From the NCBI GenBank assembly GCA_945912145.1, contig CAMEBF010000001.1, positions 62,001 through 126,000 on the forward strand: DNA of 64,000 nucleotides, given 5' to 3'. A program made the translations under genes and the position numbers. The notes under the pieces are model-generated. The model saw only the letters and a program-made list of their open reading frames with translations. It was not told the origin of the DNA and made no database searches. Shown in pieces: positions 1 through 64,000 of this stretch (position 1 is the first letter of the stretch; each line of letters opens with the position of its first letter). Source of the DNA: an uncultured Clostridia bacterium. Its GTDB lineage: Bacteria; Bacillota; Clostridia; Oscillospirales; Acutalibacteraceae.

Positions 1-1328
1 ACAATATCGACACGCTCGTCGCGCACTCCGCAGACGGCTATACAAATTGGGAGTATCAGGTCGTCAATTATTTTGACGACTGCGCGGACGGAGAAACGGA
101 CACGAGCAGCGCATCGTTTATTGATTCCGCGCTGGTGCAGTCGAAAGACACCGGCAGAATTTTCCTTGTCACCGACGCGTTTCCCTCCGGCGGCGGTTAT
201 CCGACAGCCAAAACGGGAACCGGCTATGTCGAAGTCGGCGGAAAAAAATATCTGGCTCTGACGGACGGCGACGATATCGATTCCTTTGACAATTTTCACT
301 ATTACATAGGCGAGTTTGCGGACGGCTTTGCACCCGTCGTTTCGCTGGATACCGGCGATGCAACCGCTTACACCGTCGATACGGAATACGCACTTTATAA
401 AGACGGCGAGCCGATTTATATGGAACAGCTTTTCGGCAACGGCAAGCTTGTTCAGCAGACGGTATTCTCCATCAACGCCGACTTTACAGTCTATTGCACG
501 CCCTATCTCTGGATGCGTTACAGTGACGATAACGGCAAGACCTGGAGCGCGCCCATGATTCTTTCCGAGCAGTTCAAAGCCGAAAACGAGTCGTTCCTCG
601 GCATCTGTCCTGGACGCGGTTTTGTTACGCAGGTGGACGGCCATGAGAGAATCCTCTTTATGGTCTACGACAATGCCCGCGGTAACGAAAACGTCAGCAC
701 GATCTATTCGGACGATAACGGCATGACATGGCAGCGTGGCGCCGCAACGCAGTGTATACGCGCGATCGGCAAGACGAGTGAATCGCAGATCGTTTCTCTG
801 CCGGACGGTACGCTTCGTATGTTTGCGCGCAACGCCTACAGCTTTATCGCCTATGCGGACAGCACGGACGGCGGCGTGACATGGTCAACCTTCCGCGCCG
901 ATACAAAGCTCTCTGCGAACGCGAACTGCATGGTTTCCTTTATCAATGTCGATAAGAAGATTGGTGGCAAAAGCGTGATTCTCGGTTCGTTCGTCTCCGA
1001 TATCGAAAATCGTGCGGACGGCGTCGTGAAAGTCGGCCTTGTCGGAAAAAATAATGTTATCGACTGGATCTCCACGTATCATGTGACGGACGGCTTCTTT
1101 GCCTATTCCTGTCTGACGCAGCTGGCGGACGGCAATATCGGCTATCTATACGAAGATGAAGCGGCGCATATTTCATATAAGATTCTGACGCTTGCCGATG
1201 ACGGCACGCTGTCCGAGATAGGCGGCAACAATCTTAATTATACCAAAAAGCCTTCGGCAGCGATTCAGATCCGGTTGTTTTTCAGAGCCCTCCTTGTGAA
1301 GCTTCAGTTTTTATTCAAAGTACTGTAA
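1..1328 (+). CDS. Exo-alpha-sialidase (GH33-like), 5'-truncated by window edge
   Basis: The frame is open from base 3 to the TAA at 1326-1328, so the true start and any signal peptide lie outside the window. Three Asp boxes are visible: SDDNGKTW (521-544), SDDNGMTW (708-731) and STDGGVTW (861-884), the beta-propeller signature of sialidases. The family hydrolyses terminal sialic acids from glycoconjugates, in gut bacteria usually host mucin glycans. The protein ends with a basic, hydrophobic tail (LFFRALLVKLQFLFKVL) that resembles the ends of two other exported proteins in this window and may be an amphipathic helix. An ATG at 135 is internal to the domain and is unlikely to be the start. The fold is clear; the exact substrate and extracellular location are inferred. 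Confidence 0.88.
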   Translation, partial: NIDTLVAHSADGYTNWEYQVVNYFDDCADGETDTSSASFIDSALVQSKDTGRIFLVTDAFPSGGGYPTAKTGTGYVEVGGKKYLALTDGDDIDSFDNFHYYIGEFADGFAPVVSLDTGDATAYTVDTEYALYKDGEPIYMEQLFGNGKLVQQTVFSINADFTVYCTPYLWMRYSDDNGKTWSAPMILSEQFKAENESFLGICPGRGFVTQVDGHERILFMVYDNARGNENVSTIYSDDNGMTWQRGAATQCIRAIGKTSESQIVSLPDGTLRMFARNAYSFIAYADSTDGGVTWSTFRADTKLSANANCMVSFINVDKKIGGKSVILGSFVSDIENRADGVVKVGLVGKNNVIDWISTYHVTDGFFAYSCLTQLADGNIGYLYEDEAAHISYKILTLADDGTLSEIGGNNLNYTKKPSAAIQIRLFFRALLVKLQFLFKVL

Positions 1329-1333
1329 AAAAT

Positions 1334-1360
1334 GGGGCGGCTGCTGCTGCCCCTGAATCT
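1334..1360 (+). terminator. Hairpin after sialidase gene
   Basis: GGGGCGGC and GCTGCCCC can pair around a TGCT loop just after the sialidase stop, followed by only a weak T run. It may be a weak terminator or attenuator; the next gene begins at 1368. Confidence 0.4.
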
Positions 1361-1367
1361 TTGTGAT

Positions 1368-2810
1368 ATGAAAATAATAATCAAATCCAACCAAGAAAAA
1401 ATTGAATACGAATCCGATGTGCCGATCCTGCTTTCCGATGTGATTCAGGCGGTCGGCATCGATTTTTCATTGCCGTGCGGCGGCAAGGGAAAGTGCGGCA
1501 AATGCCTTGTCGAAGCAACAGGGAATCTGTCCGAACCGACGCAGAGCGAGAAAGAGAAACTCGGTGAGAGTCTCAAAGCCGGGTTTCGTCTTGCCTGTCT
1601 GACCAAAGCGATCGGCGACTGTGAAGTGACCGTTCCGCAAACGGATGCGATCGTCGGGCTTTCTGATTTTGCCGAATCTGCCTGCATCGATCCCATGACG
1701 GGCGACAAGAGTTGCCTGGCCGGCGTCGTTGACATCGGTACGACGACCGTTGCTGTTTATTTATATCAGATGCCGGAAGGAAAGCTGCTGCGTTCATGCG
1801 TCAGCCGGAATTTGCAGACGGCTGTCGGCGCGGATGTGATGTCGCGTCTGTCATACGCCGTGCAGAATGGGACACAGACACTATCTGACCTGATTCACCG
1901 TCAGATCGCCAAGGCGTTCGCGTCCCTCGGTGGCAGACCTGATTTTACTGTTATCACCGGGAATACTGCGATGCTGCATTTTTATGAAAACCTTGATTGC
2001 GCTTCGCTTGCTTCGTCTCCCTTTACACCGTCCTCCTACTTCGGGACGAAAACGGAGACAACGCTCCTGCCTCGCTGTATATCGGCGTTTGTCGGTGCGG
2101 ATATCACCTGCGGTATTCTTGCGTCGGGACTGCTTGGGCATGAAAAAGCCATGCTGATCGACGTCGGGACGAACGGCGAGATTGTCTATAAAAACGGCGA
2201 TGCGTTTATCTGCGCTTCGGCGGCGGCAGGTCCTGCGTTTGAGGGCGCAGGCATTCAGAACGGTTCTCCGGCGGTTGCCGGCTCGATCAATAAGGTTTAT
2301 ACGCTCGGCAGCCGATTTGAGTATACAACGGTCGCCAGAGAAAAGGCAAAAAGCATCTGCGGCAGCGGCTTGATCGATGCGATTGCGGCGATGCTGCGCT
2401 GTGATATCCTCGATGAAACGGGCTATCTCGCTTCCGATTTTGTCATCGGCGACAGCGGCGTTGCGATCACACCGCAGGATATCCGTCAGGTGCAGACCGC
2501 CAAAGCGGCGATCCGGGCGGCAATTGAAACGGTGTGCGACGATCTTCCGAACGTCGAAGCGTTCTATCTTGCCGGCGGCTTCGGAAACTATCTGAATCTC
2601 GACAATGCCGTCGCGATCGGGCTTTTGCCGAAGGAGATGAAAAAGAAAACTGTTCTGTGCGGCAATACGGCGGCGGCGGGAGCTGCCATGATGCTCTTTG
2701 ACCGGGAAGCCTTCCGCAAAGCGAATGAGATCGTCGGAAAAGCGAAAACGATTCAGCTTGCCTCGAATGACACATTCTATCGCAAGTATATTTCCTATAT
2801 GAATTTTTAA
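1368..2810 (+). CDS. 2Fe-2S ferredoxin / ASKHA ATPase-type protein (DUF4445, RACo-like)
   Basis: The 480-residue protein starts with a plant-type ferredoxin domain (Cys pattern PCGGKGKCGKC, then LACLT, roughly residues 30-85). It continues with a long ASKHA-fold domain showing GVVDIGTTTVAVY, TGNTAMLHF, LIDVGTNGEI, ICGSGLIDA and YLAGGFGNYL. This is the architecture of reductive activators of corrinoid proteins (RACo), which use ATP to reduce inactive cob(II)amide in methyltransferase systems. I chose the ATG at 1368 because an in-frame ATG at 1332 lies inside a hairpin and adds a non-homologous stretch; neither has a strong ribosome site. No corrinoid protein or methyltransferase is in the window, so the partner is unknown. 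The amidohydrolase gene follows after 9 bp. Confidence 0.85.
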   Translation: MKIIIKSNQEKIEYESDVPILLSDVIQAVGIDFSLPCGGKGKCGKCLVEATGNLSEPTQSEKEKLGESLKAGFRLACLTKAIGDCEVTVPQTDAIVGLSDFAESACIDPMTGDKSCLAGVVDIGTTTVAVYLYQMPEGKLLRSCVSRNLQTAVGADVMSRLSYAVQNGTQTLSDLIHRQIAKAFASLGGRPDFTVITGNTAMLHFYENLDCASLASSPFTPSSYFGTKTETTLLPRCISAFVGADITCGILASGLLGHEKAMLIDVGTNGEIVYKNGDAFICASAAAGPAFEGAGIQNGSPAVAGSINKVYTLGSRFEYTTVAREKAKSICGSGLIDAIAAMLRCDILDETGYLASDFVIGDSGVAITPQDIRQVQTAKAAIRAAIETVCDDLPNVEAFYLAGGFGNYLNLDNAVAIGLLPKEMKKKTVLCGNTAAAGAAMMLFDREAFRKANEIVGKAKTIQLASNDTFYRKYISYMNF

Positions 2811-2819
2811 GGAGACACC

Positions 2820-3644
2820 ATGGAACATAGAATTTTTGCCAATCACGCGCATATTTTTCCCGAAGAAGTCAGAGCGGACGGAACGGTGGAGAAACTGCTG
2901 GAACTCATGGACGAATGCGGGATTGAAAAATGCGTCTGTTTTGCGCCGTTTCAGGCGTATCTCGACAGAGTGGGATTCGCGAAAAGAAGTAACGAGTTTT
3001 TGGCGGAAGCGATTGCGCCGTACGAGAATCTGTACGGCTTCGGCGTGATCGATTTTACACGGGACGATATGGAAGATCAGGTCGCTCAAATTGTCTCTCT
3101 CGGTTTTCGGGGGATTAAGCTGCATCCTGCGTTTCAGGAGTTCAACATCATGAGCGAAAAGGCACAGCGTGTCTATCGTGCGGCGCAGGAAAACGATCTG
3201 TTTCTTTCTTTCCACACCGGGATTCATTGGCACCGTATCGCCGATTATCAGATGCTGCTGTATGACGAGGTTGCGTGTCATTTCCCTCGTCTGCGCTTCA
3301 GCATGGAACATTTAGGCGGCTATCATTTCTTCCGTGAGGGACTGGCGGTCATGGTGAATCATGCGCGCGACGAGGGACTCCATACCTTTGCCGGTTGGAC
3401 GACGATCGCGATGGACAACGACGGCTTATATCATTACTGGAGCCATTCGGACGACGAACTGCGGACACTTGTGCATCAGACCGGGAATGATGCCCATATT
3501 TTCGGACTGGATTTTCCGTATAACGACGCGGACTATACCAAAAAAGCGATTGAACGGATTGAGAATCTTGCGGTTCCCGAAGAAGCCAAAGCGGGGATTC
3601 TCGGAAAAAATCTGGCGCGGGAACTCAAAATCGATTGGAATTGA
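2820..3644 (+). CDS. Amidohydrolase-family (TIM-barrel) metal-dependent hydrolase
   Basis: The 274-residue protein has the amidohydrolase_2 layout: an N-terminal metal-binding HAH motif (His9, His11), KLHPAFQEF, SFHTGIHWH, MEHLGGYHFF and a C-terminal metal-binding Asp in GLDFPYND. Members of this group are hydrolases or decarboxylases acting on cyclic or carboxylated small molecules; the substrate cannot be read here. An AAGGAG ribosome site stands directly before the ATG. It is co-directional with the RACo-like gene (9 bp gap), so they are probably translated from one mRNA. A hairpin follows the stop codon. Confidence 0.82.
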   Translation: MEHRIFANHAHIFPEEVRADGTVEKLLELMDECGIEKCVCFAPFQAYLDRVGFAKRSNEFLAEAIAPYENLYGFGVIDFTRDDMEDQVAQIVSLGFRGIKLHPAFQEFNIMSEKAQRVYRAAQENDLFLSFHTGIHWHRIADYQMLLYDEVACHFPRLRFSMEHLGGYHFFREGLAVMVNHARDEGLHTFAGWTTIAMDNDGLYHYWSHSDDELRTLVHQTGNDAHIFGLDFPYNDADYTKKAIERIENLAVPEEAKAGILGKNLARELKIDWN

Positions 3645-3657
3645 ATAAAATCAAAAG

Positions 3658-3922
3658 ACATCTCCGATACTGAAACCGGAGATGTTCTGTACAAGAAAAA
3701 TACTGCAAACATTAAAGTTTCGGTCGAGCCTTTCCAAAGGCTCGCAGGGTCGAGGGGCAGCGCCCATCGTCGCGGTCCGCAGACCGCGAAATCCTCTTAC
3801 CGAAAAAAGCGCAGGAGGGTAGGTCAAACAGTCCGGTGTGACTGTTTGACCGTAGGGAACCCTCGCAGGGGGTTCCCTGATTATTTTTATACTGACCGTC
3901 TCCGAACCTGAATCCGGAGATG
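3658..3922 (+). repeat. Hairpin-rich intergenic element flanked by two near-identical hairpins
   Basis: No gene lies between 3645 and 3929. Two similar hairpins with TCTCCG/CGGAGA stems (3658-3685 and 3899-3920) bracket about 210 bases that hold further stems. These are AGCCTTTCC/AAAGGCT near 3728-3745, GCGGTCCGCAGACCGC near 3774, GGTCAAACAGT/ACTGTTTGACC near 3820-3851 and GGGAACCCT/GGGGTTCCC near 3856-3878. The first hairpin can terminate the amidohydrolase transcript. The second contributes the GGAG of the next gene's ribosome site. The arrangement suggests a dispersed, structured repeat unit. I see no coding potential. Confidence 0.55.
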
Positions 3923-3929
3923 ATTTTTT

Positions 3930-4757
3930 ATGTGGGAAACGGTAAAACAGGAAGCGAAAATGAATTTGCAGGGACATCGCGGTGTTCTTTTCGGTTGGCA
4001 GGTCGCCTCGGTTGCCGCGTTTTTCCTTTTTTTGTTTTTCTGCGTGTCAAGTCTGTATCTGTTTTTGGTGAATACCGAGATGTTCCGTCTGATCGGCGTA
4101 TTCCGCAATGAGCTGACGCTGGCGCTGTCATGCACCGCTGCGGTGATCGTCGGGCTGATCCTGCTTTTGTTTTCCGTCTATGTCCGTTATCGGAAAGATA
4201 CCGCATTCTTCTTGCTTGATGAAGAGGGCTCCTGCGAACGTATTTCGGTGTCGGACTGTGTCAGACTGCTGACACTCTACAGTGTAACCTTTTTCAAAAA
4301 GATCGGCTGTTTTCTGCTTTGCCTGCTGCCGTTCGGTGCTGCGTCCGCCGGGATTCTGGTTTTACTCGGATGCGGAATTGAGGCGGTCGCGCTCGGCATT
4401 CTGCTTGTCGGTGAGGCGGTGATCCTGGTTGCCGGAGTGTTTTTTGCCTGTGTTTTAGTTGGTCGGTATGCGCTTGTGACAGACTGTTACCGAAAAAATC
4501 CATCGGCGAGCCTGAAAGCGATTTTCCGGGAGAGCATTTCGCTCATGAACGGGAAAAGCCTGCATCTTTTTCGCTTGAAATGCCGCAATTTTCCGAAACG
4601 GGTTTTCAGTCTGCTGATTCTGACAGCCCCCTATTTTCTGACATACTGCAAGGCGTCGGAAGCTCTTCTGGCGAAAGGCATCAAAAATCCGGTTCTGTCC
4701 AAAGAGACAAAACCGGAGAAAGCAGTCGTGTTCTATTGCCGACGTAGAACAGTCTGA
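3930..4757 (+). CDS. Multi-pass membrane protein, DUF975-like
   Basis: The 275-residue product has about five hydrophobic segments: residues ~25-47, 65-87, 125-150, 155-180 and a weaker one near 230. The stretch from RYALVTDCYRKNPSASLKAIF through SISLMNGK resembles the conserved region after the central helices in DUF975 integral membrane proteins, whose function is unknown. A GGAG within the preceding hairpin lies about 11 bases from the ATG. Its TGA (4755-4757) abuts the TAA of the convergent hisIE gene with no spacer and no obvious terminator. Family assignment is tentative. Confidence 0.6.
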   Translation: MWETVKQEAKMNLQGHRGVLFGWQVASVAAFFLFLFFCVSSLYLFLVNTEMFRLIGVFRNELTLALSCTAAVIVGLILLLFSVYVRYRKDTAFFLLDEEGSCERISVSDCVRLLTLYSVTFFKKIGCFLLCLLPFGAASAGILVLLGCGIEAVALGILLVGEAVILVAGVFFACVLVGRYALVTDCYRKNPSASLKAIFRESISLMNGKSLHLFRLKCRNFPKRVFSLLILTAPYFLTYCKASEALLAKGIKNPVLSKETKPEKAVVFYCRRRTV

Positions 4758-5411
4758 TTACTGCATGGTTTCCTGCTTGACCTTGTGGTCAACGACATGG
4801 CGGGAATCGAGTTCCTTGCGGATATCGTCCACGGAAATGCCCATTTCGACCATCAAAACAAGAATGTGATAGGTGACGTCGGAAATCTCGAAAATCGTTT
4901 CCTCTTTTGAGTGCTTCGCCGCGCCGATGATGACCTCCGTGCATTCCTCGCCGACCTTTTTCAGGATCTTGTCAAGACCCTTCTGGAACAGATAGGTCGT
5001 GTAGGAGCCTTCTTTCATTTCCGTCTTGCGGCCTTTGATCAGCTCATAGAGCGCGTCAATCGAAAAATCGGTCTTGCTTTCGTCATGGTAGAGCCAGTTG
5101 TAGAAGCAGCTTTCGTGCCCCGTATGACAGGCCGGACCGTCTTTGATGACCTTGACGACTAACGCGTCGAAATCGCAGTCCGCTTTGATGGAAACGATGT
5201 GCTGACGGTTGCCGCTGGTCTCGCCCTTGCGCCAGAGCTCCTGACGCGAACGGGAGAAAAAGCAGGTCATTTTTTCTTCGAGCGTAATGCGAAGACTCTC
5301 TTCGTTCATATAGGCGACGGTAAGCACCTCGCCGGTGTAAAAATCCTGTACGACGGCAGGGATCAGCCCCTTGTCGTCAAATTTTAATTTTGCGATGATT
5401 TCTTCGTACAT
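4758..5411 (-). CDS. hisIE: Bifunctional phosphoribosyl-AMP cyclohydrolase / phosphoribosyl-ATP diphosphatase
   Basis: The 217-residue protein fuses HisI and HisE and carries out steps 2 and 3 of histidine synthesis. The HisI half (1-115) has [27 protein letters not shown] and the metal-binding DCDFDA and GPACHTG motifs. The HisE half (~120-210) has [25 protein letters not shown], split by the usual helix, and [10 protein letters not shown]. An AAAGGA ribosome site precedes the ATG. It is the last gene of the minus-strand his operon but is separated from hisF by a 525-codon secreted protein gene. Confidence 0.97.
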
Positions 5412-5444
5412 AGTGTTGTGATTCCTTTCCTTTTTCGGCTGTCT

Positions 5445-7022
5445 TTACAAAAACGCCGCGTTTTTAAGCAAGTAAGCGACCCATTGCTTGCAGCCTTCGT
5501 TTGAGAGATGTAAGCCCATATATACGGGATCGCTGCAATAGGCGGTGGGTAGATAGGTGCCCGTGCTGTCATAAAGAGCGGAGGCGACATTCACATAGTG
5601 CCAGCCCATTTCTTTGCACATGGCCTGAAGCCGCGCGTTATATTTTTTGATATTGGTGTTGTTAAGCTTGCCGTCGGCCCGTGTGCTGATGGACGTCATC
5701 GGTGTCATGGACTGAATATAAATCTCAACTTTCGGAGATTTTGCCTTGATGCGGGAAACGAGCTCCTTGTAATTGCGGATCGAGGTATCAAAGCTGTAGA
5801 TGCCGATGTCGTTCATGCCCAGCATGATAAATACTTTTTTTGCGCCGGAATATCTGACGCAGTCCTCTATCAGCGTTTTTTTACCGTTGTAATACGGATG
5901 AACCGATTGACTTGAAACGCTCCAGAGCGCGTTGGCCGCGCTGAGACTGGATGCCGCATAAACCTGCGCGTTACCGAGCGCCTTTGTGTTCTTCTGGTAA
6001 TTCATCAGCGCAACGCTGACCGAATCCCCGATGAATACCGCATCGTCGAAGAAGCTCTTATCGGCCGCTGTCGCGACGCCGGAAGAATCGAGTATGATGT
6101 GGTCGACGGTTTTATTCTTCGCCATGCTGCCGTCGCTGTTGAAATAGTACCGCTTGCTATTGACGGTTTGCCATCCGGTTTGCCGGATGCCGTTGATGTA
6201 ATAGTAGGTTTTTCCGTCTTTGCTGACCAATCCGTTCTGCAGCATGCCTTCAGAGTTGAAACCATACTGCATGCCGTCAATCATCGTATCGGCAACGGCC
6301 ATTGCTCCGTCATCCTTGTAATAACGAACAATTCCGTTCTGATTCAGCCAGCCGGTGTACAGGGCGCCGCCGTTATAATAATACTGTTTGCCGTTTTCCG
6401 TATAGTCGCCGCTGTATCCGCTGCCATCCTCACAGAAAAGGTATTCCTTGCCGTCGATGGTTCGTCTGCCGCCGGTGCCTTTTCCGCTTTCGTCAAAATA
6501 ATAATACTTTCCGTTTGCGCTGACAAGACCGGTGCTCATGATGCCGTTTGCAAAATAATAGAGTTCGCCGTCAATTTCGGTAAGACCGACAGCCATGATG
6601 CCGTTTTCGGTAAAATAGTGCGTATGACCGTCCGGATCAGAAGAAAAGCCGCTGACAGCTTTGAAATTCTCCGTTGTATAATAAATGTCAAGACGGGCGG
6701 CGAACCGTAAAACATAGCGGGCGTCGGCCGGCGTCAGTCTGCTGTCGCCGTTCAGATCAAGCGCGCTGACAGGCGTGTCGCAAGTCGTTAATCCGCTTGC
6801 CATTCTCAGCATTTCACGTGCTTCGTAGGCAGAACATTTGCCGTCACCGTTGAAATCGATGGTGATCATGGTGCGGTACAGGGTGCATTCGTTCCCGTTC
6901 CGGATGACGGTTATCGTATCGTCAGGATTATGCGCAAAGGGCACCGACTCCTGCGCTGATACGGATAAAGTTAGAATTGTCAGAATAATGAATGTGAGGA
7001 TAACGGTAATTTTTGTTTTCAT
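5445..7022 (-). CDS. Secreted dockerin / choline-binding-type repeat / SGNH esterase
   Basis: The 525-residue protein begins with a signal peptide (MKTKITVILTFIILTILTLS, cleaved after VSA). A type I dockerin pair follows (residues ~55-112; IDFNGDGKCSAYEAREML and LDLNGDSRLTPADARYVL), with Ca-binding loops. Then come about nine glucan/cell-wall-binding-type repeats rich in YYF and DG (~130-305). A C-terminal SGNH hydrolase domain (~325-525) has FIGDSVS (catalytic Ser), LGMNDI (block III) and a late GLHLS that may supply the His. It is probably an exported esterase/acylhydrolase docked to a scaffold or to the wall. It sits 9 bp after hisF without a good ribosome site of its own and 33 bp before hisIE, an odd place for a surface enzyme. 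Confidence 0.85.
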   Translation of the reverse strand: MKTKITVILTFIILTILTLSVSAQESVPFAHNPDDTITVIRNGNECTLYRTMITIDFNGDGKCSAYEAREMLRMASGLTTCDTPVSALDLNGDSRLTPADARYVLRFAARLDIYYTTENFKAVSGFSSDPDGHTHYFTENGIMAVGLTEIDGELYYFANGIMSTGLVSANGKYYYFDESGKGTGGRRTIDGKEYLFCEDGSGYSGDYTENGKQYYYNGGALYTGWLNQNGIVRYYKDDGAMAVADTMIDGMQYGFNSEGMLQNGLVSKDGKTYYYINGIRQTGWQTVNSKRYYFNSDGSMAKNKTVDHIILDSSGVATAADKSFFDDAVFIGDSVSVALMNYQKNTKALGNAQVYAASSLSAANALWSVSSQSVHPYYNGKKTLIEDCVRYSGAKKVFIMLGMNDIGIYSFDTSIRNYKELVSRIKAKSPKVEIYIQSMTPMTSISTRADGKLNNTNIKKYNARLQAMCKEMGWHYVNVASALYDSTGTYLPTAYCSDPVYMGLHLSNEGCKQWVAYLLKNAAFL

Positions 7023-7031
7023 GTTACAGTT

Positions 7032-7790
7032 TTATAATCTCATTTCGATGTCCTCAGAAATGAGGTATTTCTTCAGATCGCGGATTTCCACTTCGCCGAA
7101 ATGGAAAATGGAAGCCGCCAGTCCCGCATCCACACCGGGAACGCTGTCAAACAGAACCTTAAAATCCTCCATGCAGCCGGCGCCTCCCGAAGCGATGACC
7201 GGCACGGAGACCACGCGGCAGATCGCGTCGAGCATTTCCAGATCAAAGCCGTTTTTGACGCCGTCCGTGTTGATGGAGTTGACCACAAGCTCGCCGGCAC
7301 CGTCCGCCGTACAGCGCTTCGCCCATTCGATCGCGTCGAGTCCCGTGTTTTCACGGCCGCCCTTGGCGAAGATCATGAATTTGCCGTCAACGCGCTTGAC
7401 GTCCATCGAGAGCACGACGCATTGGTCGCCGTATTTTTTTGCGGCTGCGCCGATGATGGCGGGATTTTTGATTGCTCCCGTGTTGACGCTGACCTTATCC
7501 GCGCCGCTGTTGAGCACGCGGTCAAAATCGTCGAGCGAATTGATGTTGCCGCCGACAGTCAGGGGGATAAAAATATTGCTTGCGACATCCTTGAGCACGT
7601 CGGAGAAAAGACCTCTGCCCTCAAAGCTCGCCGTAATATCATAAAAAACCAGTTCGTCCGCGCCTGAGTCGTTGTAATATTTCGCGAGCACAACAGGATC
7701 TTCAACGTCCTGAATGCCCTCAAAATTGACGCCCTTGACGACCCGTCCGTTTCGGATATCCAAACAGGGAATAATTCGTTTTGTAATCAT
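7032..7790 (-). CDS. hisF: Imidazole glycerol phosphate synthase cyclase subunit
   Basis: The 252-residue (beta/alpha)8 barrel contains IPCLDIRNGRVVKG, the phosphate-binding TVGGNI and ASGGAG loops, and normal HisF length. With HisH it converts PRFAR plus ammonia to imidazole glycerol phosphate and AICAR. The ATG overlaps the hisA stop by 4 bases (ATGA-type), so translation is coupled. Confidence 0.97.
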   Translation of the reverse strand: MITKRIIPCLDIRNGRVVKGVNFEGIQDVEDPVVLAKYYNDSGADELVFYDITASFEGRGLFSDVLKDVASNIFIPLTVGGNINSLDDFDRVLNSGADKVSVNTGAIKNPAIIGAAAKKYGDQCVVLSMDVKRVDGKFMIFAKGGRENTGLDAIEWAKRCTADGAGELVVNSINTDGVKNGFDLEMLDAICRVVSVPVIASGGAGCMEDFKVLFDSVPGVDAGLAASIFHFGEVEIRDLKKYLISEDIEMRL

Positions 7791-8509
7791 ACTGTACCAC
7801 CGGAATACGCTAAAACTTCTTTCAGGTCAAGCCTGTTTTCATAAAGGGCTTTGCCGATAATCGCACCGTAGCAGTCGATATCGCAAAGCGACCGGATGTC
7901 GTCCATCGAGGAAATACCGCCGGAGGCGATCACGTTCAGTCCATCGATTTTTTTGAGTTCTCGGTAAATGTCAACATTTGTGCCCGAGAGCTTGCCGTCT
8001 TTTGAAATATCGGTATAGATGACGGTCGAAACGCCGATATCGCGGAGCTTTTCGCAAAAGGCGAGAGAATCGACGTCCGTCACCTCGAGCCAGCCGTTTA
8101 CCGCGACCTTACCGTTTTTCGCGTCCACGCCTACGGCGATATGTTCGCCGTATTTTTTGACCATGTCGCACAGAAACGGAAAATTGCTGAGCGCCGCCGT
8201 GCCTAAAATGACGCGTCCGATGCCGGCGTCAACATAATGCTGAATGGTTTCTTCTGTGCGAATACCGCCGCCTGTCTGCACAAACAGGTTGGTTTCTTTC
8301 GCGATGCGGCAGATGATATCGTGATTCTCCTTGCCGCCGTTTTTGGCGGAATCGAGATCGACAACGTGCAGGTTCGTAGCGCCTAATTCTTGGAAGCGTT
8401 TCGCCGTGTCCACGGGAGAGTCGCCGTAAATTTTCATACGGTCGTAGTCGCCTTCGGTCAGCCGGACGACCTTGCCGCCACGCAGGTCAATCGCGGGAAA
8501 AATCTTCAT
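7787..8509 (-). CDS. hisA: ProFAR isomerase
   Basis: The 240-residue barrel protein begins FPAIDLRGGKVVRLTEGDYD and has the second-half TDISKDGKLSGTN and ASGGISSMDD motifs typical of HisA. It isomerises ProFAR to PRFAR. It overlaps hisH (stop at 8506) and hisF (start at 7790) by 4 bases each. Confidence 0.97.
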   Translation of the reverse strand: MKIFPAIDLRGGKVVRLTEGDYDRMKIYGDSPVDTAKRFQELGATNLHVVDLDSAKNGGKENHDIICRIAKETNLFVQTGGGIRTEETIQHYVDAGIGRVILGTAALSNFPFLCDMVKKYGEHIAVGVDAKNGKVAVNGWLEVTDVDSLAFCEKLRDIGVSTVIYTDISKDGKLSGTNVDIYRELKKIDGLNVIASGGISSMDDIRSLCDIDCYGAIIGKALYENRLDLKEVLAYSGGTV

Positions 8510-9123
8510 GCCGTCACCTCGCTGAACGCCTGCAGCATTTTCAGTCCCACGCTGCCGCTTTTTTCGGGGTGGAACTGCGTGCCGAATACGTTTTTATGAT
8601 TGACCAGTCCCGGGACGTCGACATGATATTCCGAATACGCGATCAGCGATTCTTCGCAATGCTTCGCATAATAGGAATGCACATAATAGACATAATCGCC
8701 TTCGTTCGTGTAGCGCAGCAGGGGATTGGAACGGTCGCGGATGATAAGCTTATTCCATCCGATGTGCGGCACCTTGAGCGTCGCGGGAACATCGTCCGTA
8801 AGAGGGCAGACGTCGCCTTTGATGTAGCCGAGGCCGTCGTGTTCGCCGTATTCATAGCTCTTTTGGAAGAGCATCTGCATTCCGAGACAAATGCCGAGCA
8901 GGGGTTTGCCGTTGCCGACTTCCTCATTGAGAACGGGCACCAACCCTGTGTCAAGGAGTTTCTGTTTCGCGTCAGCAAACGCGCCGACACCGGGCAGAAT
9001 GATGCGGTCGGCTTTTCTGATGTCGTCGGCATCGGCGGTCACAATCGCCTCAATGCCGAGATGACGCAGCGAACCGGTCAGGGAAAACAGGTTGCCGACG
9101 CCGTAGTTGATAATCGCTGTCAT
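8506..9123 (-). CDS. hisH: Imidazole glycerol phosphate synthase glutaminase subunit
   Basis: The 205-residue class I glutamine amidotransferase shows GVGNLFSLTGSL, the nucleophile motif GICLGMQ, VPHIGWN, and the His-Glu pair in FGTQFHPEKS. It supplies ammonia to HisF. It lies 2 bp after hisB and overlaps hisA. Confidence 0.97.
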   Translation of the reverse strand: MTAIINYGVGNLFSLTGSLRHLGIEAIVTADADDIRKADRIILPGVGAFADAKQKLLDTGLVPVLNEEVGNGKPLLGICLGMQMLFQKSYEYGEHDGLGYIKGDVCPLTDDVPATLKVPHIGWNKLIIRDRSNPLLRYTNEGDYVYYVHSYYAKHCEESLIAYSEYHVDVPGLVNHKNVFGTQFHPEKSGSVGLKMLQAFSEVTA

Positions 9124-9125
9124 GG

Positions 9126-9713
9126 TTATAAAATCCCTTTCGTGGATGGAATTTCGTCTTTGCTGTCTTCGTCAATAGAAGCCGCTTCACGAAGAGCGCG
9201 TGCCAACGCTTTGAACGCCCCCTCGATGATATGGTGAGAATTCGAGCCGTCGAGCTGCTTTAAATGCAGATTGATTTTTGCGTTCGCCGTGAACGCCGTC
9301 ATAAATTCTTCGACAAGCTCCGTGTCAAAATCGCCGACCTTTTGCGCCGGAATGGAAAGCGAATACCGCAGATGCGCACGACCGCTTATATCGACTGCGC
9401 AGAGAATCAACGCTTCGTCCATCGGGAGAAGCCGCTGTCCGTAACGGCGGATGCCTTTCGCGTCGCCGATGCACCGGTGCAGCGCGTCGCCTAATACAAT
9501 GCCGATATCCTCCGTCGTGTGATGATAATCGACGTTCGTATCGCCGTCACAATGTACGGAGAGATCAAAACGGCTGTGCTTCGCAAAAAGCGTCAGCATA
9601 TGGTCGAGAAAGCCGCAGCCGGTGTCAATGTCGGATTTTCCCGTTCCGTCGAGGTTCAGGGAGAGTTTAATTTTTGTTTCGGCGGTGTTTCTCTCGGTAC
9701 TGTATTGTCTCAT
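9126..9713 (-). CDS. hisB: Imidazoleglycerol-phosphate dehydratase (monofunctional)
   Basis: The 195-residue protein has the duplicated metal-binding motifs HHTTEDIGI and SHHIIEGAFKALARAL, plus GFLDHML. It lacks the HAD phosphatase domain of enterobacterial HisB, so histidinol-phosphatase must be supplied elsewhere. It follows hisC after 4 bp. Confidence 0.97.
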   Translation of the reverse strand: MRQYSTERNTAETKIKLSLNLDGTGKSDIDTGCGFLDHMLTLFAKHSRFDLSVHCDGDTNVDYHHTTEDIGIVLGDALHRCIGDAKGIRRYGQRLLPMDEALILCAVDISGRAHLRYSLSIPAQKVGDFDTELVEEFMTAFTANAKINLHLKQLDGSNSHHIIEGAFKALARALREAASIDEDSKDEIPSTKGIL

Positions 9714-9717
9714 CGTA

Positions 9718-10782
9718 TCACCCTTTCAGAATATCGTCCGTCGCGTCGATCAGCGCGCGCATCTGTTCCATCGAACCGATGGTAATGCGGACGTAATCGC
9801 GGATTCTGTCCTTGTCAAAATAGCGGACTAAAATATTTCTTTCACGCAGTTTCCTGAAATACTCGCCACCCGGCATCGTTTCAGGCTTCGCGAAAATAAA
9901 ATTCGCTTTGGAATCGGGGATTAAAAAGCCCCGTTTGGTCAGCTCCTGCGTCGTATAGTCGCGATTTCTGATGATCTGCGCGATGCACTCGTCAAAATAA
10001 GCCGTGTCGAGCATCGCTTCTTTACCGGCGATGATGGAAAGACGGTTGATGTTGTACGGATTAAAGGAAAACTTCATCTTCGCCATGTCGGCGATCAGGT
10101 CGCGGTTCGAGACAGCGAAACCGAGACGCGCGCCGGCTAAATTCCGCGATTTGGAATAGGTGCGCGAGATGATGAGATTGTCATACTTTTCGATCAGCGG
10201 AAGCGCCGATTCGCCGCCGAAATCCACATAGGCTTCGTCAACGAGAACAATGCTGTCGCGGTTGTGCATGAGAATCTCCTCAATCTGTGAACGGGAGAGC
10301 GCAAGACCCGTCGGCGCGTTGGGATTCGCGATGAAAATCGGCTTGTGTTTGTCAAAATAATCCGACGGATCAATGGAGAGATCGTCCCGCAGCGGGATAA
10401 TTTCAGGCTCTAAATTGAACAGCTCGCAGAAAACGGGATAAAAGCCGTAGGTGATGTCCGCAAAGCAGGGGGAATGCGTCTTGTCGCAGAACGCCTCAAA
10501 CGCGAACGCGAGAATTTCGTCCGAGCCGTTGCCCATTAAGACCTGATCGGGCTGCACGCCAAGCGTTTTGGCTACAGCGTCGATGACCTCTTTTGTGTCG
10601 GGGTCGGAATATAGATTGAGCTTTCTGGTTTCCGCTTCATTCAGCGCGCGCAAAACACACGGCGACGGCGGAAACGGGCTTTCGTTCGTGTTGAGCTTGA
10701 TTAAATCGGGATTGTTTTTCGGCTGTTCGCCGGGGGTATACGGCTCGATCGCCGCATAGCGTTCGGATAAAAAACGGGACAT
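9718..10782 (-). CDS. hisC: Histidinol-phosphate aminotransferase
   Basis: The 354-residue fold-type I PLP enzyme shows LNTNESPFPPSP, GNGSDEIL, NPNAPTG, VDEAYVDFGG and the PLP-lysine motif RTYSKSRNLAGARLGF. It transaminates imidazole acetol phosphate to histidinol phosphate. It begins 11 bp after hisD. Confidence 0.96.
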   Translation of the reverse strand: MSRFLSERYAAIEPYTPGEQPKNNPDLIKLNTNESPFPPSPCVLRALNEAETRKLNLYSDPDTKEVIDAVAKTLGVQPDQVLMGNGSDEILAFAFEAFCDKTHSPCFADITYGFYPVFCELFNLEPEIIPLRDDLSIDPSDYFDKHKPIFIANPNAPTGLALSRSQIEEILMHNRDSIVLVDEAYVDFGGESALPLIEKYDNLIISRTYSKSRNLAGARLGFAVSNRDLIADMAKMKFSFNPYNINRLSIIAGKEAMLDTAYFDECIAQIIRNRDYTTQELTKRGFLIPDSKANFIFAKPETMPGGEYFRKLRERNILVRYFDKDRIRDYVRITIGSMEQMRALIDATDDILKG

Positions 10783-10793
10783 AGAAACCCTTC

Positions 10794-12077
10794 TCAGAAT
10801 TTTTTAAATCGGATGCCGATGGATTTGCCGTGCGCCTGCAAGCCTTCGCGGGAGGCGAAGTCCTCGATTCGCTCATGCGATTTCTCGAGCGCGTCGGCGG
10901 AATAGTATATGAATGAGGATTTTTTGATAAAATCGTCCACGGACAGGGGAGAGGAGAACCGAGCCGTGCCGCTTGTCGGCAGGGTGTGGTTGGGACCTGC
11001 AAAGTAATCGCCCAACGCTTCGGGGACGTTTTTGCCAAGGAAGATGCTGCCGGCATTTTTGATTTCGGGCAGGAGCGCAAACGGATCGTCCACGCAGACC
11101 TCGAGATGCTCCGGCGCGATCTCATTGCTCAGTCGAACGGCGGTCTTAATGGAATCAACAAGGAAAATCTTGCCGTTGTTGTCAATGGACGTTCTTGCGA
11201 TCTCTTCACGCGGCAGGAGCTTTAACTGCCGTTCGATTTCGGCAGCAACCTGCTCGGCAAATGCGCGTTCGGTGGTGATGAGAACCGCACTTGCCATTTT
11301 GTCATGCTCCGCCTGAGAGAGGAGATCGGCTGCCACATTGGCGGGATCACAGGTCGGCTCCGCGATGACGAGAATCTCGCTGGGGCCTGCGATCATATCA
11401 ATGCTGACCTTGCCGTAGACCTGTTTTTTCGCGGTCGCGACAAAGATATTGCCGGGGCCGACGATCTTATCGACCTTCGGAATGCTCTGTGTGCCGTAAG
11501 CCAGCGCGGCAATGGCCTGCGCGCCGCCGACCTTGAAAATTTTGGTCACACCGGCGATCTTTGCGGCGGTGAGGATTGCGGGATTGATTTTGCCTTCGGG
11601 GGACGGAGGCGTCACCATCACGATCTCGCTGACGCCTGCAATCTGCGCGGGAATCGCGTCCATCAGCACGGTGCTCGGATACGCCGCCGTGCCGCCGGGA
11701 ACGTACAGACCGGCTCTTTCGACCGGCGTGATCTTCTGCCCCAGAACGATGCCGTCCTCTTTCGTCAGTACAAAGTTGTTGCGTACCTGACGGGAGTGAA
11801 AGGCGGCGATGTTCTCTTTCGCCTGACGCAGCGTTTCAATAAAATAATCGTCCGTCTCGCGGAACGCCTCTTCAATCTCTTCTTCGGAGACCTGAAGCGA
11901 TGAAAGCTTGCATTTATCGAATTTTTCGCAGTATTCATAAAGCGCGCTGTCGCCGTTTTTTTTGACGTTCTCCAGAATGCCCTCTACGATTTTTTCGATC
12001 TCTTCGTTTTTCGCTTCGTCCTCACGGGTGAAGATCGTAAAATCGGAGACAGTCGCCGTATCAATGATCTGAATCAT
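10794..12077 (-). CDS. hisD: Histidinol dehydrogenase
   Basis: The 427-residue zinc enzyme has VPGGTAAYPS, GPGNIFVATAKK, AGPSEILVIAEP, LLSQAEHD, APEHLEV and GPNHTLPTSGTARF, covering the NAD and Zn/substrate sites. It performs the last two oxidations to histidine. Its ATG overlaps the hisG stop by 4 bases. Confidence 0.97.
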   Translation of the reverse strand: MIQIIDTATVSDFTIFTREDEAKNEEIEKIVEGILENVKKNGDSALYEYCEKFDKCKLSSLQVSEEEIEEAFRETDDYFIETLRQAKENIAAFHSRQVRNNFVLTKEDGIVLGQKITPVERAGLYVPGGTAAYPSTVLMDAIPAQIAGVSEIVMVTPPSPEGKINPAILTAAKIAGVTKIFKVGGAQAIAALAYGTQSIPKVDKIVGPGNIFVATAKKQVYGKVSIDMIAGPSEILVIAEPTCDPANVAADLLSQAEHDKMASAVLITTERAFAEQVAAEIERQLKLLPREEIARTSIDNNGKIFLVDSIKTAVRLSNEIAPEHLEVCVDDPFALLPEIKNAGSIFLGKNVPEALGDYFAGPNHTLPTSGTARFSSPLSVDDFIKKSSFIYYSADALEKSHERIEDFASREGLQAHGKSIGIRFKKF

Positions 12078-12697
12078 GCCTGTAACTCCTGACTGAATCT
12101 GGTTACGATTTGATGAATTTCTTCGGTTTTGAACTGATAGCTCGCCTTGTTGGCGATGAGCCGCGCGCTGATAGGGAGAATCTCCGTCAGCACGCCGAGA
12201 TTGTTTTCCTTGAGCGTCGTGCCCGTTTCGACGATATCGACGATCACGTCCGAAAGCCCTAAAATGGGGGCAAGCTCGATCGAGCCGTTCAGCTTGATGA
12301 TCTCGATTTCGCGGTTGATGCTTTTATAATAGGTCTTGGCGATGTTGACAAACTTCGTGGCGACGCGCAGCGCCACATCGGGATTATCGTGAAAATCATT
12401 TTTGCCGGCGACGCACATACGGCATTTGCCGATGCCGAGGTCGAGTAGCTCGTAGACGTCGGGCTCGTATTCGAGAAGAATATCCTTGCCAACGATGCCG
12501 ATATCGGCCGCGCCGTGCTCAACGTAAATGCTGACGTCGGAGGGCTTGACGAGAAAATAGCTGATGCCGTTTTCTTCACTCGTAAAGACGAGCTGGCGGG
12601 AATCGGAGTGCATTTCGTCGCAGTCGTAGCCGACGCGTGCAAAAATATCAAAAACCTTGCTGCCGAGGCGTCCCTTGGGAAGCGCAACACTGATCAT
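12074..12697 (-). CDS. hisG: ATP phosphoribosyltransferase, short form
   Basis: The 207-residue catalytic subunit starts VALPKGRLGSKVFDIF and has GIVGKDIL and VETGTTLKENNL for PRPP binding. It lacks the C-terminal regulatory domain, so like other short HisG proteins it should need HisZ, which is encoded directly upstream with a 4-base overlap. A GGAGGG ribosome site precedes the ATG. It catalyses the first, feedback-regulated step of the pathway. Confidence 0.97.
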   Translation of the reverse strand: MISVALPKGRLGSKVFDIFARVGYDCDEMHSDSRQLVFTSEENGISYFLVKPSDVSIYVEHGAADIGIVGKDILLEYEPDVYELLDLGIGKCRMCVAGKNDFHDNPDVALRVATKFVNIAKTYYKSINREIEIIKLNGSIELAPILGLSDVIVDIVETGTTLKENNLGVLTEILPISARLIANKASYQFKTEEIHQIVTRFSQELQA

Positions 12698-13827
12698 ACG
12701 GCACCCTCCTTTACGTCTTTTCCGCTGACGTGATAAATTCTGACGCCGGATAAGCCTTCGGGGAGGCTCGTGACCGCCGTATAGGAGACGCCCTGCTCGG
12801 AAAGAGAAGCCGTCAGGCGCGTCAGCGTTTCGATATCGGCGTCAGAGCCGTAGAGAATATAGGCGTCCGTCGTGTTTTTCTCCCGGACATGAAGCCTGCG
12901 GTCGAGCGCGTCAAAATAGATCGCAAAGCCCATTGCGTGCGTACCGCTCTTGCCCATTTTGCTCATGAGCATATCGTACCGGCCGCCGGAAAGCACATCA
13001 CGCGCCACACCGGGCACATAGCCGTGCATCAGAATGCCGTTGTAATAACCGGGATCGTCCGTCAGGGACAGGTCGATTTTAATATGCTTGTCCAGTCCCG
13101 CCTGTTTCAGGAGTTCATACAGAGCGCGAAGCTCCGTGACGGCCTCCTGCATTCTGGCGTTGAGTGCGTTTTCCTCCGCTCCCGCGAGAGCCAGCTCATT
13201 GGACGGCTGCACGGTCAGAACCTTGACAGCGGTATTGACGGGATTTCTGGGAAGCGAGAGCTTTTCGGCGAGCTTGATAAGGTCGTGCGCGTTCTTCTGT
13301 GAAAACAGCATATGCAGCTCATCCCGTGTGCTCTCCTCTGTGGAAAGGCAGTCTAAAAGTCCCTCGGTAAAGCCCATATGGGAAATATTGAGAACGGCGT
13401 TTTCGTCGATGGCCAGCAGGCTCTTGACGGCAAGCGTGACAATCTCCACCGTTTCAAAGCGGTCGATGTCGCCGAGCACTTCAAGCCCGACCTGGAAAAT
13501 CTCCTTGAATTCGTGAATATCCTTCGATTCGCGGTAAACGTTCTCCGTATAATAGAGCTTCTGCCGTCCGTTCGGCATGCTGTCCGCATTCTTGACGATG
13601 CTCAGCGTCACGTCGGGTTTGAGCGCCATCAGCTTACCGTTCAAGTCGGAAAACGTGATGATGCGGTTGCCAACGAGGAAATCCTTGTTCTTCGCGTAAA
13701 AGTCGTAGGATTCAAATTTGCCCATTCTGTATTTCTTGAAGCCGCAGTTTTCGTAGAGTCGGCGAAGACGCAGAACAGTCTGTTCATCCTTATATAAAAA
13801 GTCAAATGTTTCAGACAAATGGATCAC
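12694..13827 (-). CDS. hisZ: ATP phosphoribosyltransferase regulatory subunit (HisRS-like)
   Basis: The protein resembles the catalytic core of histidyl-tRNA synthetase: FDFLYKDEQTVLRLRRLYE, LKPDVTLSIVKN, FQVGLEVLGDID and a degenerate GGRYDMLMSKMG. It lacks the anticodon-binding domain, which marks HisZ. I place the start at the GTG at 13827 (377 aa, VIHLSETFDFL), 7 bases after the fhs stop. An ATG at 13866 would overlap the fhs gene by 32 bases and adds an unrelated N-terminus. It is required for activity and histidine inhibition of short HisG. Confidence 0.9.
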   Translation of the reverse strand: MIHLSETFDFLYKDEQTVLRLRRLYENCGFKKYRMGKFESYDFYAKNKDFLVGNRIITFSDLNGKLMALKPDVTLSIVKNADSMPNGRQKLYYTENVYRESKDIHEFKEIFQVGLEVLGDIDRFETVEIVTLAVKSLLAIDENAVLNISHMGFTEGLLDCLSTEESTRDELHMLFSQKNAHDLIKLAEKLSLPRNPVNTAVKVLTVQPSNELALAGAEENALNARMQEAVTELRALYELLKQAGLDKHIKIDLSLTDDPGYYNGILMHGYVPGVARDVLSGGRYDMLMSKMGKSGTHAMGFAIYFDALDRRLHVREKNTTDAYILYGSDADIETLTRLTASLSEQGVSYTAVTSLPEGLSGVRIYHVSGKDVKEGAV

Positions 13828-13834
13828 CTGTTTA

Positions 13835-15511
13835 TCAGAATAAGCCCTCGATCGTGCCGTCCTCATGAATATCGATTTTCAGAGCGCTCGGTGCTTTGGG
13901 CAGACCGGGCATCGTTAAAATGTCGCCTGTCATGACGGTAATAAAGCCCGCGCCGGAGTACAGGCGCACGTCGCGGACGGTGATCTCGAAATTCTCGGGC
14001 TTGCCGAGCTTCGCCGGATCGTCGGAAAGGGAATACTGCGTCTTGGCGATGCAGACCGGGAGCTTATCGCGTCCGAGACGTTCAATCTCCTTGATCGACT
14101 TTTCGGCGTTCGCCGTGAAGATCACACCGTCGGCGCGGTAAATTTCTTTCGCGACCGCTTCAATCTTCTCCTTGATGGTGCGGTCGGTATCGTACATAAA
14201 GTGGAAATTCGATTTGCTTTCGTTCGCGTCGATGGTGTCGCAGACGGTCTGTGCAAGCTCGGCAGCGCCTTCGCCGCCTTTTGCGAAGCCCTCGGAAATG
14301 CAGGCGGTCACACCCATCTCCTTGCAGTAGTCGATGACGTAGTTCAGTTCGGCTTCGGTGTCCGCATAGAAGCGGTTGAGCGCCACGACGACGGGAACGC
14401 CGTACTTTTGCATATTCTCAATGTGCGTGCGCAGATTGACGATGCCCTTTGCGAGCGCGTCGAGATTCTCGTTTGATGTTTCCGCCTTGGGGACGCCGCC
14501 GTTGTATTTGAGCGCGCGGCAGGTCGCGACCAGAACAATGCAGGAGGGTGTCAGTCCCGCAGCACGGCATTTGATATCAAGGAATTTTTCCGCGCCGAGG
14601 TCGGAGCCGAAGCCTGCCTCCGTGATCGTGTAGTCGGCGAGCTTTAAGGCAAGCTTCGTTGCGCGGACAGAGTTGCAGCCGTGCGCGATGTTGGCGAACG
14701 GGCCGCCGTGAATGATGGCAGGGGTGTTCTCGAGCGTCTGCACGAGGTTCGGGTTGATCGCGTCTTTCATCAGAAGCGTCATGGCGCCGGCGCAGCCGAG
14801 CTCTTTCGCGTAAACCGGCTCGCCTGCGTAGTTGTAGCCGATGAGGATATTCTCAAATCGGGCTTTCATGTCCGAAAGATCCTTTGAAAGGCAGAGAATC
14901 GCCATGATTTCGCTGGCGACCGTGATGTTGAATCCGTCCTCTCTGGGTACGCCGTTGGGCTTGCCGCCGAGACCGACGACGATGTTGCGCAGAGCGCGGT
15001 CGTTCATATCCATGCAGCGTTTGAAGAGAATGCGGCGCGGATCGATGCCGAGCTCATTGCCCTGCTGAATGTGGTTGTCAATGATGGCGCACAGCAGATT
15101 GTTTGCCGCTGTGATCGCGTGCATATCACCCGTGAAATGAAGGTTGATGTCCTCCATCGGGACGACCTGCGAATAGCCGCCGCCGGCTGCTCCACCTTTG
15201 ATGCCGAACACGGGACCGAGAGAGGGCTCGCGCAGTGCGATGACCGCTTTTTTGCCGATGACCTGCATGGCCTGACCGAGACCGACCGTCACCGTCGTCT
15301 TGCCTTCGCCGGCAGGCGTCGGGTTGATGGCCGTGACTAAGATCAGCTTGCCGTCCTTGTTGCCGGCCGTTTTCTTGATGAAATCATCGGTGATCTTCGC
15401 TTTGTATTTGCCGTAATAGTCGAGGGATTCCTCGTCGATACCGAGTTTCTCGGCGATGGTTTTAATGGGCTGCATCGTGCAGGACTGCGCAATTTCGACA
15501 TCTGTCAGCAT
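13835..15511 (-). CDS. fhs: Formate-tetrahydrofolate ligase
   Basis: The 558-residue enzyme makes 10-formyl-THF from formate, THF and ATP. It has the P-loop [64 protein letters not shown] and the C-terminal [14 protein letters not shown] chose the ATG at 15511 because a GGAG lies 11 bases upstream; an in-frame GTG at 15523 has its Shine-Dalgarno bases overlapping it. It is the first gene of the minus-strand run that continues into hisZ. Purine synthesis and AICAR recycling link formyl-THF to the histidine pathway, a plausible reason for the arrangement. Confidence 0.95.
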
Positions 15512-15792
15512 AGGTTTCGTCACTCCGTACTTTCAATTTTTGTATAATAATCCATGTTTTTATTATTATAATAGCAGTTGCATCAATATTAGTTCTAAAA
15601 TAGAAAAATAAGGCAAAAAAGTTATTTTTATTTCTTTATACAAAATTGAGTTGTCGCAGCGGTTCTTTTCTGTTTTAAAGTGTTAAAGAATTATTCCAAT
15701 TCTTTCATAACTTGTTTCAGAGGGTTTTTCTCACATCTCCCCGTCCGGCATCATAAACTGCCATGGAAGGGAGGATATGAGATGAATCGCGA
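15512..15792. other. AT-rich spacer upstream of fhs
   Basis: This spacer is strongly AT-rich from 15540 to 15720 and contains several TATAAT/TATTAT-like boxes on the minus strand (near 15550-15580) that probably form the fhs-his promoter. I could not pick a single convincing -35/-10 pair. No coding sequence is visible. Confidence 0.4.
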
Positions 15793-16226
15793 TCACAATG
15801 AGAATTGCCGTCCGATGAGCTTGCCGTCCGCGTAAACATAGGCGAACTGCGTATCGTCTTGGTAACGGTAATCGTACTCGACGCACCAGCTCGCGCACAG
15901 CGAAGCGCAGTCTTCGGCGGCTCTTGTCCCGTGTTTCGTCATTGCCTAAGAGCAGTCCCGGCAGCGTGTTCATGCAGCCGCCGACCCAACCGGTTGCCGT
16001 TGTAGAGCGCGGCCGGCGCGAAAACATAGTTTCCCGTGTCCCAGTCTGTTTCCTGCGTCACGAGACGCACGGCGCACTTCTGCGGCACGTCCTGCGATAC
16101 GGACAGCACGGCGGTCGTTCGGACGCCGCCGTCTTCGAGCGTTTGCGTTTCGTTCGTCAGACGCGCCGTCTGCTCCCATTCACCGCCGGAGAGCGGCAGG
16201 CGGATTTCGCTTTCAATTCGGTTGTC
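15793..16226 (-). pseudogene. Frameshifted remnant of an unrecognised (probably sugar-related) gene
   Basis: Read on the minus strand, protein-like sequence jumps between frames. It starts with RIESEIRLPLSGGEWEQTAR through DWDTGNYVFAPAALYNGNR, then shifts to GGCMNTLPGLLLGNDETR, then to CVEYDYRYQDDTQFAYVYAD and a TGA at 15793-15795. Stop codons interrupt every single frame. The pattern is that of a decayed gene with at least two frameshifts and possibly an internal deletion. It lies downstream of the LacI-type regulator on the same strand, which fits a former regulator plus sugar-gene pair. I do not recognise the family with confidence. Confidence 0.6.
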
Positions 16227-16311
16227 ATTTTTTTAATTTTGCTATGGAAAAATACTGCATTTCTCCACTCCGTTCACGAGCACGAAAAGGCTAAAAGGAA
16301 AAGGCGGATAC

Positions 16312-17325
16312 TCACAGCGATTGATCCACCTTGATAAATAATTGTGAATAGAAAGGTCCCTTGACCTCTTTTTTGAGAATGAGAGCGTCAAACAGCGTTC
16401 TGATCGCCTGATAGCCCTGCTCATACGGCTGCTGACAAATGGTCGCTAAAACGCTTCCACTGCGAAGCGCTTCACAGGTTACCGGCGTATCGTCAAAGGT
16501 GCATACGCGCACAACGTGCGAATGCTCCCGGATGGCGCGTAAGGTGCCGCTGAGGCCGGCCGCCGTGATGAAAACGAAGTCCGTTTCCGGGTGCTCTACC
16601 AGCGCGTTTTTCATCACACGATAGGCGATATCGTCGTCGTCATCGTTTTCCGCGAGACCGACGACATGAATGCCGGGATATTCGTTTCGCAGCACGTCGC
16701 AAAGTCCCTCGACGCGCTGTTCATGTCCTTCGTGCCTCGCGCTGCCTGTCACAAGAAACAGATTGGCGTGTCCCTGCGTCAACAGCCCCGTCAGCCGTCC
16801 CGCGACCCGACCGCTCTTGCGGTAATCGCAGCCGACATAGACGGCGTCTGAAAGAGAATTGAGCGAGCTCGAGAGCATGACAATGCGCACGCCTTTTTCT
16901 TCAAACTGCTTGAGCTTTTCTTCAACGGCAGGGTGACAGATCGGCGTGAGAATGAGCTGCGCCGTGTCTTCGGGCAGGGCGTTCAACAGCCGCAGTAACG
17001 CTTCGGGATCATAGCCCTTGAATTCGGAAAGCGCAAGAGAGAAGCCGTAGCCGGCGTAGTCCTCGGCGGCGGCGAAAAGGCCTGCTTTCACATCATCGAA
17101 AAACGGATTGCCGACGCTGTTCAGCAGCACGGGAATCCGGATCGGTCTGCCGGAGTAGACCAAAGCCTTGCCGATGATGTTCGGCTTGTAATCGTATTTT
17201 TCGGCGATGGCGAGCACCTTTTTCTTGGTCTCTTCGCTGATGCCGGGACGGTTTTTCAGAGCTCTGTCCACCGTGCCGCGGCTCACGCCTGCCAATATCG
17301 CAATCTCTTTCGCCGTGATGCCCAT
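16312..17325 (-). CDS. LacI-family transcriptional regulator
   Basis: The 337-residue protein has an N-terminal LacI helix-turn-helix (ITAKEIAILAGVSRGTVDRA, residues 3-22) and a hinge (KPNIIGKALVYS). A periplasmic-binding-protein-like effector domain with PVLLNSVGNPFFDDV and a C-terminal CTFDDTPVTCEAL region follows. A GAGGAGG ribosome site 7-8 bases before the ATG at 17325 fixes the start. The ligand is presumably a sugar. The only gene-like sequence downstream on the strand is the decayed gene at 15793-16226, so its present target is unclear. Confidence 0.92.
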   Translation of the reverse strand: MGITAKEIAILAGVSRGTVDRALKNRPGISEETKKKVLAIAEKYDYKPNIIGKALVYSGRPIRIPVLLNSVGNPFFDDVKAGLFAAAEDYAGYGFSLALSEFKGYDPEALLRLLNALPEDTAQLILTPICHPAVEEKLKQFEEKGVRIVMLSSSLNSLSDAVYVGCDYRKSGRVAGRLTGLLTQGHANLFLVTGSARHEGHEQRVEGLCDVLRNEYPGIHVVGLAENDDDDDIAYRVMKNALVEHPETDFVFITAAGLSGTLRAIREHSHVVRVCTFDDTPVTCEALRSGSVLATICQQPYEQGYQAIRTLFDALILKKEVKGPFYSQLFIKVDQSL

Positions 17326-17523
17326 CGTCCGTCCTCCTCTTTTTTTGTCACGACCGTGCACGAGCACGGAATCCGGTTTCAGTATAAAAGATTGCGCTGC
17401 GTTTATCAAGCAGAATATTCCTTTTTTTGTATAGAAAAGTTGAGAAAATGATAAATGAATATTTTTGGATTGGCAGATTTTCTTAATTGATTTGATATTT
17501 TTTGTAATAAATTGACAAAACTA

Positions 17524-17552
17524 TTGAAAAACATTTCCACTCGTGCTATAAT
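17524..17552 (+). promoter_or_regulatory. Promoter for the kinase/peptide cassette
   Basis: TTGAAA (17524-17529) and TATAAT (17547-17552) are separated by 17 bp. The 17326-17653 gap is otherwise AT-rich with no gene. The leader to the first ATG at 17654 is about 95 bases. Confidence 0.75.
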
Positions 17553-17653
17553 AAACTTGAATATTACTGGGTTATTCTAAGCTGCAGACGGTTGTGCAAA
17601 CATGTGCATGGATAATCACAGGGATGTTTTTTTTTGAAAGTAAGGTCTCGCCT

Positions 17654-18412
17654 ATGAATATACGCTTTCGCATTGCGTTGGCAGGTGAGGTGATCGGCGT
17701 TTCGGCATCGCATGACGAGCTGCGCACCTTTTGCAAGGACTATCTGACTCAGGCGCCTGCGTCGTTTCAAGTGGTGATTACCCCATCTGATATCGATGCG
17801 GAGAGGGAGAAAGCCTGTCGGAAAGACGCTGCGGATGTCACGTGTTCCGATGCCTATCTGGAAACGCTTGCGTTGTATCGCAAAATCGCGGAGCGGCTCA
17901 TCGACCGCGACACGCTGCTGTTTCATGGCTCCTGCATCAGCGTGGACGGTGAAGCTTATTTGTTTACCGCCGGGAGCGGCACAGGCAAAAGCACCCACAC
18001 CGAGCTTTGGAAAAAGCAGTTCGGCAGCCGTGCCGTGATCGTAAACGATGATAAGCCGCTGCTGAAACTGGAAAAACAGGGCGTGACCGTTTACGGTACT
18101 CCGTGGGACGGTAAGCACCGCCGGAGCACGAATATGGCCTGTCCGCTGAAAGCGATCTGCATTTTAACGCGCAGCGAAGAAAACAGCATTCAGCGTATTG
18201 ATAAAAAAGCCGCATTGCCGATGCTCATTCAGCAGAGCTACCGTCCGGCAGATCCTGCCGCATTGTGCAAGACCCTTGCGTTGACGAACAGGCTGAGCGG
18301 CAGCGTTGCCCTGTACAAGCTGTGCTGCAATAGGGAACCCGAGGCCGCGCAGGTGGCCTATGAAGGGATGAACCGACACATGACACAGGGTGAATGCCTT
18401 GTTTCACGATAA
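17654..18412 (+). CDS. HPr-kinase-like P-loop protein of a peptide-modification cassette
   Basis: The 252-residue protein has a Walker A motif GSGTGKST (107-114), LLFHGSCISVDGEAYLF just before it, and NDDKPLLKL after it (131-139). That is the layout of HprK/SerK-like kinases found beside RiPP genes. It lacks the N-terminal domain of true HPr kinase. The ATG at 17654 has a TAAGG 8 bases upstream; an earlier ATG at 17594 is less likely. The next genes encode a 43-aa acidic peptide, a PqqD-like protein and a peptidase/nucleotidyltransferase fusion. Related kinases phosphorylate the C-terminus of paeninodin-type lasso peptides. Phosphorylation of the small peptide here is an inference. Confidence 0.8.
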   Translation: MNIRFRIALAGEVIGVSASHDELRTFCKDYLTQAPASFQVVITPSDIDAEREKACRKDAADVTCSDAYLETLALYRKIAERLIDRDTLLFHGSCISVDGEAYLFTAGSGTGKSTHTELWKKQFGSRAVIVNDDKPLLKLEKQGVTVYGTPWDGKHRRSTNMACPLKAICILTRSEENSIQRIDKKAALPMLIQQSYRPADPAALCKTLALTNRLSGSVALYKLCCNREPEAAQVAYEGMNRHMTQGECLVSR

Positions 18413-18441
18413 AAATTTTTAGGCATAGGAAGGTGTGCGAT

Positions 18442-18573
18442 ATGGAAAAATACGTAGAACCGGAAATGGAAATTATTGAGTTTGAGACTGAGGATGTCAT
18501 TACAACCAGCGGCCTCATCTGGGACCCCGACGGCGGATTCGGCTGGGAAGAAGAGGAAGAAGAACCGTGGTAA
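18442..18573 (+). CDS. Putative 43-aa ribosomal peptide precursor
   Basis: The short ORF has an AGGAAGG ribosome site 8 bases before its ATG and sits alone between the kinase and PqqD genes. The N-terminal half (MEKYVEPEMEIIEFETEDVI) looks like a leader. The second half starts TTSGLIWDPDGGFG and ends with six glutamates and PW, giving a very acidic C-terminus. It has no cysteine and one candidate phospho-acceptor cluster (Thr21, Thr22, Ser23). The leader-like motif EIIEFETEDVITTS fits recognition by a PqqD-type domain. Role as a substrate is inferred from size, position and neighbours; it could also be a small regulatory protein. Confidence 0.72.
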   Translation: MEKYVEPEMEIIEFETEDVITTSGLIWDPDGGFGWEEEEEEPW

Positions 18574-18603
18574 ACCGGACTTGATCCTAACGATCTAAAA
18601 GCG

Positions 18604-18619
18604 GGCTGCTCAGGCAGCC
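18604..18619 (+). terminator. Hairpin between peptide gene and PqqD gene
   Basis: GGCTGC and GCAGCC pair around a 4-base loop with no following T run. It looks like an mRNA-stabilising or partial-readthrough hairpin, common after precursor genes that need more copies than the enzymes. Confidence 0.5.
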
Positions 18620-18660
18620 TCCTGATGAATGTATCCCTTTCCGGAAAGGACGATTGATAA

Positions 18661-18918
18661 TTGAAACTGAAAGAGAATTTCGTCACGCAGGAGATGGACG
18701 GCGAGCAGATTATGGTAGCGGTCGACGGTGCTTTCGCAGGCATGGTGCGCAGCAACGCCACGGCGGCGTTCATTGTGGACTGCTTAAAAACGGAAACCAC
18801 CCCGGAGGCCGTTCTGGATGCCATGTGCCGCCAATACGATGCGCCCCGGGAGGTTATGGTTGTTGGCATAGAAAAAGTGCTGAATCAGCTGCGCGGGATC
18901 GGTGCCTTGGATGAGTAA
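18661..18918 (+). CDS. PqqD-family peptide-recognition protein
   Basis: The 85-residue protein begins at a TTG (KLKENFVTQEMDGEQIMVAV) and has the PqqD pattern of beta strands followed by a winged-helix (ATAAFIVDCLKTETTPEAVLDA and a C-terminal helix). PqqD-type domains bind leader peptides and present them to modifying enzymes. It ends 8 bases inside the next gene, so the two are translationally coupled. An AAGGA lies about 12 bases before the start. Its likely partner is the peptide at 18442-18573. Confidence 0.85.
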   Translation: MKLKENFVTQEMDGEQIMVAVDGAFAGMVRSNATAAFIVDCLKTETTPEAVLDAMCRQYDAPREVMVVGIEKVLNQLRGIGALDE

Positions 18919-20530
18919 ATCCAGCTTTGAGGAGGAAATTCAGCGAAAAGGCTATTTGCTTTACCGAAGTGAAGGCGACAGTATGCTGCCGCTGATCCGG
19001 CAGGGCAGGGACTTGGTGCTGATTGCGGCAAAACCGGAGGGACGGCTGAAAAAATATGATGTGCCCCTCTACAGGCGCGACAGTGGACAGTATGTTCTTC
19101 ACCGCATTCTGAAGGTGCGGGAAAATGATTATGTTCTCTGTGGGGATAATCGCCGGCACCGGGAAACCGGCATTTCGGACCGCCACATCATCGGTGTGCT
19201 GACGGCCGTGATTCGGGATGGCAAAGAACTCCCGACCACCGCCTTTCGTTACCGGCTGTATACGCATCTGTGGTGCGACCTGTTCTATGTGCGTGCCTTG
19301 CGGCTATGGTGCCGCGACAGCTGGGCACGAATCAGAAGAAAATGCTGCCGGAAACACAAAGCAGAGAACGGATGGGATCAAACAAGTGAACAGCTCATCT
19401 ATCTGATTTCCTGCGCGTTGAACGGCACGGAAGCGAATGCCGATTTCTTGCATGAGCCCGATCTTGCCGGTCTTTTTGTTCTTGCGCGGAAGCATTCCGT
19501 GGCGGCTATGGTTTGCATGGTGCTGGAAAAGACGGACGCATGGGAACAGGCTGAGCCGGCCGTTAAAAAGCGATGGACAGATGCGAAGAACAAGGCTGTC
19601 AGGAAAAGTATACTGCTTGCGGCGGACTGCCGGATTCTGATGGATGAAATGGAAAATGCGGGAATTTGGCATATGCCGCTAAAGGGAAGCGTTCTGAAAG
19701 ATTGGTACCCTCAATATGGAATGCGGGAAATGTCCGATATCGATATTCTCTTCGACGAAACAAAACGGGAACAGGTCAGGGAGATTTTCCTGCGGCATGA
19801 TTATGACGTGCGCGCTTTTCGCGAGAGCAATCACGATGTATATTGCAAGCCTCCCGTATATAATTTTGAAATGCACACATCTCTTCTTAACGAGAATTAT
19901 TGTAAGGAGCTCGGCGCGAAATATCAGGGAATCGCGCAAAAGCTTATCCCGGATGAGAACAAGAAGTTCCGTTTTCATTTTACCCCGGAAGACTTTTATA
20001 TTTATGCGATCATACACGCTTATAAACATTACAGCCTTAACGGCACCGGTGTTCGGTCGCTGGCCGATATCTATGTGATGAACCGAAAAATCGGGCCGTC
20101 AATGGACTGGGACTATGTGAAGAAAGAAACGGAAGCTCTCGGCATCGACACCTTTGAAAAGAACAGCCGGACTCTTGCTGAAAAAATCTTCAGCGATGTA
20201 CCGGTGTCGCAAATCTGTCTGACAGCAGAAGAACGGATCATGCTGCTATCCTGTATGGGAGCCGGAACATATGGCTCTTTTGAGAGCAGTATCAATAGCT
20301 CTCTGCGTTCCCTTCAGGCAGACAAAGAACCGATTACGGGCTTTACAAAGTTTCAGTACTGCATGGTAAGACTGTTTCCCGGACGGGAATGGTGCAAAAA
20401 TAACTATCCCTTTGTCTATCGGCATCCCTGTCTGCTTCCATTCTTTTGGATATGGAGATGGAGCAAAAAAATTCCCATGGGCAAAAAGAGAATACAGAAG
20501 GAGATATCGGCAGTCAGATCCTCCCGGTGA
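18911..20530 (+). CDS. Fusion: S26-type signal-peptidase-like domain + nucleotidyltransferase (NTP_transf_5)
   Basis: The 539-residue product joins two domains. Residues ~5-130 have the S24/S26 core: EGDSMLPLI (catalytic Ser24), LHRILKV (His64 where Sip-type enzymes have Lys, as in SipW/ER types) and VLCGDNR. No N-terminal membrane anchor precedes them. Residues ~155-530 match the uncharacterised nucleotidyltransferase family: MPLKGSVLKDWYPQYGMREM followed by SDIDILFDE, i.e. GS and DxD metal/NTP motifs. Start at ATG 18911 overlaps the PqqD gene; a GTG at 18902 is an alternative. In related loci these are separate genes. A role in cutting and nucleotide- or sugar-tagging the small peptide is inferred. 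A terminator follows at 20650. Confidence 0.8.
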   Translation: MSKSSFEEEIQRKGYLLYRSEGDSMLPLIRQGRDLVLIAAKPEGRLKKYDVPLYRRDSGQYVLHRILKVRENDYVLCGDNRRHRETGISDRHIIGVLTAVIRDGKELPTTAFRYRLYTHLWCDLFYVRALRLWCRDSWARIRRKCCRKHKAENGWDQTSEQLIYLISCALNGTEANADFLHEPDLAGLFVLARKHSVAAMVCMVLEKTDAWEQAEPAVKKRWTDAKNKAVRKSILLAADCRILMDEMENAGIWHMPLKGSVLKDWYPQYGMREMSDIDILFDETKREQVREIFLRHDYDVRAFRESNHDVYCKPPVYNFEMHTSLLNENYCKELGAKYQGIAQKLIPDENKKFRFHFTPEDFYIYAIIHAYKHYSLNGTGVRSLADIYVMNRKIGPSMDWDYVKKETEALGIDTFEKNSRTLAEKIFSDVPVSQICLTAEERIMLLSCMGAGTYGSFESSINSSLRSLQADKEPITGFTKFQYCMVRLFPGREWCKNNYPFVYRHPCLLPFFWIWRWSKKIPMGKKRIQKEISAVRSSR

Positions 20531-20649
20531 TGGAACGGTCATCGCTCTGTTCGGAACGAGAAGGATTCTGCTTCCGGTGCTCTGTAAAATTATGGTTAAA
20601 TAATAGGGGCAGGTTTACACATCCGGCTCCACTGATTTTAGAAAAACAG

Positions 20650-20692
20650 GCCTGTTGCAAAATGAAGATTTTGCGGCAGGCTCCATTTTTTT
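20650..20692 (+). terminator. Terminator of the kinase/peptide cassette
   Basis: GCCTGTTGCAAAAT pairs with ATTTTGCGGCAGGC around GAAG and is followed by a T-rich run (TCCATTTTTTT). It ends the cassette about 120 bases after the last stop codon. Confidence 0.85.
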
Positions 20693-20967
20693 CAGATGAA
20701 TTCAGGGCGTCCGGAAGAGGAAGTAACCGGAAAAACAACACGATTTAATTGACGGCGAATTCCTCCGGATTGACCAGCACTCTGAAAGCGAAATTCGCGC
20801 TTGCGGTTGAAGAGAATTACTCGGTGAAATACTAAGCTACTGAATCTATAAAAATACAGAATTTAGAATGCAGAATTAAGAATTGCGGAAGCCCTGAGGG
20901 CTTGAATTACAAAACAACCGCTCATCAATCATCCCGGTGAGCGGTACATTTTATGAAGTTTAACAGA
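20693..20967. other. Spacer with gene scraps and a repeat copy
   Basis: Short protein-like scraps appear near 20748-20835 (for example LKAKFALAVEENYSVKY ending in TAA) but with no start or ribosome site. From 20858 to 20907 there is a partial copy of the palindromic intergenic repeat (AGAATGCAGAATTAAGAATT, then GAAGCCCTGAGGGCTT). No intact gene is seen. Confidence 0.4.
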
Positions 20968-21162
20968 TCAGATGAGCCCGAACAGCTTTCTCAGCAGATA
21001 GAAGGGTCTGAGCAGAACTTCCAGAATTGTCTGGATTGCAGGAGGCAGATAAACCTGCGTTCCCGGCATTTCGGGCAGCTGCGATACCGTGCTGATGTCG
21101 CCGTCGCCATAGGCGATGCGGATCACATTGACGGAATAGCCGCTTGCCGTGTAGAGCAAATC
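20968..21162 (-). pseudogene. C-terminal remnant of a surface protein
   Basis: The minus strand encodes a coherent protein end (DLLYTASGYSVNVIRIAYGD through QLPEMPGTQVYLP) finishing with a hydrophobic, basic tail ILEVLLRPFYLLRKLFGLI and a TGA. Upstream of about 21162 the frame runs into the AT-rich pyrR promoter and loses coding character, so the gene's 5' part is missing. The tail resembles those of the sialidase and the lipase-like protein in this window. Confidence 0.55.
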
Positions 21163-21210
21163 TTGTTTATTACAAACAAAGAAAACCGAAAATGTCAAGC
21201 GAAACATCTG

Positions 21211-21239
21211 TTGATTTTCATGAAAATGTGTGATAAAAT
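21211..21239 (+). promoter_or_regulatory. pyrR promoter
   Basis: TTGATT (21211-21216) and TAAAAT (21234-21239) lie 17 bp apart, 18 bases before the pyrR ATG, giving a very short leader. Confidence 0.65.
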
Positions 21240-21256
21240 AGAGCAGGTGATGGAAA

Positions 21257-21787
21257 ATGGAGTTGAAATCGAAACTGATGGACGAATCCGCCGTCAAGCG
21301 CGCGCTCAAGCGGATCTCGTTTGAAATAGAGGAGAAAAACAAGGGCTTTTCCAACGTCTGTCTGATCGGTATCAAACGCCGGGGCGTATCGCTGGCGCAG
21401 ATGATCGCAGATTTTGTGCGGCAGAATGAAGACGTCGCGCTGCCTGTCGGATCGGTCGATATCGCAGGCTATCGCGACGACCGCGAGAAGAACGACAGCG
21501 GAACATGCGGAGATGCCGAAGTCGGCTTTGACATCACGGGAAAAGACGTGATTTTAGTGGACGATGTGATTCATAAAGGACGAACCGTCCGTGCTGCCAT
21601 GGATGCGGTGCTGTCACTCGGCCGTCCGTCCACGATTCAGCTTGCCGTGCTGATCGACCGCGGACATCGCGAACTGCCGATCCGGCCGGACTATGTCGGC
21701 AAGAATATTCCGACCTCCTCCGCCGAAACGGTGATCGTCAAAGTCCCCGAATTTGACGGTGAGACCGGCGTGGAGATTTATCGTTAA
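21257..21787 (+). CDS. pyrR: PyrR: pyr attenuator protein / uracil phosphoribosyltransferase
   Basis: The 176-residue type I PRTase-fold protein has the PRPP loop VILVDDVIHKGRTVRAAM, RGVSLAQMI and VLIDRGHRELPIRPDYVGK, all PyrR signatures. In Firmicutes it binds pyr mRNA leaders in response to UMP and also converts uracil plus PRPP to UMP. AGGTGA lies 8 bases before the ATG. No pyrimidine genes or PyrR-binding leader are visible nearby, so it acts on targets elsewhere. Confidence 0.94.
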   Translation: MELKSKLMDESAVKRALKRISFEIEEKNKGFSNVCLIGIKRRGVSLAQMIADFVRQNEDVALPVGSVDIAGYRDDREKNDSGTCGDAEVGFDITGKDVILVDDVIHKGRTVRAAMDAVLSLGRPSTIQLAVLIDRGHRELPIRPDYVGKNIPTSSAETVIVKVPEFDGETGVEIYR

Positions 21788-21910
21788 GTCATTCTGATTG
21801 ACGGCGCTCCTACATGTTTTTTTTTATAAATTCAAGCGCGAAGCGCTTCCGATTCTATTCTCTATTCTCTCTTATCTATTATCTGTTTCTGTCCCCGACA
21901 GAAACACAAA
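21788..21910. repeat. Partial copy of palindromic intergenic repeat
   Basis: An AAGCGCGAAGCGCTTCCGAT palindrome near 21832-21851 is followed by simple-sequence TCTATTCTC-type units. It matches the hairpin core of the repeat family seen at 31121, 33541 and 37041. Confidence 0.45.
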
Positions 21911-21936
21911 ACCGCCCCGATCGGAGCGGTTTTTTC
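21911..21936. terminator. Bidirectional terminator between pyrR and iorB
   Basis: ACCGC..GCGGT stem with an inner CCGATCGG and flanking A and T runs; it can stop both the plus-strand pyrR and the minus-strand iorAB transcripts. Confidence 0.75.
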
Positions 21937-21945
21937 TGTTCGGAT

Positions 21946-22521
21946 TCAGTCTTCCTGCGCGTAGCCGAGCGCGAAGGCTTTCAGATTCATTTCCTTGAAC
22001 TTCGGCGGGACGGTCTCGGCAATTACGGTCTCCCAGACTTCTTTCTTAAATTCCATGTGCCGTGCGGCAACGCCCATCAGGACGACGTTGACTGCCTTGG
22101 ACGAACCGGCTTCCACGGCGAGGCTCAGCGCGTCGAGCGCGATAACGTCCGCTTTGGTTTTCAGCTCATCGATGACACCGTCGGGATAGGCTGCCGTTCC
22201 CGTAACGACGGGCATCGGGTCGATCTTCTGCGTGTTGACGATGATCTTGCCGCCTTTTTTCAGATAGGGGAGATAGCGCGCAGCCTCAAGCTGCTCAAAG
22301 GCGATGATGAGGTCGGCTTCGCCCTTTTCGATGATCGGCGACGCGACCTTTTCGCCGTAGCGGACATAGGTGATAACGGAGCCGCCGCGCTGGCTCATGC
22401 CGTGAACCTCGGATACCTTGACGTCATAGCCTTCGCTGATGACGGCGTTTCCGAGCAGACGGCTTGCTAAAAGCGTACCCTGACCGCCGACGCCGACGAT
22501 CATAACACTGATTGTATTCAT
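21946..22521 (-). CDS. iorB: Indolepyruvate:ferredoxin oxidoreductase, beta subunit
   Basis: The 191-residue protein has the gamma-domain signature VGVGGQGTLLASRLLGNAV, EVHGMSQRGGSV and GEADLIIAFE. With IorA it oxidatively decarboxylates arylpyruvates from aromatic amino acids to aryl-CoA, reducing ferredoxin. It starts 13 bp after the iorA stop and shares its transcript. Confidence 0.94.
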   Translation of the reverse strand: MNTISVMIVGVGGQGTLLASRLLGNAVISEGYDVKVSEVHGMSQRGGSVITYVRYGEKVASPIIEKGEADLIIAFEQLEAARYLPYLKKGGKIIVNTQKIDPMPVVTGTAAYPDGVIDELKTKADVIALDALSLAVEAGSSKAVNVVLMGVAARHMEFKKEVWETVIAETVPPKFKEMNLKAFALGYAQED

Positions 22522-22534
22522 GCTGATTCCTCCC

Positions 22535-24262
22535 TTATTCCTCGATCGCGCCGAATTTGCACATCTGCGTGCAGACGCCGCAGCCGACGCATTGCGTAAA
22601 GTCGATGCTTGCCTTGCCGTCCGTCATGCTGATGGCGGGACAGCCGATCTTCATGCACATTGTGCAGCCGCGGCACTTGTCGGGATCGACTTTCAAAGGC
22701 GGATTGTGTTTCACGTATTTTAAGAGCGCACACGGTCTTCTCGAAATGATCAGCGACGGCTCGTCGGCGGCGAGCTCCGTATGAATCGCGTCTCTTGTCT
22801 CTTTCAGATTGTACGGATCGACCACGGTGACGCGCTCAATGCCGACGGCGTGCGCAAGCGCAACAATATCGACGGCTGTCGCCGGATCGCCCTTGATGTT
22901 TTTGCCCGTCGTGGGATTCTGCTGATGACCGGTCATGCCCGTGATGGAGTTGTCCAGAATGATGACGGTCGAAGCGCTGTTGTTGTAGGCGATGTCGATA
23001 AGACCTGTGATGCCCGAATGGATAAAGGTCGAATCGCCGATAACGGCAACGCTCTTTTTCGCGTTTTCGGGGTTGGCCTTATTGCGGCCGTGCAGCGCGG
23101 AGACGGACGCGCCCATGCAGATACAGGTGTCCATCGCGCCCAGAGGCGGCAGAGAGCCGAGCGTGTAGCAGCCGATGTCGCCGCTGACGGTCACGCCTTC
23201 CTGTTTCAGCGCGTAGAACAGACCTCTGTGCGGACAGCCGGCGCAGAGAACGGGAGGACGTCCCGGAATGGAAACGGTCAAAGTGTCGAATTCTTTTTCT
23301 TCCCCCAGAATCGCCGACGCGACGAGACGCTGGGAATATTCGCCCTGAAGCGTGAAAACGTCCTTGCCGTGAACGGTCAGACCGAGCATTTTGCAGTGAT
23401 TCTCTATGTAGGGGTCAAGCTCCTCGATGACATAGAGCGTCTCACATTGCGCCGCAAAATCGCGGATGAGTTTTTCCGGCAGGGGATAGACGCAGCCGAG
23501 CTTTAAGTAGGAAGCGTTTTCGCCGAGGGCTTCTTTTGCGTAGTTGTAGCAGTTGCCGGCGGTGATGACGCCGATTTTTTTATCGTAGTATTCCACCGTG
23601 TTGAGAGGGGAAGTCTCGCAGTAGGCGATCTGGTCGAGAATGCGCTGCTCGACGGTCACGTGCTTCGGAATGGCGTAAGCCGGCATCATGACGTATTTCT
23701 GCGGATTCTTCTTGTATTCTTTCAGCGGCACATTCTCACGATCGGCAAGCTCCGCAAGGCTTCTTGAGTGCGCGACTCTCGTGGTCAGACGCAGGATCAC
23801 AGGTGTGTCGAACTGCTCCGAAAGCGAAAAGGCGAGCTTCGTATAAGCGAGACACTCTGCGGAGTCCGCAGGCTCGAGCATCATGATTTTAGAGGCTTCG
23901 GCGTAGTGACGCGAATCCTGTTCGTTCTGGGACGAGTGCATACCGGGGTCGTCGGCAACGGCGAGCATCATACCGCCGTTTACGCCGGTGTAGGACGCCG
24001 TAAAGAGCGGGTCGGCGGCGACATTCAGACCGACGTGCTTCATGCCGCAGAAAGAGCGTGCGCCGGCAATGGCGGCACCGAGCGCGACCTCACAGGCGAC
24101 CTTTTCGTTCGGCGCCCATTCGCTTGTCATCTCGTCGTAAGTGGCGGCGAATTCCGTAATTTCGGTACTGGGCGTACCGGGATAACTGGAAACGACGGTG
24201 CAGCCGGCTTCAAACAGCCCGCGGGCCACCGCTTCGTTGCCCAATAAAAGCTTTTTAGCCAT
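22535..24262 (-). CDS. iorA: Indolepyruvate:ferredoxin oxidoreductase, alpha subunit
   Basis: The 575-residue subunit has the pyrimidine-binding domain at the N-terminus (LLLGNEAVARGLFEAGCTVV, SYPGTPSTEI), and the TPP domain with GDIGCYTLGSLPPLGAMDT and GDSTFIHSGITGL. Two C-terminal 4Fe-4S motifs follow (CRGCTMCMKIGCP and CVGCGVCTQMC). The ATG at 24262 has GGAGG 9 bases upstream; 34 upstream in-frame codons lie in the structured leader and are not coding. It is part of amino-acid fermentation in anaerobes. Confidence 0.95.
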   Translation of the reverse strand: MAKKLLLGNEAVARGLFEAGCTVVSSYPGTPSTEITEFAATYDEMTSEWAPNEKVACEVALGAAIAGARSFCGMKHVGLNVAADPLFTASYTGVNGGMMLAVADDPGMHSSQNEQDSRHYAEASKIMMLEPADSAECLAYTKLAFSLSEQFDTPVILRLTTRVAHSRSLAELADRENVPLKEYKKNPQKYVMMPAYAIPKHVTVEQRILDQIAYCETSPLNTVEYYDKKIGVITAGNCYNYAKEALGENASYLKLGCVYPLPEKLIRDFAAQCETLYVIEELDPYIENHCKMLGLTVHGKDVFTLQGEYSQRLVASAILGEEKEFDTLTVSIPGRPPVLCAGCPHRGLFYALKQEGVTVSGDIGCYTLGSLPPLGAMDTCICMGASVSALHGRNKANPENAKKSVAVIGDSTFIHSGITGLIDIAYNNSASTVIILDNSITGMTGHQQNPTTGKNIKGDPATAVDIVALAHAVGIERVTVVDPYNLKETRDAIHTELAADEPSLIISRRPCALLKYVKHNPPLKVDPDKCRGCTMCMKIGCPAISMTDGKASIDFTQCVGCGVCTQMCKFGAIEE

Positions 24263-24398
24263 ATCCAATCCTCCGTAAATTCTGTCATATTTCGTTTTAT
24301 TATAGCATATGTGCAAAGCGGCTGAAAATCGCTTTGCACAATGCTTCAATGTTCTCGTAAACACACAAAATCTTTGATTTTGATTGTGTTTCGAGGTT
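24263..24398 (-). other. Structured 5' leader of iorAB
   Basis: On the minus strand two strong hairpins occupy the leader. One has AAACACA..TGTGTTT with an inner TCAAAATC/GATTTTG (plus positions ~24358-24392). The other is GTGCAAAGCG..CGCTTTGCAC (~24311-24340). A second TATAAT box (24299-24304) lies between the last hairpin and the ribosome site. It may be a regulatory leader or stability element; no known riboswitch class was recognised. Confidence 0.4.
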
Positions 24399-24427
24399 AT
24401 TATAGCATGAATGAAAAGAAATTACAA
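24399..24427 (-). promoter_or_regulatory. Possible iorAB promoter
   Basis: On the minus strand TTGTAA (24422-24427) and TATAAT (24399-24404) are 17 bp apart. A second TATAAT exactly 100 bp downstream (24299-24304) has a poorer -35. Confidence 0.5.
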
Positions 24428-24481
24428 GAGCGAAAAGGGAGAAAGAAAAAGAGCCGCACAGGGCAGCTCTTTTGAGAGATA

Positions 24482-24570
24482 TCACCATTGTTTGTCTTCA
24501 TACGGCGTGTCGGCAACACCGTCCGCATTCAGTCTGCTGACCATACGGTCGAGCTTGTCTTTCCATATGA
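24482..24570 (-). pseudogene. Duplicated 3' end of a CFI-box gene
   Basis: The minus strand encodes about 27 residues ending in DTPYEDKQW and TGA, nearly identical in DNA and protein to the last 27 residues of the TIR/MORN/CFI-box protein (26713-28857). No start codon or upstream domain is attached. It is a leftover 3' end lying downstream of two AT-rich genes and forms one side of a direct repeat with 26713-26800. Confidence 0.75.
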
Positions 24571-24648
24571 TTCTATGGCAGCTTAGCAACGGACATATAG
24601 TATTTAAATCTGAAGAACCATCTAATTACTGCAGAAATAGTTCGGCGT

Positions 24649-25746
24649 CTATTTCTGTTTTTTCAAAGCGTCTAGTTCCTTTTGCGTTGCGTCGAGTTCC
24701 TCTTGTGCTTGCTTAAGCCAAGTTTTCCACCTTGCAACGTTTTTTTTGTAAGATTTTTTGCTTAATATCACAATCAGAATGCCAAGTGCAATCTCTATTG
24801 CAGCAACCAGATAAATCCATAGAATGGTCAGTCCTACGTTAAGGAGCGCCATAAGTACACCGCATATCATGAAAAATATACCGAGACGGTACGTGACTGG
24901 TTTTGATGGCTCATCTGAAATAAGACGTTCATATGAAGCAATCTCGTCTTCCAACTCTCTTCTTTTTTCATCATACAAATAATCCGGATAATACTTTGTG
25001 ATTTTTTGTTTGTAAGAAGCTATAATATTTTTTTCTTTAGGAGACCCCAAGCTCACATATTGGTGAATTTTAATTCCTGCCTTCCACGCATCTGCGGCAA
25101 ACGGGGCAATCGCTTTTTTGTCACCGAAAATGCGATCAATTTGCGAACCGCAGGTGTATAAAATGTCTACTATAGCGTTCATATTGGCTAAATACTCGTT
25201 CTTGTCGTTCTGTTGCGTAGCCAATATTTCATTGTAGTTTCTCTTTTCCCGGTAAGCGTTGGATGCGCCATCTTTAAGTAATTCTGTGATCAACTGACTT
25301 TGCTCCAAAACTTCTTTTACGGCAGCCGCCTGCTCATCTTTGGGAACATTGTCACGAATCAATTCAAGAACACTTTTCTCACAGTTGCTGACAGATTTCG
25401 CTGCAGATCGAATCTGCGCGATTGTGCAGGACATTGCTTTGAAATATACCGCATAGAAAGCAGCTTCCCAGCTGGTAGGGTCTTTCACAAGGATCATGTC
25501 ATAGTATTTTGCTGCATTTTCACTATTGTTGTCGTCCTTTGCCCGACGGGCAATCTGGTATAGATTTGCGAGTTCGGCAGAGGTGTCAACTTTAACGGTA
25601 CTTCCCGTTACATCAACGGTGCCTTCCACTATCATCTTTTTTGCTTCCTCAACGGAGTATTTGCAACCGCATGATTGGCATACAAACACGCCATCCTGTT
25701 TTATCAGATCTTTGCTTCCGCACATCTCGCAAATTATTTGTTTCAT
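24649..25746 (-). CDS. Zinc-ribbon protein with helical middle and two C-terminal membrane segments
   Basis: The 365-residue protein opens with a zinc ribbon (CEMCGSKDLIKQDGVFVCQS and CGC, residues 4-24). It continues with a TPR-like helical region (ELANLYQIARRAKDDNN, AAKYYDMILVKDPTSWEA). Two hydrophobic segments follow near residues 300-345 (LGIFFMICGVLMALLNVGL, ILWIYLVAAIEIALGILIVI), and the protein ends in a charged coiled-coil-like tail. AAGGAG precedes the ATG at 25746. The start resembles that of the TIR protein upstream. Base composition is clearly more AT-rich than the metabolic genes. Function unknown. Confidence 0.7.
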   Translation of the reverse strand: MKQIICEMCGSKDLIKQDGVFVCQSCGCKYSVEEAKKMIVEGTVDVTGSTVKVDTSAELANLYQIARRAKDDNNSENAAKYYDMILVKDPTSWEAAFYAVYFKAMSCTIAQIRSAAKSVSNCEKSVLELIRDNVPKDEQAAAVKEVLEQSQLITELLKDGASNAYREKRNYNEILATQQNDKNEYLANMNAIVDILYTCGSQIDRIFGDKKAIAPFAADAWKAGIKIHQYVSLGSPKEKNIIASYKQKITKYYPDYLYDEKRRELEDEIASYERLISDEPSKPVTYRLGIFFMICGVLMALLNVGLTILWIYLVAAIEIALGILIVILSKKSYKKNVARWKTWLKQAQEELDATQKELDALKKQK

Positions 25747-25907
25747 TTTTTCTGCTCCTTGAATATGTAAATTATTATTGAACTGGGTATTATTTGTCTT
25801 TTTTCGATAGAAAGCTTTGTCAGGGTGCTTTTGTTTCATACGCAGGATTGCGTCCGCAACCGGTCAAGCCGTTTTCAACTTGTAAAATACTGCCGGATAT
25901 GTTACTT

Positions 25908-26624
25908 TTATAAATTTGCGTCTCCTGCAACTCCGGGAATAATCAATCTGAGTGCATGCAAAATAGGATTGCCGTTGCTCATTGCAGAAGAAATATTTGC
26001 AATAATGCTTGTACCGTTTACCGCTAAATCTATAAGCGATTTCCCAATGTTTTTTTCGTCAAAAATGCTTTCGTTTTTATCTGTCTTCTTGATCTGTTCC
26101 TTTATGCTTTTTATGATCTTTTTTTTCGATTCTTCATCGGAAACCAAAGCAACCAACTCGATAAAATACTCAATTCTTATTTGTAAAATCTTGCTGTTGA
26201 ATTGGGTTGAAATATACCCACCCTTTTCCTCCACAAAATTCTGGATTTCAATGAGCAAATTCGGGTCAGGAATTGACATAATAATTTTTTGAGAATCTTT
26301 TTCATATCTTGCGTTTTGTAATAACGCAGCGAAAGAAATCTTCCAATCATATTCTATTGGGTATAATAATTGTTTTTTAACCTTTAAGGCTTTTACTCTC
26401 TGTTGGGTTATACACAATTCTTTGCTTATTAGATAGTCTGAAACAGAATTGTAGTCGAGATGTCCGTCCTCATAGGCATGCTTCTTTATTTCCCTGTCCA
26501 AGAAAAATGAGAACATAAGTAAATCCATGTCTGCTTTAGAAAAGGTTCCATAGTTTTTGTTGTAATAATGGGAAGCGATCTCATCAAACATGGCAGCCTT
26601 TTCTTCTATGGTCCAATCGTCCAT
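25908..26624 (-). CDS. Uncharacterised 238-aa protein downstream of the TIR gene
   Basis: The frame is AT-rich and encodes a mostly helical, charged protein (MDDWTIEEKAAMFDEIAS...). A C-terminal segment (SLIDLAVNGTSIIANISSAM, LHALRLIIPGVAG) is mildly hydrophobic. GAGAGG lies upstream of the ATG at 26624; upstream in-frame codons overlap the end of the TIR gene in another frame and are not used. I do not recognise a family. It lies 88 bp after the TIR gene on the same strand and 161 bp before the zinc-ribbon gene, consistent with a three-gene unit. Confidence 0.65.
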   Translation of the reverse strand: MDDWTIEEKAAMFDEIASHYYNKNYGTFSKADMDLLMFSFFLDREIKKHAYEDGHLDYNSVSDYLISKELCITQQRVKALKVKKQLLYPIEYDWKISFAALLQNARYEKDSQKIIMSIPDPNLLIEIQNFVEEKGGYISTQFNSKILQIRIEYFIELVALVSDEESKKKIIKSIKEQIKKTDKNESIFDEKNIGKSLIDLAVNGTSIIANISSAMSNGNPILHALRLIIPGVAGDANL

Positions 26625-26712
26625 TGTCGTCCTCTCACTTTCATGCTGACCGTATTTTGTTTTTTTGTCGTTTTTGGAAGGCTCCGCCTCTCGGCTGTGC
26701 TGTTGAGGAATG

Positions 26713-28857
26713 TTACCAATGTTTATCTTCATACGGCGTGTCGGCAACACCGTCCGCATTCAGTCTGCTGACCATGCGGTCGAGCGTGCCTTTCCACATT
26801 TTCTTGAACCATTCGGTGTGTCCGAACCATTTTACAAGTGTGGGACTGACAGCATAGTATGTTCGGATAAAGGCTCTGCCGTGCCATGTTTCGGCAAGCG
26901 TGTTATCACGATAGCGACGCAGCGTCCAGACTTCCGGGCAGTCATATGAATCGTAAACTGCCGTCGCGACATAACAACCGCCTCGTACCCCGTTCTTAAC
27001 AGTGCATTTATAAGTTGAATCGGAGGTCTTGCGAATATATGTTCCGTTATAGAGAACACCCTCTTGCCATTCGCCGGACTCTTCAGTATGGATACTTCCT
27101 GAATAATCAACAAATGTTCCGCGTCCGTTTCGTTTCCCGTCTCTTATTTCACCCTCATAATAAGCGTTTTCTTTAATAGTCTTATTATTGTTGTATTCAT
27201 AGGAGCGACCGCTTCCGTTAAGAAATTTGCCTTCGCGCCATTCGCCTCTCAGAATGCCTCCGATATTCCAGACAAATATACCTTCGCCATCTCTTTTTCC
27301 ATTTAAATAACGACCTTCAAAACGACCGTTCGGGTAATAATATGTTCCGGAACCGGACCAACAAAGATCATTTCTCCATTCGCCGTTCCATGTTCCTCCT
27401 TGAATCCAGGTAAGAGTGCCGTTTCCTGATTTTTGATTATTCAAAAAGCTTCCCTGGTAGACATCACCGTTCGCCCATGTATATATTCCTACACCGCTGC
27501 GAACACCGTTTGTCCAATTTCCTTCATAAATGTCGCCGTTTGTGAATGTGCATTTTCCATGACCGTGAGGAATATTCTTTACGGCTTCGCCGGTATAATA
27601 TCCCTCTTTCAGTTGAATTTCCCTCTCATTGCTATCTGCTTTTTTACAATATTCCTGCAATTTATCAGCAAGCTCATTGTTTGCAAAACGCAAGGCCTTC
27701 CGGTAATTGTTGCTATCGCGGAACGGCTGTTTGCTGTCGGCGAGATTCTCCTGTTTCCGGATGTGAAGTTCCGCCATCAGTTTGCCGAGATAGGCATCGG
27801 CATTTTCGGGATCCATATCCAGCACTTTTTCACAGTATTCGTCGGCGCTGCTCCAGTCTCCGTCTTCCAGAAACATAAAAGCACGTTTCAGCAACGGTGC
27901 AATTTGATTGTTGCCGCCGCTTACAAGGGTTTCTTTTACGACTGTTGTTTTCGGCATTTCCGACTGTGCAATTTTTTTGATTCCTCGTATCAGATCCTGC
28001 ATAAAGCCGAGCTTGGACATATCCTGTGCCTGCAAATGAGAAAACTCATCGGGCAGATCATACGGATCCATATCTTTATAGGCGGGGATCAGCATTTTTT
28101 TGCCGCCGCTCTGCTTCACAAGCGTCAGATAGCGCGACCATTCATTCTTGACCCAGACGGCATTAAAATACTCCGGCTTAGTACCAAGCACAACCATGAC
28201 CTTTGCGCTATTAAGTGCGGCGAATATGTACGGCTCATAGGCGGAGCCGAGCTTATCTTCCAGCGTGATGCGTGCAAAAAAGACCTTGAAGCCCTCCAGC
28301 GTGAGCTGATGATACAGGTCGTTCGCCAGAACGGAATCGGGCGTTCTTCTGCCGTTGTTATCCGTTTCTTTGTAGCAGATAAATACGTCGAACGGTTCTT
28401 CTTTTTGAGAAATCGCAAGGATGCCCTTTTGAATTTCGTTGATTGCCTTGGCCTCTTCCTCATAAATGGACTTCTGAGAGCCATCCGCATATTGCAAGGC
28501 GGACTGATAGTTGTCGTCGTCAAAGATCGAAGTGAACTGTGCACGGTTTACGGTCGGCACGCGTTTATGTGTAGCCGGATCCTCGATATATTCGATGCCG
28601 TAACGGCAAAGCACCAGCGACCAGTAGGCTTCCGCGTCGGTGTTGTCCTCGTTCAGAATCTGCTCGTAGATATTCATGGCCTTGTCATAGTCGTTGTTGC
28701 GGCGGAAATGATTCGCACGGTCATAGAGATTGGCACGCTTTTCGTTGCCGAGTTTTGGGATCGTTTGTTTGGTGCCGCAGTATTCGCAGACGGCAATACT
28801 TTCATTCTCGTTGATTTCCAATGTGCCGCCGCACATTTTACATTTGAATACAGCCAT
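26713..28857 (-). CDS. Zinc ribbon - TIR - MORN - CFI-box protein
   Basis: The 714-residue protein combines a zinc ribbon (Cys6, Cys9, Cys24, Cys27), a TPR-like stretch (~40-85) and a TIR domain (~155-275; FDVFICYKETD, YHQLTLEGFKVFFARITLED, AALNSAKVMVVLGTKPEYF). A second TPR-like part (~325-405) precedes roughly eight MORN repeats (~415-605; GDIYEGNWTNGVRSGVG, GRFEGRYLNGKRDGEGIF). A CFI-box domain closes the protein (627-714; GCYVATAVYDSYDCPEVWTL). TIR domains in bacteria often hydrolyse NAD or signal in anti-phage defence; MORN repeats bind membranes or partners. Promoter at 28908-28936 and AGAGGT before the ATG. Defence is one possibility; a housekeeping signalling role is equally open. Confidence 0.85.
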   Translation of the reverse strand: MAVFKCKMCGGTLEINENESIAVCEYCGTKQTIPKLGNEKRANLYDRANHFRRNNDYDKAMNIYEQILNEDNTDAEAYWSLVLCRYGIEYIEDPATHKRVPTVNRAQFTSIFDDDNYQSALQYADGSQKSIYEEEAKAINEIQKGILAISQKEEPFDVFICYKETDNNGRRTPDSVLANDLYHQLTLEGFKVFFARITLEDKLGSAYEPYIFAALNSAKVMVVLGTKPEYFNAVWVKNEWSRYLTLVKQSGGKKMLIPAYKDMDPYDLPDEFSHLQAQDMSKLGFMQDLIRGIKKIAQSEMPKTTVVKETLVSGGNNQIAPLLKRAFMFLEDGDWSSADEYCEKVLDMDPENADAYLGKLMAELHIRKQENLADSKQPFRDSNNYRKALRFANNELADKLQEYCKKADSNEREIQLKEGYYTGEAVKNIPHGHGKCTFTNGDIYEGNWTNGVRSGVGIYTWANGDVYQGSFLNNQKSGNGTLTWIQGGTWNGEWRNDLCWSGSGTYYYPNGRFEGRYLNGKRDGEGIFVWNIGGILRGEWREGKFLNGSGRSYEYNNNKTIKENAYYEGEIRDGKRNGRGTFVDYSGSIHTEESGEWQEGVLYNGTYIRKTSDSTYKCTVKNGVRGGCYVATAVYDSYDCPEVWTLRRYRDNTLAETWHGRAFIRTYYAVSPTLVKWFGHTEWFKKMWKGTLDRMVSRLNADGVADTPYEDKHW

Positions 28858-28907
28858 TGTATCAGTACCTCTATTTCATATTAAAAATGCGATTTTTCGA
28901 CAAAAAA

Positions 28908-28936
28908 AGAATAACATATTCATATGAGAATGTCAA
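28908..28936 (-). promoter_or_regulatory. Promoter of the TIR gene
   Basis: Minus-strand TTGACA (28931-28936), 17-bp spacer, TATTCT (28908-28913), about 50 bases before the ATG. Confidence 0.7.
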
Positions 28937-28998
28937 TATTTGTATTGATTCGACAATAGCTTTTTTAATTGGAGATGGAAAAATTTTTCGATTAAACC

Positions 28999-29027
28999 TT
29001 GATTTATAAGCCGTGAAACCGTATAAT
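28999..29027 (+). promoter_or_regulatory. Promoter of the MreB-like gene
   Basis: TTGATT (28999-29004), 17-bp spacer, TATAAT (29022-29027), divergent from the TIR gene promoter. Confidence 0.65.
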
Positions 29028-29058
29028 AGCTATCAGCAGCAGGAAAGGAGGAAGCGTT

Positions 29059-30072
29059 TTGACCGGGATTTGCATCGGGATTGATTTCGGGACGTCGAAT
29101 ATGACCGCCTATGTTGAGGGACGCGGCATCGTGTTTTCCCGTCCCGCCGTTGTGTCTTGCGACGCCTACACCGGCAAGATTCTCGCCGTGGGCGAGGAGG
29201 CTCTTGCGATGACGGGACGAACGCCGTCCTCCATCAAAATCATTCGTCCGTTCAGCGACGGCGTGGTGTCCGATTTCGACATCACGGCGGCAATGGTGCG
29301 TGATTTCACCGAGCAGTTCAGCCGTTTTTCCATTCTGAAGCCGAATATCATCGCCGGGGTGCCGTCGCAAATGACGGGGCTCGAAAAAAAGGCGATTTTC
29401 GATCTGCTTTCGATGTCGGGAGCCGGTCGCGTCTGCGTCATGGAGCACGCCTATGCGGCGGCATTGGGCGCGGATATTGCGTTTTCCCGTCCATGCGGTA
29501 CAATGATTCTTGACATCGGCGGCGGTACGGCGGACATCGCCGTGGTGACAATGGACAGCATCGCCGCATCGGAGACCGTCCGTTCGGCGTCGGAGAATTT
29601 TACGCAGGACATCATGCGCTATCTGCGGCGTGAACGCGATATTGAGGTCGGCTATCTGACGGCAGAGCACATCAAGCGCGTCATCGGCGGTGCGGTTGTC
29701 CGCAGCGAGGAGATCGCGCTTGTCTCAAAAGGCCGCAATGTCGTGACGGGCTCGCCGATCCATTTCGAGATTACCTCGACGGAGGTTTTCTGGGCGATCA
29801 AGGAGCACGTCGATCTGATCCTGTCCGGCGTGAAGAAGATTTTTTCGTCCGTTTCACCGGAGCTTTCCGCCGATATTTTTGAAAACGGCATCGTCCTGAC
29901 GGGTAACGGCTCTCTGCTCTACGGCATGGACGCCTTTTTAGAGAGCTCGACAGGCGTTCCCGTCCGCATTGCCAAAGAGCCGGGACTCTGCGTCGCCAAA
30001 GGCCTCGGCAAAGCCATGCACCACATCGGCAAACTCAAAAAAAGCGGCTATGAATTTTCGTATTTTGAATAA
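29059..30072 (+). CDS. MreB/Mbl-family actin-like protein
   Basis: The 337-residue protein has ICIGIDFGTSNMTAYVEGRG (phosphate 1), LDIGGGTADIAVV (phosphate 2) and GIVLTGNGSLLYGM (adenosine), with full MreB length. It starts at a TTG with AGGAAAGGAGG upstream. MreB-type filaments direct wall growth along the cell. No mreC or mreD is adjacent, so this is a stand-alone paralogue (mbl- or mreBH-like). Confidence 0.88.
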   Translation: MTGICIGIDFGTSNMTAYVEGRGIVFSRPAVVSCDAYTGKILAVGEEALAMTGRTPSSIKIIRPFSDGVVSDFDITAAMVRDFTEQFSRFSILKPNIIAGVPSQMTGLEKKAIFDLLSMSGAGRVCVMEHAYAAALGADIAFSRPCGTMILDIGGGTADIAVVTMDSIAASETVRSASENFTQDIMRYLRRERDIEVGYLTAEHIKRVIGGAVVRSEEIALVSKGRNVVTGSPIHFEITSTEVFWAIKEHVDLILSGVKKIFSSVSPELSADIFENGIVLTGNGSLLYGMDAFLESSTGVPVRIAKEPGLCVAKGLGKAMHHIGKLKKSGYEFSYFE

Positions 30073-30119
30073 TTCGGAATAAATATAATTTTGCATTCTG
30101 CATTCATCATTCTGCATGA

Positions 30120-31046
30120 TTATAGAATATCGTCCACCGTCTTTTTCAAAAAGGCGCAGGAGCTTACAAACAGTTCCCGCTCTTTTTCGGATAGTTCCAA
30201 TTCGACGGTATCGCTCAGTCCGGAACGGTTGATGACCGCCGGAACGCCGGTGAAAACGGAGTCGGTGCCGTACTGATTTTTCAGCAGCGCGGAGACGGTT
30301 ATGATGCTGTTTTCGTTGTTGAGAATGGCTTTGATGATGCGCACAAGCGCCATGCCGATGCCGTAATAGGTCGCGTTTTTCGCTTTGATGATTTCCTGCG
30401 CGGCGAATTTGACATCGTCGCCGATTTTTATAAGATCGCCGTAGTTTTGGCAGACGGAAAGGATCGGCTTCGTGCCGACACTGGCCTGCGACCACGGGAT
30501 CATCTCGCTGTCGCCGTGCTCGCCCATGACATAGGCATGAATGTTTTTCGGCGAAATGGTGAAGTAATGGCCGAGCAGATAGCGCAGTCTTGCAGTGTCA
30601 AGGCTCGTGCCGGTGCCGATGACCTGTCGGTGCGGAAAGCCCGACAGATGCCAGGTGATATGCGTCATGATGTCAACGGGATTCGTCGCGATGAGAAAAA
30701 TGCCGTGAAAGCCCGACCGCAGAACAGGCGTGACGATCGTCTCAAAAACGGCGGTGTTGCGTTTGAGCAGGTCGATCCGCGATTCGCCGGGCTTCTGATT
30801 GACGCCGGCGGCGATGACGATGATGTCCGCGTCGTGACAGTCGGAATAATCGCCGTGATAAATTTTCATTTCGGCAGGTGAAAAGGCAAGCGAGTGGTTG
30901 AGATCCATCGCTTCGCCTCTGGCTTTTTCCGTGTTCCGGTCAATGAGGACAAGCTCGTCGCACGCATTCTGATTGAGCAGGGCGTACGCGCAGCTCATGC
31001 CGACAAAGCCCGTGCCGACAACGGCCACTTTTTTATTATCATGCAT
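30120..31046 (-). CDS. ldh: L-lactate dehydrogenase
   Basis: The 308-residue enzyme has the Rossmann start VAVVGTGFVGMSCAYALLNQ, NPVDIMTHITW, GTGTSLDTARLRYLLG and the catalytic GEHGDSE. It regenerates NAD by reducing pyruvate to lactate during fermentation. AAGGAG precedes the ATG. It converges with the MreB-like gene; the 47-bp gap holds repeated ATTCTGCAT units. Confidence 0.94.
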   Translation of the reverse strand: MHDNKKVAVVGTGFVGMSCAYALLNQNACDELVLIDRNTEKARGEAMDLNHSLAFSPAEMKIYHGDYSDCHDADIIVIAAGVNQKPGESRIDLLKRNTAVFETIVTPVLRSGFHGIFLIATNPVDIMTHITWHLSGFPHRQVIGTGTSLDTARLRYLLGHYFTISPKNIHAYVMGEHGDSEMIPWSQASVGTKPILSVCQNYGDLIKIGDDVKFAAQEIIKAKNATYYGIGMALVRIIKAILNNENSIITVSALLKNQYGTDSVFTGVPAVINRSGLSDTVELELSEKERELFVSSCAFLKKTVDDIL

Positions 31047-31120
31047 AGCGTTGGCTCCTTTGTTTTTTTCTTATTGTCCGCGATAATCACCGTCTTTATC
31101 CATAGAAAATTCAAATGAAA

Positions 31121-31280
31121 AGTTAAAAGTGCAAAGTTCAAAGTTCAATGTCGGAAAAGGCTTCGCCTTTTGATTCATTATATTTGGTCAATCCGAATTT
31201 TTGTAAAGCGCGCCGCAGGCGTAAAAATTAAGCACGAAGTGCTTCCGAAATTGCACTTTGCACTTTGAACTTTGCTCATT
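31121..31280 (+). repeat. Palindromic intergenic repeat (full copy, orientation A)
   Basis: The ends carry related inverted repeats (TGCAAAGTTCAAAGTTCAAT on the left, CACTTTGCACTTTGAACTTT on the right). The inside holds an AAAAGGCTTCGCCTTTT hairpin, a GCGCGCCGCAGGCGT segment and an AAGCACGAAGTGCTTCCGAA hairpin. It sits between ldh and recD2 and has no coding sequence. Confidence 0.65.
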
Positions 31281-31332
31281 CAATAAAAGTATTGTCTTTT
31301 GTTGCGTTCGCATTGTATTTGAGAGGTTTATT

Positions 31333-33537
31333 ATGAAGCAGGAACCCGAGTACATTCAAATAACGGGAATTGTCGAGGAGATCGTCTTTCAGAATTCGAC
31401 GAATGCGTTCACCGTCATTGACGTCTCAAGCGGCGGCGAGCTCGTGACGGCGGTCGGTGAGCTGCCCGAAATCACCGTCGGCGAAAAGGTTGTGCTGACG
31501 GGCTCGTGGGATATGCATCAGAGTTTCGGTCGTCAGTTCCGCGTCATGCGCTTTGAGCGCTATATGCCCGATACGGCGGCGCAGTTTCTCAAGTACCTCT
31601 CATCGGGCGCGATCAAGGGCATCGGCCCGAAAACGGCGGCGTATATTGTCGAGCGTTTCGGCGATAATACCTTTAACGTGATCGAAAATGAGCCCGACCG
31701 CCTGACCTTTATCAAGGGAATTTCCAAAGACAAGGCGAAGCTGATCTCCGCCGAATTTAAAAAGCAGTTTGCCGTGAGAACGGTTATTTTAGGGCTCGAA
31801 AAATACGGACTGACACCGTCCGAATGTATCCGCATTTTCAAAAAGCTCGGTGTGAACGCCGTGGAGATTATCGAGGAGAACCCTTATATTCTCTGCGGAG
31901 ACGCCGAAATTATCTCGTTTGAACGCGCGGAAAAAATCGCCGGTCAGCTCCAAACACCGCCGATGCCCAAGCACCGTCTGCGCGCCGGGATTACGCATAT
32001 TATTCGCTATAATCTCGCGAACGGGCATACCTGCCTGCCGCGCAAAAAGGTATTGCCGCTCAGTTGCGAGCTGCTGAATGTGTCCGAAGACGAAGCAGAC
32101 GAATCGATCGATGAAATGATCCTCAATAAAATGCTCGTTTCGTTCCCGATGCATGAAAAAGAATTTCTCGCGCTGCCCGAGATTTATGCCGCAGAGCATA
32201 CGATTGCGGAAAAGCTTTCGCTCTTTTGTAAATTTTCGGCAAGCGATATGATGGCGGCGGACGACGAGATCGACCGCATTGAAAAAGAGAACAAAATCGC
32301 CTATGAGAGCCGCCAACGGGAGGCGATCCGGCTGTCGGCGCACGGCGGCGTGCTCGTGCTGACCGGCGGCCCCGGAACGGGCAAAACGACGGCGGTCAAG
32401 GGGATTATCCGCTTTTTTGAGCGGAAGAACATGGAGATTCTGCTGGCTGCACCGACGGGACGAGCCGCCAAGCGAATGTCCGAGCTGACGGGCTATGACG
32501 CCAAGACGATCCACCGGCTGCTCGAAGTCGAATGGGGCGACGGCGACAAGGTCACGTTCAAGCGCGATCATCTGAATCCTCTGGAAGCCGACGTGATTAT
32601 TCTTGACGAGGTTTCGATGGTGGACGTGCAGCTGTTCGCGCATTTTCTCGATGCCGTCCGTTTCGGCTGCCGATTGATTTTAGTCGGCGATTCCGATCAG
32701 TTGCCGGCTGTCGGCGCAGGCAATGTGCTCGGCGATATTATCGCGTCGGACGCCGTTCCCGTGGTGCGCCTGACCGAAATTTTCCGTCAGGCGAAGGAGA
32801 GCCTGATTGTTACCAACGCGCACGACGTGATTGAGGGCAAAATGCCCGTCCTCGATTCCCATAACAACGACTTCTTCTTTTTACAACGCGAGAATCCGCT
32901 GTCCGCTTCCGAGACTGTGGCAGGGCTTTGCACCGAACGGCTCCCAAAGGCGTACGGTTATTCGCCGACTGCCGATATCCAGGTGCTGTGTCCCTCCCGA
33001 AAGGGCGACTGCGGCACGATCAACCTGAACCGCCGTTTGCAGGCGGCGCTCAATCCGCCGGACGAGAAGAAAGCGGAATGCAAGGTCGCGGGACGGCTTT
33101 TCCGCTGCGGCGACAAGGTGATGCAGATCAAGAATAACTATGATATTCCTTGGTCAAAAGGTGCGGAATCCGGCTCGGGATTGTTCAACGGTGACATCGG
33201 CGTGATCGAGGAGATCAATCTCAAAAACGAATGTCTGCTTTTGTCGTTTGACGACGGCAAGGAGGTTACGTATCCGTTGGCATCGGCGTCGGAGCTTGAG
33301 CTCGCGTACGCCGTGACGGTGCATAAAAGTCAGGGTAGTGAATACGACGCCGTGATTATGCCGCTGTCGGACGCGCCACCGAAGCTGCTTTACCGCAATC
33401 TGCTCTATACCGCCATCACTCGTGCTAAGAAGCTGATGATTATCGTCGGCAGCAAAAGCCGGCTGGAACGTATGGTGGAAAACAACCGCCAGAACAAACG
33501 CTATTCGATGCTCAAGACCATGTTGGAACAAGAATAA
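31333..33537 (+). CDS. recD2: RecD2-type ATP-dependent DNA helicase
   Basis: The 734-residue superfamily 1B helicase has an N-terminal OB-like region and helix-hairpin-helix motifs (SSGAIKGIGPKTAAYIVERF). The helicase core shows Walker A GGPGTGKTTAV, Walker B IILDEVSMVD, GDSDQLPAVGAG and the C-terminal VHKSQGSEYDAV. RecD2 is a 5'-3' helicase involved in DNA repair and not part of RecBCD. GAGAGG before the ATG at 31333 sets the start; the in-frame codons from 31258 lie in the intergenic repeat. Confidence 0.95.
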   Translation: MKQEPEYIQITGIVEEIVFQNSTNAFTVIDVSSGGELVTAVGELPEITVGEKVVLTGSWDMHQSFGRQFRVMRFERYMPDTAAQFLKYLSSGAIKGIGPKTAAYIVERFGDNTFNVIENEPDRLTFIKGISKDKAKLISAEFKKQFAVRTVILGLEKYGLTPSECIRIFKKLGVNAVEIIEENPYILCGDAEIISFERAEKIAGQLQTPPMPKHRLRAGITHIIRYNLANGHTCLPRKKVLPLSCELLNVSEDEADESIDEMILNKMLVSFPMHEKEFLALPEIYAAEHTIAEKLSLFCKFSASDMMAADDEIDRIEKENKIAYESRQREAIRLSAHGGVLVLTGGPGTGKTTAVKGIIRFFERKNMEILLAAPTGRAAKRMSELTGYDAKTIHRLLEVEWGDGDKVTFKRDHLNPLEADVIILDEVSMVDVQLFAHFLDAVRFGCRLILVGDSDQLPAVGAGNVLGDIIASDAVPVVRLTEIFRQAKESLIVTNAHDVIEGKMPVLDSHNNDFFFLQRENPLSASETVAGLCTERLPKAYGYSPTADIQVLCPSRKGDCGTINLNRRLQAALNPPDEKKAECKVAGRLFRCGDKVMQIKNNYDIPWSKGAESGSGLFNGDIGVIEEINLKNECLLLSFDDGKEVTYPLASASELELAYAVTVHKSQGSEYDAVIMPLSDAPPKLLYRNLLYTAITRAKKLMIIVGSKSRLERMVENNRQNKRYSMLKTMLEQE

Positions 33538-33650
33538 TGCAGAATGAAGAATGCAGAATGCCGGATTAGCGCGCCGCAGGCATACAATCAAGCCCACAGG
33601 GCTTCCGAAATTATACATTGTACATTGTAAATTGTTAATTATACATTGAG
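33538..33650 (+). repeat. Palindromic intergenic repeat (variant copy)
   Basis: This copy keeps the GCGCGCCGCAGGCAT segment and an AAGCCCACAGGGCTTCCGAA hairpin. Its ends are different simple units (GAATGCAGAATG left, TTATACATTGTACATTG right). It lies between recD2 and the thioesterase gene. Confidence 0.6.
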
Positions 33651-33658
33651 GTGTTATT

Positions 33659-34051
33659 ATGACGCTTGAAGAAATCCGTAACTTTTTCAATAACGACCGG
33701 TTCGCGATGGGGATCGGCTGTCATATCGACGAGGCGGAGCCGGGACGGTCAGTCGTCAGTCTGAATGTGGAAGACCGCCATCTTAACGGAAACAATGTCG
33801 TGCAGGGCGGCGTGATGTTTACGCTTGCCGACATCGCCTGCGCCGTGGCAACCTGTGCCGACGGCACGATCAGCGTTTCTGCGGACGGCAGCATCAGCTA
33901 TTTCAGCGCTGCGAAGGGCAAAAAGCTCATCGCCGAAGCGACTGTCCTGAAAAAAGGGCGGACGCTCTCGTATGCTGAAGCGCTGATTACGGATGAAACG
34001 GGCAAAAAAATCGCCAAAGCGTCGTTTACGATGTGCCGCATTTCGGGCTGA
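33659..34051 (+). CDS. PaaI-type hotdog-fold thioesterase
   Basis: The 130-residue protein has the hotdog signature HLNGNNVVQGGVMFTLADIA followed by a strand-rich C-terminus (AEATVLKKGRTLSYAEALI), typical of the PaaI/phenylacetyl-CoA thioesterase group. It may act with IorAB-derived aryl-CoAs, but that link is only suggested by function, not by gene position. GAGGTG lies before the ATG. Confidence 0.85.
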   Translation: MTLEEIRNFFNNDRFAMGIGCHIDEAEPGRSVVSLNVEDRHLNGNNVVQGGVMFTLADIACAVATCADGTISVSADGSISYFSAAKGKKLIAEATVLKKGRTLSYAEALITDETGKKIAKASFTMCRISG

Positions 34052-34070
34052 TAAATTTTAGAGAAAACGC

Positions 34071-34099
34071 TTGACACGGTTTATCGATTGTGATAAACT
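34071..34099 (+). promoter_or_regulatory. valS promoter
   Basis: TTGACA (34071-34076), 17-bp spacer, TAAACT (34094-34099), upstream of the T-box leader. Confidence 0.75.
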
Positions 34100-34105
34100 G
34101 AAAAA

Positions 34106-34358
34106 ACAAATTGCAAATGCAATGAGGAAGAGGAGTAACGCAAAATGGCTGTTGCAGAGAGAGAGCGGTCGGTGAAAGCTCTCAGAGTCCATGCGTGAAG
34201 GTCGCTTCCTAAGCTTCGGAAAGAACGGCGAAAGCTCAGTAGAATCCGGCGTCAGCCCTCGTTACGGGCAATGAGTGCAGAGCTTCGGCTCTGAATCCAG
34301 GTGGTACCGCGGAGTTTCGGCTTCGTCCTGTTATGCAGGACGGAGCTTTATTTTTTAG
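34106..34358 (+). promoter_or_regulatory. T-box leader (tRNA-Val responsive) of valS
   Basis: The leader has a Stem I closed by AGGAAG (34125-34130) and CTTCCT (34205-34210). A GTC triplet at 34201-34203 is placed as the specifier codon for valine. The conserved T-box GGTGGTACCGCGG (about 34300-34312) is followed by a terminator (GCTTCGTCCTG/CAGGACGGAGC, then TTTATTTTTT, 34329-34356). Uncharged tRNA-Val should pair with the leader and favour the antiterminator, switching on valS. Confidence 0.92.
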
Positions 34359-34376
34359 TAAACGGAGGTTATCTTC

Positions 34377-37001
34377 ATGCGTAAGGAGCTTGAAAAACAG
34401 TATAATCCGACAAACGTTGAGGACAGAACCTATCGGTTCTGGGAGGACGGCAAGTTCTTCCATGCCAATCTCGACGAGAATAAAAAACCGTATACAATCG
34501 TAATCCCCCCACCGAATATCACCGGTCAGCTTCATATGGGACACGCGCTTGACAACACGCTTCAGGACATTCTGATCCGTTGGCGTCGTATGCAGGGTTA
34601 TGACACCCTGTGGGTGCCCGGCACGGATCATGCGTCCATCGCGACGGAAGCGAAGATCGTGGAGGCGATGAAGAAAGAGGGACTGACCAAGGAAGACTTG
34701 GGACGCGAAAAATTCCTCGAACGCGCATGGGACTGGAAAAGGCAGTACGGCGGCAGAATCGTCGAACAGCTCAAGAAGCTCGGCTCGTCCTGCGACTGGG
34801 ACAGAGAGCGTTTCACACTCGATGAGGGCTGCAATAAGGCGGTTCGCGAGGTGTTTGTCCGTCTGTACGAAAAGGGACTGATCTATCGCGGCGAGCGCAT
34901 CATCAACTGGTGTCCGCATTGCCTGACGTCGATCTCCGACGCCGAGGTGGAATACGAGGATCAGGCGGGGCATTTCTGGCATCTGCGCTATCCGTTCAAG
35001 GACGGCAGCGGCTATCTGGAGCTGGCAACCACCCGTCCCGAGACGCTTCTGGGCGATACGGCGGTTGCGGTCAATCCGAACGATGAACGTTATAAAGATG
35101 TTGTCGGCAAGACGCTGATCCTTCCTCTGGTTCACCGTGAAATTCCCGTTGTTGCCGACGATTACGTGGAAACGGATTTCGGTACCGGCGTCGTGAAGAT
35201 CACACCGGCGCACGACCCGAACGATTTTGAGGTCGGGCTGCGTCATAATCTGCCTGTTATCAACGTCCTGACCGAGGACGCCAAAATCGTGGACGATTAC
35301 CCGGAATACGCCGGCATGGATCGCTACGAAGCGAGAAAAGCCATCGTCCGCGATCTTGAAAAAGAGGGTGCGCTTGTCCGCGTGGAGGATTATTCGCATA
35401 ACGTCGGCTCCTGCTATCGCTGCCATTCGACGGTCGAGCCGCGCATTTCCAAGCAGTGGTTCGTGAAAATGGAGCCGTTGGCAAAGCCCGCGATCGACGT
35501 TGTCAAAGAGGGCAAAACGAAGTTCATTCCCGAACGGTTCAGCAAGATTTATTATCATTGGATGGAGAATATCAAGGACTGGTGCATTTCGCGTCAGCTC
35601 TGGTGGGGTCATCGGATTCCTGCCTGGTACTGCGCGGACTGCGGCGAGATCACTGTCGCCAGAGAAACGCCGGATTGCTGCTGCAAGTGCGGCGGACATC
35701 ATCTGACGCAGGACCCCGATACGCTCGATACCTGGTTCTCCTCGGCACTGTGGCCGTTCTCCACACTTGGCTGGCCGGACGAAACGCCGGAGCTGAAACA
35801 CTATTTCCCGACGAGCACGCTCGTTACGGGCTACGATATCATTTTCTTCTGGGTCGCGCGTATGATCTTCTCGTCCTGCGAGCAGATGGGATCACAGCCT
35901 TTTGATACCGTGCTGATTCATGGTCTTGTCCGTGATGCGCAGGGCAGAAAGATGTCCAAATCGCTCGGCAACGGCATCGATCCGCTTGAGATCATCGACC
36001 AATACGGCGCGGACGCGCTCCGCTTTACGCTGGCGACGGGCAACAGCCCCGGAAACGATATGCGTTTCTCCGATGAAAAGGTGGCGGCGAGCCGTAACTT
36101 TGCCAATAAACTCTGGAACGCGGCGCGCTTTGTGCTGATGAATCTTGATGAAAACGAGCCAGAGCCTCATATTCCCGAAACGCTTGCAATCGAGGATAAA
36201 TGGATTCTCGATCAGCTCAACAGCCTGGTTGCAGACGTGACCGCTTCTCTCGAAAAATTTGAACTGGGTCTCGCGGTGCAGAAGCTCTATGATTTCATCT
36301 GGGACGTGCTGTGCGACTGGTATATCGAGCTTTGCAAAATCCGTCTCGGCGGCGAAGACCCGGAGCAGAAGAATAACTGCCGCGCCGTTCTCGTCTATGT
36401 TCTGACGACGACGTTGCAGCTCCTGCATCCGTTCATGCCGTTTATCACGGAGGAAATCTGGCAGGCGTTGCCGCATGAGGGCGAAAGCATCATGGTTTCG
36501 GCTTGGCCGGAATTTAAGGAGTCTCTTGTGTTCCATGAGGAAGAGACTGAAATGGAACGCATCATGACGGCAATCAAGGCAATCCGGAACCGCCGCGCCG
36601 AGATGAATGTCGCGCCCTCCAAAAAGGCGAAAGTGTTCATCGCGACGGCGTATCAGGATACCTTTACGACCGGCGTTCCGTTCTTCAAGCGTCTGGCGTC
36701 CGCGTCCGATGTGGAAGTCGCAGAAGCGTTTGACATCGACGGCAGCGTCAGCATCGTAACAGCCGACGCAACGATCTATCTGCCTCTTGCGGAGCTTGTG
36801 GATCTGGCGGCGGAAAAGAAGCGTCTGGGAAAAGAGCTGGCCGACGCTGAAAAGAAGCTCGGCTTTATCGAGAATAAGCTCAGCAATCCCGGCTTCCTTG
36901 CCAAAGCACCGGAAAAGGTCGTCGAGGAACAGCGTGAACAGGGCGAAAAGCTCAAAGAAAAGATCGCGCTGCTGCAATCGAGCATTGAAAAATTGGGTTA
37001 A
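34377..37001 (+). CDS. valS: Valyl-tRNA synthetase
   Basis: The 874-residue class I synthetase has the HIGH-type [16 protein letters not shown], the editing domain ([19 protein letters not shown]), [14 protein letters not shown] and the KMSKS motif [17 protein letters not shown]-terminal anticodon domain and coiled coil ([20 protein letters not shown]) follow. AACGGAGG precedes the ATG. Expression is under the T-box leader just upstream. Confidence 0.98.
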
Positions 37002-37007
37002 AACAAA

Positions 37008-37037
37008 GGGCTGTCGTTTCGGCAGCCCCGATCTTTC
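37008..37037 (+). terminator. valS terminator
   Basis: GGGCTG and GCAGCCC pair around TCGTTTCG, followed by a short T-containing tail, 6 bases after the stop. Confidence 0.6.
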
Positions 37038-37040
37038 ATA

Positions 37041-37183
37041 ATGTACAGAGTTCAAAGTGCAAAGTGCAATTTCGGAAGCACTTCGTGCTTGAATTATATG
37101 CCTGCGGCGCGTTTTCATTTATAATGGTTCAAAAGGCGAAGCCTTTTCCTTCATTGAACTCTGAACTTTGCACTTTGCTCATT
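37041..37183 (-). repeat. Palindromic intergenic repeat (full copy, inverted)
   Basis: This is the reverse-complement version of the 31121-31280 element: TTCAAAGTGCAAAGTGCAAT at the left, GGAAGCACTTCGTGCTT, GCCTGCGGCGCG, AAAAGGCGAAGCCTTTT and AACTTTGCACTTTGCTC at the right. It sits between valS and folC. Confidence 0.65.
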
Positions 37184-37201
37184 AAAAATAAGGTGACAAC
37201 C

Positions 37202-38470
37202 ATGACTTCTTCCGAAAACTATTATCATTCTCTTCTGACGTTCGGCATGAAACCCGGGCTTGACCGCATCGCCGTTCTGCTCGGGCGGCTCGGCGATCCT
37301 CAGAAATCCCTGCGGTGTATTCATGTTGCAGGCACGAACGGCAAGGGGACTGTCTGCACGCTTTTAGCCGGTGTGCTAACGGCGGCGGGCTATAAAACAG
37401 GGCTCTATACGTCGCCCTATATCGTCGATTTCCGGGAGAGAATCCGCGTCAACGGCGAAATGATTCCCGAAAACGACCTCGACGAAGTGACGCTTCGGGT
37501 GAAAGAACAGGTCGAAGCCATGCGAAGTGAGGGACTGGTCATCACCGAATTTGAGGCGGTGACGGCGGCGGCATTTTTGTATTATAAACAATGCGGCTGC
37601 GATTTCGTCGTGCTCGAAACAGGACTCGGCGGTCGGTTTGACGCGACGAATGTGATCGAGCGTCCGCTTGTGAGCGTCATCACGTCCATATCGCTTGACC
37701 ATGTGAAAATTCTCGGCAATACCACGGCGGAGATCGCCTACGAAAAATGCGGCATTATCAAGCGGAATTGCCCCGTTGTGACGGCTTCGACGCAGGACGC
37801 TGACGCGCTCAGAATGATCCGCGAACAATCGCAGACGAAAAACGCGCCGTTCCGCTTAGCGCAGGTCGGTTCTTGTCGGGTTCTTACGGCTTCAATCAGG
37901 GGCAGCGAGATTTATTTCGGCAGCAGGGAAGTCTTTGTGCCGTTTCCGGGCGCGCATCAGATTGAAAACGCCGTGATCGCGCTGACAGCGATCGATGAGC
38001 TGAAAGAGCAGGGAATTCGCATTCCCGAAAAGGCAATCCGGCAGGGATTCAAAAATGCGAAAAATCCGGCGCGGTGTGAGATTGTTTCGGAAGAGCCGCT
38101 TGTTTTGCTCGACGGCTGTCATAACGAATCCTCCGCAAAAGCCCTTGCCGCCGTGCTGAAGCAATACCTGAACGGCAAAAAAATTCACGCCCTGATGGGC
38201 ATGATGGCGGATAAGGATATTGACGCCGTGCTGTCGGCGTTGACGCCGTGTCTTTCTTCCGCGGTGACGGTCACACCCTCAAATCCGAGGGCAATCAGCG
38301 CGCAGGAACTCATGGAAAAAATAAAAAAAAGCGGCGTTCCCGCCGTCAGCTTTGATTCGGTTGAAGATGGCTATGCGTTTGCTTTGAAACATACAAAAGA
38401 GGGGGAGACGCTCATCGTCTGCGGCTCGCTGTATCTGTGCGCCGATGTGTACGCGCTTTTTCGGAAATAA
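37202..38470 (+). CDS. folC: Folylpolyglutamate synthase / dihydrofolate synthase
   Basis: The 422-residue Mur-ligase-like enzyme has VAGTNGKGTVCTLLAGVL (P-loop), GLYTSPYIVDFRERIRVNGE, ETGLGGRFDATNVI, SLDHVKILGNT and LLDGCHNESSAKAL. It adds glutamate to folates. AAGGTG lies before the ATG at 37202. Upstream in-frame codons belong to the intergenic repeat. Confidence 0.95.
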   Translation: MTSSENYYHSLLTFGMKPGLDRIAVLLGRLGDPQKSLRCIHVAGTNGKGTVCTLLAGVLTAAGYKTGLYTSPYIVDFRERIRVNGEMIPENDLDEVTLRVKEQVEAMRSEGLVITEFEAVTAAAFLYYKQCGCDFVVLETGLGGRFDATNVIERPLVSVITSISLDHVKILGNTTAEIAYEKCGIIKRNCPVVTASTQDADALRMIREQSQTKNAPFRLAQVGSCRVLTASIRGSEIYFGSREVFVPFPGAHQIENAVIALTAIDELKEQGIRIPEKAIRQGFKNAKNPARCEIVSEEPLVLLDGCHNESSAKALAAVLKQYLNGKKIHALMGMMADKDIDAVLSALTPCLSSAVTVTPSNPRAISAQELMEKIKKSGVPAVSFDSVEDGYAFALKHTKEGETLIVCGSLYLCADVYALFRK

Positions 38471-38514
38471 AAAAGCGGCATACATTGTTTTGTATGCCGT
38501 AACGGAAAAAGGGG

Positions 38515-38763
38515 TTAGTCCTCTTGGCCGACCAACCAGTTGATGGTGACGCCGAGAACATCCGCAAGAGCTACAAGTTCGTAATCATTGATACTTCTAA
38601 GCTGTCCTTCAAGCTTAGAGAGTCCGGAAGCATTCAGGTCGATTCCCCTGACTTGGAGCTGTGTCAATAGATCTTTCTGCTTCATACCGATTGCTTTTCT
38701 GCGTTGTTCTACTCTTTCACCCGCAATGTTGCGCGTGCCAAGTTCTTGTTTTCTGACTCTCAT
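38515..38763 (-). CDS. Small XRE/Cro-CI-type helix-turn-helix protein
   Basis: The 82-residue protein has the HTH segment GERVEQRRKAIGMKQKDLLT and ASGLSKLEGQLRSINDYEL, ending in ALADVLGVTINWLVG, a typical single-domain DNA-binding protein. GGAGGTGGG lies just before the ATG, and a promoter is at 38787-38815. It is divergent from pncB and may act on the inverted repeat near 38859-38909. Confidence 0.82.
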   Translation of the reverse strand: MRVRKQELGTRNIAGERVEQRRKAIGMKQKDLLTQLQVRGIDLNASGLSKLEGQLRSINDYELVALADVLGVTINWLVGQED

Positions 38764-38786
38764 TTTCCCACCTCCAGTATAATTCT

Positions 38787-38815
38787 ATTTTAACATGATG
38801 ATTTTTAAAATGCAA
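38787..38815 (-). promoter_or_regulatory. Promoter of the small HTH gene
   Basis: Minus-strand TTGCAT (38810-38815), 17-bp spacer, TAAAAT (38787-38792). Confidence 0.6.
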
Positions 38816-38858
38816 GTAGTCCGAAAAAGATTTATCTTTCAGAATAAAAAATACAAAG

Positions 38859-38909
38859 ATTTCCGTCATTTTTAGTAAGAAATGCTAAAAATGAGACGGA
38901 ATTTTTTTT
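38859..38909. promoter_or_regulatory. Large inverted repeat between HTH gene and pncB
   Basis: ATTTCCGTC..GACGGAAT and TTTTTAG..CTAAAAA pair across AGTAAGAAATG, followed on the plus strand by eight T. It reads as a terminator-like hairpin upstream of the pncB promoter, but no plus-strand gene needs one here; an operator for the HTH protein is possible. Confidence 0.5.
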
Positions 38910-38919
38910 AGAAATTTAT

Positions 38920-38948
38920 TTGATTCCCGTCTCTGATTGTGTTATGAT
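38920..38948 (+). promoter_or_regulatory. pncB promoter
   Basis: TTGATT (38920-38925), 17-bp spacer, TATGAT (38943-38948), 26 bases before the ATG. Confidence 0.65.
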
Positions 38949-38973
38949 AGAGTCGGAAAAGGACGTGTTCTTT

Positions 38974-40419
38974 ATGATCAATAAAAATGAAAAATATAAT
39001 CTGATGATGGATTTTTATGAAATTGCGCTTGCAAACGGTTTTATCGCCGAAAAGATCGAAGATACGACGGCGTGGTTCGATATGTTTTTCCGTCCCATGC
39101 CGCAGGTCGGCGGCTTCTGCATCATGGCAGGCGTCGAGCAGCTTTGTGATTGCCTGTCCACACTTTCTTTCGATGAGGATGATATTGCCTTTCTTCGAGA
39201 GAAAGGGGTGTCGGAAGAATTCCTTCACTATCTGTCCGATTTCAGATTTCAGTGCGACGTCTGGGCGGTGCCTGAGGGAACGCCTGTTTTTGCCGGCGAG
39301 CCGATCGTCAAGGTGCGCGGTCCGATTTTGCAGGCGTTGCTCATTGAAACAATGGTGCTGTTGACCATCAACCACCAGACGCTCATTGCGACGAAAGCCA
39401 ACCGTATCGTCCGTGCGGCGCAGGGCAGAAGCGTCGTAGAATTCGGCTCGCGTCGGGCACACGGCGCACAGGCGGCTTTGCTCGGCGCCAGAGCGGCGTA
39501 TATCGGCGGCTGCATCGCCACAACCAACGCGCAGGCTGCCAAAATGTTTGACATTCCCGTTTTCGGCGGCATGAGCCATACCTGGATTCAGGCGTTTGAT
39601 ACGGAGCTGGACGCGTTCTGCGCCTATGCGCGCCATTATCCCGATAACTGCGTTCTGCTTGTTGATACGTATGATACGATTCATTCCGGCGTGCCGAACG
39701 CGATCGAAGCGTTCAAGCGAGAATTGCTGCCGCGCGGATTCCGTCCCAAGGGCATTCGCATCGACAGCGGCGACCTTGCCTATCTTTCCAAGAAAATCCG
39801 CAGAATGCTCAATGACGCAGGCTTCCCCGACTGCGATATTTACGCCTCCAATTCCCTTGACGAGCACATCGTCCGCGAAATGCTCGGTCACGGCGCGAGA
39901 GTGGACGGCTTCCTTGTCGGTGAACGGCTGATTACGTCGGCGGATGCGCCTGTTTTCGGCGGCGTCTATAAGCTTGCCGCAATCGAAAAGAACGGTAAAA
40001 TCAAAAACTGCATCAAACTGAGCGAAAACGTTTCCAAGATCACCACGCCGTGTCCGAAGCTGCTGTGGCGTCTTTTCGATATGGAGACCGGCAAGGCGAT
40101 CGCCGATCTGCTGACGCTCGAAGATGAGAATATTTCCGAAAAGTCCGAATACGAGCTGTTCGACCCGGACTATTCATGGAAGCGCAAGACCGTCTCGAAC
40201 TTTGTCGCGCGGCAGCTGCTGGTTCCTGTTTTTGAAAAAGGACAGCGAGTGTATACCTCTCCTGCGCTTTCCGATATTCGTTCCTACTGCGCCGAACAGG
40301 TCGATACGCTCTGGGAGGAAGTCCTGCGCTTTGAGTATCCGCATAATTACTATGTGGATTTATCTCAGCCGCTTTGGGAGGAAAAACAAAAGCTGATCGG
40401 GGAAGCGAGAAAAAAATAA
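38974..40419 (+). CDS. pncB: Nicotinate phosphoribosyltransferase
   Basis: The 481-residue enzyme has FRPMPQVGGFCIMAGVEQ, EFGSRRAHGAQAALLGARAA, GGMSHTWIQAF, LVDTYDTIHSG, IRIDSGDLAYLSK and the long-form C-terminal domain. It converts nicotinate and PRPP to nicotinate mononucleotide in NAD salvage. AAAGGA lies about 10 bases before the ATG at 38974; an in-frame upstream ATG overlaps the promoter. Confidence 0.95.
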   Translation: MINKNEKYNLMMDFYEIALANGFIAEKIEDTTAWFDMFFRPMPQVGGFCIMAGVEQLCDCLSTLSFDEDDIAFLREKGVSEEFLHYLSDFRFQCDVWAVPEGTPVFAGEPIVKVRGPILQALLIETMVLLTINHQTLIATKANRIVRAAQGRSVVEFGSRRAHGAQAALLGARAAYIGGCIATTNAQAAKMFDIPVFGGMSHTWIQAFDTELDAFCAYARHYPDNCVLLVDTYDTIHSGVPNAIEAFKRELLPRGFRPKGIRIDSGDLAYLSKKIRRMLNDAGFPDCDIYASNSLDEHIVREMLGHGARVDGFLVGERLITSADAPVFGGVYKLAAIEKNGKIKNCIKLSENVSKITTPCPKLLWRLFDMETGKAIADLLTLEDENISEKSEYELFDPDYSWKRKTVSNFVARQLLVPVFEKGQRVYTSPALSDIRSYCAEQVDTLWEEVLRFEYPHNYYVDLSQPLWEEKQKLIGEARKK

Positions 40420-40428
40420 GATTACCTG

Positions 40429-40457
40429 TTGACTATGGAAAAATTTAATGTTAGAAT
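40429..40457 (+). promoter_or_regulatory. Promoter of the PP2C-like gene
   Basis: TTGACT (40429-40434), 17-bp spacer, TAGAAT (40452-40457). Confidence 0.65.
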
Positions 40458-40490
40458 AATAGAGTTAAAAAATCAGGGAAGGTGAATATT

Positions 40491-41837
40491 ATGGCTGTTC
40501 TTTCAGCGGAATCCGCCGCAATTACAAAGAGTCGTCTGTCAAAGGGCTTTAACGGCGACAGTCTGAATATAAACGGTCGCGCGGTCACGGCGGAAAACGC
40601 CGACGCCGGCTTCAAGGCGGCAGGTGCTGTCAAGCCTCCGTATGTTGCCGTTATGGCATCGGGCAATCAGAAAGGATTTGCGTCCGGCGCGGCAGCGGCG
40701 TTTAACGATTATATCAAGGAACTGAAACCGGATCCTTATAACGCCGAAGCGGTTCTGAATCGGTTCTTTGACGATATGGATGCCGTTGTGGAAAAATGCG
40801 GCATCGAAGACGGACGTCTTTCTCTCGGTATCATCTGTGCGTATGAGGACTGCGTCGTCGCGGCGAAGAGCGGAGACTGTCATCTGCTCCGATTTTCTGA
40901 CGGAGAGCTTTTTGAGATCGCGTTGTCCGAAGACGACGGCGGACGCGGCTTTCAGTTTATCGATGTAATCTCGGACGGTGATTTGTTTGCGCTCATCGGC
41001 GAGGAATGCTCGCAGAATATCGATTATGACGGTATTGTCCGTGTTTTTGATTCCGGCAGCGATTTAAAGCTTATGATCCGTGATTTGTTTGCGGTCTTTT
41101 CCGCAAACGCGCAGAATCAAGACTGTTCGCTGGTGCTGATCCGCCTGAAATGCGATACACAGCGCACATTTGCTGCTGCTCCCGGTGCTGCCGACGCGCA
41201 GGATGTGTTTGCGCAGGAAACGGATGATATGGCTCCCGCTGATCCCGCTGATTTTGACGCGGAACCGCCGATTGATGCAAACGAGTTGCAGGAGGATAAC
41301 GCTGTCGTCTCCGATGATGAAAATCCGCAGAACGGCAAAAAGCCTTCGGCGAAGAAAAAAATTCTCAGCTTTATTCCGATCGCCATTCTGGTGATTATTT
41401 TAGCGATTGCCGCCGCTTTGTATCTCGCGACCCGTCCGTCGAATCCGTTCAAAGAAAGCGAATCCGTATCCGGCAATGATGCCGCGTTTGTCCTGAACGA
41501 TTCCCAGACGGATGTCAACGGTGATTTTAACGGCAGCAACGGAATGCAGATTGTGGAGGATACGGAATACGGCGGTCATGCGTCGTCCTCGCTGACAAGC
41601 ACGACGAGTCCGGCTCCTACGCAACAGACGGAAAACACGACGCGCTATACGCCTCCCGAAACGACGACGAGCGCGCCTACAACCGAAACGCCGGCGCAGG
41701 AAACCACAACGGCTCAGCCCGAGACGACAACCTCTGCCGAAGAACCCGATCCTGAACCCGAACCGGAGCCTGAACCGGAGCCGGAGCCCGAACCCGAACC
41801 GCAGCCTGAAGAGCCTCAGGGCGGTGAGGAAGCCTGA
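40491..41837 (+). CDS. Degenerate PP2C-like domain, single membrane helix, Thr- and Glu/Pro-rich tail
   Basis: The 448-residue protein has an N-terminal PP2C-like fold (~1-225). The usual DGMGG metal site reads MASGNQKG, while SGDCHLLRF replaces GDSR and NQDCSLVLI replaces DNxT, so it is probably not an active phosphatase. An acidic linker and KPSAKKKILS precede one membrane helix (~295-315; FIPIAILVIILAIAAALYLA). The outside part is Thr/Ser-rich and ends in tandem EP dipeptides. The layout suggests a wall-associated sensor or regulator. AGGGAAGGTGA stands before the ATG, and a terminator follows. Confidence 0.7.
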   Translation: MAVLSAESAAITKSRLSKGFNGDSLNINGRAVTAENADAGFKAAGAVKPPYVAVMASGNQKGFASGAAAAFNDYIKELKPDPYNAEAVLNRFFDDMDAVVEKCGIEDGRLSLGIICAYEDCVVAAKSGDCHLLRFSDGELFEIALSEDDGGRGFQFIDVISDGDLFALIGEECSQNIDYDGIVRVFDSGSDLKLMIRDLFAVFSANAQNQDCSLVLIRLKCDTQRTFAAAPGAADAQDVFAQETDDMAPADPADFDAEPPIDANELQEDNAVVSDDENPQNGKKPSAKKKILSFIPIAILVIILAIAAALYLATRPSNPFKESESVSGNDAAFVLNDSQTDVNGDFNGSNGMQIVEDTEYGGHASSSLTSTTSPAPTQQTENTTRYTPPETTTSAPTTETPAQETTTAQPETTTSAEEPDPEPEPEPEPEPEPEPEPQPEEPQGGEEA

Positions 41838-41861
41838 GTTTCGATCAGATGAATAAAAGAA

Positions 41862-41888
41862 GCCTGCCGGAATGTCGGCGGGCTTTTT
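41862..41888 (+). terminator. Terminator of the PP2C-like gene
   Basis: GCCTGCCG/CGGCGGGC stem around GAATGT, then TTTTT. Confidence 0.85.
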
Positions 41889-41909
41889 CTGTCGGTAAAT
41901 GATCTTTCG

Positions 41910-42803
41910 TTATCCTACTGCGGCGTATTCCGAAAAATCCGAAAACGCGATGTTCAGATCAACATTGCCGTCAATACCGTCCACGGAGCCGGTATCGGAA
42001 TACTGCCAGATCGTATACTGATAATAGAAAAGAGGCGATTCGCCTTCGTGCTGCGCATACCAGAACGGATAGTCCTTGATCCGGCTGAGATCGTAGCGGA
42101 CATAAGCGTCCGTCAGATTGAAATAGACCGCCGGAATGTAGCCGGCTTTTTTGATTTCCTCGCAGAACGCGACGGCGCAGTCCGTAATCGCATCGCCGCT
42201 CATGCCGTCCGTCCGCATAGCGACGTCCGGCTCATTCTCCCAGTCAAAGACAACAGGATATTCAATATCGTGATCATTCAAAATGTCTAAAACAAAATCC
42301 GCTTCCTCGACGGCTTCTTCCGGCGTCGTCGCCTGCGAATAGAAGTAAACGCCGACTGAGAGTCCCGCTTCGGCGGCATTTTCAATGTTTTCGCGTCCCC
42401 GGTCGTCCTCGCAGAGATTGCCGGATGTGCCGTAACCACGGAAGCCGATGCGGATCATGGCAAAGTCGATGCCGTCGGCTTTGACAGCGTCCCAGTCGAT
42501 CTCGCCCTGATGGGATGAAACGTCGATCCCCGTCGTGTAGGAGACCGCGTCGTCGGCGTAGACCATGCGGCCGTCTTCATTCAGGGAAAAGGAATCCTTT
42601 TTATAGGCGCTGGCGGCTACGTCGGCATAGTACGGGACTTCGCCGTTCATAAAGAGAGTAGAAGGCTCCTGAGTCGTCGGTACCTCTTCCGGTGTCTCTT
42701 CACCGCTGCGATGCCCGATGATGATCACGATCAACACAGCCAGCAGGATGATAACGGCAGCCGTGATATAGTAAGGAATGAATTTTTTATCTTTTAAACG
42801 CAT
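41910..42803 (-). CDS. Membrane-anchored GH25 lysozyme
   Basis: The 297-residue protein has an N-terminal anchor (~8-29; IPYYITAAVIILLAVLIVII), a linker, then a GH25 domain. It shows GIDVSSHQGEIDWDAVKADG, FAMIRIGFRGYG, GVYFYSQA, the catalytic PVVFDWEN (DxE) and WQYSDTGSVDGIDGNVDLN. It cleaves the beta-1,4 bond of peptidoglycan. AAAGGA lies before the ATG at 42803, which is better than an in-frame ATG at 42845. Confidence 0.92.
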   Translation of the reverse strand: MRLKDKKFIPYYITAAVIILLAVLIVIIIGHRSGEETPEEVPTTQEPSTLFMNGEVPYYADVAASAYKKDSFSLNEDGRMVYADDAVSYTTGIDVSSHQGEIDWDAVKADGIDFAMIRIGFRGYGTSGNLCEDDRGRENIENAAEAGLSVGVYFYSQATTPEEAVEEADFVLDILNDHDIEYPVVFDWENEPDVAMRTDGMSGDAITDCAVAFCEEIKKAGYIPAVYFNLTDAYVRYDLSRIKDYPFWYAQHEGESPLFYYQYTIWQYSDTGSVDGIDGNVDLNIAFSDFSEYAAVG

Positions 42804-42924
42804 ATTTTGTTCCTTTCCGTCGAATATACTCCTTATTTGTATCATATCATTTTAACGGGAGAAAAACAATAGGAAATTCTTTTTCTCGCAGATGAAAATT
42901 TATCACCGGAATCGGACAAGCGTC

Positions 42925-42953
42925 TTGACACTATGGGGAAATTTCGCTATAAT
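42925..42953 (+). promoter_or_regulatory. Strong promoter of the secreted unknown gene
   Basis: Consensus TTGACA (42925-42930), 17-bp spacer, consensus TATAAT (42948-42953). Confidence 0.85.
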
Positions 42954-42987
42954 GAAAAAAAATATGAACCTGCGGAGGTGTTGTGTT

Positions 42988-44265
42988 ATGAACAACAAAA
43001 AGAAGCTTACGATCATTCTGGCTGTTCTGGCTGTCGTCTGTGTTTTTGCCGTTCTCGTGTTTAGCGGCGTAATCGGAGGCAACAGTCGACGCGGCGGCGA
43101 AGAGGCGTCAACCGATGACAACGCGGTTGCAATGTCCGATTCCTATAAAACTGCCGTTGTCGCGTCGGAATCCGGCGAACAGCCCTATCTTCCGGCCGAT
43201 ATGGACGGTATTTACTATAAAATGACAACGGACGGCGCCGTTACGTTTTACCGCTATGCCGACCACGCTTTTACGCCGATTGACGCGACCGGCACCTATA
43301 CGGCGACCGTTACGCTCAGCGAGACCGATATCGAGGCCGAGATCACCTATTATCAGGAAGGTGGCGCGATCACCGGCTATGGTCTTTATACGGCCGAAAG
43401 CGGCAGATATCAGCTGTATCCCTACGCGCTGTTCCACCTGACGGGTTACGGCAGTCAGTACGCCGGCAAAAGCTCGAAAAGCTGTCTGCTGCTTGTCGAT
43501 ACGACGGAAGATGATTTCTACAGCAGCGACAAGGTATATGAGGAGTCGTTTATCTTTAATTATGCGGACAGCTCGACTTCCCGTTCTCTGACAGAAGCGA
43601 GCCGTACCATCGGTCTGAACGGCGCAAAGCGCAGCGATTATTTCGCCCTGAACGCCATGACCGTGGAAGCTTCCGTCGATCATCAGCTCTTCTTTACGGG
43701 ACGTCAATATGCCGAGACCGATGAGCGCGTCGATCTGTTCCGCAGCGGCGGCAGCGGTAATAATACCGATAATATTACGATTGCAAGTGACGTGCTGTGC
43801 AACTGGGTCAAGGCCGTGGACGGCGGCATCCTGTATCTCACGGTGGATGACAAGGAAAATGTCGTACTGGAGCGTTTTGATACCGATAAGGAAGCATCTG
43901 AGATTGTGCATACTTTTGAGGGGATCAAGCGCGACGGCATACTGGCCTCCGGCGATTATTTCTATCTCATTTCGACAAATACGATTTATTCCGTTGCGGA
44001 TGATAAAGAAATCGCTCTTGCCTATGACAATGCTTCCTCCCTGACGGTGGACTCGTTTACGGCGAACGGCGACGTATTCACGCTGCGCGGTTATATCAAT
44101 CAGCGTGTTCCCGCTTTCCTCATCGGTAAGACCGCCGACGGTTCCGTCACGGAATCGTTTGAAAACGAGCTTTTCCGTGACTTTATCAATCCCATTGTCG
44201 AGTCGGACGGCTCCGTGCTCGTCGCAACCGGGAAAGACGGTACGTTTACAAATTATATTTTCTGA
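42988..44265 (+). CDS. Membrane-anchored extracellular protein of unknown function
   Basis: The 425-residue protein starts MNNKKKLTIILAVLAVVCVF, an N-terminal membrane anchor. A beta-rich outside region follows, with a repeating pattern (DGAVTFYRYADHAF, DGGILYLTVDDKENVVLERF, GDYFYLISTNTIYSVADD, NGDVFTLRGYI) that could form a propeller. GGAGGTG stands before the ATG at 42988, and a consensus promoter lies upstream. No enzyme motif was recognised. The secreted hydrolase gene follows after 73 bp on the same strand. Confidence 0.7.
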   Translation: MNNKKKLTIILAVLAVVCVFAVLVFSGVIGGNSRRGGEEASTDDNAVAMSDSYKTAVVASESGEQPYLPADMDGIYYKMTTDGAVTFYRYADHAFTPIDATGTYTATVTLSETDIEAEITYYQEGGAITGYGLYTAESGRYQLYPYALFHLTGYGSQYAGKSSKSCLLLVDTTEDDFYSSDKVYEESFIFNYADSSTSRSLTEASRTIGLNGAKRSDYFALNAMTVEASVDHQLFFTGRQYAETDERVDLFRSGGSGNNTDNITIASDVLCNWVKAVDGGILYLTVDDKENVVLERFDTDKEASEIVHTFEGIKRDGILASGDYFYLISTNTIYSVADDKEIALAYDNASSLTVDSFTANGDVFTLRGYINQRVPAFLIGKTADGSVTESFENELFRDFINPIVESDGSVLVATGKDGTFTNYIF

Positions 44266-44338
44266 TAAATTTTAGTTTTTAAATAAATAAGAATATTCCC
44301 GAAACCGTTCCCTGTCAAAAGAAAGGTTGTCTATTATT

Positions 44339-46237
44339 ATGAAAAAATTTACTTCTTTATTCCTGACCTTCATAATGATTGTTTCTCTTGCGATTTCGGC
44401 TCCGGCCGCAACGGAAACGAACGATTATCCTGTCATTTTAGTACCCGGTTACAGTTCTTCAGCCTTACAGCTGAATCATCCCGACGGAACCTCCGAGCAG
44501 GTTTGGGGCATTGATATGCAGGAAGTGCTCGATCTCGTTGAGGAGAGCGTCGCGGATATTGCTGTCGGTGCCGGTAAAATGACGCAGGGCGACTACGAAG
44601 CCCTTGCGCGCGTCATCGGCGGTGGTGTTGTGGAAATCTGCGGTGTGCTCGCACTCAATCCCGACGGCACCAGCGTCAATGATATCACGCCCATTGTGCC
44701 AAATACGGCCAAAGCGTGCCGTTGGGACAATCTTGACGACGCGTATAAGAGTGAAAAGGTCGTCATGGAATATGTACAGCGTGAGCTTCCCGACGAAATG
44801 ATCTATAATTTTCAATGTGATTTCCGTATGGGTTCTCTGGAGAACGCCGAACGGCTGCACGAACTGATTCTGGATATCGTGGAGACAACCGGCTGCGGCA
44901 AAGTCAACATCATTGCCATCAGTCACGGCGGACAGGTGACAGGCACCTATCTGAGCCTTTACGGTACGCTGGGCTATGTCGCCAATGCGGTTATGTGTAT
45001 GCCGGCCATGGGCGGTGCCGCACTTGCATATGACGCGTTGAGCAATCAGGTCTCGTTTGATGAAAAGACGCTGATCCAATTCTTAGAATACGGCTTCGGT
45101 TGGGAAACGGATTACCACTGGATCGTCGAAGCGCAGAAGCTCGGTTTCCTTGATGATTTTATCCGCGAACTGATCCCTTATGTCAAGCAGGTGCTCGGTT
45201 ATTGGGTCAGTATGTGGGATTTTGTGCCGCTTGATTATTTCGATGATCTTGTCGTAACGCTCGACCCTGTAGAGAGCGCACCTTTGATTGAAAAGACAAC
45301 GGCATTTCATGAGACGATCATGAAGCATTACGGTGAAAACCTGAACGCGGCAAAGGACGCCGGCGTCAATATTACGATTTTAGCCGGAACGGGACTGCCG
45401 TCCGTGACAGGACTTCAGGAAAATTCCGACGCGATTATCCGCACGAAAGATACGACGGGTTCCGAATGTGCACCGTACGGTCAGCGCTTTGCCGACGGCT
45501 ATCGGACGCTGAATACCATGTGTGCCGATCCGACGCATAATCATCTGTCGCCGTCTATGGAAATTGACGCGTCCTGCGCGTGGCTGCCGGATAATACCTG
45601 GTTCGTGGACGGTCTGTTCCACGGTATGGAGCTGGCCGACAGTTATACGATGGATCTGGTCATGCGTCAGCTTGTCAGCAAACACCCGATGCAGGACGTT
45701 TATGCAGACAAATCGTTTCCACAGTTCCATGCCGCTTCAAGCCGTGCGGAAACGGTTCATGCGCAGTTTGATAAAAGTGCTGAGGGCTATCTCTCTTCGG
45801 ACGATACCGCCTTGATTATTCGCAATACAACGCTTGATTCCAATGTAAATATTTACGGCGTTAAGGTGCAGGGCGCGGATTTGCAGTTTGAATCGTTTGA
45901 CGTGAAAACTGTAAAAGCCGGAAAGAGCATCGAGTTGAAAATCACCGGAGAGCTGCCTGAAACGAGCCTGACGAGAGTCGCCGTCACGGTCTTTTATATC
46001 GCCGGCGGTTCCTATACGCCTGTCGGTTCGCGCACCTTTGACTTTACGCTGATGAACGGGGAACCGGTCGCATATGCCAGTGAGACGCCGCTCGTGCCGG
46101 TCGGTTTCCCTGCCGTAACCTATGACGCGCCTGACTGTGTGAAGGATTCACCCTATGCCTCGCTCATCAACGCGTTCCGTCTGTTGTTAATTAAAACATT
46201 CCGCTATATTCTGGATCTTATTAAAATTTTTGCATAA
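44339..46237 (+). CDS. Secreted alpha/beta hydrolase (LCAT/lipase-like)
   Basis: The 632-residue protein has a signal peptide (MKKFTSLFLTFIMIVSLAIS, cleaved near APAA). A lipase-type domain follows with VILVPGYSSSALQL (oxyanion region), the nucleophile elbow IAISHGGQVTGTYL and a late HNHLSPSMEIDASCAWLPD that may hold the His. The C-terminal third is beta-rich (~490-590) and ends in the hydrophobic, basic tail SLINAFRLLLIKTFRYILDL plus IKIFA. It is probably an exported acyl or phospholipid hydrolase. AAAGG lies upstream of the ATG at 44339. The aldo/keto reductase gene follows after 12 bp. Confidence 0.8.
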   Translation: MKKFTSLFLTFIMIVSLAISAPAATETNDYPVILVPGYSSSALQLNHPDGTSEQVWGIDMQEVLDLVEESVADIAVGAGKMTQGDYEALARVIGGGVVEICGVLALNPDGTSVNDITPIVPNTAKACRWDNLDDAYKSEKVVMEYVQRELPDEMIYNFQCDFRMGSLENAERLHELILDIVETTGCGKVNIIAISHGGQVTGTYLSLYGTLGYVANAVMCMPAMGGAALAYDALSNQVSFDEKTLIQFLEYGFGWETDYHWIVEAQKLGFLDDFIRELIPYVKQVLGYWVSMWDFVPLDYFDDLVVTLDPVESAPLIEKTTAFHETIMKHYGENLNAAKDAGVNITILAGTGLPSVTGLQENSDAIIRTKDTTGSECAPYGQRFADGYRTLNTMCADPTHNHLSPSMEIDASCAWLPDNTWFVDGLFHGMELADSYTMDLVMRQLVSKHPMQDVYADKSFPQFHAASSRAETVHAQFDKSAEGYLSSDDTALIIRNTTLDSNVNIYGVKVQGADLQFESFDVKTVKAGKSIELKITGELPETSLTRVAVTVFYIAGGSYTPVGSRTFDFTLMNGEPVAYASETPLVPVGFPAVTYDAPDCVKDSPYASLINAFRLLLIKTFRYILDLIKIFA

Positions 46238-46249
46238 CCGGAGGACATT

Positions 46250-47173
46250 ATGAGAACCATGCAGCTCGGCACTTCGTCGTTGGAAGTGCCCGTTATCGCG
46301 GTCGGCTTCTGGCGTCTGAACCGCAACACCGATTTGAAAACAGCCGAGGACTTTATCCGGACGGCGATGGAGCACGGCGCGAATTTCTTTGACCACGCCG
46401 ACATTTACGGAGGCGGAGAGGCCGAAAAAATTTTTTCCGAAGCCATCGGCATGACGCCGGCTCTGCGCGAAAAGATGTTTTTGCAGTCGAAGTGCGGCAT
46501 CGTGCCGGGCAAACGCTTTGATTTTTCCAAAAAGCACATTTTAGAATCCGTAGATGGCAGCCTGAAACGGCTGAAAACCGAATATCTTGACGTCCTGCTG
46601 CTGCACCGTCCCGATACGATGATGGAGCCGGAGGAGGTCTGTGAGGCGTTCGATATCCTGAAAAGCAGCGGAAAAGTCCGCAATTTCGGTGTTTCCAACG
46701 AGAACATCTGGCAGATGGAATATCTCAGAAAGAACCTGAATGTGCCGCTTGTGTCCGACCAGATGCAGTTCAGTATTGCGCATTGCCCGATGGTTCAGTC
46801 CGGCATCAATGTCAATATGTTCAATGATTCCGCCGTGGAGCGCGGCAGCGGCATTATCGAGTACTGCCGTATGAACAAGATCACGATTCAGGCGTGGTCG
46901 CCCTTCCAGCACGGCTTTGCCGCCGGAACCTTCATCGACAGTCCCGATTATCCCGAACTCAACGCCAAACTCAACGAGGTAGCGGAGAATCACGGCGTCT
47001 CCAAAACAACGATTGTTATGGCGTGGATTCTCAGCCATCCGGCAAAATTCCAGCCGATCACGGGCACGCTGAAAAAGGAAAGAATGCTCGAATGCCTGAA
47101 AGCCGCCGACGTGACGCTTGACCGTGACGAATGGTACGGCATCTATATGAGTGCCGGCAATATTCTGCCGTGA
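46250..47173 (+). CDS. Aldo/keto reductase (YdhF-like)
   Basis: The 307-residue TIM-barrel NADPH oxidoreductase has FFDHADIYGGGEAEKIF (catalytic Asp and Tyr), LQSKCGIV (Lys), LLLHRPD (His) and QAWSPFQHGFAAG. The substrate is unknown. GGAGG precedes the ATG. It follows the secreted hydrolase closely but has no evident functional link. Confidence 0.9.
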   Translation: MRTMQLGTSSLEVPVIAVGFWRLNRNTDLKTAEDFIRTAMEHGANFFDHADIYGGGEAEKIFSEAIGMTPALREKMFLQSKCGIVPGKRFDFSKKHILESVDGSLKRLKTEYLDVLLLHRPDTMMEPEEVCEAFDILKSSGKVRNFGVSNENIWQMEYLRKNLNVPLVSDQMQFSIAHCPMVQSGINVNMFNDSAVERGSGIIEYCRMNKITIQAWSPFQHGFAAGTFIDSPDYPELNAKLNEVAENHGVSKTTIVMAWILSHPAKFQPITGTLKKERMLECLKAADVTLDRDEWYGIYMSAGNILP

Positions 47174-47224
47174 GAGAAAAGAAGAATTTTTGCATTTTTT
47201 TGCTGAAATTTTTTCTTACAGCTC

Positions 47225-47253
47225 TTGACAAATGCCCTTTTGCTGTGTATAAT
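47225..47253 (+). promoter_or_regulatory. tRNA-Thr promoter
   Basis: TTGACA (47225-47230), 17-bp spacer, TATAAT (47248-47253), about 40 bases before the tRNA. Confidence 0.85.
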
Positions 47254-47292
47254 ATTCATGTTGCTGTGACAACACGGTGACATGAATCCATT

Positions 47293-47368
<76 letters not shown>

Positions 47369-47402
47369 AAATCCCGTTCGCATTTTTGTGGACGGGATTT
47401 TA
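47369..47402 (+). terminator. Terminator after tRNA-Thr
   Basis: AAATCCCGT and ACGGGATTT pair across about 14 bases, followed by TTTT-rich sequence. Confidence 0.7.
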
Positions 47403-47432
47403 CTCTTCGTGTTTTCTTTTGGAGGTATTCTT

Positions 47433-48800
47433 ATGAAAACCGTTTTGGCGCCCGCTTATGATATACCTGCCGCCGGTGATCGCTACGCCGAGCATCTCGA
47501 TACGGAGTTCCGTCAGTGCATGGAGGAGGGACTCGATGTTGCTTCCTATCAAAAATTGTTTGAAGCGATCCGCGAAATGCCACGCGGCACAGAAAAGGAC
47601 GATATGGCCGAGACGGCGTTCCGTCTGATCTGCAAGGCGGAAATTCGGTCGGATTATCCGTATCGGGAGCCGTCCGGGCTTGAAGAAATCCGCACGCTTC
47701 GCCGTCCGTTTGCCTTTGCCGCAAAATATCCCGAAGAATCGGTTCTGCGTGAAAAAATCAGCGGCGCGTGGCTCGGAAGAGTCTGCGGCTGTCTTCTTGG
47801 AAAACCCGTGGAGGGAATGCGGCTTGATGAACTGATTCCTTTCCTGCGCGAAACGGGGAATTACCCGATGACGCGGTATATCCGAAAAGACGACGCTACA
47901 GATGAAATTGCAGGGAAGTATCGCTACCGGATTCAGCGTTATTGCGTGGCTGACGCGGTCACGCGTGCGCCGGCGGACGACGATACCAATTATACCGTCA
48001 TGGCGCAGCAGATGATCGAACGGTACGGACTTGATTTTACGCCCGATGATGTGGCGGGAACTTGGCTTCGCTCTCAGCCGAAAACCGCCTATTTTACGGC
48101 GGAAGCCGCCGCATACCGCAACTTTCTGCTCGGTTACCGACCGCCGCAGTCCGCTCTTTATCAGAATCCGTGGCGGGAATGGATCGGCGCGCAGATTCGC
48201 GGTGATTATTACGGATATATCAATCCCGGCGACCCGGAAAAAGCCGCCGAAATGGCGTGGCGCGACGCTTCAATTTCTCATGTTAAGAACGGGATTTACG
48301 GGGAAATGTTTGTGGCGGCGATGCTTGCTTGCGCCGCCGTGACGGACGATATACGCGCTGTCATTGAGGGCGGACTTGCCCAAATCCCGGCTTCGTCGCG
48401 TCTTTATGAAAAAATTCGCCTGCTTCTGACACGGTTCGATGAGGGCGAGGAGCAGGAGGCGTGCTTTGCCCGCATTCAGAGCGAATATGACGATCGCGAT
48501 CCACACGATTGGTGCCATACAATTTCTAATGCACTCATCGTGACGGCGTCCCTGCTCTACGGCGGCGGAGAGTACGGAAAATCCGTCTGCCTTGCTGTTC
48601 AAAGCGGATTCGATACCGATTGCAACGGCGCCACGGTCGGTTCGGTTGTCGGTATGATGCGAGGCGTGTCCGCGATCGGCGAAGAGTGGAGCGACCCCGT
48701 TCATGGGGAAGTTGATACGCAGCTTGTCGGTGTCGGCGCAGTCAGAATTTCCGATGCGGTCAATCAAACAATGGCGCACATTGCCATGAAAAAGGCGTAA
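47433..48800 (+). CDS. ADP-ribosylglycohydrolase-fold protein
   Basis: The 455-residue protein has a ~100-residue N-terminal extension and then an ADP-ribosylglycohydrolase fold. It shows ISGAWLGRVCGCLLGKPVEG, the metal-binding PADDDTNYTVMA and SGFDTDCNGATVGSVVGMM. The family removes ADP-ribose from proteins or hydrolyses related bonds. TTGGAGGT lies before the ATG at 47433. No ADP-ribosyltransferase gene is adjacent; the TIR protein at 26713 is far away. The true substrate is unknown. Confidence 0.85.
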   Translation: MKTVLAPAYDIPAAGDRYAEHLDTEFRQCMEEGLDVASYQKLFEAIREMPRGTEKDDMAETAFRLICKAEIRSDYPYREPSGLEEIRTLRRPFAFAAKYPEESVLREKISGAWLGRVCGCLLGKPVEGMRLDELIPFLRETGNYPMTRYIRKDDATDEIAGKYRYRIQRYCVADAVTRAPADDDTNYTVMAQQMIERYGLDFTPDDVAGTWLRSQPKTAYFTAEAAAYRNFLLGYRPPQSALYQNPWREWIGAQIRGDYYGYINPGDPEKAAEMAWRDASISHVKNGIYGEMFVAAMLACAAVTDDIRAVIEGGLAQIPASSRLYEKIRLLLTRFDEGEEQEACFARIQSEYDDRDPHDWCHTISNALIVTASLLYGGGEYGKSVCLAVQSGFDTDCNGATVGSVVGMMRGVSAIGEEWSDPVHGEVDTQLVGVGAVRISDAVNQTMAHIAMKKA

Positions 48801-48878
48801 ATAAAAGTTCAGTCTGTTCTCTGTATCCATTTTATGGACGGAAAATGACCGAATCTTTTATAAAATCGCAAAAAAATA

Positions 48879-48907
48879 TTGACATCGATAAACTTTTGGT
48901 TTATAAT
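48879..48907 (+). promoter_or_regulatory. Promoter of the ABC transporter operon
   Basis: Consensus TTGACA (48879-48884), 17-bp spacer, consensus TATAAT (48902-48907). Confidence 0.85.
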
Positions 48908-48974
48908 ATGCACGGTTTCATACTTTATGGCTTTAAAGAAGTAAAGCTAATTTACAGTAAAGGAAGTAAAAACC

Positions 48975-49997
48975 ATGTCAAAAAAAATGAAACAGATTCT
49001 CAGCATCGCGCTTGCGCTCGTTATGATGGTCTGCGTTTTTGCCGGCTGTTCGGGTAGCAAGACTCCCGCAGAAGAGTCCTCGACGGGTGACGGCGCGGCC
49101 GCTTCCGTTTCGGGCAAAGTTTATAAGGTCGGTATCTGCCAGCTCGTTCAGCATGATGCTCTCGATGCTGCGACCAACGGCTTTAAAGCCGCTCTGACGA
49201 AAAAACTCGGCGATAACGTTCAGTTTGACGTTCAGAATGCCGCGAACGATTCCGCTACCTGCGCGACCATCGCGAACCAGTTTGTTGCGGACGGCGTTGA
49301 CCTGATTATGGCGAACGCAACACCGGCTCTTCAGGCAGCTATGGCTGCGACGGGTGATATTCCCATCGTTGCCACTTCTGTTACGGACTTCGCTACCGCT
49401 CTCCAGATGGACAAGTGGGACGGCAAGACCGGCATCAACGTAACCGGTACGTCCGACCTGGCTCCTCTTACAGAGCAGGCTGCCATGATTCCCGAGCTTC
49501 TTCCCGAAGCGAAGAAGGTTGCGATTCTGTACTGCTCCGGCGAGCCGAACTCCAAATATCAGGCTACCGTTATCGAGGCAGCATTCGATAAGCTCGATCT
49601 TGAGTATCAGGAGTTCACGGTTGCCGATACGAACGAAATCGCTTCCGTTGTAACGAACGCTTGTGATTGGGCGGACTGCATCTACATCCCCACCGACAAC
49701 ACCATCGCTTCTGCGACATCGGCTGTCAATGAGATTGCCGCTCCCAAGAATGTTCCTGTCCTTGCCGGCGAAGAGGGTATCTGCAAAGGCTGCGGCATTG
49801 CAACCCTTTCCATCAGCTACTACAGCATCGGCTACGCGGCTGGCGAAATGGCATATGAGATCCTTGTCAACGGTACGAATCCCGGCGATATGGATATTCA
49901 GTTCGCGACGGATCTGACGAAAGAATACATCGCGAGCCGCTGCGAGACGCTCGGTGTTACAGTTCCCGAGAACTACGTAGCGATCGAAGAAGGCTAA
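48975..49997 (+). CDS. TrpX-like ABC transporter substrate-binding lipoprotein
   Basis: The 340-residue protein has a lipoprotein signal (MSKKMKQILSIALALVMMV, lipobox VFAGC) and an ABC_sub_bind domain. It shows YKVGICQLVQHDALDAATNG, NPGDMDIQF and the pattern of two periplasmic-binding lobes (VAILYCSGEPNSKYQATVIE). Characterised relatives (TrpXYZ) take up tryptophan or tyrosine. The permease and ATPase follow. AAGGAAG stands before the ATG. Confidence 0.9.
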   Translation: MSKKMKQILSIALALVMMVCVFAGCSGSKTPAEESSTGDGAAASVSGKVYKVGICQLVQHDALDAATNGFKAALTKKLGDNVQFDVQNAANDSATCATIANQFVADGVDLIMANATPALQAAMAATGDIPIVATSVTDFATALQMDKWDGKTGINVTGTSDLAPLTEQAAMIPELLPEAKKVAILYCSGEPNSKYQATVIEAAFDKLDLEYQEFTVADTNEIASVVTNACDWADCIYIPTDNTIASATSAVNEIAAPKNVPVLAGEEGICKGCGIATLSISYYSIGYAAGEMAYEILVNGTNPGDMDIQFATDLTKEYIASRCETLGVTVPENYVAIEEG

Positions 49998-50015
49998 TCA
50001 TTTACTAAGGCTATC

Positions 50016-50045
50016 CCGGCGGTAGAGTTTTCTGCCGCCGTTTTT
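50016..50045 (+). terminator. Attenuator hairpin between binding protein and permease genes
   Basis: CGGCGG..CCGCCG stem with TTTTT. Partial termination here would give more binding protein than permease, a common arrangement. Confidence 0.7.
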
Positions 50046-50063
50046 GAATTCGGAGGTTACTCA

Positions 50064-50975
50064 ATGGCAGCATTTTTAGCGTCTTTGCCCGGTGCCATCG
50101 CGCAGGGCATTATATGGGGCATCATGGCCATCGGCGTGTTTATCACGTTCCGTGTCCTTGATGTCGCTGACCTGACCGTGGACGGTACGTTGAGCACCGG
50201 CGGCGCTGTTCTCGTCATGTGCACCGTGAGCGGTATGAATATCTACCTTGCAATGGTTCTCGCGTTCCTGGCAGGTTGTCTTGCGGGGCTGGCGACGGGA
50301 GTTTTCCATACGGCGTTCGGTATTCCGGCGATTCTGTCCGGCATCCTGACTCAGCTTGCACTCTATTCCATCAATCTGCGTATTCTCGGCAACAAGGCGA
50401 ACCAGACCTTGAGCGTTACCAAATACAACCTGATGGTTTCGCTTCGCTATATCCCGAAATCGCTGATCGTCTGCTCGATTTTTGCCGTTGCGCTCATTGC
50501 TCTGCTGTACTGGTTCTTCGGTACGGAAATGGGTCATTCGATCCGCGCCACCGGCAGCAATCAGGCAATGGCGAGAGCGAACGGCATCAACACCAATACC
50601 AGAAAAATCATCGGGCTTGTCCTCTCGAACGGCATCGTTGCCCTCTCCGGCGCGCTTCTGTCGCAGTATCAGGGTTTTGCCGATGTCAATATGGGACGCG
50701 GCGCGATCGTGATCGGTCTGGCTGCCGTCATCATCGGCGAAGTGATCTTCAGCAAGCTCTTCAAGAATTTTGCGCTCAAGCTCTTAGCGGCTGTTTTCGG
50801 CGGCGTGATCTACTATATCGTTATCACAATTGTCCTGAGGCTCGGTCTGAACGCCAATGACCTGAAACTGTTCTCAGCTCTCGTCGTCGCGCTGTTCCTC
50901 GGTATTCCGTATTGGAAGGCAAAGGTCGCGCCCAAAAAAGTAAAAACTAAGGAAAGGAGTGCTGAAAATGCTTGA
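50064..50975 (+). CDS. ABC transporter permease (TrpY-like, BPD_transp_2)
   Basis: The 303-residue protein has about eight membrane helices and the branched-chain-type permease motif ADLTVDGTLSTGGAV, IRATGSNQAMARANGINT and GLAAVIIGEVIF. It forms the membrane channel for the transporter encoded by its neighbours. Its stop overlaps the ATPase start by 8 bases. GGAGGT lies before the ATG. Confidence 0.92.
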   Translation: MAAFLASLPGAIAQGIIWGIMAIGVFITFRVLDVADLTVDGTLSTGGAVLVMCTVSGMNIYLAMVLAFLAGCLAGLATGVFHTAFGIPAILSGILTQLALYSINLRILGNKANQTLSVTKYNLMVSLRYIPKSLIVCSIFAVALIALLYWFFGTEMGHSIRATGSNQAMARANGINTNTRKIIGLVLSNGIVALSGALLSQYQGFADVNMGRGAIVIGLAAVIIGEVIFSKLFKNFALKLLAAVFGGVIYYIVITIVLRLGLNANDLKLFSALVVALFLGIPYWKAKVAPKKVKTKERSAENA

Positions 50976-51762
50976 GATCAAAGGTGTATCGAAAACCTTC
51001 AACCCGGGAACGATCAATGAAAAGCGTGCCCTGAACGGCATCGACTTGACGCTCAACGACGGCGATTTCGTCACCGTCATCGGCGGCAACGGCGCAGGCA
51101 AATCGACACTCCTGAATATGATTACCGGCGTTTATCCTGTGGACTGCGGCACGATCATCATTGACGGTATGGATGTGACCAAATTACCCGAGCACAAACG
51201 GGCGAAGTATTTAGGTCGTGTTTTCCAGGATCCGATGACCGGCACGGCAGCCGATATGGAGATCGCCGAAAATCTTGCAATCGCCGCCAGACGCGGCAAG
51301 AGGCGAACACTTCTTCCCGGCGTGACACATAAGGAAAAAAACGAGTTCCGCGAGCTTCTGAAGAAACTCGATTTAGGGTTAGAGGATCGTCTGACCTCTA
51401 AAGTCGGTTTGCTTTCGGGCGGTCAGCGTCAGGCCATCACGCTTCTGATGGCGACGCTTCAGCACCCGAAGCTGCTTCTGCTCGACGAGCATACGGCGGC
51501 TCTCGATCCCGCTACTGCATCGAAAGTCCTGAATCTGACCGAAGAACTGGTTTCTGACGGACACATCACGACGATCATGATTACGCACAACATGAAAGAT
51601 GCCATTCGCTTGGGTAACCGTCTGATCATGATGAATAACGGTGAGATCATCTATGATATTCAGGGCGAAGAGAAGAAAAATCTTCATGTCTCTGACCTGC
51701 TCGAGCTGTTCTCGAAAGCCAGCAACGGCGAATTCGCGAACGACAGAATGATGCTCTCTTAA
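50968..51762 (+). CDS. ABC transporter ATP-binding protein (TrpZ-like)
   Basis: The 264-residue ATPase has Walker A GGNGAGKSTLLN, LLSGGQRQAITLLMA (signature), Walker B LLLLDEHTAALDP and a His switch in MITHNMKDA. The ATG at 50968 has GGAAAGGAG upstream. It energises uptake by the permease and binding lipoprotein. A terminator follows. Confidence 0.95.
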   Translation: MLEIKGVSKTFNPGTINEKRALNGIDLTLNDGDFVTVIGGNGAGKSTLLNMITGVYPVDCGTIIIDGMDVTKLPEHKRAKYLGRVFQDPMTGTAADMEIAENLAIAARRGKRRTLLPGVTHKEKNEFRELLKKLDLGLEDRLTSKVGLLSGGQRQAITLLMATLQHPKLLLLDEHTAALDPATASKVLNLTEELVSDGHITTIMITHNMKDAIRLGNRLIMMNNGEIIYDIQGEEKKNLHVSDLLELFSKASNGEFANDRMMLS

Positions 51763-51779
51763 TTCTTTTGCTTTACAAA

Positions 51780-51815
51780 AACGGTCTGCGTTTCGGTCGC
51801 TGACCGTTTTTTTTC
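51780..51815 (+). terminator. Terminator of the ABC transporter operon
   Basis: AACGGTC/GACCGTT stem followed by a run of T. Confidence 0.8.
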
Positions 51816-51870
51816 GTCATTGTCAAATAAAAACAGATTCTTTCCGGCCTTATGAATTCATAAAATAGTC

Positions 51871-51899
51871 TTGCAAATTACGGTAAAAAGTGCTACACT
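51871..51899 (+). promoter_or_regulatory. trkA promoter
   Basis: TTGCAA (51871-51876), 17-bp spacer, TACACT (51894-51899), about 85 bases before the ATG. Confidence 0.55.
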
Positions 51900-51985
51900 C
51901 TATGGTGTTTAACAGGAAGATCTTTTCGGAAAGGAACGATACCGGGCAGATGCCCTTTGCACGCCCCGTATCACAAGAAGATGCT

Positions 51986-53344
51986 ATGAACATTATTGTG
52001 GCCGGCTGCGGTAAAATCGGAAAAACCATTCTTAACAGTCTCATGGCTGAAGGACATGATGTCGTCGCGCTCGATTCCGATCCGATGGTCATTGAGGAGA
52101 TTACAAATATCTACGACGTGATGGCGATCTGCGGTAACTGCGCCGATTGCGGCACTCTTGAAGAGGCCGGTGTTGCACACGCCGAATTGTTCGTCGCCGT
52201 CAGCGGGTCGGACGAACTGAATATGCTCAGTTGCTTTATCGCCAAAAAAATGGGCGCCGAGCATACCATTGCGCGTATCCGCAATCCCGAATATAACGAA
52301 CGCAGCATCGGTTTTCTGCGTCAGCAGCTTGATCTGTCGATGTCGCTGAATCCCGAATTGCTCGCTGCCGGAGAGCTTTTCAATATCCTGAAACTGCCGT
52401 CCGCCGTGAAAATTGAGAGCTTTTCAAGACGCAATGTCGAAATGATTGAAATGCGTCTGAAAGAGGGCTCGCCGCTCGACGGCGTGATGCTCAGTGATCT
52501 GCAGGCGAAATATAAAGCGAAAGTGCTCATCTGCGTTGTGCAGAGAGGGGAGACGGTCTATATTCCCGACGGTCGCTTTGTGCTGCACAGCGGTGATAAA
52601 ATCGGCTTGACAGCCGCGCCGACGGAGATTCAGAAGCTGCTTAAAGGCTTGGGTGTGCTGCAAAAGCAATCAAAATTCGTTATGATTCTCGGCGGCAGCA
52701 GAACGGCGTATTACCTAGCGAAAATGCTGATCAGTGCCGGCGCGTCGGTGAAGATTATCGAAAGCAATCCCGAGCGTTGCCGCGAACTGTGTGAAAAACT
52801 GCCGAAAGCGATGATCATTCAGGGAGACGGCGCACAGCAGGAACTGTTGCTTGAAGAAGGTCTTCGCCGTCTGGACGCCTTTGTCGCGCTGACGGGTATG
52901 GATGAAGAAAACATTCTCATCTCCATTTTTGCGGCGGCAAACTGCGTACCGAAAGTCATTTCCAAGGTCAACCGGAGCGAATTGGGTCTGATGGCGGAAC
53001 GGTTGGGACTCGACTGCATAGTTTCTCCGAAAAATATCACATCCGATATTCTGGTGCGCTATGCACGTGCTCTCGAAAATTCCAAGGGCAGCAATGTTGA
53101 GACGCTCTATAAGCTGATGGACGGCCGGGTGGAAGCATTGGAATTTAACGTGCATCCCGAATCGGAGCTGACCGATACGCCGCTGAAAGATTTGCATTTT
53201 AAGAAAAATATACTGATTGCCGGAATTATTCGTGGGCGTAAGACGATTATCCCCGGCGGTGACGATGTGATTCTGCCTGGTGATCGCGTGATCGTCATCG
53301 CGACGGATCAGCGTCTGCACGATCTGTCGGATATTCTCAAATAA
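51986..53344 (+). CDS. trkA: Trk potassium uptake regulatory protein
   Basis: The 452-residue protein holds two RCK units: IIVAGCGKIGKTILNSLMAE (Rossmann 1) with a TrkA-C domain, then VMILGGSRTAYYLAKMLISA (Rossmann 2) with a second TrkA-C. It gates the TrkH channel in response to nucleotides. The ATG at 51986 matches the family start; the upstream in-frame codons start inside the promoter. trkH follows after 13 bp. Confidence 0.95.
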   Translation: MNIIVAGCGKIGKTILNSLMAEGHDVVALDSDPMVIEEITNIYDVMAICGNCADCGTLEEAGVAHAELFVAVSGSDELNMLSCFIAKKMGAEHTIARIRNPEYNERSIGFLRQQLDLSMSLNPELLAAGELFNILKLPSAVKIESFSRRNVEMIEMRLKEGSPLDGVMLSDLQAKYKAKVLICVVQRGETVYIPDGRFVLHSGDKIGLTAAPTEIQKLLKGLGVLQKQSKFVMILGGSRTAYYLAKMLISAGASVKIIESNPERCRELCEKLPKAMIIQGDGAQQELLLEEGLRRLDAFVALTGMDEENILISIFAAANCVPKVISKVNRSELGLMAERLGLDCIVSPKNITSDILVRYARALENSKGSNVETLYKLMDGRVEALEFNVHPESELTDTPLKDLHFKKNILIAGIIRGRKTIIPGGDDVILPGDRVIVIATDQRLHDLSDILK

Positions 53345-53357
53345 CGGTGGTACGCTT

Positions 53358-54800
53358 ATGAATCGCAGAATGGTTTTTTATATTCTCGGGCAGATGTTTA
53401 AATCGGCTGCGGCGCTGATGGTGCTGCCGCTGTTGATTTCTCTGCTCTATGGGGAAAAATGCGTCTGGTCGTTTCTCATCACCATTGTCATTGCGCTTGT
53501 CATCGGTGTTCCGCTTGCGTTTTTTTGTAAGACGGAGGATCATGTCATCTATGCCAAAGAGGGTTTCGTGATCGTTGCGCTGGCGTGGTTCGCGCTGTCC
53601 GCAGTCGGTGCTCTGCCGTTCGTTATCAGCCGTGAGATCCCGTCGTATGTTGACGCCTTTTTTGAGACGGTCAGCGGCTTTACAACGACCGGCGCGTCCA
53701 TTCTGACGGATGTCGAAGCCATGAGCCGCGGGCTGCTGTTCTGGCGTAGCTTTACGCATTGGGTCGGCGGTATGGGCGTTCTGGTCTTTATTATGGCGAT
53801 TATTCCCTCGGTTTCCGACCGATCAATTCATATCCTGCGCGCTGAAATGCCGGGGCCTATCGTCGGTAAGATCGTCCCCAGAGCCGGCGATACGGCGAAA
53901 ATTTTGTATCTCATTTATATCGTGCTGACAGCGGTGGAGATCATTTTGCTTGTCATCGGCGGTATGCCCTTGTATGACAGCGTCATTCACGCATTCGGCA
54001 CGGCCGGTACCGGCGGTTTCGGCATTAAGTCTGACAGCATCGCCGGCTACAGCCCGTTTCTGCAATGGGTCATCACGATCTTCATGATGATCTTCGGCGT
54101 GAATTTCAATTTGTATTACCTGCTTTTGCGCAAGCGCGTCAAAGCGGTTTTTAAGAGTGAGGAACTCTGGTTTTATATCGGCATCGCGCTGGTCGCAACG
54201 ATCATTATTACTGTTAAGATCTATCCGCTTTATACAAGTGTAGGGGAATCCCTGCGTTTAGCGTCGTTTCAGGTCGCGTCGATCATCACGACGACCGGTT
54301 ACGCGACGGCGGATTTTAACCTCTGGCCGGAGCTTGCCAAGGCGACGCTGCTTCTGCTGATGTTTACCGGAGCGTGCGCCGGTTCGACGGCAGGCGGTAT
54401 GAAGCTCTCCCGTGTTGTAATGCTCTTTAAGATGATCCGTCGCGAGATCAAGCATATGCTGCATCCGCGCTCGGTCGGTGCAGTCCGTTTTGAGGGGAAA
54501 AAGGTCGAAGACGGCGTACTGAGCAGTGTCGGTTCATATCTGGCACTTTACGTCGTTTGCTTCGTGATGATATTTTTCGTTCTGTGCCTGGAACCGTTCG
54601 ATTTTGAAACGAATTTCAGCGCGGCAGCGGCGTGCTTCAATAACGTTGGCCCCGGCTTTGCCGGCGTCGGTCCGACGGCAAGCTATGCGGACTATTCGGC
54701 GCTGTCAAAAATCGTTCTGTCCGTTGCGATGCTGCTCGGACGACTGGAGATTTATCCGATCCTCTTCGTGCTTTCTCCGTCTACATGGACGAGAAAATAA
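53358..54800 (+). CDS. trkH: Trk potassium channel subunit
   Basis: The 480-residue membrane protein has four pore loops: SGFTTTGASIL, GTAGTGGFGI, ASIITTTGYATAD and NNVGPGFAGVG, giving the Trk/Ktr selectivity filter. It works with TrkA in K+ uptake. Its ATG is 13 bp after the trkA stop. A terminator follows. Confidence 0.96.
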   Translation: MNRRMVFYILGQMFKSAAALMVLPLLISLLYGEKCVWSFLITIVIALVIGVPLAFFCKTEDHVIYAKEGFVIVALAWFALSAVGALPFVISREIPSYVDAFFETVSGFTTTGASILTDVEAMSRGLLFWRSFTHWVGGMGVLVFIMAIIPSVSDRSIHILRAEMPGPIVGKIVPRAGDTAKILYLIYIVLTAVEIILLVIGGMPLYDSVIHAFGTAGTGGFGIKSDSIAGYSPFLQWVITIFMMIFGVNFNLYYLLLRKRVKAVFKSEELWFYIGIALVATIIITVKIYPLYTSVGESLRLASFQVASIITTTGYATADFNLWPELAKATLLLLMFTGACAGSTAGGMKLSRVVMLFKMIRREIKHMLHPRSVGAVRFEGKKVEDGVLSSVGSYLALYVVCFVMIFFVLCLEPFDFETNFSAAAACFNNVGPGFAGVGPTASYADYSALSKIVLSVAMLLGRLEIYPILFVLSPSTWTRK

Positions 54801-54820
54801 GAGAGAATACGGCTTTTTCT

Positions 54821-54850
54821 GACGAATTCTGTAAAGGGATTCGTCTTTTT
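54821..54850 (+). terminator. trkH terminator
   Basis: GACGAAT/ATTCGTC stem followed by TTTTT, with a second small AAAGGCATTTGCCTTT hairpin after it. Confidence 0.75.
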
Positions 54851-54926
54851 ATCTGTAAAGGCATTTGCCTTTTATGTGACAAGATCTTTACTTGTCAATC
54901 ATTTGCATTCCCGGGAGGAGACAAAA

Positions 54927-56306
54927 TTGGAAACGCAATATGAAGAGCGGCTCGGCACGGATAAAATGCTGCCGCTTATCATCCGGATGTCGCTGCCGGC
55001 AGTCGCGGCACAGCTCGTGAACCTGCTCTACAGCGTTGTTGACCGCATCTATATCGGGCATATTGAGGGCATTGGAACCGATGCGTTGGCTGGCGTCGGC
55101 GTCACGTCATCGGTCATTATCCTGATTGCCGCATTCGCGCAGATCGTCGGCGGAGGTGGTGCGCCGCTTGCGTCGATGGCACTCGGCAGGGGAGACCGTG
55201 AAAAAGCCGGAAAAATCCTCGGCAACGGTTTCGTCATGCTCGCTGCCTTTACAGTCGGTACCATACTGCCGGTCTATCTGTTTATGAAGCCGCTGCTGCT
55301 TCTGATCGGCGCATCCGAAGCGACGATCGGCTATGCTGTCTCATACTTGCGGATTTATCTTATCGGTACGTTTTTCGTCCAGATCGCGACGGGTCTCAAC
55401 AGCTTTATCAACGCGCAGGGACGTCCCGGGACGGCGATGCTCTCCGTGATGATCGGAGCGGCGCTGAACATCGCTCTCGATCCGCTTTTTATCTTCGTTT
55501 TTGATATGGGTGTTGCGGGAGCGGCATTGGCGACCGTCATTTCGCAGTTTTGCAGCGCGCTTTGGATTTTGGTTTTCCTGTTTTCCAAAAAAGCGACACT
55601 TCGCATTGAAAAGGAAAACCTGAAGCCCGACAGAAAAATCATTTCCTCTGTTGTTTCGCTCGGTCTTGCACCGTTTGTCATGGCGAGCACGGAAAGCCTC
55701 GTCGGCTTCGTCCTGAACGGCATGCTCAAGACGTTCGGCGATATTTATGTAAGCGCCCTGACCGTCATGCAGAGCGCGATGCAGATTGTCAGCGTGCCGC
55801 TCAACGGCTTTCAGCAGGGCTTTTCGCCGGTCATCAGCTATAATTTCGGTCATCGCAATCCCGAGAGGGTGAAGTCGGGTTTTCGCATTGCCATGACGGT
55901 CATGTTCAGCGTCAATCTGGTACTTGTCGTTGTGATGATGTGCTTCCCGTCGGTGGCAGCATCGCTCTTTACCAATGATGACGCACTGATTGCGGTCGTC
56001 AAACAGTATATGCCGCTCTTCTTTGCGGGGCTTACCATCTTTGGTCTGCAGCGCGCCTGCCAGAGTATGTTCGTTGCACTCGGTCAGGCGAAGATTTCGC
56101 TTTTCATCGCTCTGCTGCGCAAAGTCTTTTTACTGGTGCCTCTTGCGCTGATTCTGCCGCATTTCTTAGGCGTATCGGGCGTTTATGCAGGAGAAGCGAT
56201 CGCCGACGCGACAGCGGCACTCTGCTGCGTGACGATATTTGCTGTCAGATTCCCGAAAATTCTCAAAACAATCGAGCCTGCGACCGAGAAACCACTTGAC
56301 AAGTGA
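54927..56306 (+). CDS. MATE-family multidrug/sodium antiporter
   Basis: The 459-residue protein has about twelve helices and the MATE pattern (MLPLIIRMSLPAVAAQLVNL, IGHIEGIGTDALAGVGV, INAQGRPGTAMLSVMIGAAL, QGFSPVISYNFG). I place the start at TTG 54927, six bases after GGGAGGAGAC; the in-frame ATG at 54876 has no ribosome site. It exports drugs or metabolites using a cation gradient. The SCIFF promoter overlaps its 3' end. Confidence 0.92.
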   Translation: METQYEERLGTDKMLPLIIRMSLPAVAAQLVNLLYSVVDRIYIGHIEGIGTDALAGVGVTSSVIILIAAFAQIVGGGGAPLASMALGRGDREKAGKILGNGFVMLAAFTVGTILPVYLFMKPLLLLIGASEATIGYAVSYLRIYLIGTFFVQIATGLNSFINAQGRPGTAMLSVMIGAALNIALDPLFIFVFDMGVAGAALATVISQFCSALWILVFLFSKKATLRIEKENLKPDRKIISSVVSLGLAPFVMASTESLVGFVLNGMLKTFGDIYVSALTVMQSAMQIVSVPLNGFQQGFSPVISYNFGHRNPERVKSGFRIAMTVMFSVNLVLVVVMMCFPSVAASLFTNDDALIAVVKQYMPLFFAGLTIFGLQRACQSMFVALGQAKISLFIALLRKVFLLVPLALILPHFLGVSGVYAGEAIADATAALCCVTIFAVRFPKILKTIEPATEKPLDK

Positions 56307-56324
56307 CGGGAACCGTGCTATACT
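56296..56324 (+). promoter_or_regulatory. SCIFF promoter
   Basis: TTGACA (56296-56301), 17-bp spacer, TATACT (56319-56324); it overlaps the MATE gene stop codon. Confidence 0.8.
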
Positions 56325-56362
56325 GAATACCGTAAATCTATACAGAATGGGAGATATGAAAG

Positions 56363-56512
56363 ATGGAAAGAATCAAAACGCTTGATACCCGTAACCTTTG
56401 CGAGAGCGCGAAGAACGGCGGCTGCGGCGAATGCCAGACGTCCTGCCAGTCCGCTTGCAAGACGAGCTGCGGTATCGCCAATCAGCAGTGCGAAAACACC
56501 ACAAACGACTGA
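56363..56512 (+). CDS. SCIFF ranthipeptide precursor
   Basis: The 49-residue peptide carries the conserved core CGECQTSCQSACKTSC near its C-terminus, the six-cysteines-in-forty-five-residues family. It has seven Cys in all (13, 21, 24, 28, 32, 36, 43). GGGAGAT stands before the ATG. The radical SAM maturase next door introduces Cys-to-residue thioether links in characterised members. The family is near-universal in Clostridia; its biological role is unsettled. Confidence 0.97.
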   Translation: MERIKTLDTRNLCESAKNGGCGECQTSCQSACKTSCGIANQQCENTTND

Positions 56513-56528
56513 TTTTTACGGAACAAGG

Positions 56529-56554
56529 ATGCCGCTTTTTCGCGGCATTTTTTT
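56529..56554 (+). terminator. Attenuator between SCIFF and its maturase
   Basis: ATGCCGC/GCGGCAT stem with a T tract. Readthrough would give low maturase levels relative to peptide. Confidence 0.8.
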
Positions 56555-56570
56555 CTGTCACGGAGACTTT

Positions 56571-57953
56571 ATGATTCATCAATATAAACTGAACGGCTAC
56601 GCGATTGTGCTGGACACCTGTTCCGGCTCCGTTCACGCCGTGGACGACGTCGCGTATGACGTTATCGAACTGTATCAGCAGAAAAGCGGGGACGAGATCG
56701 TCGGTCAGATCCTCACAAAATATCAGGATAGGGAGGACGTCACCGAGCAGGACGTCCGTGACTGCATTGAGGACGTGAGAGCGCTCGAAAAGGCCGGAAA
56801 ACTCTTCACGCCGGATACCTTCGCGCCGAAAGCGGACACGTTCAAGGCGAAAAGCGGCAATGTCATCAAGGCACTTTGCCTGCATGTCGCGCATACCTGC
56901 AACCTCAACTGCGCCTATTGCTTCGCGAGTCAGGGTAAATATCACGGCGATAGAGGGCTGATGTCCTTTGAAGTCGGCAAGCGTGCGCTTGATTTCCTGG
57001 TTGAAAATTCGGGCAGCCGGACGAATCTCGAGGTCGATTTCTTCGGCGGCGAGCCGCTGATGAACTGGGACGTCGTCAAACAGCTTGTGGAATATGCGCG
57101 TTCGATAGAAGAGTCGGTGCACAAAAAATTCCGCTTCACGCTCACGACGAACGGCATGCTCATCGACGACGACGTGATCGATTTTGCCAACCGCGAGATG
57201 CATAATGTTGTGTTGAGTTTGGATGGCCGCAAAGAGATTCACGACCGTGTCCGCGTCGATTATGCCGGCAACGGAAGCTGGGAGAAAATCGTCCCGAAAT
57301 TTCAAAAACTGGTTAAAGAGCGCGGCGGTAAGAATTACTATATGCGCGGCACGTTCACGCATGCAAATCCGGATTTCACGAATGATATCAATGTGATGCT
57401 CGATCTGGGCTTTGATCAGCTCAGCATGGAGCCGGTGGTCTGTGCGCCCAACGATGAGGCGGCTCTGACGCAGGACGATCTTCCCATTGTGCTCGAACAG
57501 TACGAATTGCTTGCCAAAGATATGCTGAAACGCAAAAAAGAGGGAAAGCCCTACACCTTTTATCACTATATGATCGACCTGAAAGGCGGCCCGTGCATTT
57601 ATAAACGCATTTCAGGCTGCGGCTCGGGCACGGAGTATATGGCGGTCACGCCTTGGGGAGACTTGTATCCCTGTCACCAGTTTGTCGGCGAAGAGAAATT
57701 TAAGCTCGGCAACATCTGGGACGGCGTCCGGAACGATGCGACGCGTGAGGAATTCCGCAGCTGCAACGTCTACGCCAGACCCGAATGCCGTGACTGTTGG
57801 GCAAAGCTCTACTGCTCCGGCGGTTGCGCGGCAAACGCCTACCACGCGACAGGCTCGATCCGCGGAATCTATGAATACGGCTGCGAGCTGTTCAAAAAGC
57901 GCATGGAGTGCGCCATCATGCTTCAGGTTGCCGAGAGTCTGGAAAACGAATGA
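56571..57953 (+). CDS. scfB: SCIFF radical SAM maturase
   Basis: The 460-residue enzyme has an N-terminal peptide-binding region (~1-95), the radical SAM motif CNLNCAYC, DFFGGEPLMNWDV, and a C-terminal SPASM domain with Cys-rich GDLYPCHQF and CRDCWAKLYCSGGC. This is the normal length for the SCIFF maturase group. It forms thioether crosslinks in the peptide encoded 58 bp upstream. Its stop overlaps the next gene by 4 bases (ATGA). Confidence 0.96.
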   Translation: MIHQYKLNGYAIVLDTCSGSVHAVDDVAYDVIELYQQKSGDEIVGQILTKYQDREDVTEQDVRDCIEDVRALEKAGKLFTPDTFAPKADTFKAKSGNVIKALCLHVAHTCNLNCAYCFASQGKYHGDRGLMSFEVGKRALDFLVENSGSRTNLEVDFFGGEPLMNWDVVKQLVEYARSIEESVHKKFRFTLTTNGMLIDDDVIDFANREMHNVVLSLDGRKEIHDRVRVDYAGNGSWEKIVPKFQKLVKERGGKNYYMRGTFTHANPDFTNDINVMLDLGFDQLSMEPVVCAPNDEAALTQDDLPIVLEQYELLAKDMLKRKKEGKPYTFYHYMIDLKGGPCIYKRISGCGSGTEYMAVTPWGDLYPCHQFVGEEKFKLGNIWDGVRNDATREEFRSCNVYARPECRDCWAKLYCSGGCAANAYHATGSIRGIYEYGCELFKKRMECAIMLQVAESLENE

Positions 57954-59263
57954 AAACGCCGATCGTCGATTTCGTGCAGCAGTACGCCGAAAAAAATATG
58001 ACCCGACTGCATATGCCGGGTCATAAGGGAATGCCGTTTTTAGGCTTTGAAAACCTGGACATCACCGAGGTTAAGGGCGCAGATGCACTTTACGAGGCCG
58101 ACGGGATCATCGCACAAAGCGAAGCGAACGCTTCGGCTTTTTTCGGTACGGCAAAAACGCTCTTCAGCACGGAGGGCTCGTCGCAATGTATCCGCGCCAT
58201 GCTGGCGCTTGCGAAAACGGCAGGGAACAGCGATTGGATTTTAGCGGCGCGGAATTGCCATAAATCGTTTATTACAGGCTGTGCGCTGTTAGGGCTGGAT
58301 ATTCGGTGGCTTTTCGGCGAAGACGAGCAGTATTCGCTTTGTCGCTGTCATGTAACGGCGCAGACCGTTCGCGAAACGCTCAAAAAATGCGAGACAAAGC
58401 CCGTCGCGGTCTATCTCACCTCTCCCGATTATCTGGGAGGAGAGGCGGACATTGCATCGATTGCGGAGATCGCTCATGCGTTCGGCGTTCCGCTTTTAGT
58501 GGATAACGCTCACGGCGCGTATCTGCATTTTCTTAAAACGAGCCGCCACCCGATGGATTTGGGTGCGGATTGCTGCTGCGATTCGGCGCATAAGACGCTT
58601 CCCGTATTGACCGGCGGCGCGTATCTGCATATCCATCGGAATGCACCGCAGGAATTTGTCCAAAACGCAAAAAGAGCCTTGTCGCTTTTTGGTTCGACCA
58701 GTCCGTCTTATCTGATTTTGCAGTCGCTGGATTTATGCAATCGGTATCTTGATGAGGATTATCCGACGAAACTGAACGATTGTATCGAACGTCTTGAAAC
58801 CGTGAAAAACGCTTTACGGAAAAACGGCTGGCAGATCGAAAAAAGCGATCCCCTCAAGCTGACGGTACGCTCAAGCGGATTGGATTTGTCACAGTGTCTC
58901 AGGGAAAATGGCATCGAATGCGAGTACGAAGACCCCGATTTTACGGTGATGATGCTGACGCCGGAGAATCCGTCGGCAGATTTTGACCGCTTGCTGACGG
59001 CATTGGGGCAGAATAACGCTCCTTGCAGTCCGCCGCATCTGCGATTTGCTTTGCCGGAAAAAGTGTTGACTGTCCGCGATGCCATGCTGCGGCAGGGCGA
59101 ATGGGTCAAAACGGAAGACGCCGTCGGCAGGATTGCGGCGTCACCGACAGTCGGCTGCCCGCCTGCCGTTCCCGTCGTTATCAGCGGCGAGAGAATCGGC
59201 GAACAGGTGATTCCCGTTTTTCAGTACTACGGAATCGACAGGGTATTTGTATTAAATGAATAA
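57950..59263 (+). CDS. Orn/Lys/Arg decarboxylase-family PLP enzyme
   Basis: The 437-residue protein is a short-form fold-type I decarboxylase with RLHMPGHKGMPFL, the PLP-lysine motif DSAHKTLPVLTGGAYLH and VDNAHGAYLHFL. Short forms include speA-type arginine and related amino-acid decarboxylases. The ATG overlaps the maturase stop by 4 bases, indicating translation from the SCIFF transcript. A functional link with SCIFF is not known. Confidence 0.88.
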   Translation: MKTPIVDFVQQYAEKNMTRLHMPGHKGMPFLGFENLDITEVKGADALYEADGIIAQSEANASAFFGTAKTLFSTEGSSQCIRAMLALAKTAGNSDWILAARNCHKSFITGCALLGLDIRWLFGEDEQYSLCRCHVTAQTVRETLKKCETKPVAVYLTSPDYLGGEADIASIAEIAHAFGVPLLVDNAHGAYLHFLKTSRHPMDLGADCCCDSAHKTLPVLTGGAYLHIHRNAPQEFVQNAKRALSLFGSTSPSYLILQSLDLCNRYLDEDYPTKLNDCIERLETVKNALRKNGWQIEKSDPLKLTVRSSGLDLSQCLRENGIECEYEDPDFTVMMLTPENPSADFDRLLTALGQNNAPCSPPHLRFALPEKVLTVRDAMLRQGEWVKTEDAVGRIAASPTVGCPPAVPVVISGERIGEQVIPVFQYYGIDRVFVLNE

Positions 59264-59276
59264 ATAATATTAAGAA

Positions 59277-59313
59277 AGCGCACCGAAGATTTTTCTCCGA
59301 TGCGCTGTTTTGA
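59277..59313. terminator. Bidirectional terminator
   Basis: AGCGCACCGAAGA/TCTCCGATGCGCT stem with T-rich sequence on both sides, between two convergent genes. Confidence 0.7.
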
Positions 59314-59321
59314 TTTGTTTA

Positions 59322-60563
59322 TTATTGTTTTGCGCCGTTGTCAAACATTTCGAGCGCCTTGACGCTGACGGCATAGCAGCCCGCCAGACCTTCGAGATTC
59401 ATGTTGTCATAGGTATCTCTTCTGGTGTGGTAATAGTCCTCAAGCTTGTGGTTAAGACCCGTTACGCCGGTTGCGCGGAAGCCTGCCTGGGCGAATGCTG
59501 CGGAGTCCGTCGCGCCGCCGAGAGGCGGAACCCAACCCTTTTTGCAGGGGATTTTCAGTTCGGCAGCCGCTTCCATAAAGAGATCGGAAACGTCCTTATC
59601 CGCTTTGACGGTGCCGTTCAGATCACGGTAGTTCGTCATCAGGAATTTCGGGTCATGGATCGTATCATACGAGAAGATGAATGTCGGAACATCGTCAAAT
59701 TCGCCTTTGTGCTGTTCGCACCATGCCTTCGCGCCGCGCAGACCCGCTTCTTCGGATCCGGTCAGAACAACGCCGATCTCGGTATTTTCAAGCGTGATGC
59801 CCTCGTCATGAAGCGCTTTGAGAATGGCGATGCCCATGTAGCAACCGGAGAGGTTGTCGTTCGCGCCGTCAACGACTCGTTTGGTGTTGACCATCCAATA
59901 GAGACCGACAAGGAACGGTACGAAGACAAGACCGACAAGAGCCGCCTTGAAAAGGGAAGACGAGGTATCGATCAGTCCGAAGCCAAGGCCGTTTTTCACC
60001 ATGCTGATGATGGAAAGGACAATGTAATAGACTGCGCCGACGCCGCAGAGGATTGCGTGACCCTCAAAGCCGACACCGCCGAGCTTGTAGTTGACGGGCC
60101 ATTCCCAGGCCGCGTCGGGGTGACCGTTGAAGATGATGCGGCGTTTGGTTTCTCCCGAGCATTTTTTGATGGCGGTTACGTTATGTCCCGTTTTTTCGGG
60201 GAAAAGGGGATCGAGTGCTTTTTTGTAGAAGCCGAATTGCAGCAGAACGAGCACAAGACCGGCGAGAATCAGAATCAGCGAAGCGATCGGGAATACGAAA
60301 AACAGCGGGATCGCTACGAGCACGAAGGTGATCGTAAAGTAAATCCAGCCGAAGAAAGAACCGGGATTCTCTTGGAACGATTCCACATCGGCGCGTTCGC
60401 AGCCGCAGTCCTTTTTGAGAACATCGGCCATGTATTCGCAGGCCTGCTGCTCACCCTTGGAACCGGGGTCGCGCTTCTCGAAGTCCTTACAGATATGCGT
60501 GATTTCGTCGAGCATATACTGCGCCGCTTCGTCCTTTTTGTTGATGATTTTTTCAAGATTCAT
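59322..60563 (-). CDS. M28-family metallopeptidase with integral-membrane insert
   Basis: The 413-residue protein has the M28 zinc ligands in FNGHPDA, DGANDNLSG, GSEEAGLRGA and SYDTI, and a late NHKLEDYYHTRRDT. Two hydrophobic blocks, one early (~75-115) and one between the first and second ligands (~175-230), suggest it is inserted in the membrane. Family members are aminopeptidases. GAGGAGG precedes the ATG at 60563; 65 upstream in-frame codons are AT-rich and non-coding. Confidence 0.85.
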   Translation of the reverse strand: MNLEKIINKKDEAAQYMLDEITHICKDFEKRDPGSKGEQQACEYMADVLKKDCGCERADVESFQENPGSFFGWIYFTITFVLVAIPLFFVFPIASLILILAGLVLVLLQFGFYKKALDPLFPEKTGHNVTAIKKCSGETKRRIIFNGHPDAAWEWPVNYKLGGVGFEGHAILCGVGAVYYIVLSIISMVKNGLGFGLIDTSSSLFKAALVGLVFVPFLVGLYWMVNTKRVVDGANDNLSGCYMGIAILKALHDEGITLENTEIGVVLTGSEEAGLRGAKAWCEQHKGEFDDVPTFIFSYDTIHDPKFLMTNYRDLNGTVKADKDVSDLFMEAAAELKIPCKKGWVPPLGGATDSAAFAQAGFRATGVTGLNHKLEDYYHTRRDTYDNMNLEGLAGCYAVSVKALEMFDNGAKQ

Positions 60564-60752
60564 ACAAGTGCCTCCTCTTTTATTCCGGGGATATTCTCCG
60601 CCGAATATAAAAATATAAATAAATATAGCATAAAAGAAAACGACAGTTGTCACAAAAAAGTCAGAAAACCGTGAATTTTTTGTTAATATGTCAGATTCTT
60701 CCGATTGTCTCGGTACGATAACAAAAAAAATCCTAAAAAAACGGCAATGGAC

Positions 60753-60781
60753 TTGCATAATGATAAAGTTTATGGTATGAT
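60753..60781 (+). promoter_or_regulatory. Promoter of the YfhO-like gene
   Basis: TTGCAT (60753-60758), 17-bp spacer, TATGAT (60776-60781). Confidence 0.65.
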
Positions 60782-60816
60782 AAACCTATATATGCGAACA
60801 GAAAGGATCGATACCA

Positions 60817-63800
60817 TTGAAGAATGCCAGAACGGCAAAGGAGACGCAGAGCAGCTTTTGGTCTCGGAATATTTATTGTATTGCGGCCGCTGCGATTGCC
60901 GCGGTCATTATGCTTTTTACTTATATAGCATGGAAGTTTTTCCCGTTCGGTGAAAATATCATTCTGCGAATGGATTTGTATCACCAGTATGCGCCGCTGT
61001 TTGCGGAGTTGTATGAAAGGATCTTCGGCGGTGATTCCCTGATCTACTCCTTTACGTCGGGTCTCGGAAGCAGCTTTTTAGGCAATTATTTCAACTATCT
61101 GTCCAGTCCGACCATGCTGTTCGTGCTGATCTTCGGGCATAAGAATATCCCGGAAGCTGTTGCGGCCATGGTGCTTGTGAAGGCGGCGGCTTCGGCCTAT
61201 ACGTTCACGTATTTTCTCGGCAAGGTCACAAAGAAATCCGATCTCTCTACCTCCGCTTTCGGTCTTCTCTATGCGTTCTGCGGCTATTTTGTCGCGTATT
61301 ACTGGAACATCATGTGGCTTGACGCCGTGGTGCTTTTCCCGATCGTGATTCTGGGCATCTGGTATATCATTGAAGAAGGTCGCAGCCTGCCGTATATCCT
61401 CTCGCTTGCCGTCATCATGATGACAAACTATTATATGGCGTATATGGTCTGTCTGCTTTCCGTTGTGTTTTTCCTGTACTTCTATTTCTCAAAGAGAACC
61501 CTTGGCGAGCCGATGAACAAGGGCTTTATCCTGAAGGCGAAGTATAAGCATTCCGTCAGTGTCGGCGCATTCAATTCCACGTTTCTGGTTCGCGGTGCGA
61601 CGTTTGCCGCGGCATCGATCCTTGCTGCAATGATTGCCGCTTTTGCGCTTCTGCCGGTTTATTTCATTCTGAAAAATTCTTCGGCGACAAACTCGACTTT
61701 CCCGTCCTCTTTCGCCTCGTATTTTTCGATTTTCGATTTTCTTGCCAATCATCTTGCCGGTGTCGAGCCGACGATCCGCAGCAGCGGCGACGCAGTCTAT
61801 CCGAATGTTTACTGCGGCATGCTGACGCTGCTCCTTGTTCCGCTGTTTATGTTCTCGAAGAAATTCTCGCTGCGTGAAAAAATCGTCACAACAGCGGTTT
61901 CAGCGTTTTTCTTCTTCAGCTTCAACATCAATATCCTGAATTACATCTGGCACGGCTTCCATTTTCCGAATGACCTGCCGTACCGTTTCTCGTTTGCTTA
62001 TTCGTTCTTCCTGCTGTTCCTGGCCTACCGTGTTTTCAACGTGATCAGGGAGATACCGGCAAAGAGTATACTGGCTTCGGCATGCGGAGTCGCAGCATTT
62101 GCCGCCATCGTTGAAAAGGTAGGCTCCGCCAATGTCGATCTGAAAGTCGTCTGGACAAGCGTTATTTTTGTGATTGTCTATGCGGTTATTCTGGCGTTTA
62201 TCAGGAATCCGAAGTATGTGCGCTCGTCGATTTCGATTCTTCTGCTGACGGCCGTCTGCGCGGAGCTCCTGATTTCCGATACGCCGAATTATAAAGTCAC
62301 GCAGACGAAAACATCTTATACAAGTTCCTATGATGATACAAAGGTCGTGGTTGATAAAATCAAAGAAACCGAAGGAGACGACGGCTTTTACCGTATGGAG
62401 CTGGCACTTCTGCTAACGAGAATGGACAACTGCTGGTTCTATTATCCCGGCGTTTCTACGTTTACCTCGATGGCATATGAAGATGTGGCGCACTTGCAGG
62501 ATTATCTCGGGCTGTTCGGCAACAAGATCAACAGTTATACCTATACGTGCCAGACGGGTCTTTACAACTCGATGATGTCGCTGAAATATATCGTCGACAA
62601 TCACGATTATGTCGCCACAGACAGCTACAGACCGCAGATGGATGGTAACTTCCTGTATACCAAGGTCGATACCTATAATGATATGACGGTTTACCGGAAT
62701 AATTACTGGCTTCCCGTCGCATTCTCTGCCAACGAAAATCTGGATTCGTTGTGGGTCTATAGCGACGATAATCCCTTTGTGAATCAGAACAATTTCTATT
62801 ATAACGCTTCCGGCGTGGCGGATATTCTCTCGCCGCTGAGCGGTGAAGTTTCGGATATCAACAATATTGAGCAGATCGACGATTCAGCTGTCCGCGACGG
62901 TCAGTTCAGCATTTATAAAGAGAACAGCGGCGAAACCTCCAACGAGGTGACGTTCCGTTATGAGGTCACGCAGACTCAGAATGTCTATGTTTACGTCGAG
63001 TGTTCCGACGTCAGTTCCGTACTTGTTTCTGCGGGAGGCTTTACCTATAATCAGTCGCTTGACAACAAGCCTTATATTCTTGATTGCGGAACGATTGAAG
63101 CCGGAACGGACCTGTATATTTCTTACAGTCTGAAAGACGATTCCATCAGCGGCACCGTAAAACAGTATGTCTACGGTATGGATCAGAATAAATTCATCAA
63201 CGCCTATAATACCATTGTGAATAACGGCGTGCTTGACGTTACGGAAAACAAAGAGCACTATATGAAAGGTACCGTAAAGCTTGCTGAAGGCAAAATGCTC
63301 TTTACGTCGATTCCGTACGATACGGCATGGGACGTTTATGTGGACGGTCAGAAGCTCTCGTCTGACAAGATCGTAAAAGTCGGCAATGCGCTCATGGGCA
63401 TCAAGATGGACGCCGGCGAGCATACCGTGGAGTTGCGGTATACGCCGAACGGCATGATTGTCGGTCTGATACTGACCGTGATCGGGATCTTGATCCTTGT
63501 TATTCTGCTGGTTCTCAAGAAGAAAAAACGTTTTGTTTACAGCGACGCATATCGCGCCGATGTTCTGGAGCTCGGCCGGTGGCGTGATAAAGGTCTCGAG
63601 GCCGCGGCAAAAGAGCAGGAAGAGCAGTTTGAAGCCGATTTTGAAAAGACGCTGCGTGAGTCGGAGGAAGAATCCGTCGATACCGAAACGCAGGACGCAT
63701 GGGAGGCCGCTCTTACCTCGGCAGCAGCCTATGTGAAATCACAAAAGCAGTCGGAAGAGTCGCAGGATGAAGCGGAAACTGAAACAGCATCTGACGTATC

Positions 63801-63858
63801 GGACGAAAGCGACGATTCGGAAAAAAAAACTCAATTTTTGAATCCGAAGGAGATTTAG
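60817..63858 (+). CDS. YfhO-family large membrane protein
   Basis: The 1013-residue protein starts at a TTG with AAAGGAT upstream. It has about a dozen N-terminal membrane helices (~20-480), a conserved acidic loop (RMDLYHQYAPLFAELYERIF), and an extracellular beta-rich region (~500-870; LAEGKMLFTSIPYDTAWDVY). One further helix lies near 880-905 before a charged, Glu-rich cytoplasmic tail. YfhO of Bacillus helps add sugars to lipoteichoic acid; a related role in wall-polymer glycosylation is inferred. The next gene starts 2 bases after its stop. Confidence 0.88.
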   Translation: MKNARTAKETQSSFWSRNIYCIAAAAIAAVIMLFTYIAWKFFPFGENIILRMDLYHQYAPLFAELYERIFGGDSLIYSFTSGLGSSFLGNYFNYLSSPTMLFVLIFGHKNIPEAVAAMVLVKAAASAYTFTYFLGKVTKKSDLSTSAFGLLYAFCGYFVAYYWNIMWLDAVVLFPIVILGIWYIIEEGRSLPYILSLAVIMMTNYYMAYMVCLLSVVFFLYFYFSKRTLGEPMNKGFILKAKYKHSVSVGAFNSTFLVRGATFAAASILAAMIAAFALLPVYFILKNSSATNSTFPSSFASYFSIFDFLANHLAGVEPTIRSSGDAVYPNVYCGMLTLLLVPLFMFSKKFSLREKIVTTAVSAFFFFSFNINILNYIWHGFHFPNDLPYRFSFAYSFFLLFLAYRVFNVIREIPAKSILASACGVAAFAAIVEKVGSANVDLKVVWTSVIFVIVYAVILAFIRNPKYVRSSISILLLTAVCAELLISDTPNYKVTQTKTSYTSSYDDTKVVVDKIKETEGDDGFYRMELALLLTRMDNCWFYYPGVSTFTSMAYEDVAHLQDYLGLFGNKINSYTYTCQTGLYNSMMSLKYIVDNHDYVATDSYRPQMDGNFLYTKVDTYNDMTVYRNNYWLPVAFSANENLDSLWVYSDDNPFVNQNNFYYNASGVADILSPLSGEVSDINNIEQIDDSAVRDGQFSIYKENSGETSNEVTFRYEVTQTQNVYVYVECSDVSSVLVSAGGFTYNQSLDNKPYILDCGTIEAGTDLYISYSLKDDSISGTVKQYVYGMDQNKFINAYNTIVNNGVLDVTENKEHYMKGTVKLAEGKMLFTSIPYDTAWDVYVDGQKLSSDKIVKVGNALMGIKMDAGEHTVELRYTPNGMIVGLILTVIGILILVILLVLKKKKRFVYSDAYRADVLELGRWRDKGLEAAAKEQEEQFEADFEKTLRESEEESVDTETQDAWEAALTSAAAYVKSQKQSEESQDEAETETASDVSDESDDSEKKTQFLNPKEI

Positions 63859-63860
63859 AC

Positions 63861-64000
63861 ATGGTTTTTTCAGATGATAATGATCTTTTTGATGAAAAAA
63901 CGATAGACGAAGTTCTGGAAGACTTTGAAAAGCGTACAGAAGATATTGAAAAACCGAAACAGAACAAGCTCTCGGCGGACGATAAAAAGTCAGCCAAAAA
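63861..64000 (+). CDS. Acidic protein of unknown function, cut by window edge
   Basis: An ATG at 63861 follows GAAGGAGATTTAGAC, a good ribosome site, 2 bases after the YfhO gene stop. The visible 46 residues (MVFSDDNDLFDEKTIDEVLE...) are very acidic and then Lys-rich, with no hydrophobic segment. The gene continues past 64000, so no family can be assigned; coupling with the YfhO gene is likely. Confidence 0.7.
   Translation, partial: MVFSDDNDLFDEKTIDEVLEDFEKRTEDIEKPKQNKLSADDKKSAK

What the first reader, a model, noticed from the sequence alone, without database searches (positions are those of the whole stretch)
17524..20692. Self-contained cassette: HPr-kinase-like protein, 43-aa peptide, PqqD-like protein, S26 peptidase/nucleotidyltransferase fusion
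One promoter and one terminator enclose four genes. They look like a ribosomal peptide system built from a kinase, a leader-binding protein, a protease domain and a nucleotidyltransferase, but with no radical SAM enzyme, cyclase, YcaO or transporter. Kinase and nucleotidyltransferase tailoring is known for some lasso peptides; here the lasso cyclase and its cysteine protease are absent. The peptide may therefore be phosphorylated, cut or tagged without being macrocyclised, or it may be a regulatory peptide. I am not aware of a characterised example of this gene set.
Basis: partly seen in the sequence, partly recalled or inferred. Interest (0 to 1): 0.78.

Follow-up and report, generated by a model that had tools for sequence, protein, structure and literature searches.

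The report
Clostridial linear polyphosphorylated-peptide (LPP) operon
Four neighbouring genes make a small acidic peptide and the enzymes that probably phosphorylate it, cut off its leader and decorate it; this is a stripped-down clostridial version of a peptide family (LPP) first described in May 2026, and its relatives suggest what such peptides may be for.

Summary
The four genes, promoter and terminator are real. The cassette is an operon of the recently published Linear Polyphosphorylated Peptide type (LPP; Popov et al., PMC13381572): HprK-like kinase (LppK), precursor (LppA), discrete RRE (PqqD-like, LppB), and one protein fusing a SipW-like S26 leader peptidase (LppS) to an NTP_transf_5 nucleotidyltransferase (LppN). 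The genome has no lasso leader-peptidase domain. Differences from the published core: no MsbA-like exporter, LppS-LppN fusion, precursor after the kinase, a different leader motif (YxxPEMEIIEFxxEDVITTS), and loss of an otherwise invariant RRE aspartate (D to G69), so reduced function or early decay is possible. In 62 clostridial loci, kinase, RRE, peptidase and NT domain co-occur nearly all-or-none, usually with an exporter. Across 150 genomes of the family, precursor-like peptides occur only where the kinase occurs (30/30, p=5e-12). Most are unlinked to it and tend to follow a secreted surface-protein gene. That pairing is not mentioned in the LPP paper's main text and makes the unknown role of LPPs testable. 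Verdict: new variant of a known kind.

The parts
17524..17552 (+). extended -10 promoter TTGAAA-17-TATAAT
   Evidence: 11/12 match with TG before -10; 0 of 100 shuffles
17654..18412 (+). HprK/PEPCK-fold kinase (LppK-like), 252 aa; H91, K112, D132, D133 conserved
   Evidence: AF2 model pLDDT 95.6, matches PEPCK/HprK; H91, K112, D133 invariant and D132 nearly invariant in 60 homologues
18442..18573 (+). precursor peptide (LppA-like), 43 aa: MEKYVEPEMEIIEFETEDVITTSGLIWDPDGGFGWEEEEEEPW
   Evidence: 27-member family, invariant Y4, D18, S23
18508..18570 (+). predicted core SGLIWDPDGGFGWEEEEEEPW if cut between T22 and S23 (alternative cut after I20)
   Evidence: inference: I/V at -3 and T/A/S/G at -1 in 27/27 of A1, compared with F-x-T cut in LppA
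18661..18918 (+). discrete RRE / PqqD-like protein (LppB-like), TTG start; N32 kept, D69 position is G
   Evidence: PF05402 E=4e-11; profile hits TfuB1, TbiB1, LppB 9x8z; D to G69
18911..19315 (+). S26 SipW-type leader peptidase domain (LppS-like), S24/H64/D90, no N-terminal membrane helix evident
   Evidence: S24, H64 invariant and D90 nearly invariant in 20 homologues; LexA/SPase I fold
19379..20530 (+). NTP_transf_5 nucleotidyltransferase domain (LppN-like), fused in frame to the S26 domain
   Evidence: PF14907 E=6e-44; NT fold; N- and C-terminal domain positions
20649..20690 (+). intrinsic terminator, 15-bp stem plus T-run

Best explanation
The cassette is a minimal clostridial LPP operon. 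The PqqD-like RRE binds the YxxP leader of the 43-aa precursor. The HprK-like kinase adds one or more phosphates to the invariant Ser23. The S26 domain then removes the leader next to that serine (most likely T22|S23, otherwise after I20). The fused nucleotidyltransferase domain further substitutes the phosphoserine (nucleotidyl or sugar group). The product would be a linear, acidic, phosphorylated peptide of about 21 residues. Shown here: gene set, folds, active-site residues, co-conservation and precursor family. Inferred from the characterised Bacilli system: phosphorylation, cleavage and order of steps. Unknown: what the NT domain adds, how the peptide leaves the cell without the usual exporter, and its role.
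For: Same gene set as the experimentally studied lpp cluster: precursor, HprK kinase, RRE, SipW-like peptidase, NTP transferase. Peptidase Ser-His-Asp spacing 40/26 in the window against 39/25 in LppS. Kinase His-Lys-Asp-Asp residues present. The RRE profile reaches LppB 9x8z (E=0.02), with the proline-holding Asn conserved. Tyr rather than Trp in the leader motif, as LPP RREs prefer. No Transglut_core3 lasso leader peptidase in the genome. In 44 loci with more than 4 kb upstream, kinase/RRE/S26 are all present in 26, all absent in 12, mixed in 6. Peptide family found in 22 of 38 kinase loci and 1 of 24 others (p=1e-5), and by genome 30 of 30 with the kinase (p=5e-12). The genes fuse in several combinations elsewhere: S26-NT in L182 and L184, kinase-S26 in L127, L171, L181, L183.
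Against: The published leader consensus (YxxPxVLxHQxIxFETxxS, Px9Fx[T/A]) is not matched beyond YxxP and the small residue and serine near the cut. The RRE has G where 24/24 homologues have the Asp that holds the leader tyrosine. No exporter is present in the cassette. The cassette is missing from the other 10 genomes of the genus searched, and the nearest relatives by NT domain (L002, L009) carry broken or truncated kinases. RRE similarity to LppB is no stronger than to lasso B1 proteins.
Confidence: 0.8

Rival explanations
1. The cassette is a decaying LPP locus: after loss of the exporter by a deletion that fused S26 to NT, and of the RRE Asp, it no longer makes an exported product.
For: No exporter; fusion lies exactly where relatives have the ABC exporter; RRE D to G69 unique among 25; nearest NT relatives L002 and L009 degenerate; absent from the rest of the genus sampled.
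Against: All ORFs intact; kinase 0 of 30, S26 0 of 24 and fusion 1 of 60 deviations at constrained columns; one third of related loci also lack an adjacent exporter; S26-NT fusions recur independently; promoter and terminator intact.
Confidence: 0.25
2. The peptide is a companion (ligand, anchor or signal) of a cell-surface protein, not an antimicrobial; the window's copy has lost its partner or uses one elsewhere. This is compatible with the LPP chemistry and concerns the role.
For: In relatives the gene directly upstream of precursor genes is often a secreted protein (17 of 27 against 20% background, p=3e-6); most precursors are unlinked to the kinase (49 of 64); some loci encode membrane-anchored proteins whose C-termini resemble peptide cores.
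Against: No such partner next to the window cassette, and one conserved surface C-terminal domain not found in this genome; same-locus pairing of tether and core tails not significant (p=0.17).
Confidence: 0.35
3. A lasso peptide whose B2 and C enzymes are encoded elsewhere.
For: YxxP leader and kinase, RRE and NT shared with paeninodin-type lasso clusters.
Against: No Transglut_core3 protein in the genome; no conserved core Gly1 or ring Asp/Glu across the family; SipW-type peptidase instead; lasso PqqD models far below cut-off.
Confidence: 0.03

Closest known systems
Linear polyphosphorylated peptides (LPP), lpp cluster of Paenibacillus alginolyticus (PMC13381572, Nat Commun 2026)
   Same: HprK-like kinase, discrete RRE, SipW-like S26 leader peptidase, NTP transferase, YxxP-leader precursor with conserved Ser near the leader end, no cyclase
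   Different: Window lacks the MsbA-like exporter; S26 and NT are fused; precursor lies after the kinase; leader reads EMEIIEFxxEDVITTS instead of VLxHQxIxFETxxS; core 21 rather than 45 aa; RRE Asp70 equivalent is Gly
Paeninodin/pseudomycoidin-type phosphorylated lasso peptides
   Same: kinase, RRE and NTP_transf_5-type NT shared; kinase and NT modify Ser
   Different: no B2 peptidase or macrolactam cyclase; YxxP not WxxP; invariant Ser near the cleavage site, not the C-terminal residue
NCBIfam HprK-related / SynChlorMet kinases (TIGR04249, TIGR04352, TIGR04355)
   Same: weak kinase similarity, PqqD partner (recalled for these systems)
   Different: scores far below cut-offs; radical SAM partners of SynChlorMet absent in window

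Membership tests
LPP | HprK-like kinase in the cluster | tested here: met
   PEPCK/HprK fold and conserved H, K, D, D
LPP | discrete RRE (PqqD-like) | tested here: met
   PF05402 E=4e-11; profile hits 9x8z, 6jx3, 5v1u
LPP | RRE residues N33 and D70 (LppB numbering) | tested here: inconclusive
   N kept (N32), D replaced by G69 in the window; D in 24/24 relatives
LPP | archaeal/SipW-type SpI leader peptidase with Ser-His-Asp | tested here: met
   S24, H64, D90, spacing as LppS
LPP | uncharacterised NTP transferase | tested here: met
   PF14907 E=6e-44, fused to S26
LPP | MsbA-like exporter in the core cluster | tested here: not met
   absent in window; present in 20 of 30 related kinase loci
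LPP | precursor motif YxxPxVLxHQxIxFETxxS / Px9Fx[T/A] | tested here: inconclusive
   YxxP and conserved Ser met, middle of the motif different
LPP | RRE falls in the LPP clade of the RRE tree | not tested
   Bacilli LPP and lasso RRE sets were not held
LPP | Ser polyphosphorylation and RRE-dependent leader cleavage | not testable with these tools
   needs mass spectrometry
lasso peptide | B2 cysteine leader peptidase (Transglut_core3) | tested here: not met
   no hit in the genome, about 97% complete
lasso peptide | macrolactam cyclase (Asn synthetase-like) in the cluster | tested here: not met
   no such ORF in or beside the cassette; rest of genome not searched for it
lasso peptide | core with N-terminal Gly/Ala/Ser/Cys and acidic residue at 7-9 conserved | tested here: not met
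   cores variable after the invariant Ser

The most novel reading that the evidence does not exclude
In Clostridia, LPP peptides are companion peptides of surface proteins: many dispersed precursor genes, often directly behind a secreted protein gene, are matured in trans by one kinase/RRE/S26/NT set, and membrane-anchored proteins display core-like C-termini. The window carries the most compact form of the machinery, with peptidase and transferase fused.
Probability: 0.4. Interest if true: 0.75.

Novelty: new variant of a known kind. Interest (0 to 1): 0.5.

Why it matters
LPPs were described only in 2026, from Bacilli, with unknown role and an NTP transferase without detectable effect. The clostridial branch is common (kinase in 72 of 150 genomes of this family), has its own leader motif, and places precursors beside secreted surface proteins, which turns 'biological role unknown' into a testable pairing. 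The compact S26-NT fusion offers a single protein with which to find what LppN adds, and suggests that cleavage and substitution are coupled.

Tried and rejected
Lasso peptide with enzymes in trans (no B2 in the genome). Wrong-frame queries and a bad 'of' handle were repeated correctly. A second protein in this genome ending in the peptide's EEPW tail: none. The conserved surface C-terminal domain in this genome: none (empty result, no positive control). Same-locus matching of tether and core tails: not significant. The -3/-1 counts use a regular expression that forces the pattern, so only alignment A1 is cited for the cleavage argument (its seed search fixed I/V at -3 but not the residue at -1). 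One of six seed patterns lies in the S26 domain, so S26 co-occurrence there is partly selected; kinase, RRE and peptide were not. The stem-loop between peptide and PqqD genes is weak (z -1.7).

Full report
Observation. The four ORFs, the promoter and the terminator are as described. The promoter class (11/12 with extended -10) and a terminator stem of 15 pairs were each reached in 0 of 100 dinucleotide shuffles of the region. Translation starts fit the homologues: kinase ATG 17654, PqqD-like TTG 18661 (MKLKExF as in relatives), fusion ATG 18911.

Protein identities. HMM evidence for the kinase is weak (Pfam Hpr_kinase_C E=0.29, ScmC 2e-5), so it was modelled: pLDDT 95.6, best matches PEPCK and HprK. 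The His-Lys-Asp-Asp residues reported as catalytic in lasso kinases correspond to H91, K112, D132 and D133; H91, K112 and D133 are invariant and D132 nearly invariant in 60 homologues. The fusion protein (model pLDDT 93.7) combines an S24/S26 serine-peptidase fold (LexA, UmuD, SPase I) and a nucleotidyltransferase fold (LnuA, ANT(2'')); Foldseek probabilities are high but E-values no better than 5e-3. The peptidase has Ser24 and His64 invariant and Asp90 nearly invariant, the ER/SipW type, without an evident membrane anchor.

Related loci. The fusion protein was used to fetch 62 clostridial loci. Kinase, PqqD-like and S26 genes lie together just upstream of the NT gene: of 44 loci with more than 4 kb upstream, 26 have all three, 12 none, 6 a mixture. 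The usual order is precursor - (other ORFs) - kinase - RRE - S26 - ABC exporter - NT; the ~560-aa gene is an ABC_membrane + ABC_tran exporter, in 20 of 30 kinase loci. The precursor family has 27 aligned members with invariant Y4, D18 and S23 and a short, variable, acidic tail. It occurs in 22 of 38 kinase loci and 1 of 24 others (p=1e-5).

Identification. This is the core of the LPP family of Popov et al. 2026 (PMC13381572): precursor, HprK-like LppK that puts up to four phosphates on Ser3, RRE LppB, SipW-like LppS (S29/H68/D93) that cuts after T-1 only with LppB, MsbA-like LppD and NTP transferase LppN without detected effect. The window matches in kinase, RRE, peptidase (spacing S-H 40, H-D 26 against 39, 25) and NT. 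The RRE profile finds TfuB1, TbiB1 and LppB itself. I inferred the cleavage pattern [I/V]-x-[T/A]|S from the alignment; the published cut F-E-T|A-Q-S has the same hydrophobic-x-T/A form, though the spacing from the leader proline fits a cut after I20 (making the serine residue 3, as in LppA) slightly better. I put T22|S23 at about 65%.

Differences. The window has no exporter; its S26 and NT domains are one protein; the precursor gene follows the kinase; the leader between YxxP and the cut is different. Fusion recurs independently: S26-NT in L182 and L184, kinase-S26 in L127, L171, L181 and L183, which supports a common complex. The kinase closest in sequence among those fetched (L095, 65-66%) has the full set with exporter, radical SAM enzyme, two precursors and a surface protein. 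The fusion lies where relatives carry the exporter, so I infer that a deletion removed it and joined S26 to NT. The RRE of the window has Gly at the position of LppB Asp70, Asp in 24/24 relatives; D70A weakened binding in LppB, while the essential Asn is kept. Kinase, S26 and fusion show almost no deviation at constrained columns (0/30, 0/24, 1/60). The cassette is not found in the other 10 genomes of the genus searched. I read this as a functional but reduced, possibly recently altered locus, and give decay 25%.

Wider picture. Among 150 genomes of the family the kinase occurs in 72 and the precursor family in 30, all within those 72 (p=5e-12). 49 of 64 precursor-like peptides are more than 6 kb from any kinase, up to 8 per genome, so maturation in trans is likely. 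The same-strand gene directly upstream of a precursor is a secreted-like protein of at least 300 aa in 17 of 27 cases against 20% of background genes (p=3e-6; hydropathy rule of my own, not a signal-peptide predictor). Several loci also encode lipoproteins or membrane-anchored proteins with long disordered linkers ending in short tails such as IELPFVPxx, which resemble peptide cores of the same group (e.g. L095 core GAIELPIIPVK and anchored tail DVIELPIITV). Cores in loci with such proteins score higher against those tails than other cores, but same-locus pairing is not significant (p=0.17). The main text of the LPP paper mentions neither Clostridia, surface proteins nor radical SAM enzymes; its supplements could not be read. 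The window's genome has one precursor and no detected surface partner of the one type tested, so this role is inferred from relatives only.

NT domain. The homologue PsmN of pseudomycoidin is needed for one or two hexoses on the phosphorylated Ser, either directly or after nucleotidylation; LppN had no detectable effect in B. subtilis. What the window's domain adds remains open.

Noticed in passing
window 56364-57953 +: SCIFF-type Cys-rich peptide (MERIKTLDTRNLCESAKNGGCGECQTSCQSACKTSCGIANQQCENTTND) followed by a PqqD-domain radical SAM enzyme: an ordinary clostridial SCIFF/maturase pair (identified by recall of the family).
   Followed up: partly
L231-L250 and others: Unlinked LPP-like precursor genes directly downstream of large secreted surface-protein genes, up to 8 precursors per genome.
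   Followed up: partly
L011, L017, L030, L036, L037, L041, L047, L095, L101, L102-L106: Small anchored proteins with disordered linkers and core-like C-terminal tails (often xIELPFVPxx) in the LPP operons; in L041 and L101 with dockerin-like repeats.
   Followed up: partly
L043, L058, L095: LPP-like cassettes with precursors whose cores contain Cys; radical SAM enzymes lie in the L043 and L095 cassettes.
   Followed up: no
L182, L184, L127, L171, L181, L183: Independent gene fusions within the cassette (S26-NT; kinase-S26).
   Followed up: yes
L002, L009: Nearest relatives by NT domain have truncated or broken kinase (and joined exporter remnant in L002): decay or assembly error.
   Followed up: partly
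window genome C2:190048, C7:67118, C3:44885, C1:313405: Scattered second HprK-like kinase, PqqD-domain, NT and S26 homologues elsewhere in the genome, unlinked.
   Followed up: no
window 16312-17409 -: Divergent LacI-type regulator next to the cassette promoter; not conserved in related loci as far as seen.
   Followed up: no
window 18600-18625 +: Stem-loop between precursor and RRE genes that could favour precursor expression; folding z only -1.7.
   Followed up: partly
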